Shown here piece by piece: positions 1 to 64,000 of a stretch of DNA of 64,000 nt (its first letter is position 1; each line of letters begins with the position of its first letter). The notes beneath the pieces are model-generated. The model made no database searches. It had not been told where the DNA came from and saw nothing but the letters and a program-made list of their open reading frames with translations. Position numbers and translations under genes: made by a program. The DNA is from Hyphomicrobiales bacterium (GTDB lineage Bacteria > Pseudomonadota > Alphaproteobacteria > Rhizobiales > Beijerinckiaceae): contig JAFLCX010000001.1 of assembly GCA_017302635.1 (NCBI GenBank), positions 496,001-560,000 on the forward strand, written 5' to 3'.

Positions 1-533
1 CCATTGCCAAGTTTCGCCGGGCGATCGAGGCCCTCAATTCAGAAGGCCGTTCGCGGCTTCGTAGCGCTTTCGATGCTGTTCAGGGCCATTTCACACAATT
101 GTTCACGCGACTCTTCGGCGGTGGCACGGCAGAATTGCATCTGATCGAGGCGGATGATCCGCTGGAAGCCGGGCTTGAGATCATCGCGCGGCCTCCGGGC
201 AAAAAGCCGCAGCTCCTCTCGCTGCTCTCGGGTGGCGAGCAGGCCCTGACCGCGACGGCGTTGATCTTCGCGGTGTTTCTTACCAATCCTGCGCCGATCT
301 GTGTGCTCGACGAGGTGGATGCGCCGCTTGATGATTCGAATGTCGAGCGCCTCTGCGCACTACTGCACGATATCGCGGCGGAAACCGGCACGCGTTTCCT
401 CATGATCACGCACAATCCCATCAGCATGGCCGAGATGGATCGTCTCTTCGGCGTCACGATGGCGGAGCGGGGCGTGAGTCAGCTGGTCTCGGTTGATCTC
501 GCCGAAGCCGAGCGGCTGGCTGTAGCAGTTTGA
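1..533 (+). CDS. smc: Chromosome segregation protein SMC, C-terminal part (gene starts before the window)
   Basis: The reading frame is open from the left edge, so only about 176 C-terminal residues are present. They contain the end of the second coiled coil and the C-terminal half of the ABC-type head: the signature motif [14 protein letters not shown], then the Walker B/D-loop segment [12 protein letters not shown] and the switch histidine in MITHNP. In SMC proteins this half-head joins the N-terminal Walker A half to bind ATP, which drives condensation and segregation of the chromosome. The stop is followed by a short gap with a small stem-loop and then the ATP synthase promoter, so smc ends its own transcription unit. 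Identity is clear from the motifs and their spacing. The N-terminal half cannot be judged here. Confidence 0.95.
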
Positions 534-591
534 ACCCGCTTTTGTGCTGCAATGCGGCAACAGCCTGTGATTTGCCCCGACAGGAGGGTTC

Positions 592-613
592 ATCACCCAA
601 AAGAACGGGTGAT
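592..613 (+). terminator. Stem-loop after smc, possible terminator
   Basis: ATCACCC at 592-598 pairs perfectly with GGGTGAT at 607-613 around an eight-base A-rich loop, about 60 bases after the smc stop. No T-run follows, so this would be a weak or Rho-assisted terminator. It ends six bases before the -35 box of the atp promoter. Confidence 0.35.
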
Positions 614-619
614 CCGTCC

Positions 620-648
620 TTGACATGAGGTTACGCCCCTGTTTAACA
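620..648 (+). promoter_or_regulatory. Sigma70-like promoter of the atpI-atpF operon
   Basis: TTGACA at 620-625 and TTAACA at 643-648 are separated by 17 bases, the ideal spacing for a housekeeping promoter. The -10 lies about 100 bases upstream of atpI, and no other good candidate is seen between smc and atpI. Confidence 0.65.
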
Positions 649-749
649 GCGCGCGACGAACGGGGAGGATTTCCGCTCCGGATGTGGGGATCGGCGCGAA
701 TTTTTCGCTTCGATTGCTGCATGGGTCAGACGGGTTCGGATGCAACACC

Positions 750-1139
750 ATGCGTGAACCGGAGCCAGGCCAGCCGAACGCAGACAAAGCGGAAGCGGGT
801 CGCTCGGGCGACGAGCGTGAGTTGCGCGCCAGACTCGAGGCACTGAAAGCTGATCTGAGCGAGAATGTGCGCGAAGAGCAGGCCAAGAGTGCCAAGGCCA
901 GTTCATCGCGTGAAAGTGCGAGTGCATTGGCAACCGGGATGCGGGCCGCATCCGAGCTTTTCGCCGGCGTTCTTGTCGGGGCAGGCATCGGATATGTGCT
1001 GGATCTGCAATTCGGCACCAAACCACTGATGCTGCTCATCTTCATGATGTTCGGCATGGCGGCCGGTTTTTGGAATATTTATCGGCTGGGCACGCGCTCA
1101 TCGCGCCAAACCAGCGAGCGAAATGGGCCGAAGGCCTGA
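750..1139 (+). CDS. atpI: ATP synthase protein I (AtpI/AtpZ family)
   Basis: A 129-residue protein with a charged N-terminal half (about residues 15-50, rich in Glu, Arg and Lys) and two hydrophobic helices near the C-terminus: one around the segment ELFAGVLVGAGIGYVLDL, the second around LLIFMMFGMAAGFW. This is the layout of the small membrane protein encoded first in bacterial atp operons, thought to assist assembly of the c-ring or Mg2+ handling; it is not part of the final enzyme. The ATG at 750 was chosen over the longer in-frame GTG at 684 because the extension has no membrane or family character. It is the first gene behind the promoter at 620-648, and atpB starts 21 bases after it. Confidence 0.85.
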   Translation: MREPEPGQPNADKAEAGRSGDERELRARLEALKADLSENVREEQAKSAKASSSRESASALATGMRAASELFAGVLVGAGIGYVLDLQFGTKPLMLLIFMMFGMAAGFWNIYRLGTRSSRQTSERNGPKA

Positions 1140-1160
1140 CAGGAAGACAGGAAGCAAGCT

Positions 1161-1919
1161 GTGGCGAGCGGGAAAACAATCGATCCGATGCACCAGTTCG
1201 AGGTCAGCAAGATTGTTGATCTGAAATTGTTCGGGACCGACATTTCCTTCACCAACGCTTCGCTTTGGATGGTGATCGTTGTGGCTGTTGTCAGCCTGAT
1301 CATGCTCTGGGGCACCTCGTCGCGCTCTGTTGTTCCGGGCCGCCTGCAAAGCCTCGCCGAGATGTCCTACGAGTTTGTTTCCGAGCTGCTCACGGGTGTG
1401 ACCGGCAAGGAAGGCATGCGCTTTTTTCCGCTGGTTTTCTCACTTTTCATGTTTGTCCTTGCCGCCAACATGCTCGGCATGCTCCCGGGCTCGTTCACGG
1501 TTACCAGCCAGATCATCGTGACAGCGGCGTTCGCGCTTCTCGTGATCAGCACCGTGATCGTCTATGGCGTCATGAAGCATGGCACGCATTTTCTCGGGCT
1601 GTTCGTGCCCTCGGGTCTGCCGGCCCTTCTGCTTCCCTTCATCGTGCTGATCGAGATCATCTCGTTCCTCTCGCGCCCGATCAGCCTCGCCCTGCGTCTC
1701 TTCGGCAACATGTTGGCCGGCCACGTGGCGCTGAAACTGTTCGGAGCTTTCACTGTGTCATTGCTTGGGGCTGGCGCTTACGCCGCTTTGGCTCCGCTGC
1801 CGCTGGCGACTGCCGTGGCGTTGACAGCGCTCGAATTTCTCGTGGCCTTCCTGCAGGCCTACGTGTTCACCATCCTGACCTGCGTCTATCTCAACGACGC
1901 GTTGCATCCGGGCCACTAA
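1161..1919 (+). CDS. atpB: F0F1 ATP synthase subunit a
   Basis: Subunit a forms the two proton half-channels of the F0 motor next to the c-ring. The 252-residue protein starts with the typical IDPMHQFEV segment, has five or six membrane helices, and carries the essential arginine R179 in [14 protein letters not shown], the residue that faces the c-ring carboxylate. The C-terminal helix [21 protein letters not shown] is also characteristic. A GTG start at 1161 is used because a GGAAG ribosome site lies just upstream; the ATG at 1188 would remove residues 1-9 and has no such site. It is second in the F0 operon and precedes atpE by 58 bases. Confidence 0.97.
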
Positions 1920-1977
1920 CGACCGGAAGCCAGGCCAAGTTTTCTCACCAGTTCCGCAAATTCCGAAGGAGATGATC

Positions 1978-2217
1978 ATGGAACTCGCAGCTGCCGTTTC
2001 TCTGGGCAAGTTTATCGGTGCCGGCCTCGCGGCCATCGGCATGGGCCTCGCGGCCATCGGCGTGGGCGCCATTTTTGGCAACTTCCTCGCCGGTGCCCTG
2101 CGCAACCCGTCGGCGGCTGATGGCCAGTTCGGCCGCGCCTTCATCGGTGCCGCTCTCGCGGAAGGTCTCGGCATTTTCGCCTTCGTCGTGGCGCTGATCC
2201 TGCTCTTCGTCGTCTGA
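1978..2217 (+). CDS. atpE: F0F1 ATP synthase subunit c
   Basis: A 79-residue proteolipid with two membrane helices joined by the polar loop RNPS (residues 42-45). The proton-carrying carboxylate is Glu62 in ALAEGLGIF. The first helix has the Gly-Ala pattern ([15 protein letters not shown]) that lets c subunits pack into a ring. The ATG at 1978 is chosen over the ATG at 1972 because AAGGAG at 1966-1971 sits six bases before 1978 but directly abuts 1972. Many copies per enzyme are needed, which fits the strong ribosome site. It is third in the operon. Confidence 0.97.
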
Positions 2218-2339
2218 ACCCGATCCTCTGTGATCGAGTTGAGAAACCTGCGTGCCGCTTTTCTGGATGCGGCACGCCTGTGAGGGCATCGGTTCCCTCT
2301 CGACCTGCAAATACCCTTTCGACAAGAAAGAGAGATGCG

Positions 2340-2924
2340 ATGCGTCTGATGCCGAAATCCGTTTTGATGGCAAAGCTGCTCCTGCTCGCGGGTGCGGCGG
2401 GGCCCGCTCTTGCGGCGGGTGCTCCGGCTGATGGCGGGTCGAAATTTCCGCCCTTCGAGGCCTCGACCTTCCCGAGCCAGCTCTTCTGGCTCGCGGTCAC
2501 GTTCGGGCTCCTCTACATCCTGATGAGCCGCGTGGCCTTGCCGCGCGTCGGCGCGATCCTCGAACAGCGTCGTGAGGCGATTGACGGCGCCCTGCGCGCG
2601 GCCAGTGCCGCGCAGAAGGAAGCCGAGGAACAGGCCAATGCCCTCGAGACTTCGCTGGCGAAAGCACGTGCCAGTGCTCAGGGCATCGCCGGCGAAGCGC
2701 GCGACAAATCCTCGAAAGAGATCGAAGCGCGTCGCGCGGCCGTCGAGAAGGACCTTTCGGCCAAGCTCGTGGCGGCGGAAGCGCGCATCACCGAGACCAA
2801 GTCGAAGGCGATGGGCAATGTCGAGACCATCGCCAAGGACGCTGTGAGCACCATTCTCGAGCAGCTTGGCAGCAAGGCCACGGATGCGGCGATCGCCAAG
2901 GCGATTTCGGCCGTGAAGGCATAA
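2340..2924 (+). CDS. atpF2: F0F1 ATP synthase subunit b' (second b-type stator subunit)
   Basis: A 194-residue protein with an N-terminal hydrophobic segment (residues about 8-25, signal-like), a membrane anchor around LFWLAVTFGLLYILMSRVAL, and then a long Ala/Glu/Lys-rich coiled coil to the C-terminus. Photosynthetic bacteria and most alphaproteobacteria have two unlike b subunits, b and b', forming a heterodimeric peripheral stalk; this one is b' by its order before b and its extra N-terminal segment. The ATG at 2340 is preferred to the GTG at 2280, whose extension is Arg/Ser-rich and without family character. It is followed after 10 bases by atpF. Confidence 0.92.
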   Translation: MRLMPKSVLMAKLLLLAGAAGPALAAGAPADGGSKFPPFEASTFPSQLFWLAVTFGLLYILMSRVALPRVGAILEQRREAIDGALRAASAAQKEAEEQANALETSLAKARASAQGIAGEARDKSSKEIEARRAAVEKDLSAKLVAAEARITETKSKAMGNVETIAKDAVSTILEQLGSKATDAAIAKAISAVKA

Positions 2925-2934
2925 GGGGCAACCG

Positions 2935-3408
2935 ATGTTCAAGGATCCGACATTCTGGACTGGCGTTGCGCTGCTGATTTTCTTCGCCATCCTGTTCAAA
3001 TTCGGCGTGCACAAGCTCATCGTTTCGGGGCTCGATGCACGCGGCGAGAGGGTCGCGAACCAACTCGCGGAAGCCGAACGTCTGCGCAACGAAGCCGCAG
3101 CGCTGCTGAAATCCTACGAGGAGAAGCGCAAGGCTGCCGAGAAGGAAGCTGCTGATCTCGTGGAAGCGGCCAAAGCCGAAGCGAAGCGCGTCGAGGCGGA
3201 AGCCAAGACGAAGCTCGATGAGTTCGTCAAACGCCGTACGGCTCAGGCCGAACTGAAAATCGCGCAGGCCGAGCAGCAGGCCGCTGCCGATGTGCGCAAG
3301 GCCGCTGCGGAACTTGCGGTGAAGGCGGCTTCCGGCATTCTCGGCGCAGCCAAGGGTGACGACGCTTTTGCCGAGGGGCTGAAGCAGGTGAAATCCCAGC
3401 TCAACTGA
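2935..3408 (+). CDS. atpF: F0F1 ATP synthase subunit b
   Basis: A 157-residue stator subunit: a short periplasmic start (MFKDPTFW), a single membrane helix to about residue 23, then a continuous coiled coil rich in Ala, Glu, Lys and Arg. Together with b' it holds the F1 head still while the c-ring turns. It is the last gene of the F0 operon, followed by an intrinsic terminator 28 bases after the stop. The F1 genes (atpHAGDC) are not in this window, as expected for alphaproteobacteria, where the two operons are separate. Confidence 0.93.
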   Translation: MFKDPTFWTGVALLIFFAILFKFGVHKLIVSGLDARGERVANQLAEAERLRNEAAALLKSYEEKRKAAEKEAADLVEAAKAEAKRVEAEAKTKLDEFVKRRTAQAELKIAQAEQQAAADVRKAAAELAVKAASGILGAAKGDDAFAEGLKQVKSQLN

Positions 3409-3436
3409 GTCTTTTCTCGCTTCACTCAAATGAAAA

Positions 3437-3460
3437 GGCCGCCTCATAGGCGGTCTTTTT
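3437..3460 (+). terminator. Rho-independent terminator of the F0 operon
   Basis: GGCCGCC at 3437-3443 and GGCGGTC at 3449-3455 form a seven-base-pair stem (one G-T pair) around the loop TCATA, followed directly by five T. It lies between atpF and the next gene. Confidence 0.85.
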
Positions 3461-3500
3461 CGTTTTGTGGCATCCTTCTCGAAATTTGGGAGGAGATTCG

Positions 3501-4283
3501 ATGCGCCGTTTCATTCTGGCCGGGCTGCTCGCGGCGGCTTTTCTTGCTTCGGCACAAGGCGCAGCTTCAGCCGAATGGGTGACGCTCGATAATGGCGGCA
3601 TCCGCGCTCAGGTATTCAAACCTGCGGGAAAAGGCCCCTTCCCGGCCGTGATCGGCCTGCATGGCTGCGCCGGTATGATGAGCAATGGCCGCCTGAATGC
3701 ACGCGATCAGGACTGGGCTTTGCGCTTGCAGAAGGCCGGCTTCATGGTGGTTCTGCCCGATAGTTTCGGTTCGCGCGGACTGGGTTCGCAATGCGCGAAC
3801 AGCGATCGCACAGTCTCGACCTCGGACCGGGCGGAAGATGCCTTCGCGGCAGCCGCCTGGCTTGCCGAGCAACCGCAGGTCAACCGCAATCGCATCGGCG
3901 TGATGGGGTGGTCCAATGGCGGCACGACGGCTTTGCATGTCGCCCGGCGTGGCAGCGCGCGCGGGGTGACGATCCGGCAGATCGTGGCCTTCTATCCGGG
4001 TTGCCGGCTGTTTGCCGATCGCGGCTTTGCCTCTCCGCTCACCATCCTGCACGGGCTCGCGGATGACTGGACGCCCGCCGAGCCGTGCCGGAAGTTCGCT
4101 GGCGTGCGCTTCATCGGCTATCCTGGCGCGCACCACGATTTCGATCATCCATCGATGGCCCTGCGCACCCGGCAGGCCGCGTTCACGGCGGCGGGAGGCC
4201 CGGGCACCGTGACGATGGGCACGCACGGCCCCTCGCGCCAGAAGGCGATTGGCACCGTGATGGCGATCTTCCGGGGGATGTGA
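3501..4283 (+). CDS. Secreted dienelactone-hydrolase-family alpha/beta hydrolase
   Basis: A 260-residue protein. Residues 1-24 form a signal peptide (MRRF, hydrophobic Leu/Ala core, cleavage after ASA), so it is exported. The mature part starts with the beta strands of an alpha/beta hydrolase, has the oxyanion-region segment IGLHGCAGMM, the nucleophile elbow GWSNGG (Ser in G-x-S-x-G), an acidic loop in LADDWTPAEPC, and the catalytic histidine in GAHHDFDHP. This matches the dienelactone hydrolase family (DLH), whose substrates are lactones or esters; the real substrate is unknown. The ATG at 3501 follows a strong GGAGGAG; the longer frame from 3465 lacks this and would bury the signal peptide. 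Gene stands alone between two terminators. Confidence 0.82.
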   Translation: MRRFILAGLLAAAFLASAQGAASAEWVTLDNGGIRAQVFKPAGKGPFPAVIGLHGCAGMMSNGRLNARDQDWALRLQKAGFMVVLPDSFGSRGLGSQCANSDRTVSTSDRAEDAFAAAAWLAEQPQVNRNRIGVMGWSNGGTTALHVARRGSARGVTIRQIVAFYPGCRLFADRGFASPLTILHGLADDWTPAEPCRKFAGVRFIGYPGAHHDFDHPSMALRTRQAAFTAAGGPGTVTMGTHGPSRQKAIGTVMAIFRGM

Positions 4284-4306
4284 AAAAGGCCCGGTCGCCC
4301 GGGCCT
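4283..4306 (-). terminator. Intrinsic terminator of the gcv operon, possibly bidirectional
   Basis: AGGCCCGG at 4287-4294 and CCGGGCCT at 4299-4306 form a perfect eight-base-pair stem with a four-base loop. On the minus strand it is followed by five U, placing a strong terminator eight bases after gcvPB. On the plus strand the tail is CTGTTCTTT, so it may also stop the hydrolase gene. Confidence 0.85.
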
Positions 4307-4313
4307 CTGTTCT

Positions 4314-5888
4314 TTACTCCGCCGCCTGCTGAATGGGCTGAGGCGGCACCCAGCGCAGGATGGGATTGCGCGCCGCGCGTGTTTCATCGAGCCGCCGGCG
4401 CGGCGCATGATAGGGTGCACCCGAAAAGCGCTCGGTCTCGCCGCGCTTCGCCCGCATCGCGAGATCGCGCAGAGCCATGATGAAGAGATCGAGCGAGGCG
4501 CGGCTTTCGGATTCCGTCGGCTCGATCAGCATCGCGCCATGCACCACAAGCGGGAAATACATGGTCATGGGGTGATATCCCTCGTCGATCATGGCTTTCG
4601 CGAAATCGAGCGTGGTGACGCCGGTATCCTTCAGCCAGGCATCATCGAACAGGGCCTCGTGCATCGAAGGATGCTTCGGGAAGGGCAGCGACATCAGGTC
4701 CTGAAGCCCGGCGCGGATATAGTTCGCGTTGAGCACAGCATCTTCCGAAGCCTGTTTCATGCCATCCGCGCCGTGGCTGAGCATGTAGCTCAGCGCGCGC
4801 ACATACATGCCCATCTGGCCGTGGAAGGCCGTAACACGCCCGAACGGCTTCTGCTTCGCGCCAGCATCGGCCGCATGCTCGACGAGTTCAAGCTTCTTGC
4901 CCTTCCGGCGGATGAACGGCACGGGCGCGAAGGCCGCGAGCCGCTTCGAGAGCACGACCGGCCCTGCACCGGGACCACCGCCGCCATGCGGGGTGGAGAA
5001 GGTCTTGTGCAGGTTGATATGCATCGCGTCGATGCCGAGATCACCCGGCTTCGCCTTGCCGACAATCGCGTTGAAATTCGCGCCATCGCAATAGAAATAG
5101 GCTCCGGCCTTCTTCATCGCGCGGGCGATTTCCACGACCTGCGGCTCGAAAATCCCGCAGGTGTTCGGGTTGGTGAGCATGATCGCCGCGACATCCGGCC
5201 CGAGCAGCTTCTTGACGTCTCGCACATGCACAGTGCCATCGGCGCGGGCCGGAACCGGCTTCACCTCGAAGCCGATCAAGGCAGCGGTGGCCGGGTTGGT
5301 GCCATGCGCCGATTCCGGCACCAGCACCACGCGGCGTGTGGCACCTTCGCCCTTGGCTTCAATGGCGGCCTTGATCGCCATCATGCCCGCGAGTTCGCCA
5401 TGCGCACCGGCTTTCGGCGACATCGCAACTGCCTCGGTGCCCGTGAGCACCATGAGGTAGCGCGCGAGCTCCTCGATGAGTTCGAGAGCGCCCTGCACCG
5501 TCGATTGCGGCTGGAGCGGATGGATATCGCCGAAGCCCGGCAGGCGCGCCATTTTCTCGTTGAGGCGCGGATTGTGCTTCATCGTGCACGAACCGAGCGG
5601 GAAAAGCCCGGTATCGATGCCGTAATTCTTCTGGCTGAGGCGCACGAAATGTCGAACGGCCTCGGGCTCGGAAAGCCCTACGAGTCCGATCGGCTTTTTC
5701 CGCTCCTGCCCGCCGAGGCGGGATTTCACCGGCTTCGCTTTCACGACATCGACGCCGGTTGTATCGGCGCGGCCAATCTCGAATAGCAACGCCTCTTCCA
5801 CCATCAGCGCGCGATTACCGGTGAAGGTGGGGTGAGCGCTGCCAGTGGCTTCACCGGCGGACGTGGGACGACCCTGATTATTGAGCAT
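4314..5888 (-). CDS. gcvPB: Glycine dehydrogenase (decarboxylating), subunit 2 (P protein, C-terminal half)
   Basis: With GcvPA this makes the P protein of the glycine cleavage system, which decarboxylates glycine on PLP and passes the aminomethyl group to lipoyl-GcvH. The 524-residue chain carries the PLP lysine, K295, in NLHKTFSTPHGGGGPG, and the preceding CDGANFNAI segment. Residues 90-110 (GLFPLGSCTMKHNPRLNE) are the usual N-terminal family signature. Its ATG overlaps the gcvPA stop by one base (TAATG), so the two halves are translated in a coupled way. It is the last gene of the operon. Length and motifs agree with the GcvPB family; the single-chain GcvP of many proteobacteria would be about 950 residues. 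Confidence 0.96.
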   Translation of the reverse strand: MLNNQGRPTSAGEATGSAHPTFTGNRALMVEEALLFEIGRADTTGVDVVKAKPVKSRLGGQERKKPIGLVGLSEPEAVRHFVRLSQKNYGIDTGLFPLGSCTMKHNPRLNEKMARLPGFGDIHPLQPQSTVQGALELIEELARYLMVLTGTEAVAMSPKAGAHGELAGMMAIKAAIEAKGEGATRRVVLVPESAHGTNPATAALIGFEVKPVPARADGTVHVRDVKKLLGPDVAAIMLTNPNTCGIFEPQVVEIARAMKKAGAYFYCDGANFNAIVGKAKPGDLGIDAMHINLHKTFSTPHGGGGPGAGPVVLSKRLAAFAPVPFIRRKGKKLELVEHAADAGAKQKPFGRVTAFHGQMGMYVRALSYMLSHGADGMKQASEDAVLNANYIRAGLQDLMSLPFPKHPSMHEALFDDAWLKDTGVTTLDFAKAMIDEGYHPMTMYFPLVVHGAMLIEPTESESRASLDLFIMALRDLAMRAKRGETERFSGAPYHAPRRRLDETRAARNPILRWVPPQPIQQAAE

Positions 5889-7228
5889 TAGAGCGCTCCC
5901 TTCAACGCAGCCACGAATGCGGCGCGGTCCTGATCGGTGTTGATTTCGGTGTTGGCGACAATCAGCAGATCATCCAAGCCCGCGCCGGGCAGCAGGCGCG
6001 AGACGGGCACGCCCGCGAGCACGCCTTTCTTCGCCATTTTCTCGATGATTTCGGCCGCATTGCCTGGAAGCTTGAGGGTGAACTCGTTGAAGAAGGCGGA
6101 GGTCAGCACCTTCACGCCCTTCACAGCTTCCAGCATCTCGGCGAGTTCAACCGCGTTCGCGTGGTTGAGTTCGGCCGTGGCGCGCAGGCCCTTTTCGCCG
6201 AGCAGGGTCATGTGGATGGTGAAGGCGAGGCAGCACAGCCCCGAATTCGTGCAGATGTTCGAGGTCGCCTTGTCGCGCCGGATATGCTGCTCGCGGGTGG
6301 AAAGCGTGAGCACGAAGCCGCGCTTGCCCTCGGCATCCACCGTCTCGCCACAGAGGCGACCCGGCATCTGGCGCACATATTTCTGCTTGGCGGCAAACAG
6401 CCCGACATAGGGCCCGCCGAAATTGAGGCCATTGCCGATCGACTGGCCCTCGCCGACCACAATATCGGCTCCCTGCGCGCCGGGGCTCTCGATGAGTCCG
6501 AGCGACATCGCCTCGGTGAAGACCGCGATCAGCAGCGCGCCCTTGGCCTGCGCAGCCGCCGCAAGCGGACGCAGATCGCGGATATTGCCGAACACATCGG
6601 GGCTTTGCACCACGATGCAGGAGGTTTCGGCATCGATCAGCTTCGCGAGGTCCTCCGTGGCCGTCACATCGGGCTTTGCGGAAACGACCGTATCGCCCGC
6701 CATCTCCGAGAGCGTTCTCACCACATCGGCATATTGCGGGTGAAGCCCACCCGAGAGAACCGCCTTGCGACGCTTCGTGACGCGATGCGCCATCAGCACG
6801 GCTTCGCCGGTTCCGGTCGAGCCGTCATACATCGAGGCATTGGCGACCTCCATTCCGGTGAGCAGAGCCACCTGCGTCTGGAATTCGAAGAGATATTGCA
6901 AAGTGCCCTGCGCGATTTCCGGCTGGTAGGGCGTGTAGCTCGTCAAGAACTCCGAGCGCTGAATCAGGTGATCGACGCTCGCCGGCACATGGTGTTTGTA
7001 AGCGCCGGCACCCACGAAAAACGGCACGGACGAGGCCGGAATGTTCTTCGCCGCCATCGCGCCGAGGGTGCGCTCGACACTCAGCTCGCTCGCATGGTGC
7101 GAGAGTGCCACCGGCTCCTTCAGGAGCTTGTCGGCGGGGATATCGGAGAACAGGTCGTCGACGGATTTCACGCCGATTTTCGCGAGCATCGCGCCGCGAT
7201 CTTCAGCTGAGAGGGGGAGATAGCGCAT
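5888..7228 (-). CDS. gcvPA: Glycine dehydrogenase (decarboxylating), subunit 1 (P protein, N-terminal half)
   Basis: The 446-residue N-terminal half of the split P protein. It is a fold-type I PLP-enzyme domain that lacks the PLP lysine and pairs with GcvPB. Family marks are the start [11 protein letters not shown], the segment [16 protein letters not shown], the long [15 protein letters not shown] stretch and [13 protein letters not shown]. It starts seven bases after gcvH and shares one base with gcvPB. Both halves are needed for activity in known systems, and their immediate linkage supports a working enzyme. Confidence 0.96.
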
Positions 7229-7235
7229 CAGAGCC

Positions 7236-7610
7236 TCAGGAAATCGACTTCAGGTAATCGGCGTACTCGGCTTCCGACATCAGGCCCTCGAGCTCGGACT
7301 TGTTGGCAAGCTTGATCTTGAGGAACCAGCCCTGCCCGGCCGGGTCTTCGTTCACGGCACCGGGGCTGTCGGGCAACTTGTCATTGACCGCCACGACCTC
7401 ACCGGAAACCGGGGCATAAACCTCTGAGGCAGCCTTCACGCTCTCGACCACCGCAGCCTCGCCACCTTTGGTGAGCTTCTTGCCGAGATCAGGAAGCTCG
7501 ACGAACACCACATCGCCCAAGGCATTCTGGGCATAATCGGTGATGCCGACCGTGCCGACATCGCCTTCAACGCGGATATATTCGTGGTCTTTGGTGTAGC
7601 GTGTGGTCAT
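7236..7610 (-). CDS. gcvH: Glycine cleavage system H protein
   Basis: The small lipoyl carrier that shuttles the aminomethyl intermediate between P, T and L proteins. At 124 residues it has normal length. The lipoylated lysine is K59 in [14 protein letters not shown], and the flanking [12 protein letters not shown] and [11 protein letters not shown] segments are conserved. It lies between gcvT and gcvPA with short gaps (30 and 7 bases), within one operon. Confidence 0.97.
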
Positions 7611-7640
7611 GGAGAGGCTCCTCTCGATCCAGGGGATTGT

Positions 7641-8783
7641 TCAGCGAAAGTAACGATGCGGGGCGAAAGGCATGGTCACCACCCGTGCGGGCAATTCCTT
7701 GCCACGCACAAGAAGCGTGACCGGTGTTTCAGGCTTCGCGAAAGTGGTTTCGACATAGCCCATCGCCACCGGGCCCTGCGCCGTGGGGCCGAAGCCGCCC
7801 GAGGTGATGACGCCCACCTTGCGGCCGGCCGCAAAAATCTCGGTGCCCTCGCGTGCCGGCTGGCGCCCTTCCGGCTGGATGCCGACACGCAAGCGCGACG
7901 GGCCCTCTTTCAACTCGCGCTGGATGCGTTCAGCGCCGGGGAAGCCTCCTTCCTCGCGCCGCCGCTTCTGGATGGACCATCTGAGGTCTGCCTCGACGGG
8001 TGAGGTCGTGGTGTCGATATCATGCCCATAAAGACAAAGCCCGGCCTCAAGGCGGAGCGAATCCCGCGCGCCGAGGCCGATTGGCTTGATGCGTGGATCG
8101 CCGGTCAGAAGGTTTGCGAGCTTCTCGACATCCTCGCTCTTCACCGAAATCTCGACACCATCCTCGCCGGTATAACCCGTGCGGGAGACATGGCACCAAA
8201 GCCCGGCGATCTCGAGATCAGTCGAGGTCATGAATTTCAACTCTGCCAGGTTCGGCGCATGGGCGGCGATTGCCTCAACCGCCTTGGGCCCTTGCAGGGC
8301 GAGCAGCGCCAGATTGTCAGCGATTTTCAGCGTCACGCCCTTCGGCAGCTGGGCGGCGAGATGGCGATAATCCTCCACCTTGCAACCCGCATTCACCACG
8401 AGGTAAATCCAGTGTTCATGGCCAGAAAAGCCGAGTCGGGTGATCATCAGGTCATCGAGAATGCCGCCTTCGACATTCAGGAACTGCGAATAGCGCTGCT
8501 GTCCCGGCTTGAGGCTCAGCACATCAGCTGGAACGAGTTTTTCAAGCGCTGCGGCGGCAGTTTCATACCGGCCATCTTCAGGGATGAGAAAACACTGGCC
8601 CATATGGCTCACATCAAAGAGCCCGGCGCTTTCACGCGTCCAGTTGTGCTCACCCATGATGCCGAGCGGGTATTGTACCGGCATGTTGTAGCCCGCGAAG
8701 GGCACCATCTTGGCGCCCTGTGCAACATGCCAGGCCGCGAGCGGCGTTTCGAGGAGCGTTTCGCCCGTTTCAGCTGAAGCCAT
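7641..8783 (-). CDS. gcvT: Glycine cleavage system T protein (aminomethyltransferase)
   Basis: T protein releases ammonia from aminomethyl-GcvH and hands the one-carbon unit to tetrahydrofolate, giving methylene-THF. The 380-residue protein shows the family blocks MPVQYPLGIMGEHNWTRESAG (shortened here to its core NWTRESAGLFDVSHMG), GILDDLMITRLG, TGYTGEDGVEI and GARDSLRLEAGLCLYGHD. It is the first gene of the operon and lies directly behind the glycine riboswitch, so all four gcv genes should rise with glycine. A smaller feature is that gcvL (lipoamide dehydrogenase) is not in the cluster, as is usual. Confidence 0.97.
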   Translation of the reverse strand: MASAETGETLLETPLAAWHVAQGAKMVPFAGYNMPVQYPLGIMGEHNWTRESAGLFDVSHMGQCFLIPEDGRYETAAAALEKLVPADVLSLKPGQQRYSQFLNVEGGILDDLMITRLGFSGHEHWIYLVVNAGCKVEDYRHLAAQLPKGVTLKIADNLALLALQGPKAVEAIAAHAPNLAELKFMTSTDLEIAGLWCHVSRTGYTGEDGVEISVKSEDVEKLANLLTGDPRIKPIGLGARDSLRLEAGLCLYGHDIDTTTSPVEADLRWSIQKRRREEGGFPGAERIQRELKEGPSRLRVGIQPEGRQPAREGTEIFAAGRKVGVITSGGFGPTAQGPVAMGYVETTFAKPETPVTLLVRGKELPARVVTMPFAPHRYFR

Positions 8784-8856
8784 GCATGCCCGGCTCGCGC
8801 CGCCTCCGGAAAAGTGACAGGTGCGCAGCGCAAGGCGGAATGCCGCCCGGCGTCGC

Positions 8857-9045
8857 TGCCCCCTCTGTCACGGAACCTGAGAGATTTCGGGCAACAAAAA
8901 TGCCCTTACTCCTTCGGTGGTGCCCAGATGAGGGGCACGCTTTCCAGAGCGGCTTTTCTCGCGCGGTCCTTTTGCCTGAGCGTTTCCGGGGCGGTTGCGC
9001 CTTCGGCGGCGGGGTTGCCCCCGCTCTCTCCCGCGCGGGAGATGG
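8857..9045 (-). promoter_or_regulatory. Tandem glycine riboswitch upstream of gcvT
   Basis: Read on the minus strand, two copies of the glycine-aptamer core follow one another. The first has GCCGAAGGCGCAA (about 8997-9009), CTCAGGCAAAAGGAC (8966-8980) and CTCTGGA (8943-8949). The second has CCGAAGGAG (8910-8918), TCTCTCAGGT (8875-8884) and GACAGAGGGGG (8859-8869). These are the conserved blocks of the gcvT RNA element, in the right order, and the element lies between a promoter and gcvT. In known systems glycine binding turns on the gcv genes. Confidence 0.93.
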
Positions 9046-9055
9046 CCATAGCGCA

Positions 9056-9083
9056 CACCTAGCCTTTTCAGGCCAAGTGTCAA
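9056..9083 (-). promoter_or_regulatory. Promoter of the gcv operon
   Basis: On the minus strand TTGACA (9078-9083) and TAGGTG (9056-9061) are spaced by 16 bases. Transcription would start near 9049, immediately before the riboswitch, which supports the call. Confidence 0.6.
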
Positions 9084-9096
9084 CGCCGCCCGGAAG

Positions 9097-9711
9097 TTAT
9101 CGACGGCGATTGCGTGTCGGGCGCCCGCCCTGCGGGTCGAGCCCCACCAGCACTGTGTATTCATCGCCCGGATCATTGACGCCGACAGGCAGCAGGATAC
9201 CCTCGTCGAGAACGATGAATGTGGCCTGCGTATCGCTCGCCGAAATGGTGACGGAGGCAGGAGACATTTTTGAATAGACGGTCTGATCGCCCTTTCGGAC
9301 AGCCACTCGCACCGGGATGGAATAGGTGCCGGGCTTTCCGGCCTCGCCAAGGATCACCCGGCCCTGCACGCCGACACGGATGCGCAGCTGCGCCTCCGTT
9401 ACAAGAGCGCATTCCCGAGCGATATCACCGATCGCGGCCTGATAGGCGACGCCCCGCGCGACATCGGCGGCGCCGGAACGGTAGGCCACGGTGCCATCAA
9501 GAATTTCGGCCTTCGGACAGGAATATTCGCGCTTCTCGGTCGGCGGTGGTTCAGAGAAGCGACGCCCACCATAAATCAGGGCCGTGCCGAAGCCCGAACC
9601 ATCACCGGCGACGATCTGCCCATCGGAATTGGTGTTGCTGGCGGTCGAACCACAGCCATTGAGGAACATGAGCCCTGCGAAAAGGCAGGCAGCCCGACCG
9701 AGGTGGCCCAT
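9097..9711 (-). CDS. Putative lipoprotein of unknown function
   Basis: A 204-residue protein starting at an ATG that gives a compact lipoprotein signal: basic MGHLGR, hydrophobic core, then FLNGC with the cysteine that would be acylated. The longer start at 9741 adds ten residues before the signal and is less likely. After a Ser/Asn-rich linker there is a globular part with two or three cysteines (around YSCPKAE and RECALV), predicted mostly beta by its alternating hydrophobic pattern (QLRIRVGVQGRVILG, YSIPVRVAVRKG). No enzyme motif was recognised. It sits upstream of the gcv promoter on the same strand; there is no operon link. Role unknown, probably an envelope protein. Confidence 0.7.
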   Translation of the reverse strand: MGHLGRAACLFAGLMFLNGCGSTASNTNSDGQIVAGDGSGFGTALIYGGRRFSEPPPTEKREYSCPKAEILDGTVAYRSGAADVARGVAYQAAIGDIARECALVTEAQLRIRVGVQGRVILGEAGKPGTYSIPVRVAVRKGDQTVYSKMSPASVTISASDTQATFIVLDEGILLPVGVNDPGDEYTVLVGLDPQGGRPTRNRRR

Positions 9712-9780
9712 GACTCGTGGGCGGATCTGAACAGAATACACGGTGCTACGATCCTTGCTGCAACCCGGATAATTTTGAAA

Positions 9781-10371
9781 TTACTGGAGTTTCGAGAAGC
9801 CTTCCGCGAAGCCGTTCAGCGTCACGGGCAGCCCGCGCCCCTCCTGCGGCGTGAGGAACACCGCGAAGAGCGCCACTTTGCCCTTTGAGAGCAGGTCGAT
9901 CAAGGTCTGATCCATATCGACCTCGGCGACACAGCCCGATTCGAGGCAGCGCACGAAATCCGTCGAGCCGATCTCGCGATCATCCACCTTGAGCCCCAGT
10001 CCGCGTGGCAGGAGCACACCGAGCGGTGCGATGATGCGCAGAACAGGGCGCCGGACGGGTTTTGCATTCGCGTCTTTCTTGCGCGCTTCAGCGGTCGCTG
10101 CCGTATCCTCGACCTTGAGAATCACGACCGCGAGGTTGAGATCCGATTGATCGAGTACATTCTGGATGAGAATGCATTGCTCGGCGCCGCTTTGGGCGAC
10201 GCGGTCGCAACGATGCTGCCAATCGCCGAACGAAGCCCTCAATTGCCCCTGCGCCGCAGCAAGAGCTGGGAAAAAGACGAGAGCGACCATTGCCAGCAGC
10301 CATGACGGCCAGCGCGCCCAACCGGCCGTACGGAAAGCAGGCTTGCCTCGTCCAATCATGCCCATCCTCAT
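9781..10371 (-). CDS. Invasion-associated locus B (IalB)-like periplasmic protein
   Basis: A 196-residue exported protein: basic N-terminus, hydrophobic segment (WPSWLLAMVALVFFPALAAAQ) with cleavage after AAA. The mature part begins FGDWQHRCD and has paired cysteines (RCD...EQCIL and RCLESGCVAE), the pattern of the IalB family, which is common in Hyphomicrobiales and named after a Bartonella gene. In free-living species its role is not known. Start could also be the ATG four codons later. It is divergent from the ctaC operon across 467 bases. Confidence 0.75.
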   Translation of the reverse strand: MRMGMIGRGKPAFRTAGWARWPSWLLAMVALVFFPALAAAQGQLRASFGDWQHRCDRVAQSGAEQCILIQNVLDQSDLNLAVVILKVEDTAATAEARKKDANAKPVRRPVLRIIAPLGVLLPRGLGLKVDDREIGSTDFVRCLESGCVAEVDMDQTLIDLLSKGKVALFAVFLTPQEGRGLPVTLNGFAEGFSKLQ

Positions 10372-10838
10372 CCTTCAGAAAACCGATGATGCGGTCCGCT
10401 GTTCGAATCACTCCGCAGCCGAGACTTCGGTCGTGCACAAGAATCTGGGCGCGAGGCGTAACAGAGCATGCATCCCTGTCAAGGAAATGGCTTCTGGGCG
10501 CTCCGTGCTTGCCCACCTGCAACAATTGGCCGCTCTTGCGACACGTGATCAATCATCGCGCATCGGCTAAGACGAAAAGGCGGCGGAAGCCTGACGGAAT
10601 TTGCTTGCCTTTTTGGCGAAGCTGAGGCTTGCAGTTCTGGATGTTTTCGAACCCTGCCTTCCCATGCGCCGCCTCGCCCGCGCGAGGGTGTCATAGACAG
10701 GGTTGGTGCGCAAAAGCCTTGAGCGGGATCAAACCGGCGGATGTGACCGTCGTGCCGCGAGGGTTCGATGCGAAGGAATGGCGATTGCCCGGGTTGGGTG
10801 TCCACCGGGCGGTCATGACGGAGGGAGTGGCTATAGCC
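10372..10838. other. Long intergenic region between the IalB gene and ctaC
   Basis: Between divergent genes; no convincing small gene was found. Several open frames cross it but lack ribosome sites and family character. It holds the FixK/FNR-type box at 10719-10732 and must contain promoters for both directions, though no clear -35/-10 pair stood out for ctaC. Confidence 0.6.
10719..10732 (+). promoter_or_regulatory. FixK/FNR-type binding site upstream of ctaC
   Basis: TTGAGCGGGATCAA is a TTGA-N6-TCAA palindrome, the half-site arrangement bound by FixK and FNR/FnrL-type regulators. It lies 107 bases before the ctaC start in the only long regulatory region of the oxidase cluster. Control of an aa3-type oxidase by oxygen-responsive Crp/Fnr proteins would be biologically sensible, but binding is inferred from sequence only. 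Confidence 0.5.
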
Positions 10839-11741
10839 ATGAAGCGACTGGTTGATGCAGGTGGTTCTTTGAGTGGTGCATGGTTGCGCCTTTTGGCCCT
10901 TTCGGGTGCGGTTGCCCTGCCGACAGGTGCGATGGCCGGCACGGGCCAGCCCTCGCCGTGGCAGATCGGCCTGCAAACGCAGGTGACTCCGATCGGTGAA
11001 TATGCGCAATGGTTCCACGATGCCCTGCTGATGCCGATCATCACGGTTGTCTCGCTCTTCGTGTTGCTCCTGCTGGTCCTCGTGGCGGTGAAATTCAACG
11101 CCAAGAAGAACCCGGTGCCCTCGAAAACCACGCATCACGCTGGCCTTGAGGTCGCTTGGACGCTCATCCCGGTGCTGATCCTCGTCGTCATTGCCGTCCC
11201 CTCGTTCCGCCTCCTCAAGGACCAGATCGTGGTTCCGAAGGCGGATCTGACCATCAAGGCGACCGGCTATGCCTGGTATTGGAAATTCGCTTATCCGCAG
11301 GATGCTGGCGGCTTCGAGTTCGAAGTCCGCATGCTGTCGGATGAGGAGCGCGCCAAGGCTGTCGCCGATGGCAAGGGCAAGAAGGAAGATTTCCCGCGCT
11401 TGCTCGCCGTTGACAACGAGGTTGTCGTTCCGGTGAACAAGGTGGTGGCGGTGCAGGTGACGGCAGGTGATGTTCTGCACGCTTTTGCCGTGCCGTCCTT
11501 CACGGTGAAAGTGGACGCCGTTCCCGGTCGCCTGAACCAGACCTGGTTCAAGGCCACCAAAGAGGGCATCTATTATGGCCAGTGCTCCGAGCTTTGCGGC
11601 AAGGACCACGCTTTCATGCCGCTGGCGATCCGCGTTGTGTCCCAGGCGAAATACGATGCCTGGCTCGCGGATGCGAAAAAGAAATTTGCCCGGATCGACC
11701 ATGCGCCGGTCCAGACCGCGCATTCCGAAGTGACGCGTTGA
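10839..11741 (+). CDS. ctaC: Cytochrome c oxidase subunit II
   Basis: Subunit II takes electrons from cytochrome c through the binuclear CuA centre. The 300-residue protein has a signal peptide (to about GAMAG), the early segment [14 protein letters not shown], two membrane helices (about residues 60-85 and 105-125), the aromatic motif [12 protein letters not shown], and the CuA ligands in [22 protein letters not shown] (two Cys, His, Met). It is first in the cta operon. The ATG at 10839 is chosen because it leaves a normal signal peptide; a GGAGGG stands 14 bases before it and an in-frame GTG at 10827 is an alternative. Confidence 0.97.
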
Positions 11742-11781
11742 GACGCGCCGGAACCCGAGATTTCGACAGGAGTTGACTTCA

Positions 11782-13398
11782 ATGGCACAGGCCCACGCGC
11801 ACGCTGACGATCACGCGCACGACATGCCGCATGGCTGGCGGCGCTACGTCTATTCGACGAACCACAAGGATATCGGCACGCTCTACCTGATCTTCGCCCT
11901 GATGGCGGGTCTGGTGGGTGGTTTCCTCTCGATCATGATGCGCATCGAGTTGCAGGAACCGGGCATGCAGGTTTTTGCGAACTCGCACACGTTCAACGTG
12001 TTCGTCACCGGCCATGGCCTCATCATGATCTTCTTCATGGTCATGCCGGCGCTGATCGGCGGCTTCGCCAACTGGTTCATCCCGATCATGATCGGTGCGC
12101 CGGACATGGCTTTCCCGCGCATGAACAACATCTCGTTCTGGCTCCTGCCGGCAGCGTTCGGCCTTCTGGTGCTCTCCATGTTTGTGGAAGGGCCAGCAGG
12201 CGGATTGGGCGTCGGCGGCGGCTGGACGATTTACCCACCGCTCTCGACTTCCGGTCAGCCCGGTCCGGCGATGGATTTCGCGATCCTGTCGCTCCATATC
12301 GCCGGTGCCTCGTCGATTCTCGGCGCGATCAACTTCATCACGACGATTTTCAACATGCGCGCGCCGGGTATGACGCTGCACAAGATGCCGCTTTTCGCCT
12401 GGTCGATCCTGGTGACGGCCTTCCTGCTGGTGCTGTCGCTGCCGGTGCTCGCCGGCGCGATCACCATGCTGCTGACGGATCGCAACTTCGGCACGACCTT
12501 TTTTGCGCCGGAAGGCGGCGGTGATCCGATCCTGTTCCAGCATCTGTTCTGGTTCTTCGGTCACCCGGAGGTTTACATCCTGATCCTGCCGGCCTTCGGC
12601 ATCATCAGCCACATTGTCTCCACCTTCAGCCGCAAGCCCGTTTTCGGTTATCTCGGCATGGCCTATGCCATGGTGGCGATCGGTTTCGTGGGCTTCGTCG
12701 TGTGGGCGCACCACATGTACACGACCGGCATTTCACTCGCCGCTCAGCAGTATTTTGTGGCTGCGACGATGGTGATCGCCGTGCCGACGGGCGTGAAGAT
12801 CTTCTCCTGGATCGCGACGATGTGGGGTGGCTCGATCAGCTTCCGTCCGCCGATGGTCTGGGCGATCGGCTTCATCTTCCTGTTCACGGTGGGGGGTGTG
12901 ACAGGCGTCGTGCTCGCCAATGCCGGTATCGATCGCGCCTTGCATGATACCTATTACGTTGTGGCGCATTTCCACTATGTGCTGTCGCTCGGCGCGGTGT
13001 TCGCGATCTTTGCGGCCTGGTACTATTGGTTCCCGAAGATGACCGGCTATGTCACCCCGGACTGGATCGGCAACCTGCATTTCACCTTCTCGTTCATCGG
13101 CGCGAACGTGCTGTTCTTCCCGCAGCATTTCCTGGGTCTTGCCGGGATGCCGCGTCGCTATGTCGATTATCCGGATGCCTATGCCGGCTGGAACTACATC
13201 TCCTCGATTGGTTCCTATATCTTCGCGGCTGGCCTGATCATCTTCTTCTACGGCATTGCCTATGCCTTCATCCGCAAGGAGAAGGCCGGCAACAACCCGT
13301 GGGGTGAAGGGGCGAACACGCTGGAATGGACCCTGTCCTCGCCACCGCCCTTCCATCAGTTCGAGACGCTGCCGCGCATTTCCGGCTCGGATCATTGA
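11782..13398 (+). CDS. ctaD: Cytochrome c oxidase subunit I (aa3-type)
   Basis: The catalytic subunit with heme a, heme a3 and CuB, which reduces oxygen and pumps protons. The 538-residue chain has twelve membrane helices. Seen motifs: the low-spin heme His in [11 protein letters not shown], the CuB/Tyr cross-link motif [13 protein letters not shown], the paired His in WAHHMYTTG, and heme ligands in [14 protein letters not shown]. The Asn-rich FANWFIP near the D-channel entry is present. The histidine- and aspartate-rich N-terminus ([11 protein letters not shown]) is often seen and may bind metal. Start at 11782 follows AGGAG at 11768-11772. A hairpin pair follows the stop, before ctaB. Confidence 0.98.
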
Positions 13399-13411
13399 TC
13401 TCGTGACCGTC

Positions 13412-13475
13412 GGTGGGGCGCTCCGGTGCCCCACCCCATTCACAAGCGCCTGACCTCAGGCGTTTTTGAATGGGG
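13412..13475 (+). terminator. Double hairpin with T-run between ctaD and ctaB (partial terminator)
   Basis: First hairpin: GGTGGGGC (13412-13419) with GCCCCACC (13428-13435). Second: CGCCT (13447-13451) with AGGCG (13458-13462), followed by five T; its arms extend outward, CCCCATTC (13434-13441) pairing perfectly with GAATGGGG (13468-13475), so the whole second element is a long stem of about 19 pairs with one mismatch. It probably lowers transcription of the assembly genes relative to the structural subunits. Confidence 0.7.
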
Positions 13476-13513
13476 CCTCCCCATCCATTTGTTCCAGACA
13501 CCAGAGTGAGACC

Positions 13514-14470
13514 TTGAGCGAAGCGGGAGCCGATATCCGGCGTGAAACGCTGATTTCGAATGCGGATCCGGGCGATTTCCTCGCCCTGATGAAGCCGCGT
13601 GTGATGTCGCTTGTCGTTTTCACGGCTCTGGTGGGGCTGATGATTGCACCGGGCCACATCCACCCCGTGATTGCAGCCGTCGCGATCTTTGCGGTGGCGG
13701 TCGGCGCCGGCGCGTCCGGTGCCCTGAATATGTGGTACGATGCCGACATTGATCGCGTCATGCGCCGCACAGCGGGGCGGCCCATCCCGGCTGGCCGCGT
13801 GACGGCGGGCGAGGCCAAGGCCTTCGGTCTTATCCTCTCGGCGATGTCCGTGATGGTCCTCGGGCTCGCGACGAACTGGCTGGCCGGCGGGTTGCTCGCT
13901 TTCACGATCTTCTTCTATGTCGTGATCTACACGATGTGGCTGAAGCGCTCGACTGCGCAGAACATCGTGATCGGTGGCGCGGCTGGCGCTTTTCCGCCCA
14001 TGATTGGCTGGGTCGCCGTGACTGGCTCGATCAGTCTCGAAGCCATCATCCTGTTTCTGATCATCTTCCTCTGGACACCGCCGCATTTCTGGGCTCTGGC
14101 GCTGGTGAAGAATGAGGATTACGCGCGCGCCGGCGTGCCGATGCTGCCCGTCGTCTCGGGTGATCGCACCACGCGCACCCAGATCCTGCTGTATACGATC
14201 ATCCTGACGCCTGTGGTGCTGAGCCCCTACTGGTTCGGGTTTGGCGGCGCGCTCTATCTTGCCAGTGCGGTGATCGGCTCGGGCTTCATGCTCTGGTGGG
14301 CCTGGGATATTTTCGCCAAAGGTGACGAAGCTTCTGATCGCAAGGCCTGCTGGAGGATGTTCGGCGGATCGATCCTTTTTCTGTTTGCCTTGTTCGCAAG
14401 CTTGTTGATCGAGCGGCTTTCGCCTGCCTTGTTCCAGTTGGTCTCGCGCTTTGCGGGGTTCGGCGCATGA
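13514..14470 (+). CDS. ctaB: Protoheme IX farnesyltransferase (heme O synthase)
   Basis: Adds a farnesyl group to heme b, the first step towards the heme a needed by CtaD. The 318-residue protein has about nine membrane helices and the prenyltransferase motifs [12 protein letters not shown] and [10 protein letters not shown], plus the second Asp-rich loop region around [15 protein letters not shown] at 13514 is taken as start ([13 protein letters not shown]) since no ATG precedes the conserved core, and a start at 13466 would lie inside the terminator stem. Its stop overlaps the start of the next gene by four bases (ATGA). Confidence 0.95.
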
Positions 14471-14628
14471 GTGACAACGAGAAGCCCCGGACATTGACAG
14501 CCGAAGAGAAGGCGCGCCAGAAGCGCCGCTCGCGGGCGATCGGCCTCGCGGTTGCTGGCCTAGTCGCCTTGTTTTACGTCATCACCATCTTCAAGATGGG
14601 ACCCGCCATCATGAACCGGCCGCTCTGA
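14467..14628 (+). CDS. ctaF: Small single-pass membrane protein of the oxidase operon (CtaF/CoxF-like)
   Basis: A 53-residue protein: charged N-terminal part with KARQKRRSR, one membrane helix (about residues 25-44, [19 protein letters not shown]) and a short tail ending NRPL. It overlaps ctaB by four bases (ATGA) and ctaG by one (TGATG), so it is translationally coupled on both sides, which is strong evidence for a real gene. A small protein at this place is regular in hyphomicrobial oxidase operons; its biochemical role in assembly is not settled. It is easily missed by length cut-offs. Confidence 0.85.
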
Positions 14629-15245
14629 TGAACGAAAATGCTGAAAATCCGGGGCTGAGGCCCGTGACGATCGATCAGCGCCGGAACCTGCGCGTCGCCG
14701 GCTACGCCTTGGGTGGCACCCTGTTCATGCTTGGCATGAGCTTTGCCGCCGTGCCGCTCTACGACATGTTCTGCCGCGTGACCGGTTATGGTGGCACGAC
14801 GCAGGTTGCCGTGAGGGCACCGGACCGGGTCAGTGATCGGCTTTTCACCATCCGCTTCGATGCCAATGTGAATGCGGGGCTCAACTGGCGCTTCGAGCCC
14901 GAATTCAACTCCATCGAGGTGAAGGGCGGCGAAGTGCGCGCCGTGAGCTACACCGTGCGCAATCTCGGCGCGCAACCCGTCACCGGCATCGCCAGCTACA
15001 ACGTGACGCCGGACCAGACCGGCGCCTGGTTCAACAAGATCGCCTGTTTCTGCTTCAACGAGATTACGCTTCAGCCGGGCGAGGCCCGCACGGAAGAAGT
15101 GGTGTTTTTTGTCGATCCGGATATCGGAAAAGAGAAAACTCTCGATCATATCCGGCAGATTACCTTGTCTTACACGTTCTTTCCCGCCAAAAACGCTGCC
15201 AAGCCGCTCGCGGATGCCTCATCCGCGATGGGGCCGCAGCGCTGA
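14628..15245 (+). CDS. ctaG: Cytochrome c oxidase assembly protein CtaG/Cox11
   Basis: Periplasm-facing copper chaperone that delivers copper to the CuB site of subunit I. The 205-residue protein has an N-terminal membrane anchor (GYALGGTLFMLGMSFAAVPLY), the following MFCRVTGYGGTTQVA segment and the copper-binding CFCF motif in KIACFCFNEITL. Family length is normal. Coupled to ctaF by the TGATG overlap and followed by ctaE. Confidence 0.96.
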   Translation: MNENAENPGLRPVTIDQRRNLRVAGYALGGTLFMLGMSFAAVPLYDMFCRVTGYGGTTQVAVRAPDRVSDRLFTIRFDANVNAGLNWRFEPEFNSIEVKGGEVRAVSYTVRNLGAQPVTGIASYNVTPDQTGAWFNKIACFCFNEITLQPGEARTEEVVFFVDPDIGKEKTLDHIRQITLSYTFFPAKNAAKPLADASSAMGPQR

Positions 15246-15282
15246 CGGGGAAGCGGAAGCCTAACGAAGAAGGGGGCCTCGG

Positions 15283-16158
15283 ATGGCCGACGCACACGCC
15301 AAGAACCACGATTACCACATCCTGCCGCTGTCGCCGTGGCCGTTTATCGGCTCGGTCTCGGCCTTCATCATGGCGGTCGGTGCCGTGATGTGGATGAAGA
15401 AAATGACGCTCGGCGGCATGACGCTCGGCAGCTATTTCTTCTTCGCCGGCTTTCTGGGTGTTCTCTACACCATGTATGGCTGGTGGGCCGATGTCGTGAA
15501 GGAAGCCGAAACGGGCGACCATACTCGCGTGGTGCAGATGCACCATCGCTACGGCATGATCCTGTTCATCGCTTCTGAAGTGATGTTCTTCGTCGCCTGG
15601 TTCTGGGCCTATTTCGATGCCGCTTTTTACACGGGTGAGGCAATCCAGTTCCAGCGCACCGAGCTGACCGGCGGGCAATGGCCGCCGAAGGGCATCGCGG
15701 TGTTCTATCCGTGGGAACTGCCGCTGTTCAACACGCTGATCCTTCTCACCTCCGGCACAACCGTGACCTGGGCGCATCATGCGCTGATCCACGGCGATCG
15801 CGAGGGACTCAAGAAGGGCCTTTGGCTCACCATCTTGCTCGGCGCGCTGTTCACCTGTGTGCAGATCTACGAATATACCCATGCCGGCTTCAAGTTCTCG
15901 GGCCATATCTATGGCGCGACTTTCTTCATGGCGACGGGTTTCCACGGCTTCCATGTGTTCGTCGGAACCATCTTCCTCGCGGTGTGCCTGATGCGCGCCT
16001 ACAGGGGTCATTTCACGCAGAAGCAGCATCTCGGCTTCGAATTCGCAGCCTGGTACTGGCACTTCGTGGACGTGGTTTGGCTGTTCCTGTTTGCAGCCAT
16101 TTATGTCTGGGGCTCGAATTTCGGCTTTGCCCCGCTGATGGTGGGCGGCGGTCACTGA
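15283..16158 (+). CDS. ctaE: Cytochrome c oxidase subunit III
   Basis: A 291-residue integral subunit with seven membrane helices, starting with the conserved [13 protein letters not shown]. It has the family segments [19 protein letters not shown] (Glu in a membrane helix), [13 protein letters not shown]-like [13 protein letters not shown], and [18 protein letters not shown]. Subunit III keeps proton uptake by subunit I stable over many turnovers. A strong terminator follows 25 bases after the stop, so it closes the core of the oxidase operon. Confidence 0.97.
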
Positions 16159-16183
16159 TCGCGGTCGCCCTGACGCGTTTGAA

Positions 16184-16207
16184 GGGCGGCCTCGTGCCGC
16201 CCTTTTT
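16184..16207 (+). terminator. Intrinsic terminator after ctaE
   Basis: GGGCGGC (16184-16190) and GCCGCCC (16196-16202) form a perfect seven-pair stem around CTCGT, followed by five T. Genes for DUF983 and SURF1 lie beyond it, so they depend on read-through or their own promoter. Confidence 0.85.
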
Positions 16208-16231
16208 CTTGAAGCGGAGGATGTGAGCGTC

Positions 16232-16603
16232 ATGGAATACAAGGGCATCGAAGCCGATGCTGTCTCTGCCGGATTGCGAGGGCGCTGCCCGCGCTGCGGC
16301 GAAGGACGCTTGTTCTCCGGCTTCATCTCGGTCGCGCCCTCGTGCCGGGCCTGCGGGCTTGATTACAAATTCGCGGATTCCGGCGATGGCCCGGCTGTGT
16401 TTGTCATCCTGCTGGCCGGGTTTTTCATCATCGGCCTCACGCTCTGGACTGAAATCCGGTACGAGCCGCCGATGTGGGTTCATCTTGTCATTTTCCTGCC
16501 AATGACACTCATCGTCTGCCTTGGCCTGCTGCGCCCGATGAAGGGCCTCGCCATCGGCCTGCAGTACAAGAATCGCGCGGAGCAGGGCCGCCGGGTCGAG
16601 TGA
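16232..16603 (+). CDS. DUF983 membrane protein
   Basis: A 123-residue protein with an N-terminal zinc-ribbon-like cysteine pattern (GRCPRCGEGRLF and SCRACGLDY, two C-x-x-C) and two membrane helices (about residues 55-75 and 80-100). This is the DUF983 family, regularly found between coxC and SURF1 in alphaproteobacteria, which suggests a part in oxidase assembly; the mechanism is unknown. The ATG at 16232 is used; the GTG at 16223 lies only two bases from the GGAGG. The stop overlaps the SURF1 start by one base (TGATG). Confidence 0.85.
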   Translation: MEYKGIEADAVSAGLRGRCPRCGEGRLFSGFISVAPSCRACGLDYKFADSGDGPAVFVILLAGFFIIGLTLWTEIRYEPPMWVHLVIFLPMTLIVCLGLLRPMKGLAIGLQYKNRAEQGRRVE

Positions 16604-17421
16604 TGCGGGGACGCGGGCTCACCTTCTTTCTCGCCTTCACGCTGATCAGCACGATCATCCTGGTGATGCTCGGCTCTTGGCAATGGAACCGCCGGACGGA
16701 AAAGCGCGCCTTCATCGCACGGATAGCCGAGGCGGCTGGCCAACCAGCGAAACCCTTGGGGGAAGCGTCGCTGTGGGACCGTGTGACGATCAGCGGCCGG
16801 TTTGTCCCCGGCAAGACGGCCTATGTTCGCACATCGCGGCCCGCGCCCAAACCGGGTGAGCGGGATTCGCGCGGACGGGTGCCGGTTTCAGGTTTCGGCG
16901 TGATGGTGATTTCCGCCTTCTCGACGGAAATATGCCAGGGCGGAACATGCTGGCCTGGCGAGGTGCTGATCAATCGAGGCTTCCTGCCCACACCGCCCTC
17001 CGGCGAAATTCCGGCGTTGGAGACGCCCCAAGGGCACGTGAGCCTCACGGGCTTCCTCCGGCCGGGAGAGCGTGAAGGACTGTTTCCACCTTACAACGCG
17101 CCGGAGAAAGGCCTCTTCTTTTTTCGGTCGACAGAACAGATCGCCCAGACGCTCGGGCTGGCCGGATGGCCGTTGCCAACGCAGGGCCGACACCCGGCCT
17201 TGGCCTTTGCGGCCTCGATCGACCTTGAAGCCCTGCCACACGAAACAGCCGCGCCTTTCGGCATCGACATGCCGGATTTGCTCAAATCCATTCCGAACAA
17301 CCACCTCGAATATGCAATCACCTGGTGGAGCCTCGCGATCACCAATCTGGTGATCGCTGCGCTTTTCATGCGTGCATCGCGACGTCGACGTGACGAAAAC
17401 GCCGTGACGGACGGGAATTGA
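16603..17421 (+). CDS. SURF1 family cytochrome oxidase biogenesis protein
   Basis: SURF1 proteins help insert heme a into the oxidase. The 272-residue protein has the expected two-helix topology: an N-terminal helix (LTFFLAFTLISTIILVMLGSW core) followed by the family motif GSWQWNRRTEK, a periplasmic domain with SGRFVPGKTAYV and GEVLINRGFLP, and a C-terminal helix after NNHLEYAITWWSLAITN, another family signature. It is coupled to the DUF983 gene by TGATG. The pair of cysteines in ICQGGTCWPGEV is a local feature. Confidence 0.93.
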   Translation: MRGRGLTFFLAFTLISTIILVMLGSWQWNRRTEKRAFIARIAEAAGQPAKPLGEASLWDRVTISGRFVPGKTAYVRTSRPAPKPGERDSRGRVPVSGFGVMVISAFSTEICQGGTCWPGEVLINRGFLPTPPSGEIPALETPQGHVSLTGFLRPGEREGLFPPYNAPEKGLFFFRSTEQIAQTLGLAGWPLPTQGRHPALAFAASIDLEALPHETAAPFGIDMPDLLKSIPNNHLEYAITWWSLAITNLVIAALFMRASRRRRDENAVTDGN

Positions 17422-17439
17422 TCGGCTAAACGCCGAGCC

Positions 17440-18828
17440 ATGCGCTACATCTCGACCCGCGGCCTCGCGCCCACCCTTGATTTTTCCGAGTGTCTGCTCG
17501 CTGGCCTTGCCCGTGACGGCGGGCTTTACGTGCCTGAGACATGGCCACAAATCTCGCGTGGCGAGATCGCAGGCTATGCCGGCCAGCCCTTTCACGCCGT
17601 GGCGTTCGACATCATCCGCCGGTTTACGGGCGGCTCGATCCCCGATCCGGTGCTGAAGGAAGCGTGCGAGGCGGCCTATGCGAGCTTCGCGCACAAGGCG
17701 ACGACGCCGTTGCAGCAGATCGCACCGAACCGTTTCATCCTCGAGCTGTTCCACGGTCCGACGCTCGCCTTCAAGGATGTCGCGATGCAGCTTCTGGCGC
17801 GCCTCATGGATTACGCGCTCCAGCAGAAAGGCACGCGCGCCACCATTGTGGGCGCGACCTCCGGCGATACGGGAGGTGCGGCGATCGAGGCGTTCCGCGC
17901 CTCGAAGCGCGCGGATGTCTTCATCCTGTTCCCGAACGGGCGCGTCTCGGATGTCCAGCGCCGGATGATGACGACGCCGACAGAGAAGCATATCCATGCG
18001 CTCTCGATCGACGGGCATTTCGACGATTGTCAGGCTCTGGTGAAGGCGCTTTTCAACGATCACACCTTCCGCGACGAAACGGGGCTCTCGGGTGTCAATT
18101 CGATCAACTGGGTTCGGATTGTCGCTCAGGTCACCTATTATTTCGTCGCGGCCGTGGCGCTCGGTGCGCCGCATCGCAAGGTAGCGTTCTCGGTGCCGAC
18201 CGGGAATTTCGGCGATATTTTCGCGGGTCATGTCGCACGTCGCATGGGACTGCCGATCGAGACCCTGATCGTCGCGACGAATTCCAACGATATTCTCGCG
18301 CGCACGCTTGAGTCAGGGCAATACGAGATGCGCGGCGTGGAGGCGACCACGTCTCCCTCGATGGATATCCAGATTTCCTCGAATTTCGAGCGCCTGCTGT
18401 TCGAGGCCTCCGGCAATGATGCAGGGGCCGTGCGCGCCATGATGGAAAGTCTGAAGCAATCGGGCCAGTTCACGCTGCCCGAGAAGGTTCTGGCGGCGAT
18501 CCGGGCCGAGTTTCTCGCGTATCGGGGCGGCGAGGACGAAGTCGCCGACATCATCCGCCGGACGCGTCGCGAAAGCGCCTATCTGCTGGAACCACATACT
18601 GCGACCGGCGTGATCGCGGCCGAGAAGGCGGGCCTTGCGCCCCATGTTCCGCTCGTGATCCTCGCCACGGCCGCGCCGGCGAAATTCCCGGATGCGATCA
18701 AGGCTATCACCGGCATCCATCCCGGATTGCCGGATAGGCTCCAGCATCTGATGAGCGATAGCGAGCGAATGGTGCATCTGCCCAATGCGCTGCAGGCCCT
18801 TCAGGCGCATATCCGCGCCCACCGCTGA
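17440..18828 (+). CDS. thrC: Threonine synthase
   Basis: PLP enzyme that converts O-phosphohomoserine to threonine. The 462-residue protein starts MRYISTRGLAP, the usual start of the long proteobacterial form, and has the PLP lysine in GPTLAFKDVAMQLL, the phosphate loop GATSGDTGGAAIEAF, and ISSNFERLLFE. The homoserine kinase that makes its substrate (thrB) is also in this window at 25103-26068, but in a separate operon. It begins 18 bases after the SURF1 gene and is probably co-transcribed with it. Confidence 0.96.
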   Translation: MRYISTRGLAPTLDFSECLLAGLARDGGLYVPETWPQISRGEIAGYAGQPFHAVAFDIIRRFTGGSIPDPVLKEACEAAYASFAHKATTPLQQIAPNRFILELFHGPTLAFKDVAMQLLARLMDYALQQKGTRATIVGATSGDTGGAAIEAFRASKRADVFILFPNGRVSDVQRRMMTTPTEKHIHALSIDGHFDDCQALVKALFNDHTFRDETGLSGVNSINWVRIVAQVTYYFVAAVALGAPHRKVAFSVPTGNFGDIFAGHVARRMGLPIETLIVATNSNDILARTLESGQYEMRGVEATTSPSMDIQISSNFERLLFEASGNDAGAVRAMMESLKQSGQFTLPEKVLAAIRAEFLAYRGGEDEVADIIRRTRRESAYLLEPHTATGVIAAEKAGLAPHVPLVILATAAPAKFPDAIKAITGIHPGLPDRLQHLMSDSERMVHLPNALQALQAHIRAHR

Positions 18829-18834
18829 TTGCCG

Positions 18835-19449
18835 ATGCGCTGGCTAACCGACAGCCTCCCCTTCCTCGGCGGCAGCGACGGACCGGAGCTGACGGGAAGC
18901 GGCCTTCTGCTGCGCCCACCGATGATGGCGGACTTTCCGGCCTGGGTCAGCCTGCGCGAAGCCTCGCGCGATTTCCTGATCCCATGGGAGCCAATCTGGC
19001 CAGCGGACGATCTGACGCGAAGTGCCTTCCGGCGCAAGCTTGCGCAGGTGCAGCTTGAAGCACGCGATGAGAGCGGTTTTTCCTTCCTGATCTTTGCTGC
19101 GGATCAGGGCGACCTGCTCGGCGGCATCACCCTTTCGAACATCCGTCGCCGCGCGGCACAGACGGCGACACTCGGCTATTGGATGGGCGAGCGGCATGCG
19201 GGCAAGGGCCACATGACCAAAGCCGTCCGGTTGCTCGCGCATTTTTCATTTCTCGAAATGAAGCTTGACCGCGTTGAGGCCGCCTGCCTGCCCGAAAATC
19301 ACGCCTCCGTGCGTGTTCTTGAAAAGGCCGGATTTCGCCGCGAAGGCTACGCGCGCGGCTATCTCGCGATTGCAGGACGACGTCGCGATCATCTTCTCTA
19401 CGGTCTGCTGAAAGCAGACTTTTTCCCGCCCGATTCGCATCAATCGTAA
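18835..19449 (+). CDS. GNAT family N-acetyltransferase (RimJ/RimL type)
   Basis: A 204-residue acetyltransferase. The acetyl-CoA loop is in YWMGERHAGKGHMTKAV (G-x-G-x-M form), preceded by LLGGITLSNIRR and followed by RVEAACLPENHASVRVLEKAGF, the classic C-terminal block of ribosomal-protein acetyltransferases of the RimJ/RimL type. Substrate may be an N-terminal alanine or serine of a ribosomal protein or another amine. It follows thrC after six bases (TTG at 18829 and ATG at 18835 both in frame; ATG chosen), so it probably shares its transcript. Confidence 0.85.
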   Translation: MRWLTDSLPFLGGSDGPELTGSGLLLRPPMMADFPAWVSLREASRDFLIPWEPIWPADDLTRSAFRRKLAQVQLEARDESGFSFLIFAADQGDLLGGITLSNIRRRAAQTATLGYWMGERHAGKGHMTKAVRLLAHFSFLEMKLDRVEAACLPENHASVRVLEKAGFRREGYARGYLAIAGRRRDHLLYGLLKADFFPPDSHQS

Positions 19450-19504
19450 CCAAGACATCGGTGCAGTGCTTGCTGCGCTCAAGACCGGACGCTACCACTC
19501 GACC

Positions 19505-22435
19505 ATGACGCGTTGCCTGCCTCATCCTTCGCCCCGAACCCGCGCGACGGCCTTTAGCCGTGTGTTGTGGTGCGCGATGGGTGTGCTGGCGCTGGCCGCC
19601 CTGCTGTTGCCGCGCGCAGCCTCGGCGCTGGACGCAATCCGGATCACGCCACAGACCGAGGCGATCGATCTTCTCCCCGCCATCCAGACCTACCAATCGC
19701 GCGAGGACCGGCTCGAAATCCAGACCGCGCGCGATGCGAACGGCATCGTACGCCGCATCGAGGTGCAGGCCCGCGAAGCCGGTGCACGCCCGCGCTGGAT
19801 TGCCTTCGCCCTGCAGAATGACACGAACGAAACCATCGACAGACTGCTCGTGGCCCCCCGCTTCAAGCTCGCCGGTTCAGGCGTGTTCTGGCCTGATCTT
19901 GCCTCGGTGCGCATCGAGGCGATCACGGCCAGCCACGGCTTCCGGCCCGAGCGCGAGGAAGGCCCCGAAGCCGACATGTTCACGATTTCGCTCGAACCGG
20001 GTGCGATCGTGACCTTCGTTGCGGAACTGCGCGGCACGCGCCTGCCGGAACTCACCTTGTGGGAACCGGAGGTCTACAAGGACAAGCTCAACGCGCTCAC
20101 GCTTTATCGCGGCATCGTCACGGGTATCGCAGCCCTGCTGGCGACGTTTCTGACGATCGTGCTCGCCTTGCGCGCGGCTCTGATTTTCCCGGCATCGGCT
20201 GCACTGGCCTGGGCTGTGCTGGTCTATCTCGGCATCGATTTCGGCTTCATCGGCCGATTTTTCGCGTTGAGGCCCGAGGTCGAGAACATCTACCGTGCCG
20301 GCTCCGAAGCAGTGTTGGGCGGCACCTTGCTGGTGTTCCTGTTCGCCTATCTCAACCTCAACCGGTGGCATTCGCGTTACGGGCACATCACGCTCGTCTG
20401 GCTCGGCCTGCTCGGGTTGCTGATCGCGATGTCGAGTATCGATCCGGGCGTGGCCTCGGGGATCGCGCGCATCTCGATGGCAGCGATCGCGGGCATCGGC
20501 TTTGTCCTGATCGTGTATCTGGCCTTCCACCGCTATGACCGCGCGATCATGTTGGTGCCAACCTGGTTCCTGCTGCTCGTGTGGGTAGGCGGCGCGGCGC
20601 TCGTGGTGTCCGGGCAGGTCCAGAACGATGTCGCAGCCCCTGCCTTGCTCGGCGGATTGGTGCTGATTGTGCTGATGATCGCCTTCACGGTGATGCAGAA
20701 CGTGTTCTCATCCAGTTCGGTAGCAAGCGGCGCCGTGCCCGATGCCGAGCGCAAGGCGCTGGCTTTTGTTGGCGGCGGTGATCTGCTGTTCGACTGGGAT
20801 GTGAGCGACGATCACCTGCATGTCAGCCCCGAACTCGAGATGCATCTCGGCCTGGAGCGCGGCGCGCTGGATGGCCGGGCCTCAGCCATGATCGAGATCA
20901 TCCATCCCGCCGATCGCGATCGCTATCGCGCGGCGCTCGACGCGATGATCGAGCAAAGGCGCGGCCGGATCGGACAGGATTTCCGGCTGATGGCGCGCGA
21001 TGGCTCGACGGTGTGGTATCGCCTCAAAGCCCGGCCCGTGGTGAACCGCGACGGCGAGGTCGTGCGGATCGTGGGCAGCTTTGCAGATGTCACGGCCGTG
21101 CATGTCACACAGGATCGCCTGCTGCATGATGCGATCCATGATCACCTGACCAGCCTGCCGAACCGCCGCCTCTTGCTGGATCGGCTGGAAACGACGCTGA
21201 TCAACGCCCGCCACGGTGGACCAGGCGCTCGCAAACCGGCGCTGATTCTGCTCGACATCGACCGCTTCAAGCAGGTGAACGAATCGGTTGGCGTGAGTGC
21301 GGGCGATATCATCCTACTCACCATTGCCCGTCGCCTCGGGCGCGTTGCGCGCGCGGGCGACACGCTGGCGCGCATCTCGGGCGACAGTTTCGCGCTTGTC
21401 GTCGTCTCGGAACAGGAGCCGCAGCGGATCATGGCTCTGGCAGACCTTGTACGACGCGCGGTTTCAACCCCCATCACGCATGGCGAACGGCAGATCTATC
21501 TCACCGGCTCTGTGGGCGTGGCGCTTCTCGATGAAACCTCGCTCAACGACAAGGAAGCCTTCATCCGCAACGCCGAACTGGCGTCGATCCACGCCAAACG
21601 CACCGGGCGCGACCGCGTGGAAATCTATCGCGCCTCGATGCGCAACACGCCGCATGACCGGTTCAACCTTTCGAACGATTTGCGTCGCGCGATCGAGCGC
21701 AACGAACTGGAGGTGCAGTTCCAGCCGATCGTTCGTCTTGAAGATCGTTCGATTGCCGGCTTCGAGGCGCTGGTGCGCTGGAATCATCCGCGCCTCGGTC
21801 GCCTGCCACCGGGCGAATTCATTTCGATCGCGGAAGAATCCGGGCTGATTGTCGATCTGGGGCTCTTCGTTCTGGAAACAACGGCGCGCGAGCTGTCGTC
21901 CTGGCAGCAGGCGCTGGTGGTCGACCCGCCGATTTTCGCGAGCGTGAATGTGTCGAGCCGTCAGTTGATCCGGCAGGATATCTTGCAGGATTTGAAGAAC
22001 GTGCTGATGCGCTATCCCTGCCAGCGCGGCTCACTGAAGCTCGAGATTACCGAAACTCTGGTGATGGAAAACCCGGAATATGCCGCGCAAATTCTCGAAA
22101 AGGCGCGCGAGTTGGGGGCCGGTCTCGCACTTGATGATTTCGGCACCGGCTTTTCCTCGCTCTCCTATCTGCAGCGGTTCCCGTTCGATACGCTGAAGAT
22201 CGACCAGAGTTTCGTGCGGCATGATGATACTGGCAAGCGCCCGCTGATCCTGCGCTCGATCGTCGGCCTGGCGCATGATCTCGGCATGGACATCGTGGCG
22301 GAAGGTGCCGAATCGGAGGCCGACACGGTGGAACTGTTCCAACTCGGCTGCCAGTTCGCTCAAGGGTATGTGTTCGGCCCCGCGATCAGCATCGATCAGG
22401 CGCGCAAACTGATCGGCATTTCGGGCGGAGCATAA
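19505..22435 (+). CDS. Membrane-bound PAS-GGDEF-EAL protein, probable cyclic-di-GMP phosphodiesterase
   Basis: A 976-residue signalling protein. Order: signal-like helix (residues about 18-40), periplasmic beta-rich domain to about 190, about seven membrane helices (about 195-400) in the style of 7TMR-DISM receptors, a PAS domain (about 425-545), a GGDEF domain (about 560-720) and an EAL domain (about 735-970). The GGDEF signature is degraded to SGDSF (625-629), so cyclase activity is doubtful. The EAL domain keeps the active-site residues: Glu754 in EALVRW, Asn in NVSS, Glu in ITETLV, Asp-Asp in LDDFGTG, Lys in LKIDQSF, Glu in AEGAES and Gln in QGYVFG. It most likely breaks down c-di-GMP in response to an envelope signal. 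Convergent with yqgE. Confidence 0.88.
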   Translation: MTRCLPHPSPRTRATAFSRVLWCAMGVLALAALLLPRAASALDAIRITPQTEAIDLLPAIQTYQSREDRLEIQTARDANGIVRRIEVQAREAGARPRWIAFALQNDTNETIDRLLVAPRFKLAGSGVFWPDLASVRIEAITASHGFRPEREEGPEADMFTISLEPGAIVTFVAELRGTRLPELTLWEPEVYKDKLNALTLYRGIVTGIAALLATFLTIVLALRAALIFPASAALAWAVLVYLGIDFGFIGRFFALRPEVENIYRAGSEAVLGGTLLVFLFAYLNLNRWHSRYGHITLVWLGLLGLLIAMSSIDPGVASGIARISMAAIAGIGFVLIVYLAFHRYDRAIMLVPTWFLLLVWVGGAALVVSGQVQNDVAAPALLGGLVLIVLMIAFTVMQNVFSSSSVASGAVPDAERKALAFVGGGDLLFDWDVSDDHLHVSPELEMHLGLERGALDGRASAMIEIIHPADRDRYRAALDAMIEQRRGRIGQDFRLMARDGSTVWYRLKARPVVNRDGEVVRIVGSFADVTAVHVTQDRLLHDAIHDHLTSLPNRRLLLDRLETTLINARHGGPGARKPALILLDIDRFKQVNESVGVSAGDIILLTIARRLGRVARAGDTLARISGDSFALVVVSEQEPQRIMALADLVRRAVSTPITHGERQIYLTGSVGVALLDETSLNDKEAFIRNAELASIHAKRTGRDRVEIYRASMRNTPHDRFNLSNDLRRAIERNELEVQFQPIVRLEDRSIAGFEALVRWNHPRLGRLPPGEFISIAEESGLIVDLGLFVLETTARELSSWQQALVVDPPIFASVNVSSRQLIRQDILQDLKNVLMRYPCQRGSLKLEITETLVMENPEYAAQILEKARELGAGLALDDFGTGFSSLSYLQRFPFDTLKIDQSFVRHDDTGKRPLILRSIVGLAHDLGMDIVAEGAESEADTVELFQLGCQFAQGYVFGPAISIDQARKLIGISGGA

Positions 22436-22439
22436 GCAC

Positions 22440-23051
22440 TCAGCCGTGCCCGGCCTCGCTGGAAAGGAAAGCGGGGTCGATACCGATCAACCGGAGCGCC
22501 GCATCATACTTGCGCTCCTGATCCAGCCCGAAGACGAGATCATGCGTGGCCGGAGCGTGGAGCCAGGTATTGGCGTGCAACTCGCTTTCGAGTTGCCCCG
22601 CGGCCCAGCTTGAGTAGCCTAGCGCGAGAATGGCCTGATCTGGCCCCTCCCCCCGCGCGATCGCCTTGAGAATATCAACCGTGATCGTCAGCCCGATCTG
22701 ATCCGAAACCGGGAGAGTCGAATTCTCGATCGCGTAATCGGCCGAGTGCAGCACGAAGCCGCGCGTGGGTTCCACCGGCCCGCCGGAGAGCACGGAGGTC
22801 TTGATCGCCCGCTCGGGCAGGCGGATCGACTGATCGCGCGAGATGAGATCTAGCTGCACGAGCAATTCAGGAAAATTCATGTTCTGCGCCCGGCGGTTGA
22901 CGACGAGCCCCATGGCACCCTCGTCGGAATGCGCGCAGATGTAGATCACCGACCGGCTGAACCGCTCATCCGGCATGCTCGGCATTGCGATGAGCAATTG
23001 CCCGTCGAGAAAGCCCTTTTTTCCAGATTGCCGAAGCTTGTCGAGTTTCAT
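22440..23051 (-). CDS. yqgE: UPF0301/YqgE family protein
   Basis: A 203-residue protein with the YqgE hallmarks: [19 protein letters not shown] near the N-terminus (here starting KLRQSGKKG), [17 protein letters not shown], and [14 protein letters not shown]. Function is unknown; the family has a known fold and is wide-spread. The ATG at 23051 fits the usual length; longer in-frame starts up to 23345 add Arg/Ser-rich sequence that overlaps the divergent gene. It ends five bases from the convergent c-di-GMP gene. Confidence 0.9.
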
Positions 23052-23181
23052 GGCTACCAGCTTCGCAAGTGTTGCGAATATTGCCAAGAGGCTAAGTGGT
23101 CGCGAGATCGGGCGGATCGTGAATTTCTCCATCACGCGAATGTTGGTGGTTTTTGAACGTCTCAACCGCAATATCGGGGAC

Positions 23182-24015
23182 ATGCCCGCTTTTCTCGCGC
23201 TCGTCCTCCTGCTCGTCAGCCTCGCTCCCTCCCTCGCGGCGGGCGCGCGCGCATCCGCATGGGCCGAATTCCGCGAGGTTCGGGTGCGCCTGCTGATGCT
23301 TGAAGCAGCCCCCGGCGATACGATCATCCGCGGCGGCATCGGCATCCGTCTCCAGCCGGATTACAAGACCTACTGGCGTAGCCCCGGCGATTCCGGCGTG
23401 CCGCCTGTGGCCGATCTTTCTGGCTCCGAGGGGATCGCCGGCTTCGAGCTTTTATTCCCGTTCCCCTCTCGCTTCGATGACGGTGCAGGCGGGCATTCCT
23501 GGGGCTATAAGCGCGACATCATCCTGCCCTTCACCGCCCGACGCGAGGGCAACGGACCGATCCGGCTCAAGATGAAGCTCGATTTTGCCGTGTGCGGCAC
23601 GATGTGTATTCCGCTGACAGCCGATTTGAAGCTCGACCCTGGGCAACTGCAATCCGACGACATCGTCGCATCGTTGCAGCGGGCACATGAAAGACTGCCA
23701 AGGGTGATCCCATCGGCTGACATGATGAAAAAGATCGTCACGCGCCGTGTGCCGGGAGCCGAGAAACCCAGTTTCGAAATCGAAATCCGCCATGACGGCG
23801 AAGACCCCGATTTCGCCGTTTTTGCCGAGGCCAAAGGCTATTTTCATGTCGGTGATGCGGTTCAGAAATCGCCCGGGATCTATCGTGTAAAGCTGATGGG
23901 CCGTCCTGCACCGGGCACAGGGGGGAAATTCGGGCCCGTGCGGCTGACATTCGGTACAAAGAATAGCGCCTATGAAGGCGTGATCGACCTCGACGGATTG
24001 CCTGCCGCGCCATAA
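23182..24015 (+). CDS. Periplasmic DsbD N-terminal-domain-like protein
   Basis: A 277-residue exported protein: signal peptide ([20 protein letters not shown]), then an immunoglobulin-like beta domain with the family marks [20 protein letters not shown] and the cysteine pair in [11 protein letters not shown] (Cys138 and Cys142). This is the periplasmic thiol-exchange domain found at the N-terminus of DsbD/ScsB, but here as a stand-alone protein without the membrane and thioredoxin parts. It could pass electrons from a separate CcdA/ScsB-like transporter to periplasmic substrates. A peroxiredoxin gene follows 50 bases later after a palindrome. Start at 23182 gives a clean signal peptide. Confidence 0.8.
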
Positions 24016-24028
24016 ATAGGCGCGTGTC

Positions 24029-24044
24029 GGCCGGAATTCCGGCC
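24029..24044 (+). terminator. Perfect 16-base palindrome between DsbD-N gene and peroxiredoxin gene
   Basis: GGCCGG AATT CCGGCC forms a six-pair stem 14 bases after the upstream stop. No T-run follows, so it is a weak terminator or mRNA-stabilising hairpin. Confidence 0.35.
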
Positions 24045-24065
24045 TAGTTCAATCAGAGGTGCACC

Positions 24066-24551
24066 ATGCCGATTGCTGCCGGAGATCGTCTGCCCGACGT
24101 GACCTTCCGTATCCTGTCCGAAACTGGTCCGAAGCCGCTTTCGACGGCTGATGTTTTTGCGGGCAAGACCATGGTGCTGTTTGGCGTTCCCGGCGCCTTC
24201 ACCCCCACCTGCCACAAGACCCACCTTCCGGGCTTCCTCAAGGAAGCCGAGGCCTTCAAGGCCAAGGGTGTGGCTGGCATTGCGGTGGTGGCCGTGAACG
24301 ACCCCTTCGTGATGGCGACCTGGGCCAAGGATACCGGCGGCGAAGGCGTGATCACCTTCCTCTCCGATGGCAATGCGGAATTCGCGAAGGCGACCGGGCT
24401 TGATGTCGATCTCTCGGTCGCGGGCCTCGGCATCCGCAATCGCCGGTTCTCGATGCTGGTGGAAGATGGCGTCGTCAAGAAGATCAATATCGAGGAAGCG
24501 CCCGGCAAAGCAGAGCTTTCATCGGCCGAGACGCTGATCTGCCAGCTCTGA
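24066..24551 (+). CDS. Peroxiredoxin (Prx5-type, glutaredoxin/thioredoxin dependent)
   Basis: A 161-residue peroxidase that reduces hydrogen peroxide and alkyl peroxides. The peroxidatic cysteine is C49 in the Prx5 motif PGAFTPTCHKTHLPG, followed by NDPFVMATWAK and the C-terminal block LGIRNRRFSMLVEDGVV. A second cysteine lies near the C-terminus (LICQL), so a resolving role is possible, though many Prx5 proteins use glutathione. No signal peptide, hence cytoplasmic. Confidence 0.93.
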   Translation: MPIAAGDRLPDVTFRILSETGPKPLSTADVFAGKTMVLFGVPGAFTPTCHKTHLPGFLKEAEAFKAKGVAGIAVVAVNDPFVMATWAKDTGGEGVITFLSDGNAEFAKATGLDVDLSVAGLGIRNRRFSMLVEDGVVKKINIEEAPGKAELSSAETLICQL

Positions 24552-24567
24552 GCCCGTCAATGACGCG

Positions 24568-24588
24568 GGTTTCCAGACTTCGGAAACC
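24568..24588. terminator. Hairpin between convergent peroxiredoxin and rnhA genes
   Basis: GGTTTCC (24568-24574) pairs with GGAAACC (24582-24588) around a seven-base loop. It lies between two converging genes and could serve both, but neither strand has a T-run directly after the stem. Confidence 0.4.
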
Positions 24589-24617
24589 TCCGGAGTGACT
24601 TTTGCTCGACGATCCAA

Positions 24618-25106
24618 TCAGGCCGCGGACGCACCGTTTGCGGCCTTTTCCTTATCCGCCTCGCGCATGGCCTTGATGGCGGCTCGGGCGAGGGCATCGG
24701 CCCGTTCGTTGTTGGGCTCGCCCGCATGGCCCTTGACCCAGCGCCATTCGACCTCGTGACGCGCGATCGCATCATCGAGCGCCTGCCAGAGATCGACATT
24801 CTTCACCGGCTTCTTGTCGGCCGTGCGCCAGCCGTTCTTCTTCCAGCCGAAAATCCAGCCGGTGATGCCGCCCTTCACATATTGGCTGTCGGTGTGCAGC
24901 ACCACATGGCACGGGCGCTTGAGCGTGTTCAGCGCCGAGATCGCCGCCATCAACTCCATGCGGTTGTTGGTGGTCTCGGGTTCGGCGCCCGAAAGCTCTT
25001 TCTCGGTCGCGCCATAAACCAGTACCGCACCCCAGCCGCCGGGACCGGGATTGCCCGAACATGCACCATCGGTCCAGATTTCAACGCTGGAAGATGCGGC
25101 TTTCAC
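24618..25106 (-). CDS. rnhA: Ribonuclease HI
   Basis: Cuts the RNA strand of RNA-DNA hybrids. The 162-residue protein has all four metal-binding acidic residues of the family: Asp13 in [15 protein letters not shown], Glu in [11 protein letters not shown], Asp in [10 protein letters not shown], and Asp in [11 protein letters not shown]. Length is normal for RNase HI. Its start overlaps the thrB stop by four bases (ATGA), so it is translated together with homoserine kinase, an arrangement common in alphaproteobacteria. Confidence 0.96.
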
Positions 25107-26068
25107 GCCACAAGCCCATAAGCTGACGCATCTTCGACATTCTGGTGGAAGCGCAGTTTCTTCCAGTACTCGAGCGGATCGAGCGGCCTAACGAGCGCGC
25201 CGGGTGGCACATTCAGCCAATCCACGAGCCGGGTGAGGAGGAAGCGCAGGGCCGCACCGCGACACAGGATCGGCAGAGCCGCGATCTCGGCCCCGTTAAG
25301 CGGGCGTTTGGCGCGATAAGCCTCGATCATCGCGCGGCCCTTGGTGAGATTGAACGAGAAATCCGCCTCAAAGCACCACGCATTCAGGCAGATCGCAAGG
25401 TCATAGGCGAGCGCATCGTTGCAGGCGAAATAGAAATCGATGACGCCCGAGAGAGTATCGCCGACGAACAGCGTGTTATTGGGAAAGAGATCGGCGTGGA
25501 TCACCCCTGCGGGCAGGTTGCGCGGCCAATGCCCTTCAAGGTCTGCGAGTTCGCGCGCAACCGCCTGCCCCAATCCCGGCGCGACGCGGTCAGCGTCGGT
25601 TCCGGCTTTCTCGACCAGCGGACGCCACCCCGCGACCGAGAGCGCGTTTTCGCGGCTCAGATGAAAGCCTTTCCCGGCCTCGTGCAGCCGCGCCAGCACA
25701 TCGCCAAGAGCCGCGCATTGCGTGGGCGTCGGCCTGCGATAGGAAACCCCCTCCAGGAAGGTCACGATCGCCGCCGGCCGTCCGCACAAGCTGCGCAACG
25801 CCTTGCCGTCATGTGCCTTGACCGGCAGCGGACAATTGATGCCGCGATCGGCAAGATGCCCCATCAATCCGAGGAAGAACGGCAGATCGTCGCCCCTCAC
25901 GCGCTTCTCGTAGAGGGTGAGGATGAACCGGCCGCGTTCGGTCTCGATCAGGAAGTTTGAGTTCTCCACACCCTCGGCAATGCCCTTGAACGAGAGCAGG
26001 CCGCCAAGATCATAGGCACCGAGAAAGACGGCGAGTTCCTCTGCGCTGACATCGGTATAGACAGCCAT
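25103..26068 (-). CDS. thrB: Homoserine kinase (ThrB type II, aminoglycoside-kinase-like fold)
   Basis: Phosphorylates homoserine on the way to threonine. The 321-residue protein is of the protein-kinase-like type used by alphaproteobacteria, not the GHMP type of enterobacteria. Seen motifs: start [21 protein letters not shown] (first half only needed), N-terminal glycine-rich [22 protein letters not shown], catalytic [14 protein letters not shown] and the metal-binding [16 protein letters not shown]. First gene of the thrB-rnhA operon; a promoter is seen 70 to 100 bases upstream. Confidence 0.94.
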
Positions 26069-26138
26069 GACCGGAGCGCCCCTTGCCGGATTTCACCCTC
26101 CGAAAAACCGGATCGGGGTGACATGATTCCACAAAAAG

Positions 26139-26168
26139 GTGATACGCCTGAGCGAGCGGCAGCGTCAA
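26139..26168 (-). promoter_or_regulatory. Promoter of thrB-rnhA
   Basis: On the minus strand TTGACG (26163-26168) and TATCAC (26139-26144) are spaced by 18 bases; transcription would begin about 63 bases before the thrB start. Confidence 0.5.
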
Positions 26169-26175
26169 ATTCCTG

Positions 26176-27090
26176 ATGTTGCCCGGCTGGGGTTTCTGGA
26201 ACATGCTCTGGGCACTTTTTGCGGTGCTGGCCGCCGCCGGCCAGACCATGCGCAATGCGATGCAGCGCGATCTCGTCGCGCGCGTCGGCGTGGTGGCAGC
26301 GACGCATGTGCGCTTCCTGTTCGGCTTTCCCTTTGCGCTGCTGTTTCTGGCTCTGATGGCGTTGGGAACCGGCGAAGCCGTGCCGCCCGTGGCCATCGGA
26401 GCCCTGCCGGTGATCGCAATTGCGGCGGCGACGCAAGCTGTCGCCACCGGCCTGATGCTGCAGGCCATGAAGACAAAATCCTTCGTGGTGACAACGGCCT
26501 ACACCAAGACCGAACCGGTTCTTGTTGCCCTGTTCGGGCTGGTTTTTCTCGGCGAAAAATTGTCAGCACCCGCTTTCGGCGCAATCGGTATCGCGACCTT
26601 CGGCGTGCTGCTCACCGCCTGGCCGCGCAGCAAGGGCGAAGGCTGGTCGATGCCAGCGATCGCGCTCGGGCTCGCCTCCGCAGCGCTTTTCGCTATCTCA
26701 GCCGTTGCCTTCCGCGCGGCGATCCATGCCTTGCCCGAAGGCGGTTTCGGCATCCGTGCCTCGACAATCCTGGCCGTCGGGTTGGGGATGCAGGCAGCTT
26801 TCCTGACGCTCTATCTCCTCATCACTGACCGGCCTGCACTGTCGGCGATCCTTGCGAACTGGAGACCCTCGCTTCTCGCGGGGTTTCTCGGCGCGCTGGC
26901 GTCACAGTTCTGGTTCCTCGGCTTCGCGCTGATCTCGGCGGCGAAAGTGCGCACGGTGGGGCTGGTGGAGGTTCTGTTTGCCCGACTTGTCTCGGGGAAA
27001 ATGTTCAGCGAGACGCCATCGGGCCGCGAGGCGGTCGGACTTCTTCTGATTGTCCTCGGGGTCGCTATGCTGCTGAGCGTCAGTGCCTAG
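26176..27090 (+). CDS. EamA/DMT-family membrane transporter
   Basis: A 304-residue protein with about ten hydrophobic helices in two similar halves, the layout of the drug/metabolite transporter superfamily. Near the middle of the first half is [24 protein letters not shown], the usual end-of-EamA block, repeated more loosely in the second half ([19 protein letters not shown]). Substrate cannot be told. It stands between thrB and ispH and converges with ispH, their stop codons overlapping by four bases. In several relatives ispH and thrB are closer neighbours, so this gene may be an insertion, which is only an inference. Confidence 0.85.
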
Positions 27091-28052
27091 ACCGCCGCCT
27101 TCTCGTCACGCAGGATGCGCGGGAGGGGGAAAAACACGCTCTCGTCGGCGGTCGAGACCTGCTCGACCTGCACCTCAAAGCGCTGGGCAAAGGCTTCGAT
27201 GATCTCCTCGACAAGCACTTCGGGAGCCGAGGCCCCTGCGGTGATGCCGAGCGAACGGATATCACCGAAGATGCTCCAATCGATCTCATCCGAGCGCAAA
27301 ACGAGGGCGGTCTTGCTGCACCCGGCGCGCTCAGCCACCTCGCGCAGGCGCTGCGAATTCGAGGAATTCGGCGAACCCACCACGATCAGGGCCTCGACCA
27401 GCGGAGCCACATGCTTGACGGCTTCCTGGCGGTTGGTCGTGGCGTAGCAAATATCTTCCTTGTGCGGCGCGACAATCTCCGGGAAGCGTTGCTTCAGCGC
27501 CGCAACAATCGCCGCTGTGTCATCCACCGAAAGTGTCGTTTGTGTCACGAAGGCCAGCGGCGCGCCGTGTGCGAATTCGAGCTTTTCGACATCGACTTCC
27601 GTTTCGACAAGCGTCACCGTGCCGGGCGGCAACTGGCCCATTGTGCCGATCACCTCCGGGTGCCCGGCATGGCCGACCAGGATGATGGTGCGCCCGCGCT
27701 TGTGATGAATCTCGGCCTCGCGGTGGACTTTCGTCACCAATGGACACGTAGCATCAATCGCGAAGAGCCGACGGGCATCGGCCGCCTGGGGCACGGCCTT
27801 GGGTACCCCATGCGCCGAGAAGATCACCGGGGCATCGGTATCGGGGATTTCGTCCAGTTCATCGACAAACACTGCGCCCTTGCGCTTGAGACTATCGACG
27901 ACGAAGCGGTTATGGACAATCTCGTGTCGGACATAGACCGGAGCGCCGTATTTTTTCAGCGCTTCCTCGACCACATCAATGGCCCGCACCACGCCAGCGC
28001 AGAACCCGCGCGGCGCGCAGAGCAGAATGGAAAGCGGCGGCTTGGCTTTCAT
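27087..28052 (-). CDS. ispH: 4-hydroxy-3-methylbut-2-enyl diphosphate reductase
   Basis: Last step of the non-mevalonate isoprenoid pathway: a 4Fe-4S enzyme giving IPP and DMAPP. The 321-residue protein has the three cluster cysteines in [24 protein letters not shown] and [10 protein letters not shown], the substrate motif FSAHGVP and the [10 protein letters not shown] block. Product feeds ubiquinone synthesis (ubiA is next door) and other prenyl lipids, including the farnesyl group of CtaB. Confidence 0.97.
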
Positions 28053-28325
28053 GAAAACTCCGGCTGAAAACTCCCCGCGGTTGTGGCGTCCACACCCCGC
28101 CCCGTCAAGCGGGATCGGTTACCTTTCGTGAAGCCTAACGCGAGGAAAGAAGCAGAAAACATCGCTGAAACCGATGCTTAACCAGCCTCCTTGACGGTTT
28201 GACGCCGGCGCCGGCGCTATTCTCCACTCGTGACCGGCGGCGAAAGACCATCCGGCACGAAACAGGGTTTTCCGTGATCGAGACTCCAAAACGGAGCCGA
28301 AGCGGGCAGAGAACAGGGCGGCGGG

Positions 28326-28772
28326 ATGCACAGCAATCTTCCCAATCGCGTCACGCAACCGGCGGGTTTTGCCGGATTTGCCAACGACAATTCGGCGCCG
28401 GGCTATGGCTCAGCCCCGAAAGGCATGGCCGGGCTCGCGCTCTCCTGCGAGACCGACGCTTCGGGGCATCCGATAGCGGCCATACGGCCGGTGATGGTCG
28501 ATGGCACGCTCGGTCAGAGCCTGCATGTGGCCGAGGACGGCACGGATATCATCGCGATCTGGCGCGCTTTCGGGCAATCCATGAACCTGCCGCTCTTCGC
28601 GGTGGCTTCGGATGGGAGCCTCGAGGTGTTCGCCATGCCAATGAGTGGGGTGGCTTATCCGCGCCGCGGGGGCTCGCCGTTGAGCAATCGACGCACGCGC
28701 TTTGCCCGCAAACGACAAATCCCTCTGCGGACTTTTGAAAAGACTGCTGGCCGCGTCGTCACGCGGCGCTAA
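28326..28772 (+). CDS. Conserved hypothetical protein next to ubiA (possibly DUF6101)
   Basis: A 148-residue soluble protein without signal peptide or membrane segment. The N-terminal 35 residues look disordered (Asn, Gly, Pro rich); the middle has short beta-like strands (IAAIRPVMVDGTLG, IIAIWRAFGQSMNLPLFAVASDGSLEVF); the C-terminus is strongly basic (RRTRFARKRQIPLRTFEKTAGR). I recall proteins of this type beside ubiA in Hyphomicrobiales under a domain-of-unknown-function label, but cannot confirm it. It converges with ubiA, with a four-base overlap of the stops. No function assigned. Confidence 0.65.
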   Translation: MHSNLPNRVTQPAGFAGFANDNSAPGYGSAPKGMAGLALSCETDASGHPIAAIRPVMVDGTLGQSLHVAEDGTDIIAIWRAFGQSMNLPLFAVASDGSLEVFAMPMSGVAYPRRGGSPLSNRRTRFARKRQIPLRTFEKTAGRVVTRR

Positions 28773-29701
28773 ACGCGCAAAAACGCGTCGGCACAGAGGC
28801 CCGCGAACAAGAGCAGCCCCGCATCCCTGTTCGAGCGAAACAGCATCAGGGCCTGCATCGCATCGTCGCGCCTCAGCACAATGACCTGCCAGACGAGGTG
28901 GGCAGAAAAGGCCGCAAGGCCGAGCCAGCCGAGCATACCCGCGCCAACGAGATGCATCGCGAAACCGATCAGCGCCAGCGTTCCGGCATACATCGCGATG
29001 ATGAAGATACGCACATGCTCGCCATAGGCGCGAGCCGTCGAGCCGATGCCGACAATCGCGTCATCCTCGATATCCTGCAGGGCATAGATCGTATCGTAGC
29101 CAATGACCCACAGGATCGCGCCGCCATAGAGCACGAAAGCGGCGAGCGGCAGCGCGCCGAGATGGCTTGCAAACCCCATCAGCGCGCCCCAGGCGAAGGC
29201 GAGGCCAAGCACGATCTGCGGATGATTGGTGAACCTCTTCATGAAGGGATAGACAATCACCGGGAGGAGCGAGGCGAAACCGACCGCAATCGTGAACCGG
29301 TTGAAGCTCAAGAGCACCACAAGCCCGACCAGAGCGAGCGCAGCGAGGAACAACGCCGCCTGTTTCGGGCTCACGGCACCGGAAGGGATCGGCCGGGCGC
29401 GCGTGCGGGCCACTTTCGCATCGAGATCGCGATCGGTGATGTCGTTCCAGGTCGAGCCCGCGCCACGCATCGCGATGGCGCCGATCAGGAACAGCATCAG
29501 GGTCAGGATGTTCGGCGATTGCCCGATGCTGCGGGCGGCCAGTGCCTCGCTCCACCAGCACGGCAGTAGCAGCAACCACCAGCCGATCGGACGATCAAGC
29601 CGCGCCAGCCGCGCATAGGGGAGGAAGGAAGGCGGCAGTCTCTCGACGATCGGGTGCCGGATGGCATCCGGCGTGGGTCCGCCGCCTGAACCCGATCTCA
29701 C
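28769..29701 (-). CDS. ubiA: 4-hydroxybenzoate polyprenyltransferase
   Basis: Membrane prenyltransferase that attaches the polyprenyl tail to 4-hydroxybenzoate in ubiquinone synthesis. The 310-residue protein has about eight membrane helices and the two Asp-rich motifs: WNDITDRDLDAKVARTRARPIPSG and GYDTIYALQDIEDDAIVGIGSTA (cores N-D-x-x-D and D-x-x-x-D). A GTG at 29701 is used because GTGA overlaps the stop of the upstream gene by four bases, implying coupled translation; the long open frame upstream of it is the shadow of that gene. Confidence 0.93.
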   Translation of the reverse strand: MRSGSGGGPTPDAIRHPIVERLPPSFLPYARLARLDRPIGWWLLLLPCWWSEALAARSIGQSPNILTLMLFLIGAIAMRGAGSTWNDITDRDLDAKVARTRARPIPSGAVSPKQAALFLAALALVGLVVLLSFNRFTIAVGFASLLPVIVYPFMKRFTNHPQIVLGLAFAWGALMGFASHLGALPLAAFVLYGGAILWVIGYDTIYALQDIEDDAIVGIGSTARAYGEHVRIFIIAMYAGTLALIGFAMHLVGAGMLGWLGLAAFSAHLVWQVIVLRRDDAMQALMLFRSNRDAGLLLFAGLCADAFLRV

Positions 29702-30120
29702 AACGCGCCTTGCGGCAGCCGCACGCCAGCACCGGGAGGAGGCGCGCCACGCGGACCGCCACCACCCTCGCCGGCTGCCTCCCGCCGCGCGGCGGTGCAG
29801 ACCTGACCGCGAACTTTCGTCGTCTGGCCGGCCGCCTGCTTGATCTGGTCGAAGAAAGCGTCCGGAATCTGGCACCAATCCTTGTTGTCCGTCATCCACT
29901 TGATGAGCCGGGCCTCGGCGCCGGTCAGATTGCCGAAGGCCGCGCAGGCCGCCTGCGCGGTCGGGCGCTTCTTGTTGAACGCATTGATGCGGTCGACCGC
30001 AGCCTGACGCTCATCATTGTATTTCTGGAAATCGGCCTGGCAACTCGCCGGCATGGCTGATGCCGACTGGGCATGGAAAGCCAGCGCGAGGGCGGGAAGG
30101 ATCAGACGGGCGGAACGCAT
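29698..30120 (-). CDS. Small secreted protein, hypothetical, coupled to ubiA
   Basis: A 140-residue exported protein: signal peptide (MRSARLILPALALAFHAQSASA), then a helical domain with four cysteines (PASCQADF, QAACAAFG, KDWCQIPD, GQVCTAAR), probably forming two disulphides. The last 25 residues are Gly/Pro-rich. The ATG at 30120 gives the clean signal peptide; the longer frame does not. Its TGA lies inside the GTGA that starts ubiA, so the two are co-translated, though no functional link to ubiquinone synthesis is known to me. Function unknown. Confidence 0.72.
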   Translation of the reverse strand: MRSARLILPALALAFHAQSASAMPASCQADFQKYNDERQAAVDRINAFNKKRPTAQAACAAFGNLTGAEARLIKWMTDNKDWCQIPDAFFDQIKQAAGQTTKVRGQVCTAARREAAGEGGGGPRGAPPPGAGVRLPQGAL

Positions 30121-30302
30121 CGGAAGGACCGGAACCCCTTGTGCAGCATCGAAAAACCGGCCTGAACGCGATCCGGTTTGACGTCTGGTGAATTTATCGG
30201 CGAAATCAATGGCGATCCACGCCAAAAAAACAAGGCGATTCTTTGATCAAGTGCCCTGCTGACTGCAAAACGGGGCCGATCTCACCGGGAGAAACCCTGC
30301 CC

Positions 30303-31046
30303 TTGGCACGCTATGATTTTGCCACCCATCGGCTTTTCATCCACGAGGATATCGCTGCGGGCGAGCCCGTTGCGCTCACGCCCGAAGCCTTCAATTATCT
30401 CGCGCATGTGCTGCGGATGCCGGAAGGCGGCAAGCTGCTGACTTTCAATGGCCGCGACGGCGAATGGCGGGCGGAATTTCGTTTCTCGGGCAAGAAATCC
30501 GGGATCCTAGTCCCCGTCGAGTGCACCCGAGCGCAGACGGTTTTGGGCCGCATTCATCTCGCCTTCGCGCCGCTGAAAGCCGCGCGGCTTGATTACATGG
30601 TGCAGAAGGCGGTGGAAATGGGAGTGGCGAGCCTCACCCCGGTCCTGACGCGCCGCACGCAGGTGCGCGGGCTGAAGAGCGAGAAACTTCGGGCGAACGC
30701 CATCGAGGCCGCCGAGCAATGCGGCGTTCTGGCCCTGCCCGCCATCTTGCCCGAAATCACCCTGGAGCGTTTTCTCGCCGAGCAACCGCCGGAGACAACT
30801 CTGGTTTTCTGCGATGAAGCCTCGGAGACTGCCGACCCGATTGCCATCCTCCGCGCGGCCGACCCGAATGGGTCGATCATCGTTCTGATTGGCCCGGAGG
30901 GAGGCTTTGACGAGGGGGAGCGCCAGAAACTGCTGGCAAGGCCGCGCGTCATTCGCCTGTCGCTCGGACCGCGCATCCTGCGCGCCGATACGGCGGCAGT
31001 GGCCGCCCTCACGGCGGCGCAGATCGCGCTTGGCGACTGGCGCTGA
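30303..31046 (+). CDS. rsmE: 16S rRNA (uracil1498-N3)-methyltransferase
   Basis: Methylates U1498 in the decoding site of 16S rRNA. The 247-residue protein has an N-terminal PUA-like part (HVLRMPEGGKLLTFNGRDGEW) and a SPOUT methyltransferase domain with the knot motifs VLIGPEGGFDEGE and LSLGPRILRADTA. A TTG start at 30303 (giving the usual ARYDF beginning) follows GGGAGAAA; the TTG at 30243 would add 20 residues without family support. Confidence 0.92.
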   Translation: MARYDFATHRLFIHEDIAAGEPVALTPEAFNYLAHVLRMPEGGKLLTFNGRDGEWRAEFRFSGKKSGILVPVECTRAQTVLGRIHLAFAPLKAARLDYMVQKAVEMGVASLTPVLTRRTQVRGLKSEKLRANAIEAAEQCGVLALPAILPEITLERFLAEQPPETTLVFCDEASETADPIAILRAADPNGSIIVLIGPEGGFDEGERQKLLARPRVIRLSLGPRILRADTAAVAALTAAQIALGDWR

Positions 31047-31169
31047 ACAAAAGGATGTGATGGCACGCACCCCGCCCTCGCATTGAACTCGCGCTCCGGC
31101 GTTCCTATAACCCGTATCCGGTCGCGTCCCGGCGTTCCGGTTTCTGTCTGCACATCCCCCGAGGTTCTC

Positions 31170-32540
31170 ATGGCGCGCGATACGATCGACCTCACCCCGA
31201 TCGAGACCAAGCGCGAGCTGATCGAGTGGTTCGAGAAGGGCATCAAGCCCGAGAGTCAATTCCGGATCGGCACCGAGCACGAGAAATTCCCCTTTTATGC
31301 CACGACACATCGGCCTGTGGGCTATGATGGCCCGCGCGGCATCCGCGCTTTGCTCGAAGGCATGCAGGGCCTGCTCGGCTGGGAACCGATTCTCGAGGGC
31401 GATCATCCGATCGGGCTTTTCGATGTGACAGGGGGCGGCGCCATCAGCCTTGAACCCGGTGGCCAGTTCGAGCTTTCGGGCGCGCCGCTCGACAATATCC
31501 ACCAGACCTGCATCGAGCTTGGCGCACACCTCTCGCAGCTGAAGCAGGTCGCTGACCCGTTGGGCATCCGCTTTCTGGGCCTCGGCATGAGCCCGCTTTG
31601 GACGCTTGCCGAAACGCCCGTGATGCCGAAATCGCGCTACCGGATCATGAAAGGTTACATGCCGAAGGTGGGCACTCGCGGGCTCGACATGATGTTCCGC
31701 ACCTCGACCGTGCAGGTGAACCTCGATTTTTCCTCCGAAGCCGACATGGTGAAAAAGCTGCGCGTCTCGCTGGCGCTTCAGCCGATTGCGACGGCTCTCT
31801 TTGCCAATTCCCCCTTCACCGAGGGACGGCCGAACGGCCTCAGATCGATGCGCTCGGAAATCTGGCGCGACACAGACAATCACCGTGCCGGGATGCTGCC
31901 CTTCGCGTTCGAACAGGGCTTCGGCTTCGAACAATATGTCGATTATGCACTCGATGTGCCGATGTATTTCGTCAAGCGCGGCGACCACTATCACGATGTT
32001 TCCGGCCAGAGCTTCCGCGATCTTCTCGCGGGCCGATTGGGCTCGTTGCCCGGCGAGCGGGCCTATGTGAGCGACTGGGCCAATCATCTCTCGACGATTT
32101 TCCCGGAGGTCCGACTCAAGCGGTACCTCGAAATGCGCGGCTCCGATGTGGGTCCACGCCCGATGATCGCGGCCGAATCCGCTTTCTGGGTGGGTCTTTT
32201 CTATGATTCAGCCAGCCTCGATGCCGCCTGGGAACTGGCGAGAGGCTGGACGGCGGCCGAAAGACAGAAACTGCGCGATGAGGTGCCGAAACTGGGGTTT
32301 TCGGCTCAGATCGGCGGGCGTTCGGTGCTGGACCTCGCCCGCGAAACGCTGGCCCTCTCGCGCGATGGCCTGAAGCGGCGCGCGCGGCTCGACGGCTTCG
32401 GCCGCGACGAGACCCTGTTCCTCGAACCGCTGGAAAAGCTGGTCGAGGCCGGCGAAACGCAGGCCGATATCCTGCTGCGGCGCTTCCACGGCGAATGGGG
32501 CGGTTCGGTGGAACCGGTCTTCGAGGCTTTGGCTTACTGA
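31170..32540 (+). CDS. gshA: Glutamate-cysteine ligase, plant-type
   Basis: First enzyme of glutathione synthesis. The 456-residue protein belongs to the plant/alphaproteobacterial class (GCS2 superfamily): it shows RIGTEHEKFPF, LEPGGQFELSGAPL, MPKSRYRIMKGYMP, TSTVQVNLDFSSEADM and RSEIWRDTDNHRAGMLPF. The ATG at 31170 follows GAGG; an earlier frame from 31083 adds residues not seen in the family. It lies 123 bases after rsmE. The next gene downstream is a foreign-looking insertion. Confidence 0.95.
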   Translation: MARDTIDLTPIETKRELIEWFEKGIKPESQFRIGTEHEKFPFYATTHRPVGYDGPRGIRALLEGMQGLLGWEPILEGDHPIGLFDVTGGGAISLEPGGQFELSGAPLDNIHQTCIELGAHLSQLKQVADPLGIRFLGLGMSPLWTLAETPVMPKSRYRIMKGYMPKVGTRGLDMMFRTSTVQVNLDFSSEADMVKKLRVSLALQPIATALFANSPFTEGRPNGLRSMRSEIWRDTDNHRAGMLPFAFEQGFGFEQYVDYALDVPMYFVKRGDHYHDVSGQSFRDLLAGRLGSLPGERAYVSDWANHLSTIFPEVRLKRYLEMRGSDVGPRPMIAAESAFWVGLFYDSASLDAAWELARGWTAAERQKLRDEVPKLGFSAQIGGRSVLDLARETLALSRDGLKRRARLDGFGRDETLFLEPLEKLVEAGETQADILLRRFHGEWGGSVEPVFEALAY

Positions 32541-32559
32541 GTTTAACTGGGAGGTGAAT

Positions 32560-33264
32560 TTGAGCAATTTGATTGACTGGAAAACAATAGAAAATCATAT
32601 CGGTTGGGGGCGACCAGACGCACCGGTTGTTTTTATTGGGATGGAAGAGGGCTACTCTGGAAAGGAGAAAGAGATCGAGAAGCATAAGGCTGAACTTGAG
32701 GCGCATTTGATTGAAAGATCAATGTATCCTGAGATTTCTGAGATTGATTTTTCGAAAGCAAATCGTGTTATCAGGACCTATCGTGCGCCGTGTCACTTTA
32801 TGCTTCGACGTGAATTTATGGTGAATCAAAAGCCTTTTGAGGCACCAAAGAATTTAGACTTGCTCGAATACCAAAAAACATTTGGAATGAGCACAGGTGA
32901 TGTTTTCTTGCTAGAGTTGTTTCCTTATCCTGCTAGGGCTACAACCGTTTGGCCTTATTCCGATCCGCCCTTTTTCAGAGACAATGATCGCGCTTCTTAC
33001 ATAAAGCGTCTTCTGGAACCTCGCTCAAAATTACTTATGAATGCAATCAATCTCGTCCATAGAGAAGCTATTATTTGCTATGGTAAAGCATATCAAAAAT
33101 ACTACAAAGGTATTTTTCCTGAAAATCTGAGTTGGAAAGATGAATTTTCATTTCAATATACTGAATGGAATAGGCAAAAAATAGCCATCGTTCCTCATTT
33201 TTCTTCTAGAGTATTTAATTCTATTTCTAAAGCAGATGATTTATTTGAGCTTATCTACGGGTAA
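32560..33264 (+). CDS. AT-rich gene of foreign origin; distant uracil-DNA-glycosylase-like protein (tentative)
   Basis: A 234-residue cytoplasmic protein whose base and codon use differ sharply from all neighbours: two 60-base lines counted here have 28% and 38% G+C against about 58-65% around it, with many AAA, TTT, ATT and TTA codons. A TTG at 32560 sits five bases after TGGGAGG; a GTG at 32554 is in frame but inside that site. Order of motifs recalls the uracil-DNA glycosylase fold: strand then loop VVFIGMEEGYSG near residue 30, GDVFLLELFPYPAR in the middle, IICYGKAY, and a late strand with IVPHFSSRVF (compare the HPS motif). Canonical catalytic residues are not evident. Likely horizontally acquired. 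Confidence 0.6.
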   Translation: MSNLIDWKTIENHIGWGRPDAPVVFIGMEEGYSGKEKEIEKHKAELEAHLIERSMYPEISEIDFSKANRVIRTYRAPCHFMLRREFMVNQKPFEAPKNLDLLEYQKTFGMSTGDVFLLELFPYPARATTVWPYSDPPFFRDNDRASYIKRLLEPRSKLLMNAINLVHREAIICYGKAYQKYYKGIFPENLSWKDEFSFQYTEWNRQKIAIVPHFSSRVFNSISKADDLFELIYG

Positions 33265-33275
33265 TTTATTGCGAG

Positions 33276-34175
33276 TCACTCCGCCGCCATCAATCTCGAA
33301 GTGCCTGTGCGCTCGAGCGACAGGTTGTCGAGGCTCTGGATAATGTGATCCGCCAGCGCGTCGATCAGGTGATCATGCCGCTCGGCATTGCGCAGCAACG
33401 CGATTTTCACGGTCGGCATCGCCGGAAAGCCATCCTGTTCCGAAAGAACACGCATGCCGGGGCGTATGGCACTTTCGGGTAGCACGCCCACCGCAAGCCC
33501 CGCGAGCACGGCCGCGCCCACGGCGGAGGAGTTCCAGCTCGTATAGAGCACGCGATAAGGCACGCCCTTCTCTTCCAGTCGCGCCACGGCAGCACGTCGC
33601 CAGTTGCAGGTATCGCGCCCCAGAGCGAGTGGCAGAGGTCGCGTCTCGTGCACGCAATGGCGCTGTGAAGTCACCCAGAGGAGCTTTTCCTCGCGCAGGA
33701 TGTCGCCCAGACCCCGCTGCTTCGAATGTGTGATAATCGCCAGATCAATCTGGCAGCGCTTCATATTCTCGACGAGATCCGGCGTGGGTTCGCACACCAC
33801 CTCCACTTCGATGCCAGGGTTAGATGCGGTGAATCGCGCAAGTATTTCAGGTAGATAGCGCTCAGCGTAATCGTCCGGGACGCCGAGCTTCACCCGGCCG
33901 GTGAGCTTCTCTCCACGGAAGGCGCTCACCGCCTCGTCATTGAGGCGCAGCATGCGATAGGCGTAATCGAGAAGTTTCTCGCCATCCGCTGTCAGCTTTG
34001 CGGTACGCCCTTCCTTGCCGAAAATCTCTCGCCCCAGGCGCTCCTCCAGCTTGCGGATCTGCATCGAGACAGCGCTCTGCGTCTTGTGGACGATCTCGGC
34101 AGCGCGGGTGAACGACCCGGTTTCGGCGATGGCAACCAGAGTGCGCAAATGATCATTGTCGAGAACCGGCAGCAT
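33276..34175 (-). CDS. LysR-family transcriptional regulator
   Basis: A 299-residue regulator. The N-terminal helix-turn-helix is LVAIAETGSFTRAAEIVHKTQSAVSMQIRKLE, followed by a long linker helix and a periplasmic-binding-like effector domain from about residue 90 (GRVKLGVPDDYAERYLPEIL). The sequence style resembles the LrhA group. It is divergent from the DUF1127 gene, and a LysR-type ATC-N9-GAT box lies 72 bases upstream, so it probably regulates itself and that neighbour. Effector unknown. Confidence 0.9.
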   Translation of the reverse strand: MLPVLDNDHLRTLVAIAETGSFTRAAEIVHKTQSAVSMQIRKLEERLGREIFGKEGRTAKLTADGEKLLDYAYRMLRLNDEAVSAFRGEKLTGRVKLGVPDDYAERYLPEILARFTASNPGIEVEVVCEPTPDLVENMKRCQIDLAIITHSKQRGLGDILREEKLLWVTSQRHCVHETRPLPLALGRDTCNWRRAAVARLEEKGVPYRVLYTSWNSSAVGAAVLAGLAVGVLPESAIRPGMRVLSEQDGFPAMPTVKIALLRNAERHDHLIDALADHIIQSLDNLSLERTGTSRLMAAE

Positions 34176-34244
34176 CCTATCCCCCCTTGATGGTGCGAAC
34201 CCGCCAGCCAGAACCCGGCAGATGCAACCTGATCGCGAAAGCTG

Positions 34245-34263
34245 TCATCACAAGCGCTGATGA
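34245..34263. promoter_or_regulatory. LysR-type operator between the lysR and DUF1127 genes
   Basis: TCATCA (34245-34250) and TGATGA (34258-34263) form a perfect inverted repeat around seven bases. Within it is ATC-N9-GAT, the typical LysR-regulator box. A TTATAAC at 34288-34294 could be the -10 of the DUF1127 gene. The site is central in the divergent intergenic region. Confidence 0.55.
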
Positions 34264-34373
34264 TTAGATCAGAAACATTCGTTTTTCTTATAACGAGGGG
34301 TTTGATAGGTCAAGGATGTTGCCACAACGCGTGGCGATTCGATCCGGCGGATTTCCGGACCTCGGAGGTTACC

Positions 34374-34712
34374 ATGGCCATTTTTCCCGGCTCGCTTCTC
34401 TCACTTGGCCTTTCGGCCGTGAAAGGCTTCCGCAATCTGGTTCAGGTCGCCCAGAATCGCCACCAGACGCGCGCTCTTGCCCAATGGGATGATCGTGCGC
34501 TGAAGGATATCGGCCTCACTCGCTCTGACCTGTCGGGGGCGCTCTCCCTCCCCTTCCGGCAGGACCCTTCCTTGCACCTCGCCTCTCTGTCCGGGCGCTC
34601 CCCCCGGGCAAAGGGCGTGGATACGCTCCGAAAGGGAACCATGCGGGCTGTGAAGCCAGCGCAACGCCAGCCGGGCACTCCCCCCTCCGCCCGGCCCGCG
34701 CTTTCCGCGTAA
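34374..34712 (+). CDS. DUF1127 domain protein
   Basis: A 112-residue basic protein. The DUF1127 motif is around residues 25-60: NRHQTRALAQWDDRALKDIGLTRSDL (cores ALAQWDDRALKDIGL and SDL). In alphaproteobacteria, small proteins with this motif act in phosphate, carbon and sRNA metabolism and often sit behind stress or LysR-type control; here the operator upstream supports control by the divergent LysR gene. The C-terminal half is Pro/Arg/Ser-rich and probably disordered, longer than in typical 40-70 residue members. The ATG follows CGGAGG. A strong terminator follows. Confidence 0.82.
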   Translation: MAIFPGSLLSLGLSAVKGFRNLVQVAQNRHQTRALAQWDDRALKDIGLTRSDLSGALSLPFRQDPSLHLASLSGRSPRAKGVDTLRKGTMRAVKPAQRQPGTPPSARPALSA

Positions 34713-34727
34713 GTCGCAACTCCGGAT

Positions 34728-34761
34728 GCGCCAGGCTCCCCCAGCCTGGCGCTTCTTTTTT
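34728..34761 (+). terminator. Strong intrinsic terminator after the DUF1127 gene
   Basis: GCGCCAGGCT (34728-34737) pairs perfectly with AGCCTGGCGC (34743-34752) around five C, followed by TTCTTTTTT. Confidence 0.92.
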
Positions 34762-34837
34762 GCCGATGGCCCCATGCTCAGGCCGAGAGCTCGAAATCGG
34801 GTGTCTGGCCCCGGCGGATTTCCCGTAAGCAGACCGC

Positions 34838-35728
34838 ATGACAAGAGACCACTGGATTGACCTTGGGCTGCTCGCCGCGATCGTCTTCGCGTGGTCGACA
34901 AGCTGGATCGCCTTGAAGTCGCAGGTGGGCGTCGTGGCGCCCGAAGTGTCGGTCTTCTGGCGTTTTCTGCTCGCGGCTCCGCTCACTTTCGCCTATGCCA
35001 CCATGCGTGGTAGTCGCCTGACGTTTCCGCTGAAGGCCCATCTTGGCTTCATGGCGATGGGAATCCTGATTTTTTCGACGAATTTCATCCTGTTCTATTA
35101 CGGCGCTGTTTATCTGCCCTCCGGGCTTCTGTCAGTGGTCTTTTCGCTGGCCTCGGTCATCAATCTGCTTTTGGCATTTCTGCTGTTCGGGGACAGAATC
35201 AACCTGCGCGTGGCTTTGGGCGGGCTCGCCGGATTTCTCGGCGTGGCCCTGATGTTCCAACCCGAGATCGCGCGAGCGGGAACGGCGGCCGGCGGCACCG
35301 TTCTGTTCGGCCTCGGGCTTTGCGCCATTGGCACCCTGTGCTTCTGCTTCGGAAACATGCTGTCGTCGCGCCTGCAAAGGCACAGCATCCCGGTGATTGG
35401 CGCGACGGCCTGGGGGATGGCCTATGGGACAATCTGGGCAGGATTGCTCGGGCTGGTGACCGGCGATCGGTTTCAACTCGAATGGACGCCGCTCTATTTC
35501 GGAAGCCTCGCCTGGCTGGTGCTTGTCTCAACCGTCCTGGCGTTCCTCACCTATCTCACCTTGCTCGGCAGGATCGGCGCCGCACGCGCGGGCTATGCCA
35601 CAGTGTTGTTTCCTGCCTTTGCACTGGTGATTTCATCGCTGGTTGAAGGCTACGTCTTCACGCCCTTCGCGCTGATCGGGCTGGGGCTTGTTGCGTTCGG
35701 GAACTTTCTCGTGCTGCGTCGAGCATGA
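34838..35728 (+). CDS. EamA/DMT-family membrane transporter
   Basis: A 296-residue protein with ten membrane helices in two EamA halves. Seen are the entry SWIALKSQVGVVAPEVSVFWRFLL, the end of the first half LSVVFSLASVINLLLAFLLFGDRI, and in the second half YTLLGRIGAARAGYATVLFPAFALV-like text (TLLGRIGAARAGYATVLFP), which is typical of this superfamily. It probably exports amino acids or small metabolites; substrate not predictable. Stands alone between two terminators. Confidence 0.87.
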   Translation: MTRDHWIDLGLLAAIVFAWSTSWIALKSQVGVVAPEVSVFWRFLLAAPLTFAYATMRGSRLTFPLKAHLGFMAMGILIFSTNFILFYYGAVYLPSGLLSVVFSLASVINLLLAFLLFGDRINLRVALGGLAGFLGVALMFQPEIARAGTAAGGTVLFGLGLCAIGTLCFCFGNMLSSRLQRHSIPVIGATAWGMAYGTIWAGLLGLVTGDRFQLEWTPLYFGSLAWLVLVSTVLAFLTYLTLLGRIGAARAGYATVLFPAFALVISSLVEGYVFTPFALIGLGLVAFGNFLVLRRA

Positions 35729-35744
35729 CGCTGCGCCGCCTATG

Positions 35745-35780
35745 AAAAACCCACGCTTTCCGGGGTCTGGAAAGCGTGGG
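35745..35780 (-). terminator. Strong terminator of the repeat-protein gene
   Basis: A perfect 12-pair stem, CCCACGCTTTCC (35750-35761) with GGAAAGCGTGGG (35769-35780) and a seven-base loop. On the minus strand it is followed by five U. It lies between two converging genes and may be bidirectional, though the plus strand lacks a T-run. Confidence 0.88.
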
Positions 35781-35853
35781 CGAAGTCATCCTTGGGGGCG
35801 AAGGTCGAGGCCCGACCCAATCGATTGCCGGGCCTCGTCTCGTTGGGTATGTT

Positions 35854-37788
35854 TCAGGCCACCTTGCTCAGGAAGCCCTTTTTCGTATCCGGCTTGGCAT
35901 CCGAAGAACCACCGCGGTCCATCACCTCGTTGCGATCAAGGTTCTGGCCCAACCGCTGTCCGGGCATCGCGTCGGAATAGGGGAAGTATTTCCGGGCTTC
36001 GTTGCGCTCGCGGACTTCCTCGTTGCGATCTCGACGGCTGTCGAGATCTTCGAAGATTTCGCGAGCCCGATCGCTGACACCCTGCATCGACTTGGTCATG
36101 AACTCAGCGAAGCGATCCACAACGGCTTCCGGACGGAACTGCCCGACCGGTCGATCCCACTCGGCTGCGGACTCAACTGGCGCGGCCTGTTCGCCAACAG
36201 CAGTCTTTTCATCAACCGGCTTGGCTTTGGGCGGCTCGTTATTGCCTGCCTGTGGCTGAGAACCGGCCGGCGCAGAGCCCGGCTCGGTCGATGAACCGGA
36301 GCCAGACCCCGCCGGAACCGGAGGAGCCGACCCGGAACCAGCCGATGTGCCGCTGCCATTGCCGGCGCCAGCACCAGCACCATTGCCCGAACCCGAGCCA
36401 TTGCCAGCGCCGTTGCCATTGCCCGAACCGGGCGCGACCGGGGCAGGCGGTGTCGGACCCGCGCCAGCTGGCGACCCAACGCCATTGCCGGCACCAGCGC
36501 CATTGCCCGAACCCGAACCATTGCCGGAACTGCCCGCGATGGACGGCAGCGGCGGAAGTGTGGGCGGAATGAGGCCGGTGTAACGCTCGCGGTTCGACTG
36601 CAGCTCCTGATTTTTCAGGGCGAAGTCGTTCATGGCGGTTTGCAGCCGCAGGTACTCGCCCCGCGTGATTCCTCCGTCGGCGAGTTTCGTTTCGAGGTCT
36701 GCGATCGATTGCTGCGAGTTCAGCAGCGTGGTGGTTTCCTCGTTGGTCAGCGTGCGGTTGGTCACGCCGCGGGCAAGACTTTCAAGCTGCTGGGCTTGAC
36801 GCAGGTCCACATGTTTCTGATCGACATAGCTGTCGGCGAGCTTCTTGCCGGCATCGTTGCGCTGGAGATCATAGAGCACGATTTCGGCATCGTTGAGCGC
36901 GCTGCTCATCTTGACCGCATCGCGCCAGTCCACGCGGCCATCGGCACGCAGCTCGGCCTCGAATGTCGCAGCCTTGTCAAAGGCCGAACGGACCGCGTCC
37001 GCCTCGGCCTCGGTGAGCGCTCCCGCCTTGATCCCGGCTGCAAGCTGCTTTTCGAGATCAGCCTGGCGACGATCGATCTGGTCGCCATAATTGGTATTGG
37101 CAACATTGTTGCCAACGGAATTGCGGCGCAGGTTGTTGATCGCGTCGGCTTCCTTGCGCAGGAGGTCAAGAACCTGCTTCTGCTCGCCGGCCGTCAACTT
37201 GCCATCGCTGTCACGGAAGGCCGTCTCGAGCTTGTTGAGCTCATCCTGGCGCGCGAGGAGCCCTTTGGCTTCATCGGCCGTGAGCGAACCATCCTTGATG
37301 CCCGCATTGATGCGGTTCATCAGGTTTTCCTGAACGATATCGAGATCAGCACCCGAGATGCCCTGAACCGAATTCAGGTCGGCACCCTTGCCGTTCGTGG
37401 TCAAACGGCCGATCTGGGCCTCGGCCCGCTCAAGGCGACGTTCGAGACGGGCGAGATCCTTCTCGGTCGGGCCGCCTGCCTTGGCCTGAATCTTCGCGGC
37501 ATAGGCCGAAATCGCTTCCTGGCGCTTCATCACGCGCGCGCCTTCCTCGAAAGTCAGCGAGCGATCATAGAGCGCCGCGCCAATCTGCTGACGCTGCATG
37601 AAAGCACGGGCGTCAAGCTCCTTCAGCGTCGGCACCGCCTTAGCGCCGGTCTCGGGCTTTGCCGCCGACTTTTCCTGGGAATTCTTCTCATTCGCTGCCT
37701 TCAGTGCAGCTGCCTTGTCCTTGGCTTCGTTCGCCTTGAGCGTCGCGATATCCACCGCGACAGCCGACGCCTTCACTGTATTGACCAT
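35854..37788 (-). CDS. Unrecognised repeat protein with EF-hand-like loops and a Gly/Asn-rich linker
   Basis: A 644-residue soluble protein without a clear signal peptide. Residues 1-50 are Ala/Lys-rich. Residues about 60-395 hold four repeats of 60-75 residues (about 65-127, 157-218, 243-306, 334-394). Each has a first loop of type DGSLTADE, a helix, then a second loop of type DGKLTAGE or DGGITRGE; these resemble EF-hand loops but most lack the first acidic residue. Residues 415-515 are almost only Gly, Asn, Ser, Ala and Pro. Residues about 540-644 form a charged helical tail with VVDRFAEFMTKSMQGVSDRAREIFEDL. No family recognised. It has its own terminator, and a 29-base inverted repeat lies upstream. 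See findings. Confidence 0.75.
   Translation of the reverse strand: MVNTVKASAVAVDIATLKANEAKDKAAALKAANEKNSQEKSAAKPETGAKAVPTLKELDARAFMQRQQIGAALYDRSLTFEEGARVMKRQEAISAYAAKIQAKAGGPTEKDLARLERRLERAEAQIGRLTTNGKGADLNSVQGISGADLDIVQENLMNRINAGIKDGSLTADEAKGLLARQDELNKLETAFRDSDGKLTAGEQKQVLDLLRKEADAINNLRRNSVGNNVANTNYGDQIDRRQADLEKQLAAGIKAGALTEAEADAVRSAFDKAATFEAELRADGRVDWRDAVKMSSALNDAEIVLYDLQRNDAGKKLADSYVDQKHVDLRQAQQLESLARGVTNRTLTNEETTTLLNSQQSIADLETKLADGGITRGEYLRLQTAMNDFALKNQELQSNRERYTGLIPPTLPPLPSIAGSSGNGSGSGNGAGAGNGVGSPAGAGPTPPAPVAPGSGNGNGAGNGSGSGNGAGAGAGNGSGTSAGSGSAPPVPAGSGSGSSTEPGSAPAGSQPQAGNNEPPKAKPVDEKTAVGEQAAPVESAAEWDRPVGQFRPEAVVDRFAEFMTKSMQGVSDRAREIFEDLDSRRDRNEEVRERNEARKYFPYSDAMPGQRLGQNLDRNEVMDRGGSSDAKPDTKKGFLSKVA
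36330..36540. repeat. Degenerate short tandem repeats inside the repeat-protein gene
   Basis: On the plus strand units such as CCATTGCCGG, GCGCCAGCACCAGC and CATTGCCCGAACC recur many times with small changes. They encode the Gly-Asn-Gly-Ser-Gly-Ala linker and keep the frame, so this is a coding low-complexity repeat prone to length change. Confidence 0.8.
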
Positions 37789-37843
37789 TTTCTTGTCCTC
37801 ACACCTGCTTTCTGCAGACCGAGGAGCGATAGAGGGTCAGGCG

Positions 37844-37872
37844 TTTGATCGGTTCAAACATGAACGATCAAA
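37844..37872. promoter_or_regulatory. 29-base near-perfect inverted repeat upstream of the repeat-protein gene
   Basis: TTTGATCG and CGATCAAA form the outer arms, and GTTCA/TGAAC the inner arms, with a single extra base on one side. It lies 56 bases before the start codon. TAAAAT at 37872-37877 on the minus strand could be a -10 box directly beside it, which would make this a repressor operator or a 5'-leader hairpin. Confidence 0.5.
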
Positions 37873-37952
37873 TTTTATGCAATTCGTCTTTTCAGATTAG
37901 ACCTAAGTCGGAGGCCGATATTCTTGGTAAACGCGTTCGATACAATCGGCGA

Positions 37953-38699
37953 CTATCGCTGTGTGATCTGTCGGAAAATCTGCTGAAGCGCATCGACCTG
38001 CGTGTTCTGCACTTCCTGCCCGGTCTGGAACATGCCCTTGAGCATATCGAGCCCGGCCGCCATCGGGTCCTGCGGCGGGGGTGGCGCTTCGGGCGCGCGC
38101 CCGCCGAAGAAGCTTCCGAGAATATTGCCAAGCATCCCGCCCATACCGCCCATCTGCGGCTGTTGCGGCGCCATCTGCTGCCCGAACATGCCGCCGAGGA
38201 CCGAGCCGAGGCCACCCGGCATTCCGCCCGCAGCCCCGCCCTGCATCATCTGGCCGAGAAGGCCACCGAGGCCATTGTTCATCGCGCCCTTGAAGAGCCC
38301 GCCCATCACCATCGAGGCAATCACCGGCAGCATCTGCTGCATCATGCTGGCGGGAAGCCCGGCGAACTGAGCGGCCTGCGCAGCGACAGCCTGCGTTGTT
38401 TCGGGGGTGCCGAACATCGCGCCGAGCGCGTTCTGGCTGTCATTATCGAGATGATCGGGAATGCCGTCGCCGTCCGAATCGAAGAACTCCGCCGCGCCCT
38501 GCGCCTGCCCGAGCGAGCCGAGCAGATTCTGCCAACCTTCCATCGACTGGGTCTGCTGTTGCAGGCCCATCGAGAACGCCGGGAGCAGCGCCTCGACGGC
38601 CTTCTGGGCCTGATCGGGACCGATGCCGAACTGGTTCGCGAGATTGTTATAGGCGTTGCCACCCTGCGCCTGCTGCATGATCTCGAACAGATTGAGCAT
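37953..38699 (-). CDS. DUF937-like protein with an inserted calcium-type loop
   Basis: A 248-residue protein. N-terminus MLNLFEIMQQAQGGNAYNNLANQFG and the repeated Gly/Met-rich helices (GLGGLLGQMMQGGAAGGMPGGLG cores) match the DUF937/YidB style of small helical proteins. At residues 74-87 there is an Asp-rich loop FDSDGDGIPDHLDND, the pattern of thrombospondin type 3 calcium-binding repeats, placed between the two helical parts. The C-terminal half is rich in Gly, Met, Gln and Pro. No signal peptide. Its neighbour on the same strand also has acidic loops. Function unknown; calcium binding is inference. Confidence 0.72.
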   Translation of the reverse strand: MLNLFEIMQQAQGGNAYNNLANQFGIGPDQAQKAVEALLPAFSMGLQQQTQSMEGWQNLLGSLGQAQGAAEFFDSDGDGIPDHLDNDSQNALGAMFGTPETTQAVAAQAAQFAGLPASMMQQMLPVIASMVMGGLFKGAMNNGLGGLLGQMMQGGAAGGMPGGLGSVLGGMFGQQMAPQQPQMGGMGGMLGNILGSFFGGRAPEAPPPPQDPMAAGLDMLKGMFQTGQEVQNTQVDALQQIFRQITQR

Positions 38700-38767
38700 C
38701 GTTCACTCCGACTCTGTGTCCGCACATCACGGACGGTCAGCGCCAAGGTTTACGGCTTCGCATCCGC

Positions 38768-40135
38768 TTAAGCAATCTCTGACGATCCGATGGGCGCGCG
38801 CAATTCCAGTTTCCGGATTGCGCGGAACGCGGTCCAGGCGCTCGCTATCCCGAACACGATCGAGCCGATGGTCACCCCCACCAGCGCGCCCTCGACACCA
38901 GCCACCATCGAGCCAAGCATGGCTGGCGGCAGGGTTCCGAAGGTTGCCCGCCCCCAGTTGAAGGCGGTCGAGTAGAGCGGAAAGCCGAGATTGTTGAAGG
39001 CTGCATTGGCGACGAACAGGAAACCGTTGAACAACCAGGCCGCCCCGGAAATCACGCAGAAAAACGCCACGTAGGCAGCGGTCTGACCGCTGACGCCGAA
39101 AAGTCCTGCAATCTGGTGCCGGGCCAGAAACAGGATGATCCATGCGAAGAGACAATAAATGACAGCGAATTTCAGCGCATCGAACATCGCCCGACGCAGC
39201 CGATCAAACTGCCGCGCTCCAAGGTTCTGGGCCAGAATTGGGCCCACCGCCCCCGAAAGCGCGAACAGCACGCCATAGGCCACCGGCACGAGCCGATCGA
39301 TGATCGTGTTGGCGGCGATCGCCGCCTCGCCATACGGCGCAAGAACCCTGTAGAGCAGCAGTGCGGCAAAAGGCGTCGCGATATTGGTGAGGATGGCAGG
39401 GCCGGCAATATCCATGAACGCCTTCGCATCAGCGATGACTTCCCGCAGCCGCGGCATGCGCACCAGATCATGCACCTTCGAGACGCCATAAAAGCCCACG
39501 CCCATGAAGACGAGGCGCGAGATCACCGTGGCCCAGGCTGCGCCATCGGTCCCGAGTTTCAGCCCGAAAATCAGCAGCGGATCGGCGAAAGCTGTCACGA
39601 GCCCGCCGAACAATGTCACGTTCATGGCGCGGCGCGGATCGCCGACGGCGCGCAGGAAGCCGGACAGGCTCATGCCGAGCGCCATCAGCGCGTTGGCCGG
39701 CAAGGTGATCCAGAGAAAGCGCGTCGCGACTTCAAGCGGCAAGCCCGTGGCCCCGAGCTTGGGCAGAAGCCACGGCATGGCGGCGAGCAGCGCGATGCTC
39801 ACGACGAGGCCGATGACGGCCGAGAGCACAAGGGACGTCGAGGCGATGCGCCGTGCACCGTCTTCGTCCCGCGCGCCGATCCGCCGCGCGACCATCGCCG
39901 CACCAGCAATCATCGAGCCGATATTGGCCGAAATCGCGAGAAACATGACAGTCGTAGCAAAGCCGACACCGGCCGTGAGACGATCGTCTTTGAGCAGCGA
40001 GACATAGAAAAGCGACAGGAAATCGACGACGAAAATCGCCATCAGTCCAATGGCACCGGTCGCAGTCATGACCAGAACATGGCGCATGAGCGACCCGCGC
40101 GTGAACGGGGCGATCTCCTGCTGGGGCTGGCTCAC
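38768..40135 (-). CDS. MATE-family multidrug/sodium efflux transporter
   Basis: A 455-residue protein with twelve hydrophobic helices in two equal halves. Early text PFTRGSLMRHVLVMTATGAIGLMAIFVVDFLSLFYVSLL and GFATTVMFLAISANIGSMIAGAAMVARRIGARDEDGARR is typical of the MATE family (cation-coupled export of drugs and cationic dyes); the second half repeats this pattern (AYGVLFALSGAVGPILAQNLGARQFDRLRRA). Only short parts of these matter. Its start overlaps the Kef-type gene stop by four bases, so the two are one operon, kef first. Confidence 0.9.
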   Translation of the reverse strand: MSQPQQEIAPFTRGSLMRHVLVMTATGAIGLMAIFVVDFLSLFYVSLLKDDRLTAGVGFATTVMFLAISANIGSMIAGAAMVARRIGARDEDGARRIASTSLVLSAVIGLVVSIALLAAMPWLLPKLGATGLPLEVATRFLWITLPANALMALGMSLSGFLRAVGDPRRAMNVTLFGGLVTAFADPLLIFGLKLGTDGAAWATVISRLVFMGVGFYGVSKVHDLVRMPRLREVIADAKAFMDIAGPAILTNIATPFAALLLYRVLAPYGEAAIAANTIIDRLVPVAYGVLFALSGAVGPILAQNLGARQFDRLRRAMFDALKFAVIYCLFAWIILFLARHQIAGLFGVSGQTAAYVAFFCVISGAAWLFNGFLFVANAAFNNLGFPLYSTAFNWGRATFGTLPPAMLGSMVAGVEGALVGVTIGSIVFGIASAWTAFRAIRKLELRAPIGSSEIA

Positions 40136-41997
40136 GACGATTCTCCCGTGACGCCCTCTTCCGCACCAGCGACGGAGCGGCTGGGAGGCGTCTTGGCCGT
40201 GATGTTGCGCCCTTCACGGCGCGGCTCGGAGAGGGGTTCCGGCGTCACTTTCACGCCATGCAGCAGGTCCATGCCGGCATAGATGCCCTCATCGCGCTGC
40301 TTGTTGAGGCGCTGGGTGTCCCGCCGGCGCACATCGTCACGCAGCTCGTCGGCCTCGTCTTCCGAGAGCCCGAGGCCCATCAGGGCATCGCGGCCGAAAG
40401 CCAGGGCGGAGTCGAAGGTCTCGCGGAACGGCGCGCGGATGCCCCGCTCCATCAGGTCGAGTGCATGGGTGCGATCGTAGGCACGGGCGTAGAGCTTCGC
40501 ACCGGGAAAGGCGCGGCGCGCCATTTCCGCGATCGAGGACGCCGCCTCGCGGTCATCGACACAGATCGCAATAACGCTCGCGCGCTCCGCCCCGGCAGCC
40601 CGCAGCACATCAAGCCGGCGGCCATCGCCGTAATAAACCTTGAAGCCGAAACGCTCGGCCGAGCGGATCTGGTCGATATTGCGGTCAATCACGGTGACAT
40701 CTCGCTCGGCGGCAAGGAACATCTGGTTCACGACCTGCCCGTAGCGGCCAAACCCGATGACCAGAACCTCGCCATGCGCTTCAGAGAAATCCTCCACGAT
40801 CGTGGTTTCCTTGCCCCGCCGCCTCTTGCGCCAGGCGAGCACCGGTTCCAGCAGTTTTGCGAGAATCGGCCCGAAGAACATCGTCAGAGCGGCAATCGCA
40901 GCGAGAATGGTCGCGGTCTTCGGCCTCAGCAGGCCGAATTGCGCCGAAAGCGGCAGGATGACGAACGCGAACTCGCCCACAGGAGCCAGCAGGATCGCGG
41001 CACGGGCGGCTTCGGAAAATCCGAGCTTGCCCATGCGCAGCATGATGAAAACCAGAGCCGCCTTCAGCGCGATCAGCCCGAAAGCCGCGCTCAGAATCAC
41101 CGCGAGGTTCGCGCGGATGACAGCCGCATCGAGGCTCATGCCCACGCTCATGAAAAAGAGACCCAGCAGCAAACCGCGAAACGGCTCGATATCCGCTTCA
41201 AGCTGGTGACGGAAATTGCTCTCGGCCAGCATCAGTCCGGCGATGAAGGCGCCAAGGGCTGCGGAAAGCCCGACTTTATGCATCAGCTCCGCCGAGCCCA
41301 GAACCAGCAGCAGCGCGGCGGCTGTCATCACCTCGCGCGCCCCCGCTTTTGCAAGCAGGCGAAACAACGGGTTCAGCAAGTATCGCCCGGCCAAGACGAG
41401 CCCCAGCATCGCTCCGACTGCAAGGCCGATTTCCGGCAGGGCATCCAGCACCCCACCGCCATTCCCCTGCCCTTTCCGGATCGCGAGCAGCGGCAGGACC
41501 GCAATGAACGGCACAACGGCGATATCCTGAAACAGCAGGATCGCGAAGCTCTTCTGCCCGTAAGCCGAACCCATCGCGCCCCGTTCATCGAGGATTTGCA
41601 GCGCGATGGAGGTGGCCGACAGCGCGAAGGCGAAGGCCACGGCCAGCATGGCCGCCCCGGCAAAACCGCTGAACCAGAGCACGATCGCAATGAGGATGCC
41701 GGCGAACGCCATCTGCGTGACACCGAACAAAAGGATATCGCGCCGCATCGAGAGGAGCTTCGAGGGTTTCAGTTCCAGTCCGATCACGAACAGGAACATC
41801 ACCACCCCGAGTTCAGCAAAGGAGCGCAGTGCGTTTGCATCGGTAAAAAGCGCGAAGCCGGAGGGGCCGATCGCGAGCCCGGCAACGAAATATCCCAGCA
41901 CGGCCGAAAGTCCGGCATACCGGAAAACCGGAACAGCCAGCACGGCGGCACCGAGAAAGACAAGCGATAGGACAATAAAGGATTGTGGTTCGGCCAT
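40132..41997 (-). CDS. Kef-type K+/H+ antiporter with TrkA-N domain
   Basis: A 621-residue CPA2-family protein: about twelve membrane helices to residue 385 with the early family segment YFVAGLAIGPSGF, then a cytoplasmic RCK/TrkA-N domain beginning VLVIGFGRYGQVVNQMF (NAD-binding glycine-rich loop), and a charged C-terminal tail. KefB/KefC-type proteins release potassium when glutathione adducts bind, protecting against electrophiles; glutathione synthesis (gshA) is also in the window, but no ancillary KefF/G gene is adjacent. The ATG at 41997 was preferred over that at 42033. First gene of a two-gene operon with the MATE gene. Confidence 0.9.
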   Translation of the reverse strand: MAEPQSFIVLSLVFLGAAVLAVPVFRYAGLSAVLGYFVAGLAIGPSGFALFTDANALRSFAELGVVMFLFVIGLELKPSKLLSMRRDILLFGVTQMAFAGILIAIVLWFSGFAGAAMLAVAFAFALSATSIALQILDERGAMGSAYGQKSFAILLFQDIAVVPFIAVLPLLAIRKGQGNGGGVLDALPEIGLAVGAMLGLVLAGRYLLNPLFRLLAKAGAREVMTAAALLLVLGSAELMHKVGLSAALGAFIAGLMLAESNFRHQLEADIEPFRGLLLGLFFMSVGMSLDAAVIRANLAVILSAAFGLIALKAALVFIMLRMGKLGFSEAARAAILLAPVGEFAFVILPLSAQFGLLRPKTATILAAIAALTMFFGPILAKLLEPVLAWRKRRRGKETTIVEDFSEAHGEVLVIGFGRYGQVVNQMFLAAERDVTVIDRNIDQIRSAERFGFKVYYGDGRRLDVLRAAGAERASVIAICVDDREAASSIAEMARRAFPGAKLYARAYDRTHALDLMERGIRAPFRETFDSALAFGRDALMGLGLSEDEADELRDDVRRRDTQRLNKQRDEGIYAGMDLLHGVKVTPEPLSEPRREGRNITAKTPPSRSVAGAEEGVTGESS

Positions 41998-42108
41998 TGC
42001 CCCGTCATGCACATGAAGGCGCGAGCTTGCCAAGCGCTTTTCGAAGCCACAACGTCACGCTTGCGAGAGCACTGGCGCAGTGTATGCGACAAAGCCGGAA
42101 AATCGTTC

Positions 42109-42125
42109 TAGACAGACCTTGTCTA
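42109..42125 (+). promoter_or_regulatory. 17-base inverted repeat upstream of the MAPEG gene
   Basis: TAGACA (42109-42114) and TGTCTA (42120-42125) around GACCT form a perfect inverted repeat 22 bases before the start, like a TetR-type operator. No regulator gene is adjacent. Confidence 0.45.
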
Positions 42126-42147
42126 TCCCCTCACGAAGAGAATGATC

Positions 42148-42555
42148 ATGCCGACACCCTTGCCCAATTCGCTGGCTTTCGCAGCAAGCTATGTCGCCTG
42201 CCTCGTATTGCTCGGGATCGTGCTGACGGCGCGCGTCATTCTCATCCGTCGCGGGGAGAAAGTCGGCATCGGCGATGGCGGTAACCGCGAATTGGCCAAG
42301 CGCATCCGCGTGCACGGCAATTTTTCTGAAACCGCGCCGTTCCTCGCCGCTATTCTGATCCTGCTGCCGCTCCTGGGTGGCAAGGAATGGCTCATCCACG
42401 CGATCGGGCTGCCGGCACTCACGGGGCGCATCATGCATGCGATCGGGCTCGGTCGTACGGCTGGTTCCAGCTTCGGTCGCGTCTTCGGCATGGTGCTCAC
42501 GCTGCTCGCGCTCGGCTTTGGCGCAATCGCGCTGCTGGTTCTCGCCTGGACATGA
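42148..42555 (+). CDS. MAPEG-family membrane protein
   Basis: A 135-residue protein with four membrane helices. The family motif is seen as RIRVHGNFSETAPFLAAILILL (core RVHGNFSE, with the Asn/Glu that line the glutathione site in relatives), and a C-terminal pair of helices after GRIMHAIGLGR. MAPEG proteins include glutathione transferases and peroxidases of membranes; bacterial ones are little studied. ATG at 42148 has a GAAGAGA six bases ahead; ATG at 42142 directly abuts it. Its stop overlaps the next gene by four bases (ATGA). Confidence 0.85.
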   Translation: MPTPLPNSLAFAASYVACLVLLGIVLTARVILIRRGEKVGIGDGGNRELAKRIRVHGNFSETAPFLAAILILLPLLGGKEWLIHAIGLPALTGRIMHAIGLGRTAGSSFGRVFGMVLTLLALGFGAIALLVLAWT

Positions 42556-43403
42556 CCCTGCCTCGCCTGCCGTTCCTGCCCGAACTCGCGGCACAGCTCG
42601 AAGCGATCGCGCTCGAAGCTGGCGCGCGCGCGATGCAGGATTATCGCCCGGACGGCGACACCACGGCCGAAATCATCTGGAAGGCGGATCAATCGCCGGT
42701 CACCAGCGCCGATCTCGCGCTGGATCGGCTGATCGCAGAGCGGGTGGCGGAACTGAACGTGGCTCATCGGGATATCCCGTCGGTCCGGTTTCACTCTGAA
42801 GAGCGCCCCGCAACATGGACAGGCGAAAGAGGCGGCCTTGTCGTGGTGCTCGATCCGATCGACGGGACGCGCGCTTTCATGAAAGGGCGTGACGATTGGT
42901 GCGTCGCGCTCGGCCTTACCTTCGAGGGTCGGCCTGTCGCGGGGATTCTCTACGTGCCGGCGCGCGGTGAAATGTTCTCGGCCTATCACGGTGGCGGCGC
43001 CCGTCGGGACGGCAAGGTGCTGAAAGCGCGCGCCGGGCTGGCAGATGGCTTGAGGGTTTCCGGTCCGCGTGGGGCTGCCGAAGCTTTCGCCGCAGATACT
43101 GGAACTCCCTTCAGCCTGGCTCCGAATGTCGCTGCCTTGGCACATCGGCTGGTGCGGCCCCTGGCGGGGGATTTCGACATTGCCCTCTCGCGCTCCGGCG
43201 GGCGTGATTGGGATCTCGTCGCGGCCGATTGCATTTTGCAGGAGGCGGGGGCGACACTGGTCACCGACCGGGGTGAGCGCCCGGATTACAGGCTTGCAGG
43301 CGGTTTTCACCCTGGTTTGCGGGCTGGCAGCACCGCATTACTCGAAACGCTGATGCCTTCGCACTTGACGCCGGACGCCGGGGCGGCGAAACGCGGGCTG
43401 TGA
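42552..43403 (+). CDS. Inositol-monophosphatase family phosphatase (CysQ-like)
   Basis: A 283-residue Mg2+-dependent phosphatase. The metal motifs are present: HSEERPATW (Glu), VVLDPIDGTRAFMKG (D-P-I-D-G-T) and SGGRDWDLVAADCIL (W-D-x-x-A). Substrate could be 3'-phosphoadenosine 5'-phosphate (CysQ) or an inositol phosphate; the residues around FMKG and the neighbours point to the CysQ-like group but do not prove it. Coupled to the MAPEG gene by an ATGA overlap and followed by the DUF4170 and lipid genes. Confidence 0.85.
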   Translation: MTLPRLPFLPELAAQLEAIALEAGARAMQDYRPDGDTTAEIIWKADQSPVTSADLALDRLIAERVAELNVAHRDIPSVRFHSEERPATWTGERGGLVVVLDPIDGTRAFMKGRDDWCVALGLTFEGRPVAGILYVPARGEMFSAYHGGGARRDGKVLKARAGLADGLRVSGPRGAAEAFAADTGTPFSLAPNVAALAHRLVRPLAGDFDIALSRSGGRDWDLVAADCILQEAGATLVTDRGERPDYRLAGGFHPGLRAGSTALLETLMPSHLTPDAGAAKRGL

Positions 43404-43460
43404 TTTGATGCCGATGCGCGGGAGCCGCTCCCGCATCGCCGAGCCGCGAAGAGGGAAAGA

Positions 43461-43694
43461 ATGAGCACGCCCGAGAAAGACACCCAGCTGCTGCATCTCG
43501 TTTTCGGGGGCGAATTGACCGAAATTGACAGCACGACCTTCAAGGACCTCTCGAAGCTCGACATTGTTGGCATCTTCCCGAATTACAAATCAGCCCATCT
43601 CGCCTGGAAGGCCAAGGCGCAGGCCACGGTCGACAATGCGCAGATGCGCTATTTCGTGGTGCACCTGCATCGCCTTCTCGATCCGGACAAGTGA
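43461..43694 (+). CDS. DUF4170 protein
   Basis: A 77-residue soluble protein matching the DUF4170 pattern: LLHLVFGGEL near the start, IVGIFPNYKSAHLAWKAKAQATVDNA in the middle and YFVVHLHRLLDP at the end. Such proteins lie in a steady position between the CysQ-like phosphatase and the acyltransferase/waaA genes in Hyphomicrobiales, suggesting a role in envelope synthesis, but nothing is known of the mechanism. A GAAGAGGGAAAGA site precedes it. Confidence 0.85.
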   Translation: MSTPEKDTQLLHLVFGGELTEIDSTTFKDLSKLDIVGIFPNYKSAHLAWKAKAQATVDNAQMRYFVVHLHRLLDPDK

Positions 43695-43703
43695 TCGGCC
43701 TTC

Positions 43704-44459
43704 ATGCTGAAATCCCTGTGGCGCAGCCGCTTTGTGCAGCAGAGTCTGGGGAGCCTGATGGCTCTCTACCTGCGCCTCGTGCAGCGCACGAGCCCGATGA
43801 CCATCATTCCGCCCGACGCCTACCGGGCCATGGATGAAACCGGTCCGGTCATCCTCACCATGTGGCATGGCCAGCACTTCATGCAGACGTTTGGCCTCCG
43901 GGCCGGTGACCGCGTTCATGTGATGATCTCGCGCCACGGCGATGGCGAGGTGAACGCGATTGCCGCCGAGAAACTCGGCATGGGCATTGTGCGGGGCTCC
44001 GGCGCGCAACGCACCGATCAGGTGAGGAAACGCGGCGGCGTGCAGGCCCTGCGCGCGCTGCTTTCGTTGCTCGAAAAGGGCGATCATGTCTCGATGACAG
44101 CCGATGTGCCCAAAGTCAGCCGCGTCGCGGGGGAAGGCATCATCCTGCTCGCGCAGCTTTCGGGCCGGCCAATCATCCCGGCCGGGATTGTCTCCTCGCG
44201 CCGCATCGATTTCAAGTCCTGGGATGCTGCAAGCCTCGGGCTGCCTTTCGGCCGGATCGCCTTGGTCGTGGGAACACCGATCGAGGTGCCGCGGCAAGCC
44301 GATGATGCCACCCGCGAGCAAGCGCGTCGCGCGCTCGAGATTGAACTCGATCGGGTTTATGCCCAGGCCTATCGTGCGCTCGGACAGGACGATCCGGGAG
44401 CCAATCGTGAGGGGGTGCGCGAGGCACGGGAGCGAAAGGCAACCGGGGCTGCGGCATGA
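43704..44459 (+). CDS. DUF374 lysophospholipid acyltransferase family protein
   Basis: A 251-residue membrane-associated protein. After an N-terminal hydrophobic/amphipathic part it has ILTMWHGQHFMQTF, with the histidine expected at the active site of this family, then SRHGDGEVNAIAAEKLGMGIVRGS and TADVPKVSRVAGEGIILLAQLSG, the conserved DUF374 blocks. It probably transfers an acyl chain in lipid A or phospholipid synthesis. It starts ten bases after the DUF4170 gene and its stop overlaps waaA by four bases. Confidence 0.87.
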   Translation: MLKSLWRSRFVQQSLGSLMALYLRLVQRTSPMTIIPPDAYRAMDETGPVILTMWHGQHFMQTFGLRAGDRVHVMISRHGDGEVNAIAAEKLGMGIVRGSGAQRTDQVRKRGGVQALRALLSLLEKGDHVSMTADVPKVSRVAGEGIILLAQLSGRPIIPAGIVSSRRIDFKSWDAASLGLPFGRIALVVGTPIEVPRQADDATREQARRALEIELDRVYAQAYRALGQDDPGANREGVREARERKATGAAA

Positions 44460-45730
44460 AAAACCTGCCCGCCACTTTGCGCGCCTATCGCCTGTTCAGC
44501 TATGGCGCAGCGCCGTTTCTGCCGTTTCTTCTCCGTCGCCGCCTGAAGCGCGGCAAGGAAGACGCGGCGCGCCTGAACGAGCGCCTCGGGCGACCGAGCC
44601 GCCCGCGCCCCGAAGGCCGGCTGATCTGGCTGCACGGCGCGAGCGTGGGTGAGACCATGTCGATCCTGCCGCTGGTCGAGCGCCTCGTGGCTTACGGAGC
44701 CGTGATGCTGACGACCGGAACCGTAACCTCAGCGAAGCTCGTGGAAAGCCGCTTGCCCGCGGGCGCGTTTCACCAGTTTGTGCCGCTCGACAGCCCCGGC
44801 GCGGTGGCGCGGTTTTTCGCGCATTGGAAGCCTGATCTCGGCCTGCTGTGCGAATCCGAACTCTGGCCGAACCTGATCATCGAGGCGCATCGGCAAGGTA
44901 TATCGCTCGGGATCATCAACGGGCGGATGTCGGATCGGTCATTCCGGCGCTGGTCGAAACTTCGCGGGTTCATCCGGGCCTTGCTGGCGCCGCTCGCTTT
45001 CTGCTCGGCGCAGAGCGAGGGCGATGCCGAGCGCTATCGCGCGCTCGGCGCTTCTTCGATCTCGCCCGGCAATCTCAAATTCGATGTGCCGCCGCTGCCC
45101 TTTTCTGCCGATGAATTCACAAGCCTTCGAACGCAGATTGGCGCGCGCCCCGTTCTTGTGGCCGCGAGCACGCATCCGGGCGAAGAGAGCCAGGTCATCG
45201 AGGCGGCAAGAGCCATCGCGCCGGATATCCCGGATCTCCTCACGATCCTTGTTCCGCGCCACCCGCAACGCGGGGAGGAGATCGCGAGCCTGTTGCGCGA
45301 GATTGGCATCCCGCCTCTGCGCCGCAGCCTCGGCGCGGAGCCTGAGAAGAGTGTGCCCTTCTACATCGCCGACACTTTGGGCGAGCTCGGGCTGTTCTAC
45401 CGGCTCGGTACTCTGGCACTGATCGGCGGATCGCTGGTCGAGCATGGCGGGCATAATCCCATCGAGGCGATCAAATGCGGCTGCCCCTGCATTTCCGGAC
45501 CGCATATCGACAATTTCAAGGATGTTTTTGCCGATCTCGTCACGGAGGAAGGCACGAAGCTGTTTGCGCCGGGTGAGACACTGGCCGACGGGCTTCGCCA
45601 CCTGCTGGATGACCCCGACGCAAGAAGCGTACTCCATGCGAAAGCCTCGAAGGCCCTTGCCCAACATGAGGGCGCGCTGGAGCGCACGATTGCGGCTCTG
45701 GCCCCGTTGCTAAAGCCGGGAGGCCGTTGA
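44456..45730 (+). CDS. waaA: 3-deoxy-D-manno-octulosonic acid (Kdo) transferase
   Basis: Adds Kdo to lipid A precursor, the first sugar of the LPS core. The 424-residue GT30 enzyme has an N-terminal membrane-binding helix, IWLHGASVGETMS, TTGTVTSAKLVESRLP, ESELWPNLIIEAHRQG and a C-terminal GGSLVEHGGHNPIEAIKCGCP with the nucleotide-sugar site. All family marks are in order and the length is normal. It stands between the acyltransferase and lpxK with overlaps on both sides (ATGA and TGATG). Confidence 0.95.
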   Translation: MKNLPATLRAYRLFSYGAAPFLPFLLRRRLKRGKEDAARLNERLGRPSRPRPEGRLIWLHGASVGETMSILPLVERLVAYGAVMLTTGTVTSAKLVESRLPAGAFHQFVPLDSPGAVARFFAHWKPDLGLLCESELWPNLIIEAHRQGISLGIINGRMSDRSFRRWSKLRGFIRALLAPLAFCSAQSEGDAERYRALGASSISPGNLKFDVPPLPFSADEFTSLRTQIGARPVLVAASTHPGEESQVIEAARAIAPDIPDLLTILVPRHPQRGEEIASLLREIGIPPLRRSLGAEPEKSVPFYIADTLGELGLFYRLGTLALIGGSLVEHGGHNPIEAIKCGCPCISGPHIDNFKDVFADLVTEEGTKLFAPGETLADGLRHLLDDPDARSVLHAKASKALAQHEGALERTIAALAPLLKPGGR

Positions 45731-46746
45731 TGCGCATGCCGGAGTTCTGGTCCAGGCAGCGGAGCCTTACGGCGCAGCTCCTCGCGCCTCTCGGCTGGCT
45801 CTATGGGCGCATCACCCTCGCACGACTGAAACGGCGGGGGGAAAAACTTTCGGTCCCGGTGATCGCGATCGGCAACTTCACAGCCGGCGGAGCGGGCAAA
45901 ACGCCGGTGACGCTCGCCATTGCCTCGGCACTCGCGAAGCGGGGTGTCAGGCCCTTTGTCGTCTCGCGCGGCTACGGCGGCAGCGAGAGCGGACCCTATC
46001 GCGTTGATCCCTTGCGGGATTCGTCGGCGCGCGTCGGCGACGAGCCCTTGATGATGGCGCGCTCTTTCCCTGTGATTGTCTCTCGCGACAGGGCACGAGG
46101 CGGGAAACTCGCCCTGGCGCAGGGCGCGGATGTGATCCTGCTCGATGACGCCTTGCAAAATCCGGATCTCGAAAAAGACTTCACGCTCGGTGTTGTCGAC
46201 GGAGGCTTCGGCTTCGGTAACGGCTTCTGCGTTCCAGCCGGTCCCTTGCGTGCTCCGCTCGCGCCGATGCTCGCGAGGGTGGACGCAACCTTGGTGATCG
46301 GAGCCGACGCCGCGAAATCGCGCGATGCCCTTGCCGGCAAACCGTGCTTCTCGGCCTCGATACACGTCGGCAGCGGATTGAAATCCACTCTGCGCGGCCA
46401 GCGTGTTCTGGCCTATTGCGGCATCGGCCGCCCGGAAAAATTCGGCGAGACCCTGCGCGAATGCGGCGCCGAGATCGCGACCCTTCTCGCCTATGGCGAT
46501 CATCACGCCTTCACCGAAGACGATGCCGCGCACATCCTCTCCGAAGCGATCCGCCTGCGCGCCCGCCCGGTGACGACCGAGAAAGACGCCGCCCGCCTCG
46601 TCGGAAGCGTGACCCTCGAGAAACTGAAGGCTGCAAGCCTCGTCGTGCCGATCCGGATTGCCCCGCCCGATGAGCTTCTGGCGATGATTTATCGCGCGGC
46701 GGCCTCTTCGGCGAGCCGAGCCAGCACGGCCTCGGGCGAGGAATAA
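45730..46746 (+). CDS. lpxK: Tetraacyldisaccharide 4'-kinase
   Basis: Phosphorylates the lipid A disaccharide at the 4' position. The 338-residue protein has the early amphipathic helix, the P-loop GNFTAGGAGKTPVTLAIA, the RGYGGSESGPYRVD block, DEPLMMARSFPVIVSRDRA, and VILLDDALQNPDLEKD (Asp-rich catalytic part), then CGIGRPEKF and YGDHHAFTEDDA near the end. Starts at the ATG overlapping the waaA stop. Its last 58 bases are overlapped by the convergent DUF2093 gene. Confidence 0.95.
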   Translation: MRMPEFWSRQRSLTAQLLAPLGWLYGRITLARLKRRGEKLSVPVIAIGNFTAGGAGKTPVTLAIASALAKRGVRPFVVSRGYGGSESGPYRVDPLRDSSARVGDEPLMMARSFPVIVSRDRARGGKLALAQGADVILLDDALQNPDLEKDFTLGVVDGGFGFGNGFCVPAGPLRAPLAPMLARVDATLVIGADAAKSRDALAGKPCFSASIHVGSGLKSTLRGQRVLAYCGIGRPEKFGETLRECGAEIATLLAYGDHHAFTEDDAAHILSEAIRLRARPVTTEKDAARLVGSVTLEKLKAASLVVPIRIAPPDELLAMIYRAAASSASRASTASGEE

Positions 46747-46904
46747 GCTTCCTGCCTCTCGGCGCTCCAGTAACGCAGATCCTCGATCTGGATCGGGTTG
46801 CCGGTCACCCCGCACCGCACGAACGTGCCCTGCCGCAACACACGGTAATCGCTGTTCGAATATTCGAGAACGGCTTCGGTGCCGAAGGCGGGCGGGCGCA
46901 GCAT
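46689..46904 (-). CDS. DUF2093 protein
   Basis: A 71-residue protein that matches the DUF2093 type found in alphaproteobacteria: YSNSDYRVLRQGTFVRCGVTG and IQIEDLRYWSAERQEAYSSPE are the conserved pieces (cores DYRVLRQG and IEDLRYWS). Function unknown. It converges with lpxK and overlaps its 3' end by 58 bases, an unusual but not rare arrangement. Separated from xseA by 53 bases and downstream of it on the same strand. Confidence 0.82.
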   Translation of the reverse strand: MLRPPAFGTEAVLEYSNSDYRVLRQGTFVRCGVTGNPIQIEDLRYWSAERQEAYSSPEAVLARLAEEAAAR

Positions 46905-46957
46905 CGCGATACTCCTGTCGCGCCATACCTAGCGGAGAGCAACGGCCCAAGGCAACA

Positions 46958-48490
46958 TCAGAACAGGCTGCCCTGATCCGGACCGGGCCTAGGCCGTGCC
47001 GAGCGCGCAGGCGCTTTTCCGCCCTCTGTTGCAGCGCCAGCGCCGGGTGTGACGTCGATCGTGCCATCGGCAAATTCAAGGCTCAGGCGGCTCTCGGCAC
47101 CGGCCAGAACGGCGGAACGCAACGGCTCGTTCGATGCGTTCCGGACCACGACATAGCCGCGACCCAGCACCTGCTTGTAGCCCAGAGCGCCAAGCAGCTT
47201 CCCAGCCTTGCCGAGGCGGTCGGACTGCTGCTGCCAAAGGAGTTTCGGCGCACGCCGAAGCCTTTCGGCCAGAGCATCGAGCCGGGTTCTGCCCTGCAAT
47301 TGATCGCGCCGCGCGAGCGTGATGCGATTGGCAAGCGCAATCGGCAGGCGCGCTTCCAGCCCCTTGAGGCGCTCGGCCATCCGCGCGAGCCTCGCCTCGG
47401 GGCGTTGCGCCGAGAGACGCCGCGCAAGAGCCAGCAAGGCCATTTCTTTGGAATTCCGGCTTGAGCGGATCGCGCCATCGCGCTTGGCGATGGTCAGGTC
47501 GAGCCGCTGCTGCGGGCTCTCTATCAGCCTTGCGGCATCCGGCAAGGCCCGGATGAGCGCTGAATAATCGCGCCGCAACCGGTCGCGCAGGCGCAAGATA
47601 CCCCCGGCGAGCCGCGCGCCCCGATCACGCAACATGTGCAGGAGGTCTGCCCGCACAGGCACGGCCAGTTCGGCAGCGGCGGTGGGCGTTGGCGCGCGGA
47701 CATCGGCCACAAGGTCGAGAAGCGTCCAGTCCGTCTCGTGTCCCACGGCCGAGATCAGCGGAATGTGGCATTCCGCTGCGGCGCGGATGACGATTTCCTC
47801 GTTGAAGCTCCACAGGTCTTCGAGCGAACCGCCGCCACGCGCCACGATCAGCACATCGGGGCGGGTGATATGCCCGGCACCTCCGCCCTTGGGAGCAACG
47901 GGCAACGCGCTGAACCCGCGAATGGCGGCGGCCACCTCTTCCGCCGAGCCCTCGCCCTGCACACGTACAGGCCAGAGCAGCACATCTCTTGGAAAGCGGT
48001 CGGAAAGGCGGTGGATCATGTCGCGAATCACCGCGCCTGTTGGCGACGTGATGATGCCAATGACGCGCGGCAGGTAAGGCAGGCGCCTCTTGCGCGCGTC
48101 GTCAAACAATCCTTCGGCCGTGAGCTTGCGGCGGCGTTCCTCGAGCAGCGCCATGAGAGCGCCGACGCCAGCGGGCTCGATGGCTTCCACGATGATCTGA
48201 TAGGTCGATTTGCCCGGAAAGGTCGTGATGCGCCCTGTGGCGACGACTTCCAAACCTTCTTCGGGACGGAACTTCAGCTTTCCGAACACGCCTTTCCAGA
48301 TGACGGCGTCGATTTTCGCGTTCTGATCCTTGATCGAGAAGTAGACATGGCCGCTTGAATGCGGGCCACGATAACCCGAAATCTCGCCGCGCAGGCGCAC
48401 GTGCCCGAAAGCATCTTCAAGCGTGCGCTTGAGCGCTCCGGCGAGATCGGAAACCGAATATTCCGGCGTGTTGTTGGGAATGTCATCCAT
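46958..48490 (-). CDS. xseA: Exodeoxyribonuclease VII large subunit
   Basis: Large subunit of the nuclease that degrades single-stranded DNA in both directions, in mismatch repair and recombination. The 510-residue protein has an OB-fold N-terminus (EYSVSDLAGALKRTLEDAFGHVRLRGEISG), the catalytic domain with IGIITSPTGAVIRDM, DVLIVARGGGSLEDLWSFNEE and ISAVGHETDWTLLD, then a coiled-coil region and a C-terminal segment LGRGYVVVRN. Length and order are normal. Small subunit xseB is not in the window. Divergent from purD over 78 bases. Confidence 0.96.
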   Translation of the reverse strand: MDDIPNNTPEYSVSDLAGALKRTLEDAFGHVRLRGEISGYRGPHSSGHVYFSIKDQNAKIDAVIWKGVFGKLKFRPEEGLEVVATGRITTFPGKSTYQIIVEAIEPAGVGALMALLEERRRKLTAEGLFDDARKRRLPYLPRVIGIITSPTGAVIRDMIHRLSDRFPRDVLLWPVRVQGEGSAEEVAAAIRGFSALPVAPKGGGAGHITRPDVLIVARGGGSLEDLWSFNEEIVIRAAAECHIPLISAVGHETDWTLLDLVADVRAPTPTAAAELAVPVRADLLHMLRDRGARLAGGILRLRDRLRRDYSALIRALPDAARLIESPQQRLDLTIAKRDGAIRSSRNSKEMALLALARRLSAQRPEARLARMAERLKGLEARLPIALANRITLARRDQLQGRTRLDALAERLRRAPKLLWQQQSDRLGKAGKLLGALGYKQVLGRGYVVVRNASNEPLRSAVLAGAESRLSLEFADGTIDVTPGAGAATEGGKAPARSARPRPGPDQGSLF

Positions 48491-48568
48491 GCAAGGGGGA
48501 GTGTAGAGATTGCCTCACCGCAATGCTACAGCGGGCGCGATGTTTCGACAGGCGAATGGAGAATGAGC

Positions 48569-49837
48569 ATGCGGGTTCTGCTGATCGGCGGTGGCGGGCG
48601 CGAACACGCTTTGGCCTGGGCGATTTCCGCGAGTCCGCTGCTCGACAAGCTCTTCATCGCGCCGGGCAACCCGGGCATGGAGAAGCTCGGCACGCTGGTG
48701 CCCTTGAAGCTCGATGACCATGCCAGCATCGTGAACTTCGCGACCGACAATCGCATCGATCTCGTGGTGGTGGGGCCGGAAGCGCCGCTGGTCGCAGGAC
48801 TCGCGGATGTGCTGGTCGCTGCCGGTATCCGGGTGTTCGGCCCCTCGAAAGCAGCGGCGCAACTCGAGGGATCGAAGGATTTCACCAAATCGGTCGCGAT
48901 GGCAGCGGGTGCACCCACGGCCGCCTATGAGACCTTCACCGACCTCGCTTCGGCGATTGCCTATGTGAAAAGGCAGGGCGCGCCCATTGTCGTGAAATAT
49001 GACGGGCTCATGGCCGGCAAGGGTGTCACGGTTGCTGAAACAGTCGATGAAGCGGTCGCGGCTCTCGAAGCGCTCTATGCGAGCGAGCCAGAAGCTCGCG
49101 TGGTGATCGAGGAATGTCTCTTCGGCGAGGAGGCGAGCTATTTCTGCCTCGTGGATGGCGAAAATGTTCTGCCCTTCGGCGCGGCGCAGGATCACAAGCG
49201 CGCCTTTGATGGCGACAAGGGCCCGAACACGGGCGGCATGGGTGTTTATTCGCCCCCGCCCGTTTTCACGCCGGCGATCGAACAACGCGCTCTCGAAGAG
49301 ATCGTGAAACCGGTCGCACGCGAGATGGTGAAACGCGGTTCGCCCTATCGTGGTGTGCTGTTTGTCGGATTGATGATCGGGCCGGGTGGGCCCAAGCTCA
49401 TCGAGTTCAACTGTCGCTTCGGCGACCCCGAATGCCAGGTGCTGATGCTGCGCCTGAAGGATGATGTCCTCACCCTGCTCGACGGTGTGGCGCGCGGCCA
49501 GCTGAAGTTTCTCTCGGCCCGCTTCCGGCCTGAACATGCTGTGGGAGTCGTGATGGCGACAAAGGGTTACCCCGGAGCATATCCCTCCGGCACTCCGATT
49601 TCCGGCATCGAGGAGGCCGACAAGATGCCCGGCGCGATCGTGTTCCACGCAGGCACGAAAGGCCGCGCGGGCGAGATCGTCTCGGCAGGCGGGCGCGTGC
49701 TGACGGTGTGCGCGACGGGGATCGACCTGATCGAGGCCCGCAAACGCACCTATGATGCGATTGAAAAAATCGACTGGGCGCAAGGTTTCTACCGCACCGA
49801 TATCGGGGCGAAGGGCCTCGCCCATCTGAAGAGCTGA
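48569..49837 (+). CDS. purD: Phosphoribosylamine-glycine ligase
   Basis: Second step of purine synthesis (GAR synthetase), an ATP-grasp enzyme. The 422-residue protein begins MRVLLIGGGGREHALAWAI and has VVVGPEAPLVAGLAD, the ATP-grasp loops IVVKYDGLMAGKGVTVAE and GAAQDHKRAFDGDKGPNTGGMG, and LIEFNCRFGDPECQ. Glycine is a substrate, so the enzyme draws on the same pool that the gcv riboswitch senses. ATG at 48569 is used; ATG 48563 is also possible but lies two bases from GGAGA. Confidence 0.97.
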   Translation: MRVLLIGGGGREHALAWAISASPLLDKLFIAPGNPGMEKLGTLVPLKLDDHASIVNFATDNRIDLVVVGPEAPLVAGLADVLVAAGIRVFGPSKAAAQLEGSKDFTKSVAMAAGAPTAAYETFTDLASAIAYVKRQGAPIVVKYDGLMAGKGVTVAETVDEAVAALEALYASEPEARVVIEECLFGEEASYFCLVDGENVLPFGAAQDHKRAFDGDKGPNTGGMGVYSPPPVFTPAIEQRALEEIVKPVAREMVKRGSPYRGVLFVGLMIGPGGPKLIEFNCRFGDPECQVLMLRLKDDVLTLLDGVARGQLKFLSARFRPEHAVGVVMATKGYPGAYPSGTPISGIEEADKMPGAIVFHAGTKGRAGEIVSAGGRVLTVCATGIDLIEARKRTYDAIEKIDWAQGFYRTDIGAKGLAHLKS

Positions 49838-49840
49838 ACC

Positions 49841-50737
49841 ATGAGCGACCTCGCCGATCTTTTCCCCGGATTTTCGAGCCATCACATTGGCACGCCGAAC
49901 GGGCATGTTTTCGCGCGGGTAAAGGGCGACGGCGAACCCCTGATCCTCGTGCACGGCTTTCCGCAGACTCATGTGATGTGGCATAAAATTGCGCCGGAAC
50001 TCGCGAAAACCCGTCGCGTGATCGCATTCGATCTGCGCGGCTACGGCTGGTCGTCTGTCGTCAAGGAGAGTCGGGGTGGCTCGGGCTATTCGAAACGCGC
50101 GATGGGCGAGGATATCCTCTCGATCGCCGATGAATTTGGCCTCACGCAGTTCACGTTGCTTGGGCATGATCGCGGTGCGCGGGTGAGCTATCGCTTCGCG
50201 CTCGATCATCCGGGTCGGGTGAAGAAGCTCGCGCTTCTCGACATCATCCCCACCTATCAGGTCTGGGACCGGATGAACGCCGAGGCCGCGATGCGCGTCT
50301 ACCATTGGCCGTTTCTGGCACAGGCTGAGCCGATCCCTGAAACCCTGATCGGGGCTGACCCGCGCATGTGGCAGGAGAGCTGCCTTGCAGGCTGGACTGC
50401 GGCAAAAGACCTGAAAAGCTTCGATGGCCGCGCGCTGAGCCACTATCGCGCGTTTTTCAACGATCCGAGCCGCATCCACGCGACCTGCGAGGATTACCGC
50501 GCCGGTGCCACGATCGACCTCGCGCATGATCGCGAGAGCCTTGCCAAGGGCGAGACCATCACATGCCCCACTTTGGTGCTCTGGGGCGAGAAAGGCATCC
50601 CGGCCGGCAAATCCTCGCCACTCGATGCCTGGAAGGCACTCGCGCCCAAAGCGATCGGCCAGGCCATCCACGCGGGGCATTTCCTGCCGGAGGAAAACCC
50701 TGACGATACGCTCGCAGCGCTGAAGGCTTTCTTGTGA
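49841..50737 (+). CDS. Fluoroacetate (haloacetate) dehalogenase
   Basis: A 298-residue alpha/beta hydrolase with an aspartate nucleophile. It shows HGFPQTHVMWHKIAPEL, the elbow LLGHDRGARVSYR (Asp110, Arg111, Arg114), Asp134 in LLDIIPT, His155-Trp156 in VYHWPFLAQ, Trp185, Tyr219 in EDYRAGATIDL and His280 in AGHFLPEE. As I recall, these residue numbers are the same as in the characterised fluoroacetate dehalogenase RPA1163 of Rhodopseudomonas palustris: Asp110 attacks, Asp134/His280 hydrolyse, Arg111/Arg114 hold the carboxylate and His155/Trp156/Tyr219 take the halide. So a C-F-cleaving haloacetate dehalogenase is likely. Three bases after purD and overlapping the patatin gene by four. Confidence 0.85.
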   Translation: MSDLADLFPGFSSHHIGTPNGHVFARVKGDGEPLILVHGFPQTHVMWHKIAPELAKTRRVIAFDLRGYGWSSVVKESRGGSGYSKRAMGEDILSIADEFGLTQFTLLGHDRGARVSYRFALDHPGRVKKLALLDIIPTYQVWDRMNAEAAMRVYHWPFLAQAEPIPETLIGADPRMWQESCLAGWTAAKDLKSFDGRALSHYRAFFNDPSRIHATCEDYRAGATIDLAHDRESLAKGETITCPTLVLWGEKGIPAGKSSPLDAWKALAPKAIGQAIHAGHFLPEENPDDTLAALKAFL

Positions 50738-51606
50738 GTGACGGCTCGCCCCGCATCGGCCTTGTGCTCGGCAGCGGCGGCGCGCGCGGATTGGCGCATC
50801 TGGTGGCGTTCGAAACTTTTGACCGGCTCGGGATCAAGCCGGTGGAAATCGCCGGAGCCTCCATCGGAGCGGTTCTTGGTGCAGCTTACGCGGCAGGCTT
50901 TTCCGGCAAGGCCTTGCGCGCACACGCTCTGCGCGATTTTCGCGATCGTGCGGAGGTGATGTCGCGCCTGTTCAAGGCGCGGGTGGGCCGGATTTCCGAT
51001 TTCTGGAAACAGGGTCTTGCCAACCCGGTGCTGATTGATGCCGTCGCGACACTGGAAAAATTTCTTCCGGCACCACTCCCCTCGCGCTTCGAGGATCTCG
51101 ACATTCCGCTATCGGTGATTGCCGCCGATCTGCATCGGATGGAGCGGGTGGTCTTCACCGAAGGCTTGCTGGTGCCGGCTGTTGCGGCCTCGATGGCCAT
51201 CCCCGGCCTTGTGCGCCCGGTGGTGCATGAGGGGCGCGTGCTGGTGGATGGCGGAGCGGTGGACCCGCTGCCGATCCGCGCCATCCGCCAGCCGGTCGAT
51301 CTCATCCTCGCAATTGATATCTCCCGTGCCGCCGCGCGCGAGGAAACCGAGGCCATTCCTGGCATGGTCGAGGTGGTGACCCGTGCCTTCGACCTCATGC
51401 AATCCTCGCTGATTGATGTGCAGCACCATGTGCCGCCCGCACCACTTTACCGGATCAAGGCGAAGGTCGAGAATTTCGGCGCACTTGATTTCTTCGCGGC
51501 GAAGAAAATCCTGACGGCCGCCGAGCCCATCGCGGCCGAAATCGAGGCGATTCTCAACGCTGTAACCCACGCTAAACGGCTCGTTTCTCCCGAAAGAAAG
51601 CCCTGA
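50734..51606 (+). CDS. Patatin-like phospholipase family protein
   Basis: A 290-residue lipid hydrolase with the patatin Ser-Asp dyad: oxyanion loop GLVLGSGGARGLAH, nucleophile in GASIGAVLGAAYAAG (G-x-S-x-G) and the Asp in VDGGAVDPLP. No signal peptide; such proteins act at membranes on phospholipids or acyl-proteins in the cytoplasm. Uses a GTG start whose first bases are the stop of the dehalogenase gene (GTGA overlap). Its last 35 bases overlap the convergent tadA gene. Confidence 0.88.
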   Translation: MSDGSPRIGLVLGSGGARGLAHLVAFETFDRLGIKPVEIAGASIGAVLGAAYAAGFSGKALRAHALRDFRDRAEVMSRLFKARVGRISDFWKQGLANPVLIDAVATLEKFLPAPLPSRFEDLDIPLSVIAADLHRMERVVFTEGLLVPAVAASMAIPGLVRPVVHEGRVLVDGGAVDPLPIRAIRQPVDLILAIDISRAAAREETEAIPGMVEVVTRAFDLMQSSLIDVQHHVPPAPLYRIKAKVENFGALDFFAAKKILTAAEPIAAEIEAILNAVTHAKRLVSPERKP

Positions 51607-52033
51607 GCAATCCAGCCGCTTCACTCTCGCGGATACCGGAATAGACCTCCGGCGCGTGGTGGCAGGTCGAGTGCGAGAACACACGCGGGCCGTGCTCGAC
51701 GCCACCGCTTTTGGGATCGGATGCCGAATAATAGAGCCGGCGCAGGCGCGCGTAGGAAATCGCGGCGGCGCACATCGGGCAGGGTTCGAGCGTAACGTAG
51801 AGATCGCAATCGCCGATGCGCTCCGAGCCCAGCTTTTCGCAAGCGATGCGGATTGCCAGCATCTCGGCATGGGCGGTGGGATCGTTGAGTTCACGCGTGC
51901 GGTTTCCGGCCGAGGCAATGAGCGCGCCATCCCGCAGGATCGACGCGCCGATCGGCACCTCACCGCGCACACCCGCTGCATGGGCCTCGGCGAAAGCCGC
52001 ATCGAACCCGTTGCTGCCGCCTCGCTTTTGCAT
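51572..52033 (-). CDS. tadA: tRNA-specific adenosine deaminase
   Basis: Makes inosine at position 34 of tRNA-Arg(ACG). The 153-residue protein has the zinc motif HAEMLAIRIACEKLG (His-Ala-Glu with the catalytic Glu), the two cysteines in TLEPCPMCAAAISYARL, and the family start FAEAHAAGVRGEVPIGA. Start at 52033 is the beginning of the family region; the same frame runs on upstream for about 2.7 kb, but that part is only antisense to rluB. Overlaps the patatin 3' end by 35 bases. Confidence 0.94.
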   Translation of the reverse strand: MQKRGGSNGFDAAFAEAHAAGVRGEVPIGASILRDGALIASAGNRTRELNDPTAHAEMLAIRIACEKLGSERIGDCDLYVTLEPCPMCAAAISYARLRRLYYSASDPKSGGVEHGPRVFSHSTCHHAPEVYSGIRESEAAGLLRAFFREKRAV

Positions 52034-52102
52034 GGCAGACCCCGCGCAAACTTTCCTCGCCCGGCCCTCGCTAAGCCGTGGAGCTTCTGATACGAGGGCG
52101 CG

Positions 52103-54478
52103 ATGAAAAAGAGCGATACAGACAAAACTCGCGGAGGCAAGCCGCGCGACGGCGGTCGTCGCGGTTCCTCGACCGGCCCCCGTGATGGCGCCCGGCCCCG
52201 TTTCTCGAAGCCGCGCGGCGAAGATCGTCCGCGCCGCGAGGGCGACGAACGTCCGCGTTTCAAGCGCGAGGAAGGCGGCGATGCCCGCCCGTTCCGCAAG
52301 CCGCGGCCCGAGGGCGATGCGTTCAGTGGTGGCGATCGTCCCTATCGCGCCCGTCCACCACGCCGTGATGACGAGGGCGGCGAACGTTCTGTCCGCAAGC
52401 CCCGGTCCGAGGGCGGTGAGCGCTCGCGCCGTTTTGAAGGCGAGGATCGTCGTCCCCCGCGTGGCGATCGTCCCGATCGTCCGCCACGCCGGTTCGATGA
52501 GACTGGAGGCGAAGCTCGCCCGTTCCGCTCCCGTCCGCCACGCCGCGATGATGAAGGCAGCGAACGGCCCTTCCGAAAGCCCCGGTTCGAGGGCAGCGAA
52601 CGCCCGCGCCGCTTCGAAGGAGACGACCGCCGACCCCCGCGCAGTGATCGCCCGGATCGCCCGCCCCGCCGGTTCGACGACGCCGGAGGCGAAGGCCGCC
52701 CGTTCCGGGACAAGAAGCCGTTCATAGAGAGAAAATCGTTTGGTGACAAACCCTTCCGCGCCCGCGACGGTGGTTCGGACCGCCCGTTCCGTGGTCGCGA
52801 TGGCGATGCAAAACCGCTCCGCAAACCGCGCGATGAGGGGTTCACGAATGAGGAGCGTGCACCGCGTGACGAGGCGCGTGAACGCCCGAAAAAGAACACC
52901 TACGGCATGCGCGCCGAACGTCAGGTTGATCTCAAGAAGCCCGGCACGGCAGGCATCTCGGCCGAAGGCGAGCGCATCGCCCGCGTGATGGCACGAGCCG
53001 GGCTCTGCTCGCGCCGCGAGGCCGAGGACTGGATCGCCGAGGGCCGCGTCGCGGTCAACGGCGCGGTGATCACGAGCCCGGCGCTGGATGTCACCGCCAA
53101 GGATCAGATTGTCGTCGACGGAAAGCCGCTGCCCGAGCGGGAGGCGACGCGCCTCTGGCTTTATCACAAGCCGCGTGGCCTCGTGACGACGGCCGACGAT
53201 CCCGAGGGGCGACCCACGGTGTTCGACCACCTCCCCGCCGGCTTGCCGCGCGTGGTCTCGGTCGGCCGGCTCGATATCAACACCGAAGGCTTGATGCTGC
53301 TCACTAACGATGGCGGCCTCTCGCGCGTGCTCGCGCACCCCGATACGGGCTGGCTGCGGCGCTATCGCGTGCGGGTCTATGGTGACGTGAACCAGGCGCA
53401 GCTCGATACCTTGCGCGATGGCATCGAACTCGATGGCATCCAGTATGGCCCGATCATCGCGCGGCTCGATCGCGAGATCGGCGACAATCTCTGGCTCACG
53501 ATGGATCTGCGCGAGGGCAAGAACCGCGAGATCAAGCGCGTGCTCGAACATTTGGGGTGCCAGGTCTCGCGGCTGATCCGGGTCTCGTTCGGGCCGTTCC
53601 AGCTCGGCGATCTGCCCGAAAGCGAGGCGATCGAAATCCGCCCGCGCGTGCTCGCCGATCAGCTCGGCCCCGAGCTTGCGGAAGAGGCCGGCGTCTATTT
53701 CGACGGGCCCCGCCACAAGCATGAGAGCGACGAGGAACCGGAAGAACGCCCGAAACGGTTCGACAGACGCAAGCCGACCCAGAAGCGCGACATGGCGCTG
53801 ATGGGCGAGGATCCGACGCTCAAGGTCCAGCGCGAAAAGGTGGCGGATCGCAAGGGCCGCGACGTCAAGGTCGAGCGCGTGGTGCGCGTTGCCGAGGAAG
53901 AGCGCCCGCGCGCTCATCGCGGCCGCGAAGAACGGCCAGAGAGGCGCTTCGAGCGCACCGGTAACGATCGCCCGTATGGTGATCGCCCGCCGCGCAAGCC
54001 CCGTTTCGAGGGCGGCGACGCACCGCGGGGTGGTCGCCCCTTCCGTGACAAGCCTTTCCGGGCGCGTGAGGATGGCGCACCGCGCCGCGAGCGCAGTTTC
54101 GACGATCGACCTCCGAGAGGGGAGCGCCCCTTCGGCGACAGGCCTCCGAGGGGCGAAAGACCTTTCGGTGACCGGCCGCCCCGCCGAGACCGCCCCGAGG
54201 GCGAACGCTCGTTCCGCCCCCGCGAGGGAGCTGACAGCCGCCCATCGCGCAAGCCGCGTTTCAGTGGCGGCGATGGGCCGCGGGGTGATCGCCCCTTCGG
54301 TGACAGGCCTCCACGGCGAGATCGTCCCGAAGGGGAACGCCCGTTCAGGTCCGGTCCTCGCTCGGATGGGCCGCGCCGGGATGGTCCTGGTCGAGGTGGG
54401 TCGCGCGGCGGGAAACCCGGCGGATTTGGCGGCAAGCCCGGTGGCGGGCCACGCCGTGGGCCGCGCCGGGGCGAGTAA
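52103..54478 (+). CDS. rluB: 23S rRNA pseudouridine synthase (RluB/RsuA type) with very long disordered arms
   Basis: A 791-residue protein. The enzyme is only residues about 285-545: an S4 RNA-binding domain ([21 protein letters not shown]) and the RsuA/RluB synthase domain with catalytic Asp391 in [18 protein letters not shown] and [15 protein letters not shown]. Residues 1-285 and 560-791 are extremely rich in Arg, Asp, Gly, Pro, Phe and Glu, with many near-repeats such as [19 protein letters not shown] and [13 protein letters not shown]. Similar, usually shorter arms are known in hyphomicrobial RluB proteins. The arms probably bind RNA or phase-separate, which is inference. Divergent from tadA and followed by rsmD. 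Confidence 0.9.
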
Positions 54479-54484
54479 CCGGTG

Positions 54485-55045
54485 ATGCGGATTGTCGGCG
54501 GAAAGTTCGGGGGGCGGGTGATCAAGGGCCCGTCTTCCGATGGCATTCGCCCGACCTCCGACCGCATGCGCGAGAGCCTGTTCAACATCCTCGCGCACGG
54601 GATGGACATCACGCTCGACGGGGCGCGCGTGCTTGATCTTTTTGCCGGAACCGGTGCCTGCTCGATCGAGGCGATTTCGCGCGGGGCCGGCTATGCCGTG
54701 ATGGTGGATATCGGCTCGGAGGCGCGCGGATTGCAACGCGAAAATGTCGAGGCGCTCGGCCTTGGCGGCATCACGCGCATCCTGCGGCGGGACGCCACAA
54801 AGCTCGGGCCTGTTTCACCATTCGAACCCTTTGATGTCGCCTTTTGCGATCCGCCCTATGGAAAAGGGTTGGGCGAAGCCGCGCTGAGTTCGGCTCTGGC
54901 CGGAGGCTGGTTGAAAAAGGGCGCGCTGGTTGTACTCGAAGAACGCGCAAGCGCGGATATCACACTGCCCCGCGGTTTCGAGGAACTCGACCGGCGCAAG
55001 GCTGGCGAAACGCAGCTGATTTTCGCGCGAAGCGCGGGCGGGTAG
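54485..55045 (+). CDS. rsmD: 16S rRNA (guanine966-N2)-methyltransferase
   Basis: Methylates G966 of 16S rRNA. The 186-residue Rossmann-fold protein has the SAM motif VLDLFAGTGACSIEAISRGAG, the N-terminal block GGRVIKGPSSDGIRPTSDRMRES (core RPTSDRMRESLFNIL), and catalytic motif IV FCDPPYGKGL. ATG 54485 is used; a GTG three bases earlier is possible. It follows rluB after six bases, so both rRNA modification enzymes are co-transcribed; converges with mutL. Confidence 0.94.
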   Translation: MRIVGGKFGGRVIKGPSSDGIRPTSDRMRESLFNILAHGMDITLDGARVLDLFAGTGACSIEAISRGAGYAVMVDIGSEARGLQRENVEALGLGGITRILRRDATKLGPVSPFEPFDVAFCDPPYGKGLGEAALSSALAGGWLKKGALVVLEERASADITLPRGFEELDRRKAGETQLIFARSAGG

Positions 55046-55050
55046 CCAGA

Positions 55051-56868
55051 TCAGCCCCGGCCGAACAGCCTTTCGAGATCGGCCCGGCTGAGGTGAATGG
55101 AAGTCGGCCTGCCATGATTGCATTGGGCGGAGGCGGGTGTCGCCTCCATCTCGCGCAGCAAAGCGTCCATTTCCTCCACCTTCAGCTTGCGCCCAGCCCG
55201 CACCGAGTGATGGCAGGCGAAGGTTTTCAGAACGAGATCCATGCGCGCTTCCAGCCCCTCGGTTCCACCCCATTCGGCGAGTGTATCGGCGGTTTCGCGC
55301 GCGAGTTTGGCCGGATCGACATGCGCCAGCAGCCCCGGCACCTCGCGGATGAGGATGGTTTCGGGTCCGAAGGCTTCCAGCGACAACCCAAGAGGTTCGA
55401 GCAGGGAAGCCGCCGCGACGAGGCGCTCTGCCGAGGCCGGATCAAGTGTCACGACGGCGGGGATGAGCAGCATCTGGCGCGCCATCGCACCCTCGGAGCG
55501 CGCGCGCTTCAGCCGCTCGTAGACGAGGCGCTCATGCGCAGCATGCTGATCCACCAGCACCACCCCCTCGGCGGTCTCGGCGAGAATATAGGTCTCGTGG
55601 AGTTGCGCGCGGGCAAAGCCAAGCGGCGGAATGGCTGTGGTTTCGGAAGAAGGCGACGCGTAGGGCACCTGCGGCGCCTCGGCAAAGCCGCGCGAAACGG
55701 GGGCAGCCGCCGTGATGTTCGGCGAATGCTCGAAGGGCCGATAGCCCATACCGGGCAAGGCCGGAGCCGCCATCTCGGGTAAACGGAACCGCTCCAGCAC
55801 AGCCGCCGGGCGGCTTGCAGCGCGATGCCCTTCGCGGGACAAGGCATCGCGGATCGCGCGCACAATGAGACCGCGCACGGCCTCTGCATCGCGAAAGCGC
55901 ACCTCCAGCTTGCCGGGATGGACATTCGCGTCGACGAGGCCGGGATCAAGCGAAAGAAACAGCGCGACGCTCGGGTGACGGCCGGAAACGATCGTGTCCG
56001 AATAGGCTGCCCGCAGCGCGCCGATCAGAACCTTGTCGCGCACCGGGCGGCCGTTGACGAAAAAGTACTGATCGAAGGCCGAAGCCCGGTGCCAGGTGGG
56101 CAGGGAGACCCGCCCAGACAGCGAAAGCCCGTCGCGCTCGGCCAGAAGCGCTGTCGAATTCTCGATGAACTCGCGGCCCAGAATGGCGCCCATCCGCCGG
56201 GTGCGCCCCGCCTCGTCGGCGCTCTCGGCAGGCAGGTCAAACCCCGTGAGATGATCCCCAGCGAGCGAGAAAGCGACATCCGGCTCCGCGAGCGCGAGGC
56301 GGCGCATCACCTGCGCCACAGCCTGTGCTTCGGCCCGGTCGCCTTTGAGGAATTTCAGGCGAGCGGGTGTGGCATGGAACAGGTCCTCAACCTCCACCCG
56401 CGTGCCGGCCGAAAGGCTCGCGGGCCGCAGCGGCTCGACTCGCCCGGCATCGACACGGATGAGATGGGCCATGTTCTCCCCGCTCGCTCCGGACGATGCT
56501 CGTCCGCTCGCGGGCTGGCGGAGGCGCGAGGTGATCGTGAGCCGCGCCACTGCGCCGATGGAGGGCAGCGCTTCGCCGCGAAACCCGAGGGTCGCGATCT
56601 GATCGAGCCGCCCATCGGGTAGTTTCGAGGTCGCGTGGCGCTCGATGGCGAGCGCCAGATCATCCGGCCCCATGCCGGTGCCGTCATCCGAGATACGGAT
56701 GAGCCGACGCCCGCCTTTCTCGATGACGACATCGATCCGGCGCGCCTGGGCATCGATGGCGTTCTCGACCAGTTCCTTCACGGCTGCGGCTGGCCGCTCG
56801 ATGACCTCACCGGCGGCGATCTGGTCAATCAGCAGGGGCGACAGGCGCTGGATGGGCATGGAATTCAA
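55051..56868 (-). CDS. mutL: DNA mismatch repair protein MutL
   Basis: Couples mismatch recognition by MutS to strand cutting. The 605-residue protein has the GHKL ATPase motifs (ELVENAIDAQA, ISDDGTGMGPDD, LGFRGEALPSI) and FFVNGRPVRDKVL, a variable Pro-rich linker around residues 350-400, and a C-terminal dimerisation domain with VDQHAAHERLVYERLK. The latter fits the pattern DQHA-x2-E-x4-E (from Asp440), the metal-binding endonuclease motif of MutL proteins in organisms without MutH, so this MutL is predicted to nick DNA itself. Confidence 0.95.
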   Translation of the reverse strand: MNSMPIQRLSPLLIDQIAAGEVIERPAAAVKELVENAIDAQARRIDVVIEKGGRRLIRISDDGTGMGPDDLALAIERHATSKLPDGRLDQIATLGFRGEALPSIGAVARLTITSRLRQPASGRASSGASGENMAHLIRVDAGRVEPLRPASLSAGTRVEVEDLFHATPARLKFLKGDRAEAQAVAQVMRRLALAEPDVAFSLAGDHLTGFDLPAESADEAGRTRRMGAILGREFIENSTALLAERDGLSLSGRVSLPTWHRASAFDQYFFVNGRPVRDKVLIGALRAAYSDTIVSGRHPSVALFLSLDPGLVDANVHPGKLEVRFRDAEAVRGLIVRAIRDALSREGHRAASRPAAVLERFRLPEMAAPALPGMGYRPFEHSPNITAAAPVSRGFAEAPQVPYASPSSETTAIPPLGFARAQLHETYILAETAEGVVLVDQHAAHERLVYERLKRARSEGAMARQMLLIPAVVTLDPASAERLVAAASLLEPLGLSLEAFGPETILIREVPGLLAHVDPAKLARETADTLAEWGGTEGLEARMDLVLKTFACHHSVRAGRKLKVEEMDALLREMEATPASAQCNHGRPTSIHLSRADLERLFGRG

Positions 56869-56907
56869 CTAGGGCGATTCCGCGCCCAATGCGAGGCTGT
56901 CCTTGCT

Positions 56908-57444
56908 TCAATGCGCCTCAACCCGCGCCTTGAGGTTCGCGAGCCCTGCCTCGAAATCGCGCCCGATCATCCGGTCCATGTTCATCAGGAGGTCCATGAT
57001 TTTCGTCATGAGCGGTGCAGGGCCGTGCAACGACCAGATCACCTCGGTTAAGGCCCCAGCGGGGCGCAGTTCGAACTGGGCAACATTCGTCGCCTTGAAA
57101 GGCTTCTCGAAATCGAGACGCATCGTCACTGAGCTATCCGGAACAGTTTCGGTGATGGTCATCGTACCGGTGCCGACCTCCTTGTTCCCCTCCCAGCGCA
57201 TCGAAGCGCCCTTCCCTGCCCGGACGGCACCAAAGGTGTTTTTTGCGTTGGGGTCTTTGCGGGCCCAGGGCGACCAGGCCTGCCAGGTTTCGAGATCATT
57301 GATGTGCGGAAAAATTGCCTCCGGCGCGGCGGCGACGCTCAGACGTCGCTCCACACGAAAGGTATCGGGCTTGCGCGAGGCCACGAAGACGAGGCCGCAG
57401 ATCAGGCCAGCCAGAGCCAGCAGAAAAAATCCGAAAATGCCCAT
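56908..57444 (-). CDS. SRPBCC-family (polyketide cyclase-like) membrane-anchored protein
   Basis: A 178-residue protein with an N-terminal helix (MGIFGFFLLALAGLICGLVFV) anchoring it in the membrane and then a START/Bet v1-like domain: FRVERRLSVAAAPEAIFPHINDLETWQAWSPWARKDPN at the start of the fold is typical of this superfamily (core DLETWQAWSPW). These domains hold hydrophobic ligands; ligand unknown. The ATG at 57444 is preceded by GGGGGAT, which lies inside the stem of the typA terminator, and this may control its translation. Downstream of typA on the same strand. Confidence 0.82.
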   Translation of the reverse strand: MGIFGFFLLALAGLICGLVFVASRKPDTFRVERRLSVAAAPEAIFPHINDLETWQAWSPWARKDPNAKNTFGAVRAGKGASMRWEGNKEVGTGTMTITETVPDSSVTMRLDFEKPFKATNVAQFELRPAGALTEVIWSLHGPAPLMTKIMDLLMNMDRMIGRDFEAGLANLKARVEAH

Positions 57445-57477
57445 AAAAAAATCCCCCGTTCGAGTGAACGAGGGATC
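57445..57477 (-). terminator. Terminator of typA overlapping the next gene's ribosome site
   Basis: On the minus strand ATCCCTCGTTC and GAACGGGGGAT form an 11-pair stem (one G-T pair) with a short loop, followed by seven T that run into the ATG at 57444. The GGGGGAT ribosome site of the SRPBCC gene is the 3' arm of the stem. Confidence 0.85.
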
Positions 57478-57501
57478 ATTTATCATGAAACAGGCCGGAT
57501 A

Positions 57502-59328
57502 TCAGCCAGCCAGCGCTTCACGCTGCTTCTCGAAGCGTTTGCGCTCATTGGGATCGAGATATTTCTTGCGGATGCGGATGGATTTCGGCGTCACCTCGAC
57601 CAGCTCATCATCCTGAATCCACGCCAGCGCCTTCTCAAGCGTCATCCGGATCGGCGGCGTGAGGCGCACGGCCTCATCCTTCGAGGTGGTGCGGATGTTC
57701 GTGAGCTTCTTGCCCTTGAGCACATTCACTTCGAGATCATTGTCGCGGGTGTGGATGCCCACGATCATACCCTGATAGACCTTCCAGCCCGGCTCGATCA
57801 CCATCGGGCCGCGATCCTCGAGGTTCCAGAGCGCATAGGCCACAGCCTCGCCCGGCTCGTTGGCGATGAGCACACCGTTGTTGCGCCCGGCGATTTCGCC
57901 CTTGTACGGCTCATAGGCCTTGAAGATGCGGTTCATGATCGCGGTGCCGCGCGTATCGGTGAGGAGCTCCGACTGATAGCCGATCAGCCCGCGCGTGGGG
58001 GCATGAAACACAAGTCGCAGACGGTTGCCGCCCGAGGGCTTCATCTCGATCATCTCGGCCTTGCGCTCGGACATCTTCTGCACAACGATGCCGGAATGCT
58101 CCTCGTCGACGTCGACGAACACTTCCTCGATAGGCTCCAGCGTCTCGCCGTTCTCGCCCTTCTCGTAGACGACGCGCGGGCGGGACACTGCGATTTCGAA
58201 ACCTTCGCGGCGCATGGTCTCGATCAGCACGGCGAGCTGCAATTCGCCGCGTCCCGAGACGAAGAAGCTGTCCTTGTCGGTCGATTCCTCGATCTTGAGG
58301 GCCACGTTGCCCTCGGCTTCCTTCATCAGGCGGTCGCGGATGACGCGGCTGGTCACCTTGTCACCTTCGGTGCCGGCGAGCGGGCTGTCATTGACGATGA
58401 AGCTCATGGTGACGGTGGGCGGGTCGATCGGCTGGGCCGGAATGGCCTCGGTGACTTCCAGCGCGCAGAAGGTATCGGCCACCGTGCCTTTCGAGAGGCC
58501 GGCGATCGCGACGATGTCGCCCGCGACCCCTTCCTCGATCGGCTGGCGCTCGATGCCGCGGAAGGCCAGGATCTTCGAGATGCGGCCGGTTTCAATCAAG
58601 GTGCCATCGCGCGAGAGCGCCTTGATCGACTGGTTCGGCTTGATCGTGCCCGAGGTGATGCGGCCGGTGATGATGCGGCCCAGGAACGGGTTCGCTTCAA
58701 GGATCGTGCCGATCATCCGGAACGGGCCTTGCTCGACCTTCGCCTCCGGCACATGCGCGAGCACGGTATCGAACAGAGGGGCGAGGCCATCATCGGGCGA
58801 GCCGTCAATCTTGGTCGCCATCCAGCCATTGCGGCCGGAGCCGTAGAGGATCGGAAAATCGAGCTGGTCGTCATTCGCGTCGAGGGCCACGAACAGATCG
58901 AACACCTCGTTGATCACTTCCTGCGCGCGCGCATCGGGCCGGTCGACCTTGTTCACCGCGACGATGGGGCGCAGGCCGAGTTTGAGGGCCTTCGAGACGA
59001 CGAACTTCGTCTGCGGCATCGGGCCTTCGGCAGCATCCACCAGCACCACCACGCCATCGACCATGTTGAGAATACGCTCGACCTCGCCGCCGAAATCGGC
59101 GTGACCCGGCGTATCGACAATGTTGATGCGCGTGTCTTTCCAGACCACGGATGTGCACTTGGCGAGAATGGTGATCCCGCGCTCTTTTTCGAGATCGTTC
59201 GAGTCCATCACCCGCTCGACGACGCGCTGGTTGTCGCGGAACGCGCCGGATTGGGCGAGCATCTTGTCGACGAGCGTTGTCTTGCCGTGGTCGACGTGCG
59301 CGATGATGGCGATGTTGCGCATGGACAT
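57502..59328 (-). CDS. typA: Translational GTPase TypA/BipA
   Basis: Ribosome-associated GTPase that helps large-subunit assembly and stress and cold responses. The 608-residue protein has all G motifs: [38 protein letters not shown], then elongation-factor-like domains with ARGRELQL-like [18 protein letters not shown] (here [11 protein letters not shown]) and the C-terminal TypA-specific domain. The ATG at 59328 (MSMRNIAII) was chosen over earlier in-frame starts. A clear terminator follows. Confidence 0.97.
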
Positions 59329-59514
59329 GGGTATTGTTCGCTTTCGGATCATCCTGCTGGCGGCATCCGCCAGGCGGGGTCAAAACAGGCAACTCGCCGT
59401 CATCGGCGGCGCAATCTCTTGCGCGGCCCGAGCAATCCGGAAAAGGCCGGATCATTCAAAGCTGTGGCGAGGGTTCGGGCGTGCCGATACCCGAAAGCAC
59501 GCTGCACTGCAACC
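59329..59514. other. Intergenic stretch between typA and the TAXI-type gene
   Basis: Holds the typA promoter region and the end of the upstream unit. ATCCGG and CCGGAT around 59432-59453 can pair with a six-base loop, perhaps a weak terminator for the TAXI gene. Nothing else recognised. Confidence 0.35.
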
Positions 59515-60885
59515 TCAAACGGTCGGGAATTGCCGCAGCTTCGTCAGATTGCCGCTTTTCTCCGGTCCGCCCGCAGCCAGCAGCAGGTTATGCCGCCGGC
59601 GCGCGAGCGTATGCCGGAATTCGGAAACCAGCAGCGCGACCGCCGCGACCTGACCGTTGTCACCGCCCCGGCCAGTCGAAACCTGAAGGAGACGGGCGAT
59701 CATACCTTCGGTTTCCTCCTCGATCGCATCGAGGGCTTCCGTCGTCTCGGCCTGTCGAACTCGGTCCATTTCGGCGACCAGATCGCGCATGAGCTGATCC
59801 GGAGCAGCGGATTCCGGTCGGCGCATCAGTGTTGAGAACAGGGCCGCCAGCGCTGAGCCCAGGATCGAGGCCCCCATGATGCCGATATAGATGTAATCGC
59901 CGTAGCGCTCGAAGAACGTCTTCGTCTCCCCATCGATATACGCCACCGCCCCGGGATGGGTGGGCAGGCGGGCGGCCCGATCTTCCGTGGAGGGAAGGTC
60001 GATCTGGTTCGCTTGAGGCGCCTCGCGCACCACCTGCGGACGCAAGGTCACGAGAAGGCGCGTGAGTTCCGAGACGACCGATTCGGACAATTCGTTATGT
60101 GCCACAAGTCGATGGGTGACGGCCAAAGTGGTCATGGCACTTTCAGGCAGGACCGGATTGGCGCCGAAAGCGCCACGCAGGATTTCGACGGTGTCGAGCG
60201 CCGGATGATCCGCAACCAGCGCCTCGGCTTCCGACACCGCCAGAAGACCGGGCGATTGCCCCTCGACCTTCGGGAAAGTCTGGAGCGCGGCGCGGATCAC
60301 GCGCTCGTTGAGGGGAGTGACAAAAAACAACGCGTCGATCCGCCCCTCCTGCACCGCCTGCTGCATCTCGGGAGGCGTGCCGCTGACCCTCGTGATATCG
60401 CCGATGCTGATGTCATTCTGCGCGAGCACTTGCGAAAAAATCCGCTCGTTGGCGGCGCTGGTGCGCACAAGGCCGACCGTTTTGCCTTTCAGGTCCGGAA
60501 TCTGGCTGACACCGCTTCCCGGGCGGGTGAGAAAGAACACCGCCTCCTTGCGCATGATGGCAACGGTCGAACTCTTCGCCGGGATCGCGATATCCGACCG
60601 CACGATCGCGAGGCTGGCACGCCGGGATTCGAGTTTCGCGGCAGCATCGGCCGGACTCTCGGCCAGAACGAGACGCAGGCGGACATCCGCGCGCTCGCGC
60701 TGGAAAGCCTGCAAATACGAGACGATCACGCGCACATCACTCGAGCCCACAGGTCCGGCGGCAACATGAAGAACTGTCGGACGGAACCAGTAAGCCGCCA
60801 GCGCCGCCGTGGCAGCAACGCCGACCAGCACGGCAGCGACGATTTTCAGTTTCTGGCGCATGCGGGAAGTTTGACGACGAGGCAT
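59515..60885 (-). CDS. TAXI-family TRAP-type binding protein with C-terminal membrane anchor
   Basis: A 456-residue protein: N-terminal signal-anchor (about residues 10-32), a periplasmic ligand-binding domain (about 38-320) of the TAXI type with [49 protein letters not shown] and [17 protein letters not shown], a membrane helix (about 340-362), and a cytoplasmic tail of about 90 residues with charged helices. Ordinary TAXI proteins serve TRAP transporters together with a fused permease, which is absent here. The second membrane helix suggests a tethered sensor or a different transport partner. Start at 60885; 60861 is an alternative. Upstream neighbour is argG. Confidence 0.78.
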
Positions 60886-60917
60886 GCCCCGTCAAGCCGC
60901 ATCAATGCGGCGGAATG

Positions 60918-60941
60918 AAGAACGGGGGCCTCTGCCCCCGC
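60918..60941 (-). terminator. Terminator of argG
   Basis: GCGGGGGC and GCCCCCGT pair around AGAG on the minus strand, just after the argG stop. The following tail TTCTTC is only partly T-rich. Confidence 0.6.
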
Positions 60942-60948
60942 TTGAAGC

Positions 60949-62181
60949 TCAAAGCCCGGCTTTCCGTCGGCGCATCTCAAGCGTGCGCAGGCGCAGCGCA
61001 TTGAGCCGGATGAAGCCCTGCGCATCGCGGTGATCATAAGCCACCGCACCTTCCTCGAAGGTGACAAGTTCCTGATCGTAAAGCGAGAACGGGCTCTCAC
61101 GGCCGATCACGCTCACATTGCCCTTGTAGAGTTTCAGGGTGACGCGGCCGGTGACATGCTCCTGAGAGCGGTCGCACAAAGCCTGGATCATCTCGCGCTC
61201 GGGCGTGAACCAGAACCCGTAATAGACGAGTTCGGCATAGCGCGGCATGAGCGATTCCTTGAGGTGCATGGCCTCGCGGTCAAGCGTGATGCTCTCGATG
61301 CCACGATGCGCCTGATGCAGGATGGTCCCGCCCGGTGTCTCGTAAACGCCACGCGATTTCATGCCGACGAAACGGTTCTCGACCAGATCCAGCCGGCCGA
61401 TGCCGTTGGCCTTGCCCAGTTCATTGAGTTTGGTGAGCAGCGCGGCGGGGGAAAGTTTGACACCATCAATCGCGACCGGATCGCCCTTCACGAAATCCAT
61501 CGTGATCACGGTCGCCTTGTCCGGCGCGGCCTCGGGCGCGATGGTGCGCATATAGACCATTTCCGGAGCCTCGATCGCCGGGTCTTCCAGCACCTTGCCT
61601 TCCGAAGAGGAGTGCAGAAGGTTCGCATCCACCGAGAATGGCGCTTCGCCGTACTTGTCCTTGGCAATCGGAATCTGATGGCTTTCGGCAAAAGCGATGA
61701 GCTTGGTGCGGCTCGACAGGTCCCATTCGCGCCAGGGCGCGATGATCTTGATCGAGGGCTCCATGGCGTAATAGCCCAGCTCAAAACGGACCTGATCGTT
61801 CCCCTTGCCGGTCGCGCCGTGGCAGACGGCGTCCGCCCCCACCTGCCGCGCGATTTCGATCTGCCGTTTCGCGATCAGCGGACGCGCGATCGAGGTTCCG
61901 AGGAGATACTGCCCTTCATAGAGCGCATTCATGCGGAACATCGGGAAGACGAAATCGCGCGTGAATTCCTCGCGCAGGTCGTCGATGAAGATGTTCTCCG
62001 GCTTGATACCGAGCAGGATGGCCTTGTCGCGCGCCGGACCCAACTCCTCGCCCTGGCCAAGATCGGCGGTGAAAGTCACCACCTCGCAGCCATAGGTGGT
62101 CTGCAACCATTTGAGAATAACGGAGGTATCGAGCCCCCCCGAATAGGCGAGAACGACTTTCTTGATGTCGGATTTGGCCAT
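60949..62181 (-). CDS. argG: Argininosuccinate synthase
   Basis: Joins citrulline and aspartate in arginine synthesis, using ATP. The 410-residue protein begins [20 protein letters not shown] (PP-loop ATP site core SGGLDTS) and shows [40 protein letters not shown] and [16 protein letters not shown]. Family length is normal. The second ATG of the frame (62181) is used; 62187 would add two residues. Divergent from the MoeB/ThiF-like gene across 153 bases. Confidence 0.97.
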
Positions 62182-62334
62182 GTGCATTCGCCCGGGTCAT
62201 GAACGGGAACGCTTCAGGCCTTGACCTTCGACATTCCCAAGAAAAGATCGGGCTTCTATAGATGCTGCAACGACGCTGGCAACCCGGGCCAGATCAAACA
62301 CAGGCCGATCGGGCCGCAAAGTTTTGATGGATTG

Positions 62335-63069
62335 ATGCTTTCGCCTGATGAATTGACCCGTTTCGCCCGCCATATCGTGCTGCGCCATATCGGCGGGCCG
62401 GGCCAGCAACGCCTGCGCGCCGCGAAGGTGCTCGTGATCGGCGCGGGCGGATTGGGCTCACCCCTGCTGCTCTACCTCGCGGCGGCGGGTGTCGGCACAC
62501 TTGGAATTGTCGACGACGATGAGGTGTCGCTTTCGAACCTGCAAAGGCAGGTGATTCACACGACCGCAATGCTCGATCAACCCAAGGTCGTGAGTGCCGA
62601 ACGCACAGTTCTCGCGCTGGATCCGGCTGTGAAGGTTGTGGCGCATCCCGTCCGGCTTGATACCGGAAATGTAGCCGGACTAATTGCCGGCTATGACGTG
62701 GTCGCTGATGGCTCCGACAATTTCGACACGCGCTACACGCTCGCCGATGCCTGCGCGATCGCAAAAAAACCACTGGTGACGGCGGCGGTCAACGAGATGC
62801 ATGGCTCGCTGACGACCCTGCGGCCCTTTGAGACGCGCGCGGATGGATCGAAGAACCCCCATTATCGCGACCTTTACCCCGAGAAGCCTCCGGCGGGTAC
62901 GATCCCCACCTGTTCAGAAGCTGGTGTGCTCGGCGCGCTTTGCGGCGTGATGGGCTCGCTTCAGGCGATCGAGGTGATCCGGCAGATCACGCCGTTTGGC
63001 ACACCTCTCGTGGGTAAGATCCTGATGGTCGACGCGCTCGATATGCGCTTCGAGACTTTTCAGTATTAG
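62335..63069 (+). CDS. HesA/MoeB/ThiF-family adenylyltransferase
   Basis: An E1-like enzyme that adenylates the C-terminal Gly-Gly of a sulfur-carrier protein (MoaD or ThiS). The 244-residue chain has the ATP-site VLVIGAGGLGSPLLLYLA, the metal-contacting DDDEVSLSNLQRQVIH, the Asp in VVADGSDNFDTRY and the probable catalytic cysteine in GTIPTCSEAGVLG. The zinc C-x-x-C pairs of E. coli MoeB/ThiF are missing, which is common in alphaproteobacteria. Whether it serves molybdopterin or thiamine synthesis cannot be decided. The ATG at 62335 gives the family start LSPDELTRFARH; the earlier frame from 62221 is not supported. Confidence 0.88.
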   Translation: MLSPDELTRFARHIVLRHIGGPGQQRLRAAKVLVIGAGGLGSPLLLYLAAAGVGTLGIVDDDEVSLSNLQRQVIHTTAMLDQPKVVSAERTVLALDPAVKVVAHPVRLDTGNVAGLIAGYDVVADGSDNFDTRYTLADACAIAKKPLVTAAVNEMHGSLTTLRPFETRADGSKNPHYRDLYPEKPPAGTIPTCSEAGVLGALCGVMGSLQAIEVIRQITPFGTPLVGKILMVDALDMRFETFQY

Positions 63070-63075
63070 ACCCGA

Positions 63076-63447
63076 TTACCGGCGCTTTTTCCGGGGCGCT
63101 GGACTGCGTGCACCAGCCCAAGGGTCGATCGTGGCGCTGACTCGCCGACCGGTCGAGCGGCGAATGGCGACACCGGAATTGTCCTGCATCTGCGGCGCAA
63201 TCGCGCTGCGGCGGCGGCTCGGCACGCTGGCTTCTGGGTCAGCCCCACCCGTACCACCGGCGCGACGCCCGCCGCGTGCAGCCGGCCCGGGAGCTTGTCG
63301 CGCGAGGCATTCATTGTACTGGAACGGGTTCTGGATCGCCTCGCAATTCGTCGCAGCACTGGCCGATTGCGGCACAGAGATCACAGCAAGAAGAGCCGCG
63401 AGAAGCCCCGCGAACCCGCTTGTCGAAAATGCCGTGACGCGCCCCAT
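63076..63447 (-). CDS. Small secreted hypothetical protein
   Basis: A 123-residue protein with a signal peptide (MGRVTAFSTSGFAGLLAALLAVISVPQSASA core) and a short mature part: NCEAIQNPFQYNECLARQ with two cysteines likely in a disulphide, followed by a Gly/Arg/Pro-rich disordered tail ending in KKRR. The ATG at 63447 has GAGG nine bases ahead. No family recognised. It lies between two convergent or downstream genes and 20 bases from pheT on the same strand, so it may be read through from pheT. Confidence 0.6.
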   Translation of the reverse strand: MGRVTAFSTSGFAGLLAALLAVISVPQSASAATNCEAIQNPFQYNECLARQAPGPAARGGRRAGGTGGADPEASVPSRRRSAIAPQMQDNSGVAIRRSTGRRVSATIDPWAGARSPAPRKKRR

Positions 63448-63467
63448 ATTCCACAACCTCTTGTCAT

Positions 63468-64000
63468 TCAGGCGCGCAGAACCGCGCCAGTCTTCGCCTG
63501 CACTTCGCCGACGAGCTTGATCGAGAAAGCCTCGATCTCGGCATCGGTCAGGGTCTTTTCGCGCGGCTGAAGCGTGACAGCCACACCGAGCGAGACCTTG
63601 CCGGGCTCAATGCCCTTTCCGGAATACCGGTCAAAGATTGATACATCCGAAACCAGAGCCCGATCGACCCCCCGCGCGATCTTCATGATCGCCTCGGCCT
63701 CGACCTTCTGGTCGACAAGGAAGGCGAAATCACGACTGACAGGCTGGAAAGCCGAAAGCTCCAGCTTGGGCTTCGCCTTTGTGGGCTTCTTTTTCGGCGC
63801 GGGCAAGGCATCGAGGCTGATTTCGAACACCAGCACGCGCCCCTCTGCGCCGAGCGCTTCGGCCGCGCGCGGGTGCAACTCGCCGAAGCAACCGATGAGG
63901 TTGGGACCGAAGCCGAGGGTCGCCGAGCGGCCCGGATGCAGGAAGCTGGGCCCACCCGCTTTCACCTGCAAGCCGCCTGTGGGGATGTTGAGCGCGGCAA
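63468..64000 (-). CDS. pheT: Phenylalanine-tRNA ligase beta subunit, C-terminal part (gene starts beyond the window)
   Basis: The frame runs off the right edge, leaving about 176 C-terminal residues. They hold GGLQVKAGGPSFLHPGRSATLGF and the end of the catalytic-like domain, then, after a Lys-rich linker, the anticodon-binding FDX-ACB domain that begins FQPVSRDFAFLVDQ and ends with LTDAEIEAFSIKLVGEVQAKTGAVLR. These are the standard C-terminal blocks of PheT. The alpha subunit gene pheS should lie further to the right. Confidence 0.94.
   Translation of the reverse strand, partial: AALNIPTGGLQVKAGGPSFLHPGRSATLGFGPNLIGCFGELHPRAAEALGAEGRVLVFEISLDALPAPKKKPTKAKPKLELSAFQPVSRDFAFLVDQKVEAEAIMKIARGVDRALVSDVSIFDRYSGKGIEPGKVSLGVAVTLQPREKTLTDAEIEAFSIKLVGEVQAKTGAVLRA

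Follow-up and report, generated by a model that had tools for sequence, protein, structure and literature searches.

The locus described here raises the question of what kind of protein is encoded by a gene whose four repeats carry paired loops resembling those of EF-hands. The sequence-only reading had placed this protein in no known family, had left a choice between degenerate calcium sites and a look-alike helical repeat, and had suggested that the gene might belong, with its neighbor, to a calcium-linked or envelope system. The gene lies in a 64,000-nucleotide stretch of DNA from a Hyphomicrobiales bacterium, which is referred to as the window. The features of the locus are collected in Table 1.

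Table 1. Features of the four-repeat gene and its surroundings (window positions)
Feature	Position	Strand	Basis or remark
Four-repeat protein gene	35854..37788	minus	644 aa, ATG start; ORF, orthologues in 13/17 genomes of the genus, purifying selection
Repeat 1 (residues 55-132), copy diverged most	37393..37626	minus	Repeat comparison, model, profile
Repeat 2 (residues 148-223)	37120..37347	minus	Repeat comparison, models, profile
Repeat 3 (residues 237-311)	36856..37080	minus	Repeat comparison, model, profile
Repeat 4 (residues 326-399)	36592..36813	minus	Repeat comparison, model, profile
Low-complexity Gly/Ser/Ala/Pro/Asn linker (residues 409-508)	36265..36564	minus	Composition, orthologue alignment
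Charged tail (residues 552-644)	35857..36135	minus	Alignment
Intrinsic terminator	35749..35781	minus	12-bp perfect stem and U-run
Leader hairpin, 5-bp stem, GC-AGRAN-GC core	37804..37818	minus	Covaries across the genus
Inverted repeat TTTGATCG-N13-CGATCAAA	37844..37872	.	Unique in the genome, unconserved in the genus
AT-rich upstream motif GCATAAAATTTGA	37868..37883	minus	Conserved in relatives, TAAAAT
DUF937 gene	37953..38699	minus	Same-strand upstream neighbor; DUF937 E 1.5e-17

Protein layout and distribution in Rhabdaerophilum

Comparison of the four copies, each 74-78 residues long, bore out the repeat structure: five of the six pairs gave z values of 4.7-14.4, with at most one of 1,000 shuffles scoring as high. 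The pairing of repeat 1 with repeat 3 was weaker (z 3.2, 5 of 1,000 shuffles as high). The Gly/Asn/Ser/Ala stretch of ∼100 residues and the charged tail that had been described after the repeats are both present, and the stretch also proved to be rich in proline (32 Gly, 18 Ser, 16 Ala, 15 Pro, and 8 Asn). Alignment of the orthologues revealed that this linker differs from protein to protein in both length and unit, and that the tail contains a partly conserved RFAE(W/F)MT segment and a KKVA-like C terminus. The four-repeat protein contains no cysteine.

Of 17 genomes of the genus Rhabdaerophilum searched with the whole protein, 13 have an orthologue; in another 83 genomes from the family and order, the one match obtained was weak and confined to the low-complexity part. 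When genome contigs were scanned, the single-protein query yielded no locus and the alignment query yielded 12. Among four close relatives, dN/dS was 0.05-0.09 over the first 400 codons, which hold the repeats, and 0.19-0.33 over the linker and tail. This is a real, selected gene restricted to Rhabdaerophilum, and its repeats, which are under strong purifying selection, are the constrained part of the protein.

The surroundings of the gene are nearly invariant: of 12 relatives whose flanks were retrieved, 11 have it directly after the DUF937 gene, in an almost fixed order with MATE, argP, gshA, and rsmE genes. In all, the DUF937 gene adjoins the orthologue in 12 of the 13 genomes that possess it. 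The DUF937 protein encoded at 37953-38699 contains a loop, DSDGDGIPDHLD, that is similar to a thrombospondin type 3 calcium repeat, the match being below cut-off. In three near-complete genomes (G003, G007, and G011), the same neighborhood is found with the gene absent, and no repeat was detected elsewhere in them at better than E 0.15; the gene is accordingly dispensable. In a further genome, G006, the gene is missing from its usual site and is located on another contig. Given the empty sites and the location in G006, the gene is an accessory one that favors a particular site. On the G006 contig (L050, 7833-9926 and 15140-17041), the orthologue lies near a fused integrase/transposase ORF, and either relocation or a binning error is possible.

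An unnamed domain family in the Pseudomonadota

As judged by sequence profiles run in both directions, the four repeats belong to a widespread, unnamed domain family of ∼75 residues. A profile built exclusively from proteins outside the genus matched all four repeats of the window protein at E 4.9e-39, scaled to a database of one million sequences, and among 2,000 shuffles none exceeded 14.8 bits. With the reverse profile, the outside proteins reached as much as 66 bits versus 8.9 bits for the best shuffle, and a profile restricted to the genus repeats recovered short proteins from further families within the order, with E values down to 1.4e-17. With a broader profile, the domain was detected in 17 of the 385 genomes sampled from the class and in 31 of the 398 sampled from the phylum, both samples including Rhabdaerophilum genomes.

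The relatives are mostly exported proteins of 100-200 residues that contain one copy of the domain, with the same GxLTxxE and DGxLTxxE turns; a few have two to four copies. A hydropathy test found an N-terminal signal-like segment in 34 of 37 distinct family proteins, and inspection by eye of one more (L121) raised the total to about 35. The two proteins lacking a signal peptide are both from Rhabdaerophilum. A signal peptide is thus a common feature of members but does not define the domain. The window protein thus differs from its single-repeat relatives in having four copies, no signal peptide, and a linker and tail. Tandem copies resembling those of the window protein also occur in other Alphaproteobacteria, namely in L121 (four copies) and L089 (three copies), but these two proteins have a signal peptide, and their repeats are not followed by a long linker and a tail. 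In L121, a 510-residue ORF predicted to be exported, copies 2-4 are nearly identical, suggesting a recent tandem duplication, whereas the copies in the window protein are much more diverged from one another. A second leaderless two-repeat protein (221 residues, with a Ser/Thr-rich start) is encoded at 6500-7165 of L125, from an unrelated alphaproteobacterium, and matches the repeat profile weakly.

No model in Pfam or NCBIfam scored above cut-off for the members tested. The earlier assignment to no known family therefore held with respect to named families, but not with respect to relatives, given the match to a widespread domain. Weak Pfam matches to VioE, Arg_decarbox_C, DUF533, and SHOCT were set aside, being below cut-off and inconsistent between members, as were the sequence matches in the PDB, which comprised Gly/Ser linker matches and chance matches. 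The repeat part had no match in collections of plasmids and phages; the few annotated plasmid copies of the domain that were found are labeled “hypothetical protein.” Phrase searches of the literature returned nothing on the domain, and among papers found under the name Rhabdaerophilum none, judged by title or abstract, concerned the four-repeat gene.

Predicted fold and the calcium question

Each repeat is predicted to fold as an antiparallel three-helix bundle. An AlphaFold (AF2) model of the four-repeat region, computed with 11 orthologues, had a mean pLDDT of 75.9 and a pTM of 0.72, and showed each repeat as three helices of ∼20-25 residues with turns of 4-7 residues between them. Across five runs, the pLDDT of this model ranged from 55 to 76, so the orientation of the bundles relative to each other is uncertain. 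A model of a single repeat, for which 35 copies were taken from the window and from 24 loci, reached a pLDDT of 87.2, with helices at 4-24, 29-53, and 58-85. Foldseek returned no match at E ≤ 0.001 for either model. The best structural analogues were antiparallel three-helix coiled coils of designed origin, matched over 80 residues at an rmsd of 2.1 (Z 12.0); values of Z up to 12, as obtained with VIA-align, are in the range usual for helical bundles and indicate arrangement only. The likeness of the models to three-helix coiled coils is one of common arrangement and indicates no kinship. Spectrin-type bundles likewise share the predicted fold of each repeat, with no sequence relationship shown for them or for the designed bundles. 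Spectrin repeats are longer, and no spectrin profile in Pfam matched.

In the AlphaFold models, the GxLTxxE and DGxLTxxE motifs map to the two helix turns of each repeat, and the LT of each motif marks the start of a helix. An S/T-x-x-E capping box is the pattern expected at a helix N-cap. An EF-hand loop spans 12 residues and supplies oxygen ligands, with acidic residues usual at positions 1, 3, 5, and 12. When acidic residues were counted at the EF-hand loop positions over 8 loops in 13 orthologues, they were found at position 1 in 15%, position 3 in 10%, position 5 in 51%, position 9 in 13%, and position 12 in 99%, and threonine was usual at position 9. On these residue frequencies, the constant acidic position 12 and Thr at position 9 are more consistent with a capping box than with a calcium loop.

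It is very improbable that the repeats are degenerate, calcium-binding EF-hand pairs and that the protein serves as a calcium sensor or buffer. Loop positions 5, 6, 8, and 12 are EF-hand-like in several copies, and repeat 4 of one orthologue contains the sequence DGDGKLDRGE. This partial likeness to EF-hand proteins is opposed by the rarity of acidic ligands at positions 1 and 3, by the lack of any Pfam EF-hand match at E ≤ 10, and by a different predicted fold, a three-helix bundle with short turns. Among the structural matches listed, the top ones were three-helix coiled coils, and no EF-hand chain was present, absence from such a list being compatible with an EF-hand fold. Of the two possibilities raised earlier for the loops, the look-alike helical repeat is favored over degenerate calcium sites, and the motifs are probably helix caps that mimic calcium sites. 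The suggested calcium-linked or envelope system with the neighboring gene is not positively supported: genomes devoid of the four-repeat gene, both inside and outside the genus, can also contain the DUF937 gene.

Control region, location, and function

The very strong terminator noted downstream of the gene is real (Table 1). Upstream, the operator-like inverted repeat is present and unique in the genome, but it is not conserved in the relatives. The AT-rich motif, which in the window precedes the start codon by 80-95 nt, occurs once in the genome when up to 2 mismatches are allowed. Closer to the gene, ∼27 nt before the start codon, lies a leader hairpin with an AGRAN loop closed by invariant GC pairs. 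Across 11 distinct sequences, the share of stem cells able to pair is 90.9% versus 77.1% in shuffles, and two pairs change on both sides. Much of the covariation signal was retained when the pairing partner was slid by one column, so the exact register of the stem is uncertain. A search of Rfam gave a sub-threshold chance match only.

Membership in a flagellar regulon was considered and rejected, as the leader hairpin is absent from 20 flagellin upstream regions in 9 relatives and from those of the flagellins in the same genome. The flagellin upstream regions carry recurring sequences of their own, including a TTTAACC-type motif and CAGAAGGTG before the start. The latter is shared by the flagellin leaders L131-L150 and L128, several of which also contain a GGCCAGGATGGCC-type palindrome; the two elements together may represent a translational control element.

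Hydropathy analysis of the 13 orthologues revealed no signal peptide, membrane helix, or hydrophobic N-terminal stretch. Together with the four predicted bundles, the disordered linker, and the charged tail, this makes it most likely that the protein serves in the cytoplasm as a multivalent spacer or scaffold. The gene encodes a leaderless, four-copy form of the unnamed domain, and in the proposed mechanism the G-x-LT-x-x-E motifs would serve as turns and helix N-caps holding both hairpin bends in place rather than as calcium loops. The four bundles would form a chain of helical modules, tied by the disordered and fast-changing linker to the partly conserved charged tail, and partners bound to the repeats and tail might be held apart or together. 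What we infer from these features is a location in the cytoplasm, the shape of a rod, and a role as a scaffold, and we consider the chances that the account as a whole is correct to be about even.

As the relatives are nearly all predicted to be exported, a non-classical export route is possible for the window protein, and export is the main rival to a cytoplasmic role. The protein would then leave the cell without a Sec signal, by a flagellar type III or type I route, and act outside the inner membrane as its relatives do. The presence of flagellin genes in all 17 genomes of the genus makes the flagellar route plausible, and both protein ends have short conserved motifs (a MIQNVSS-like start and the KKVA-like end) beside disordered stretches. 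However, there are no flagellar or type I genes near the four-repeat gene, its leader is unlike the flagellin leaders of the genus, and the three near-complete genomes without the gene do have flagellin; we regard export as rather unlikely. Less probable still is a cytoplasmic condensate or pole organizer, in which the linker would drive self-association and the helical parts would bind clients. The layout of a folded helical part, a long low-complexity linker, and a charged C-terminal part would suit such a protein, but Pfam searches found no sequence link to described organizers, and the linker varies freely in composition and length between orthologues.

The locus presents an undescribed domain family in leaderless tandem form, and probably not a calcium system. 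With regard to its origin, we tentatively suggest that an exported helical domain may have been converted in one genus to a leaderless four-domain scaffold acting in another compartment, with its own leader hairpin controlling expression. As the domain spans the Pseudomonadota, defining the family would give a name to many hypothetical proteins and would warn against EF-hand labels for its members. The Rhabdaerophilum gene provides a natural experiment on the role of the domain when it is multiplied and lacks an export signal.
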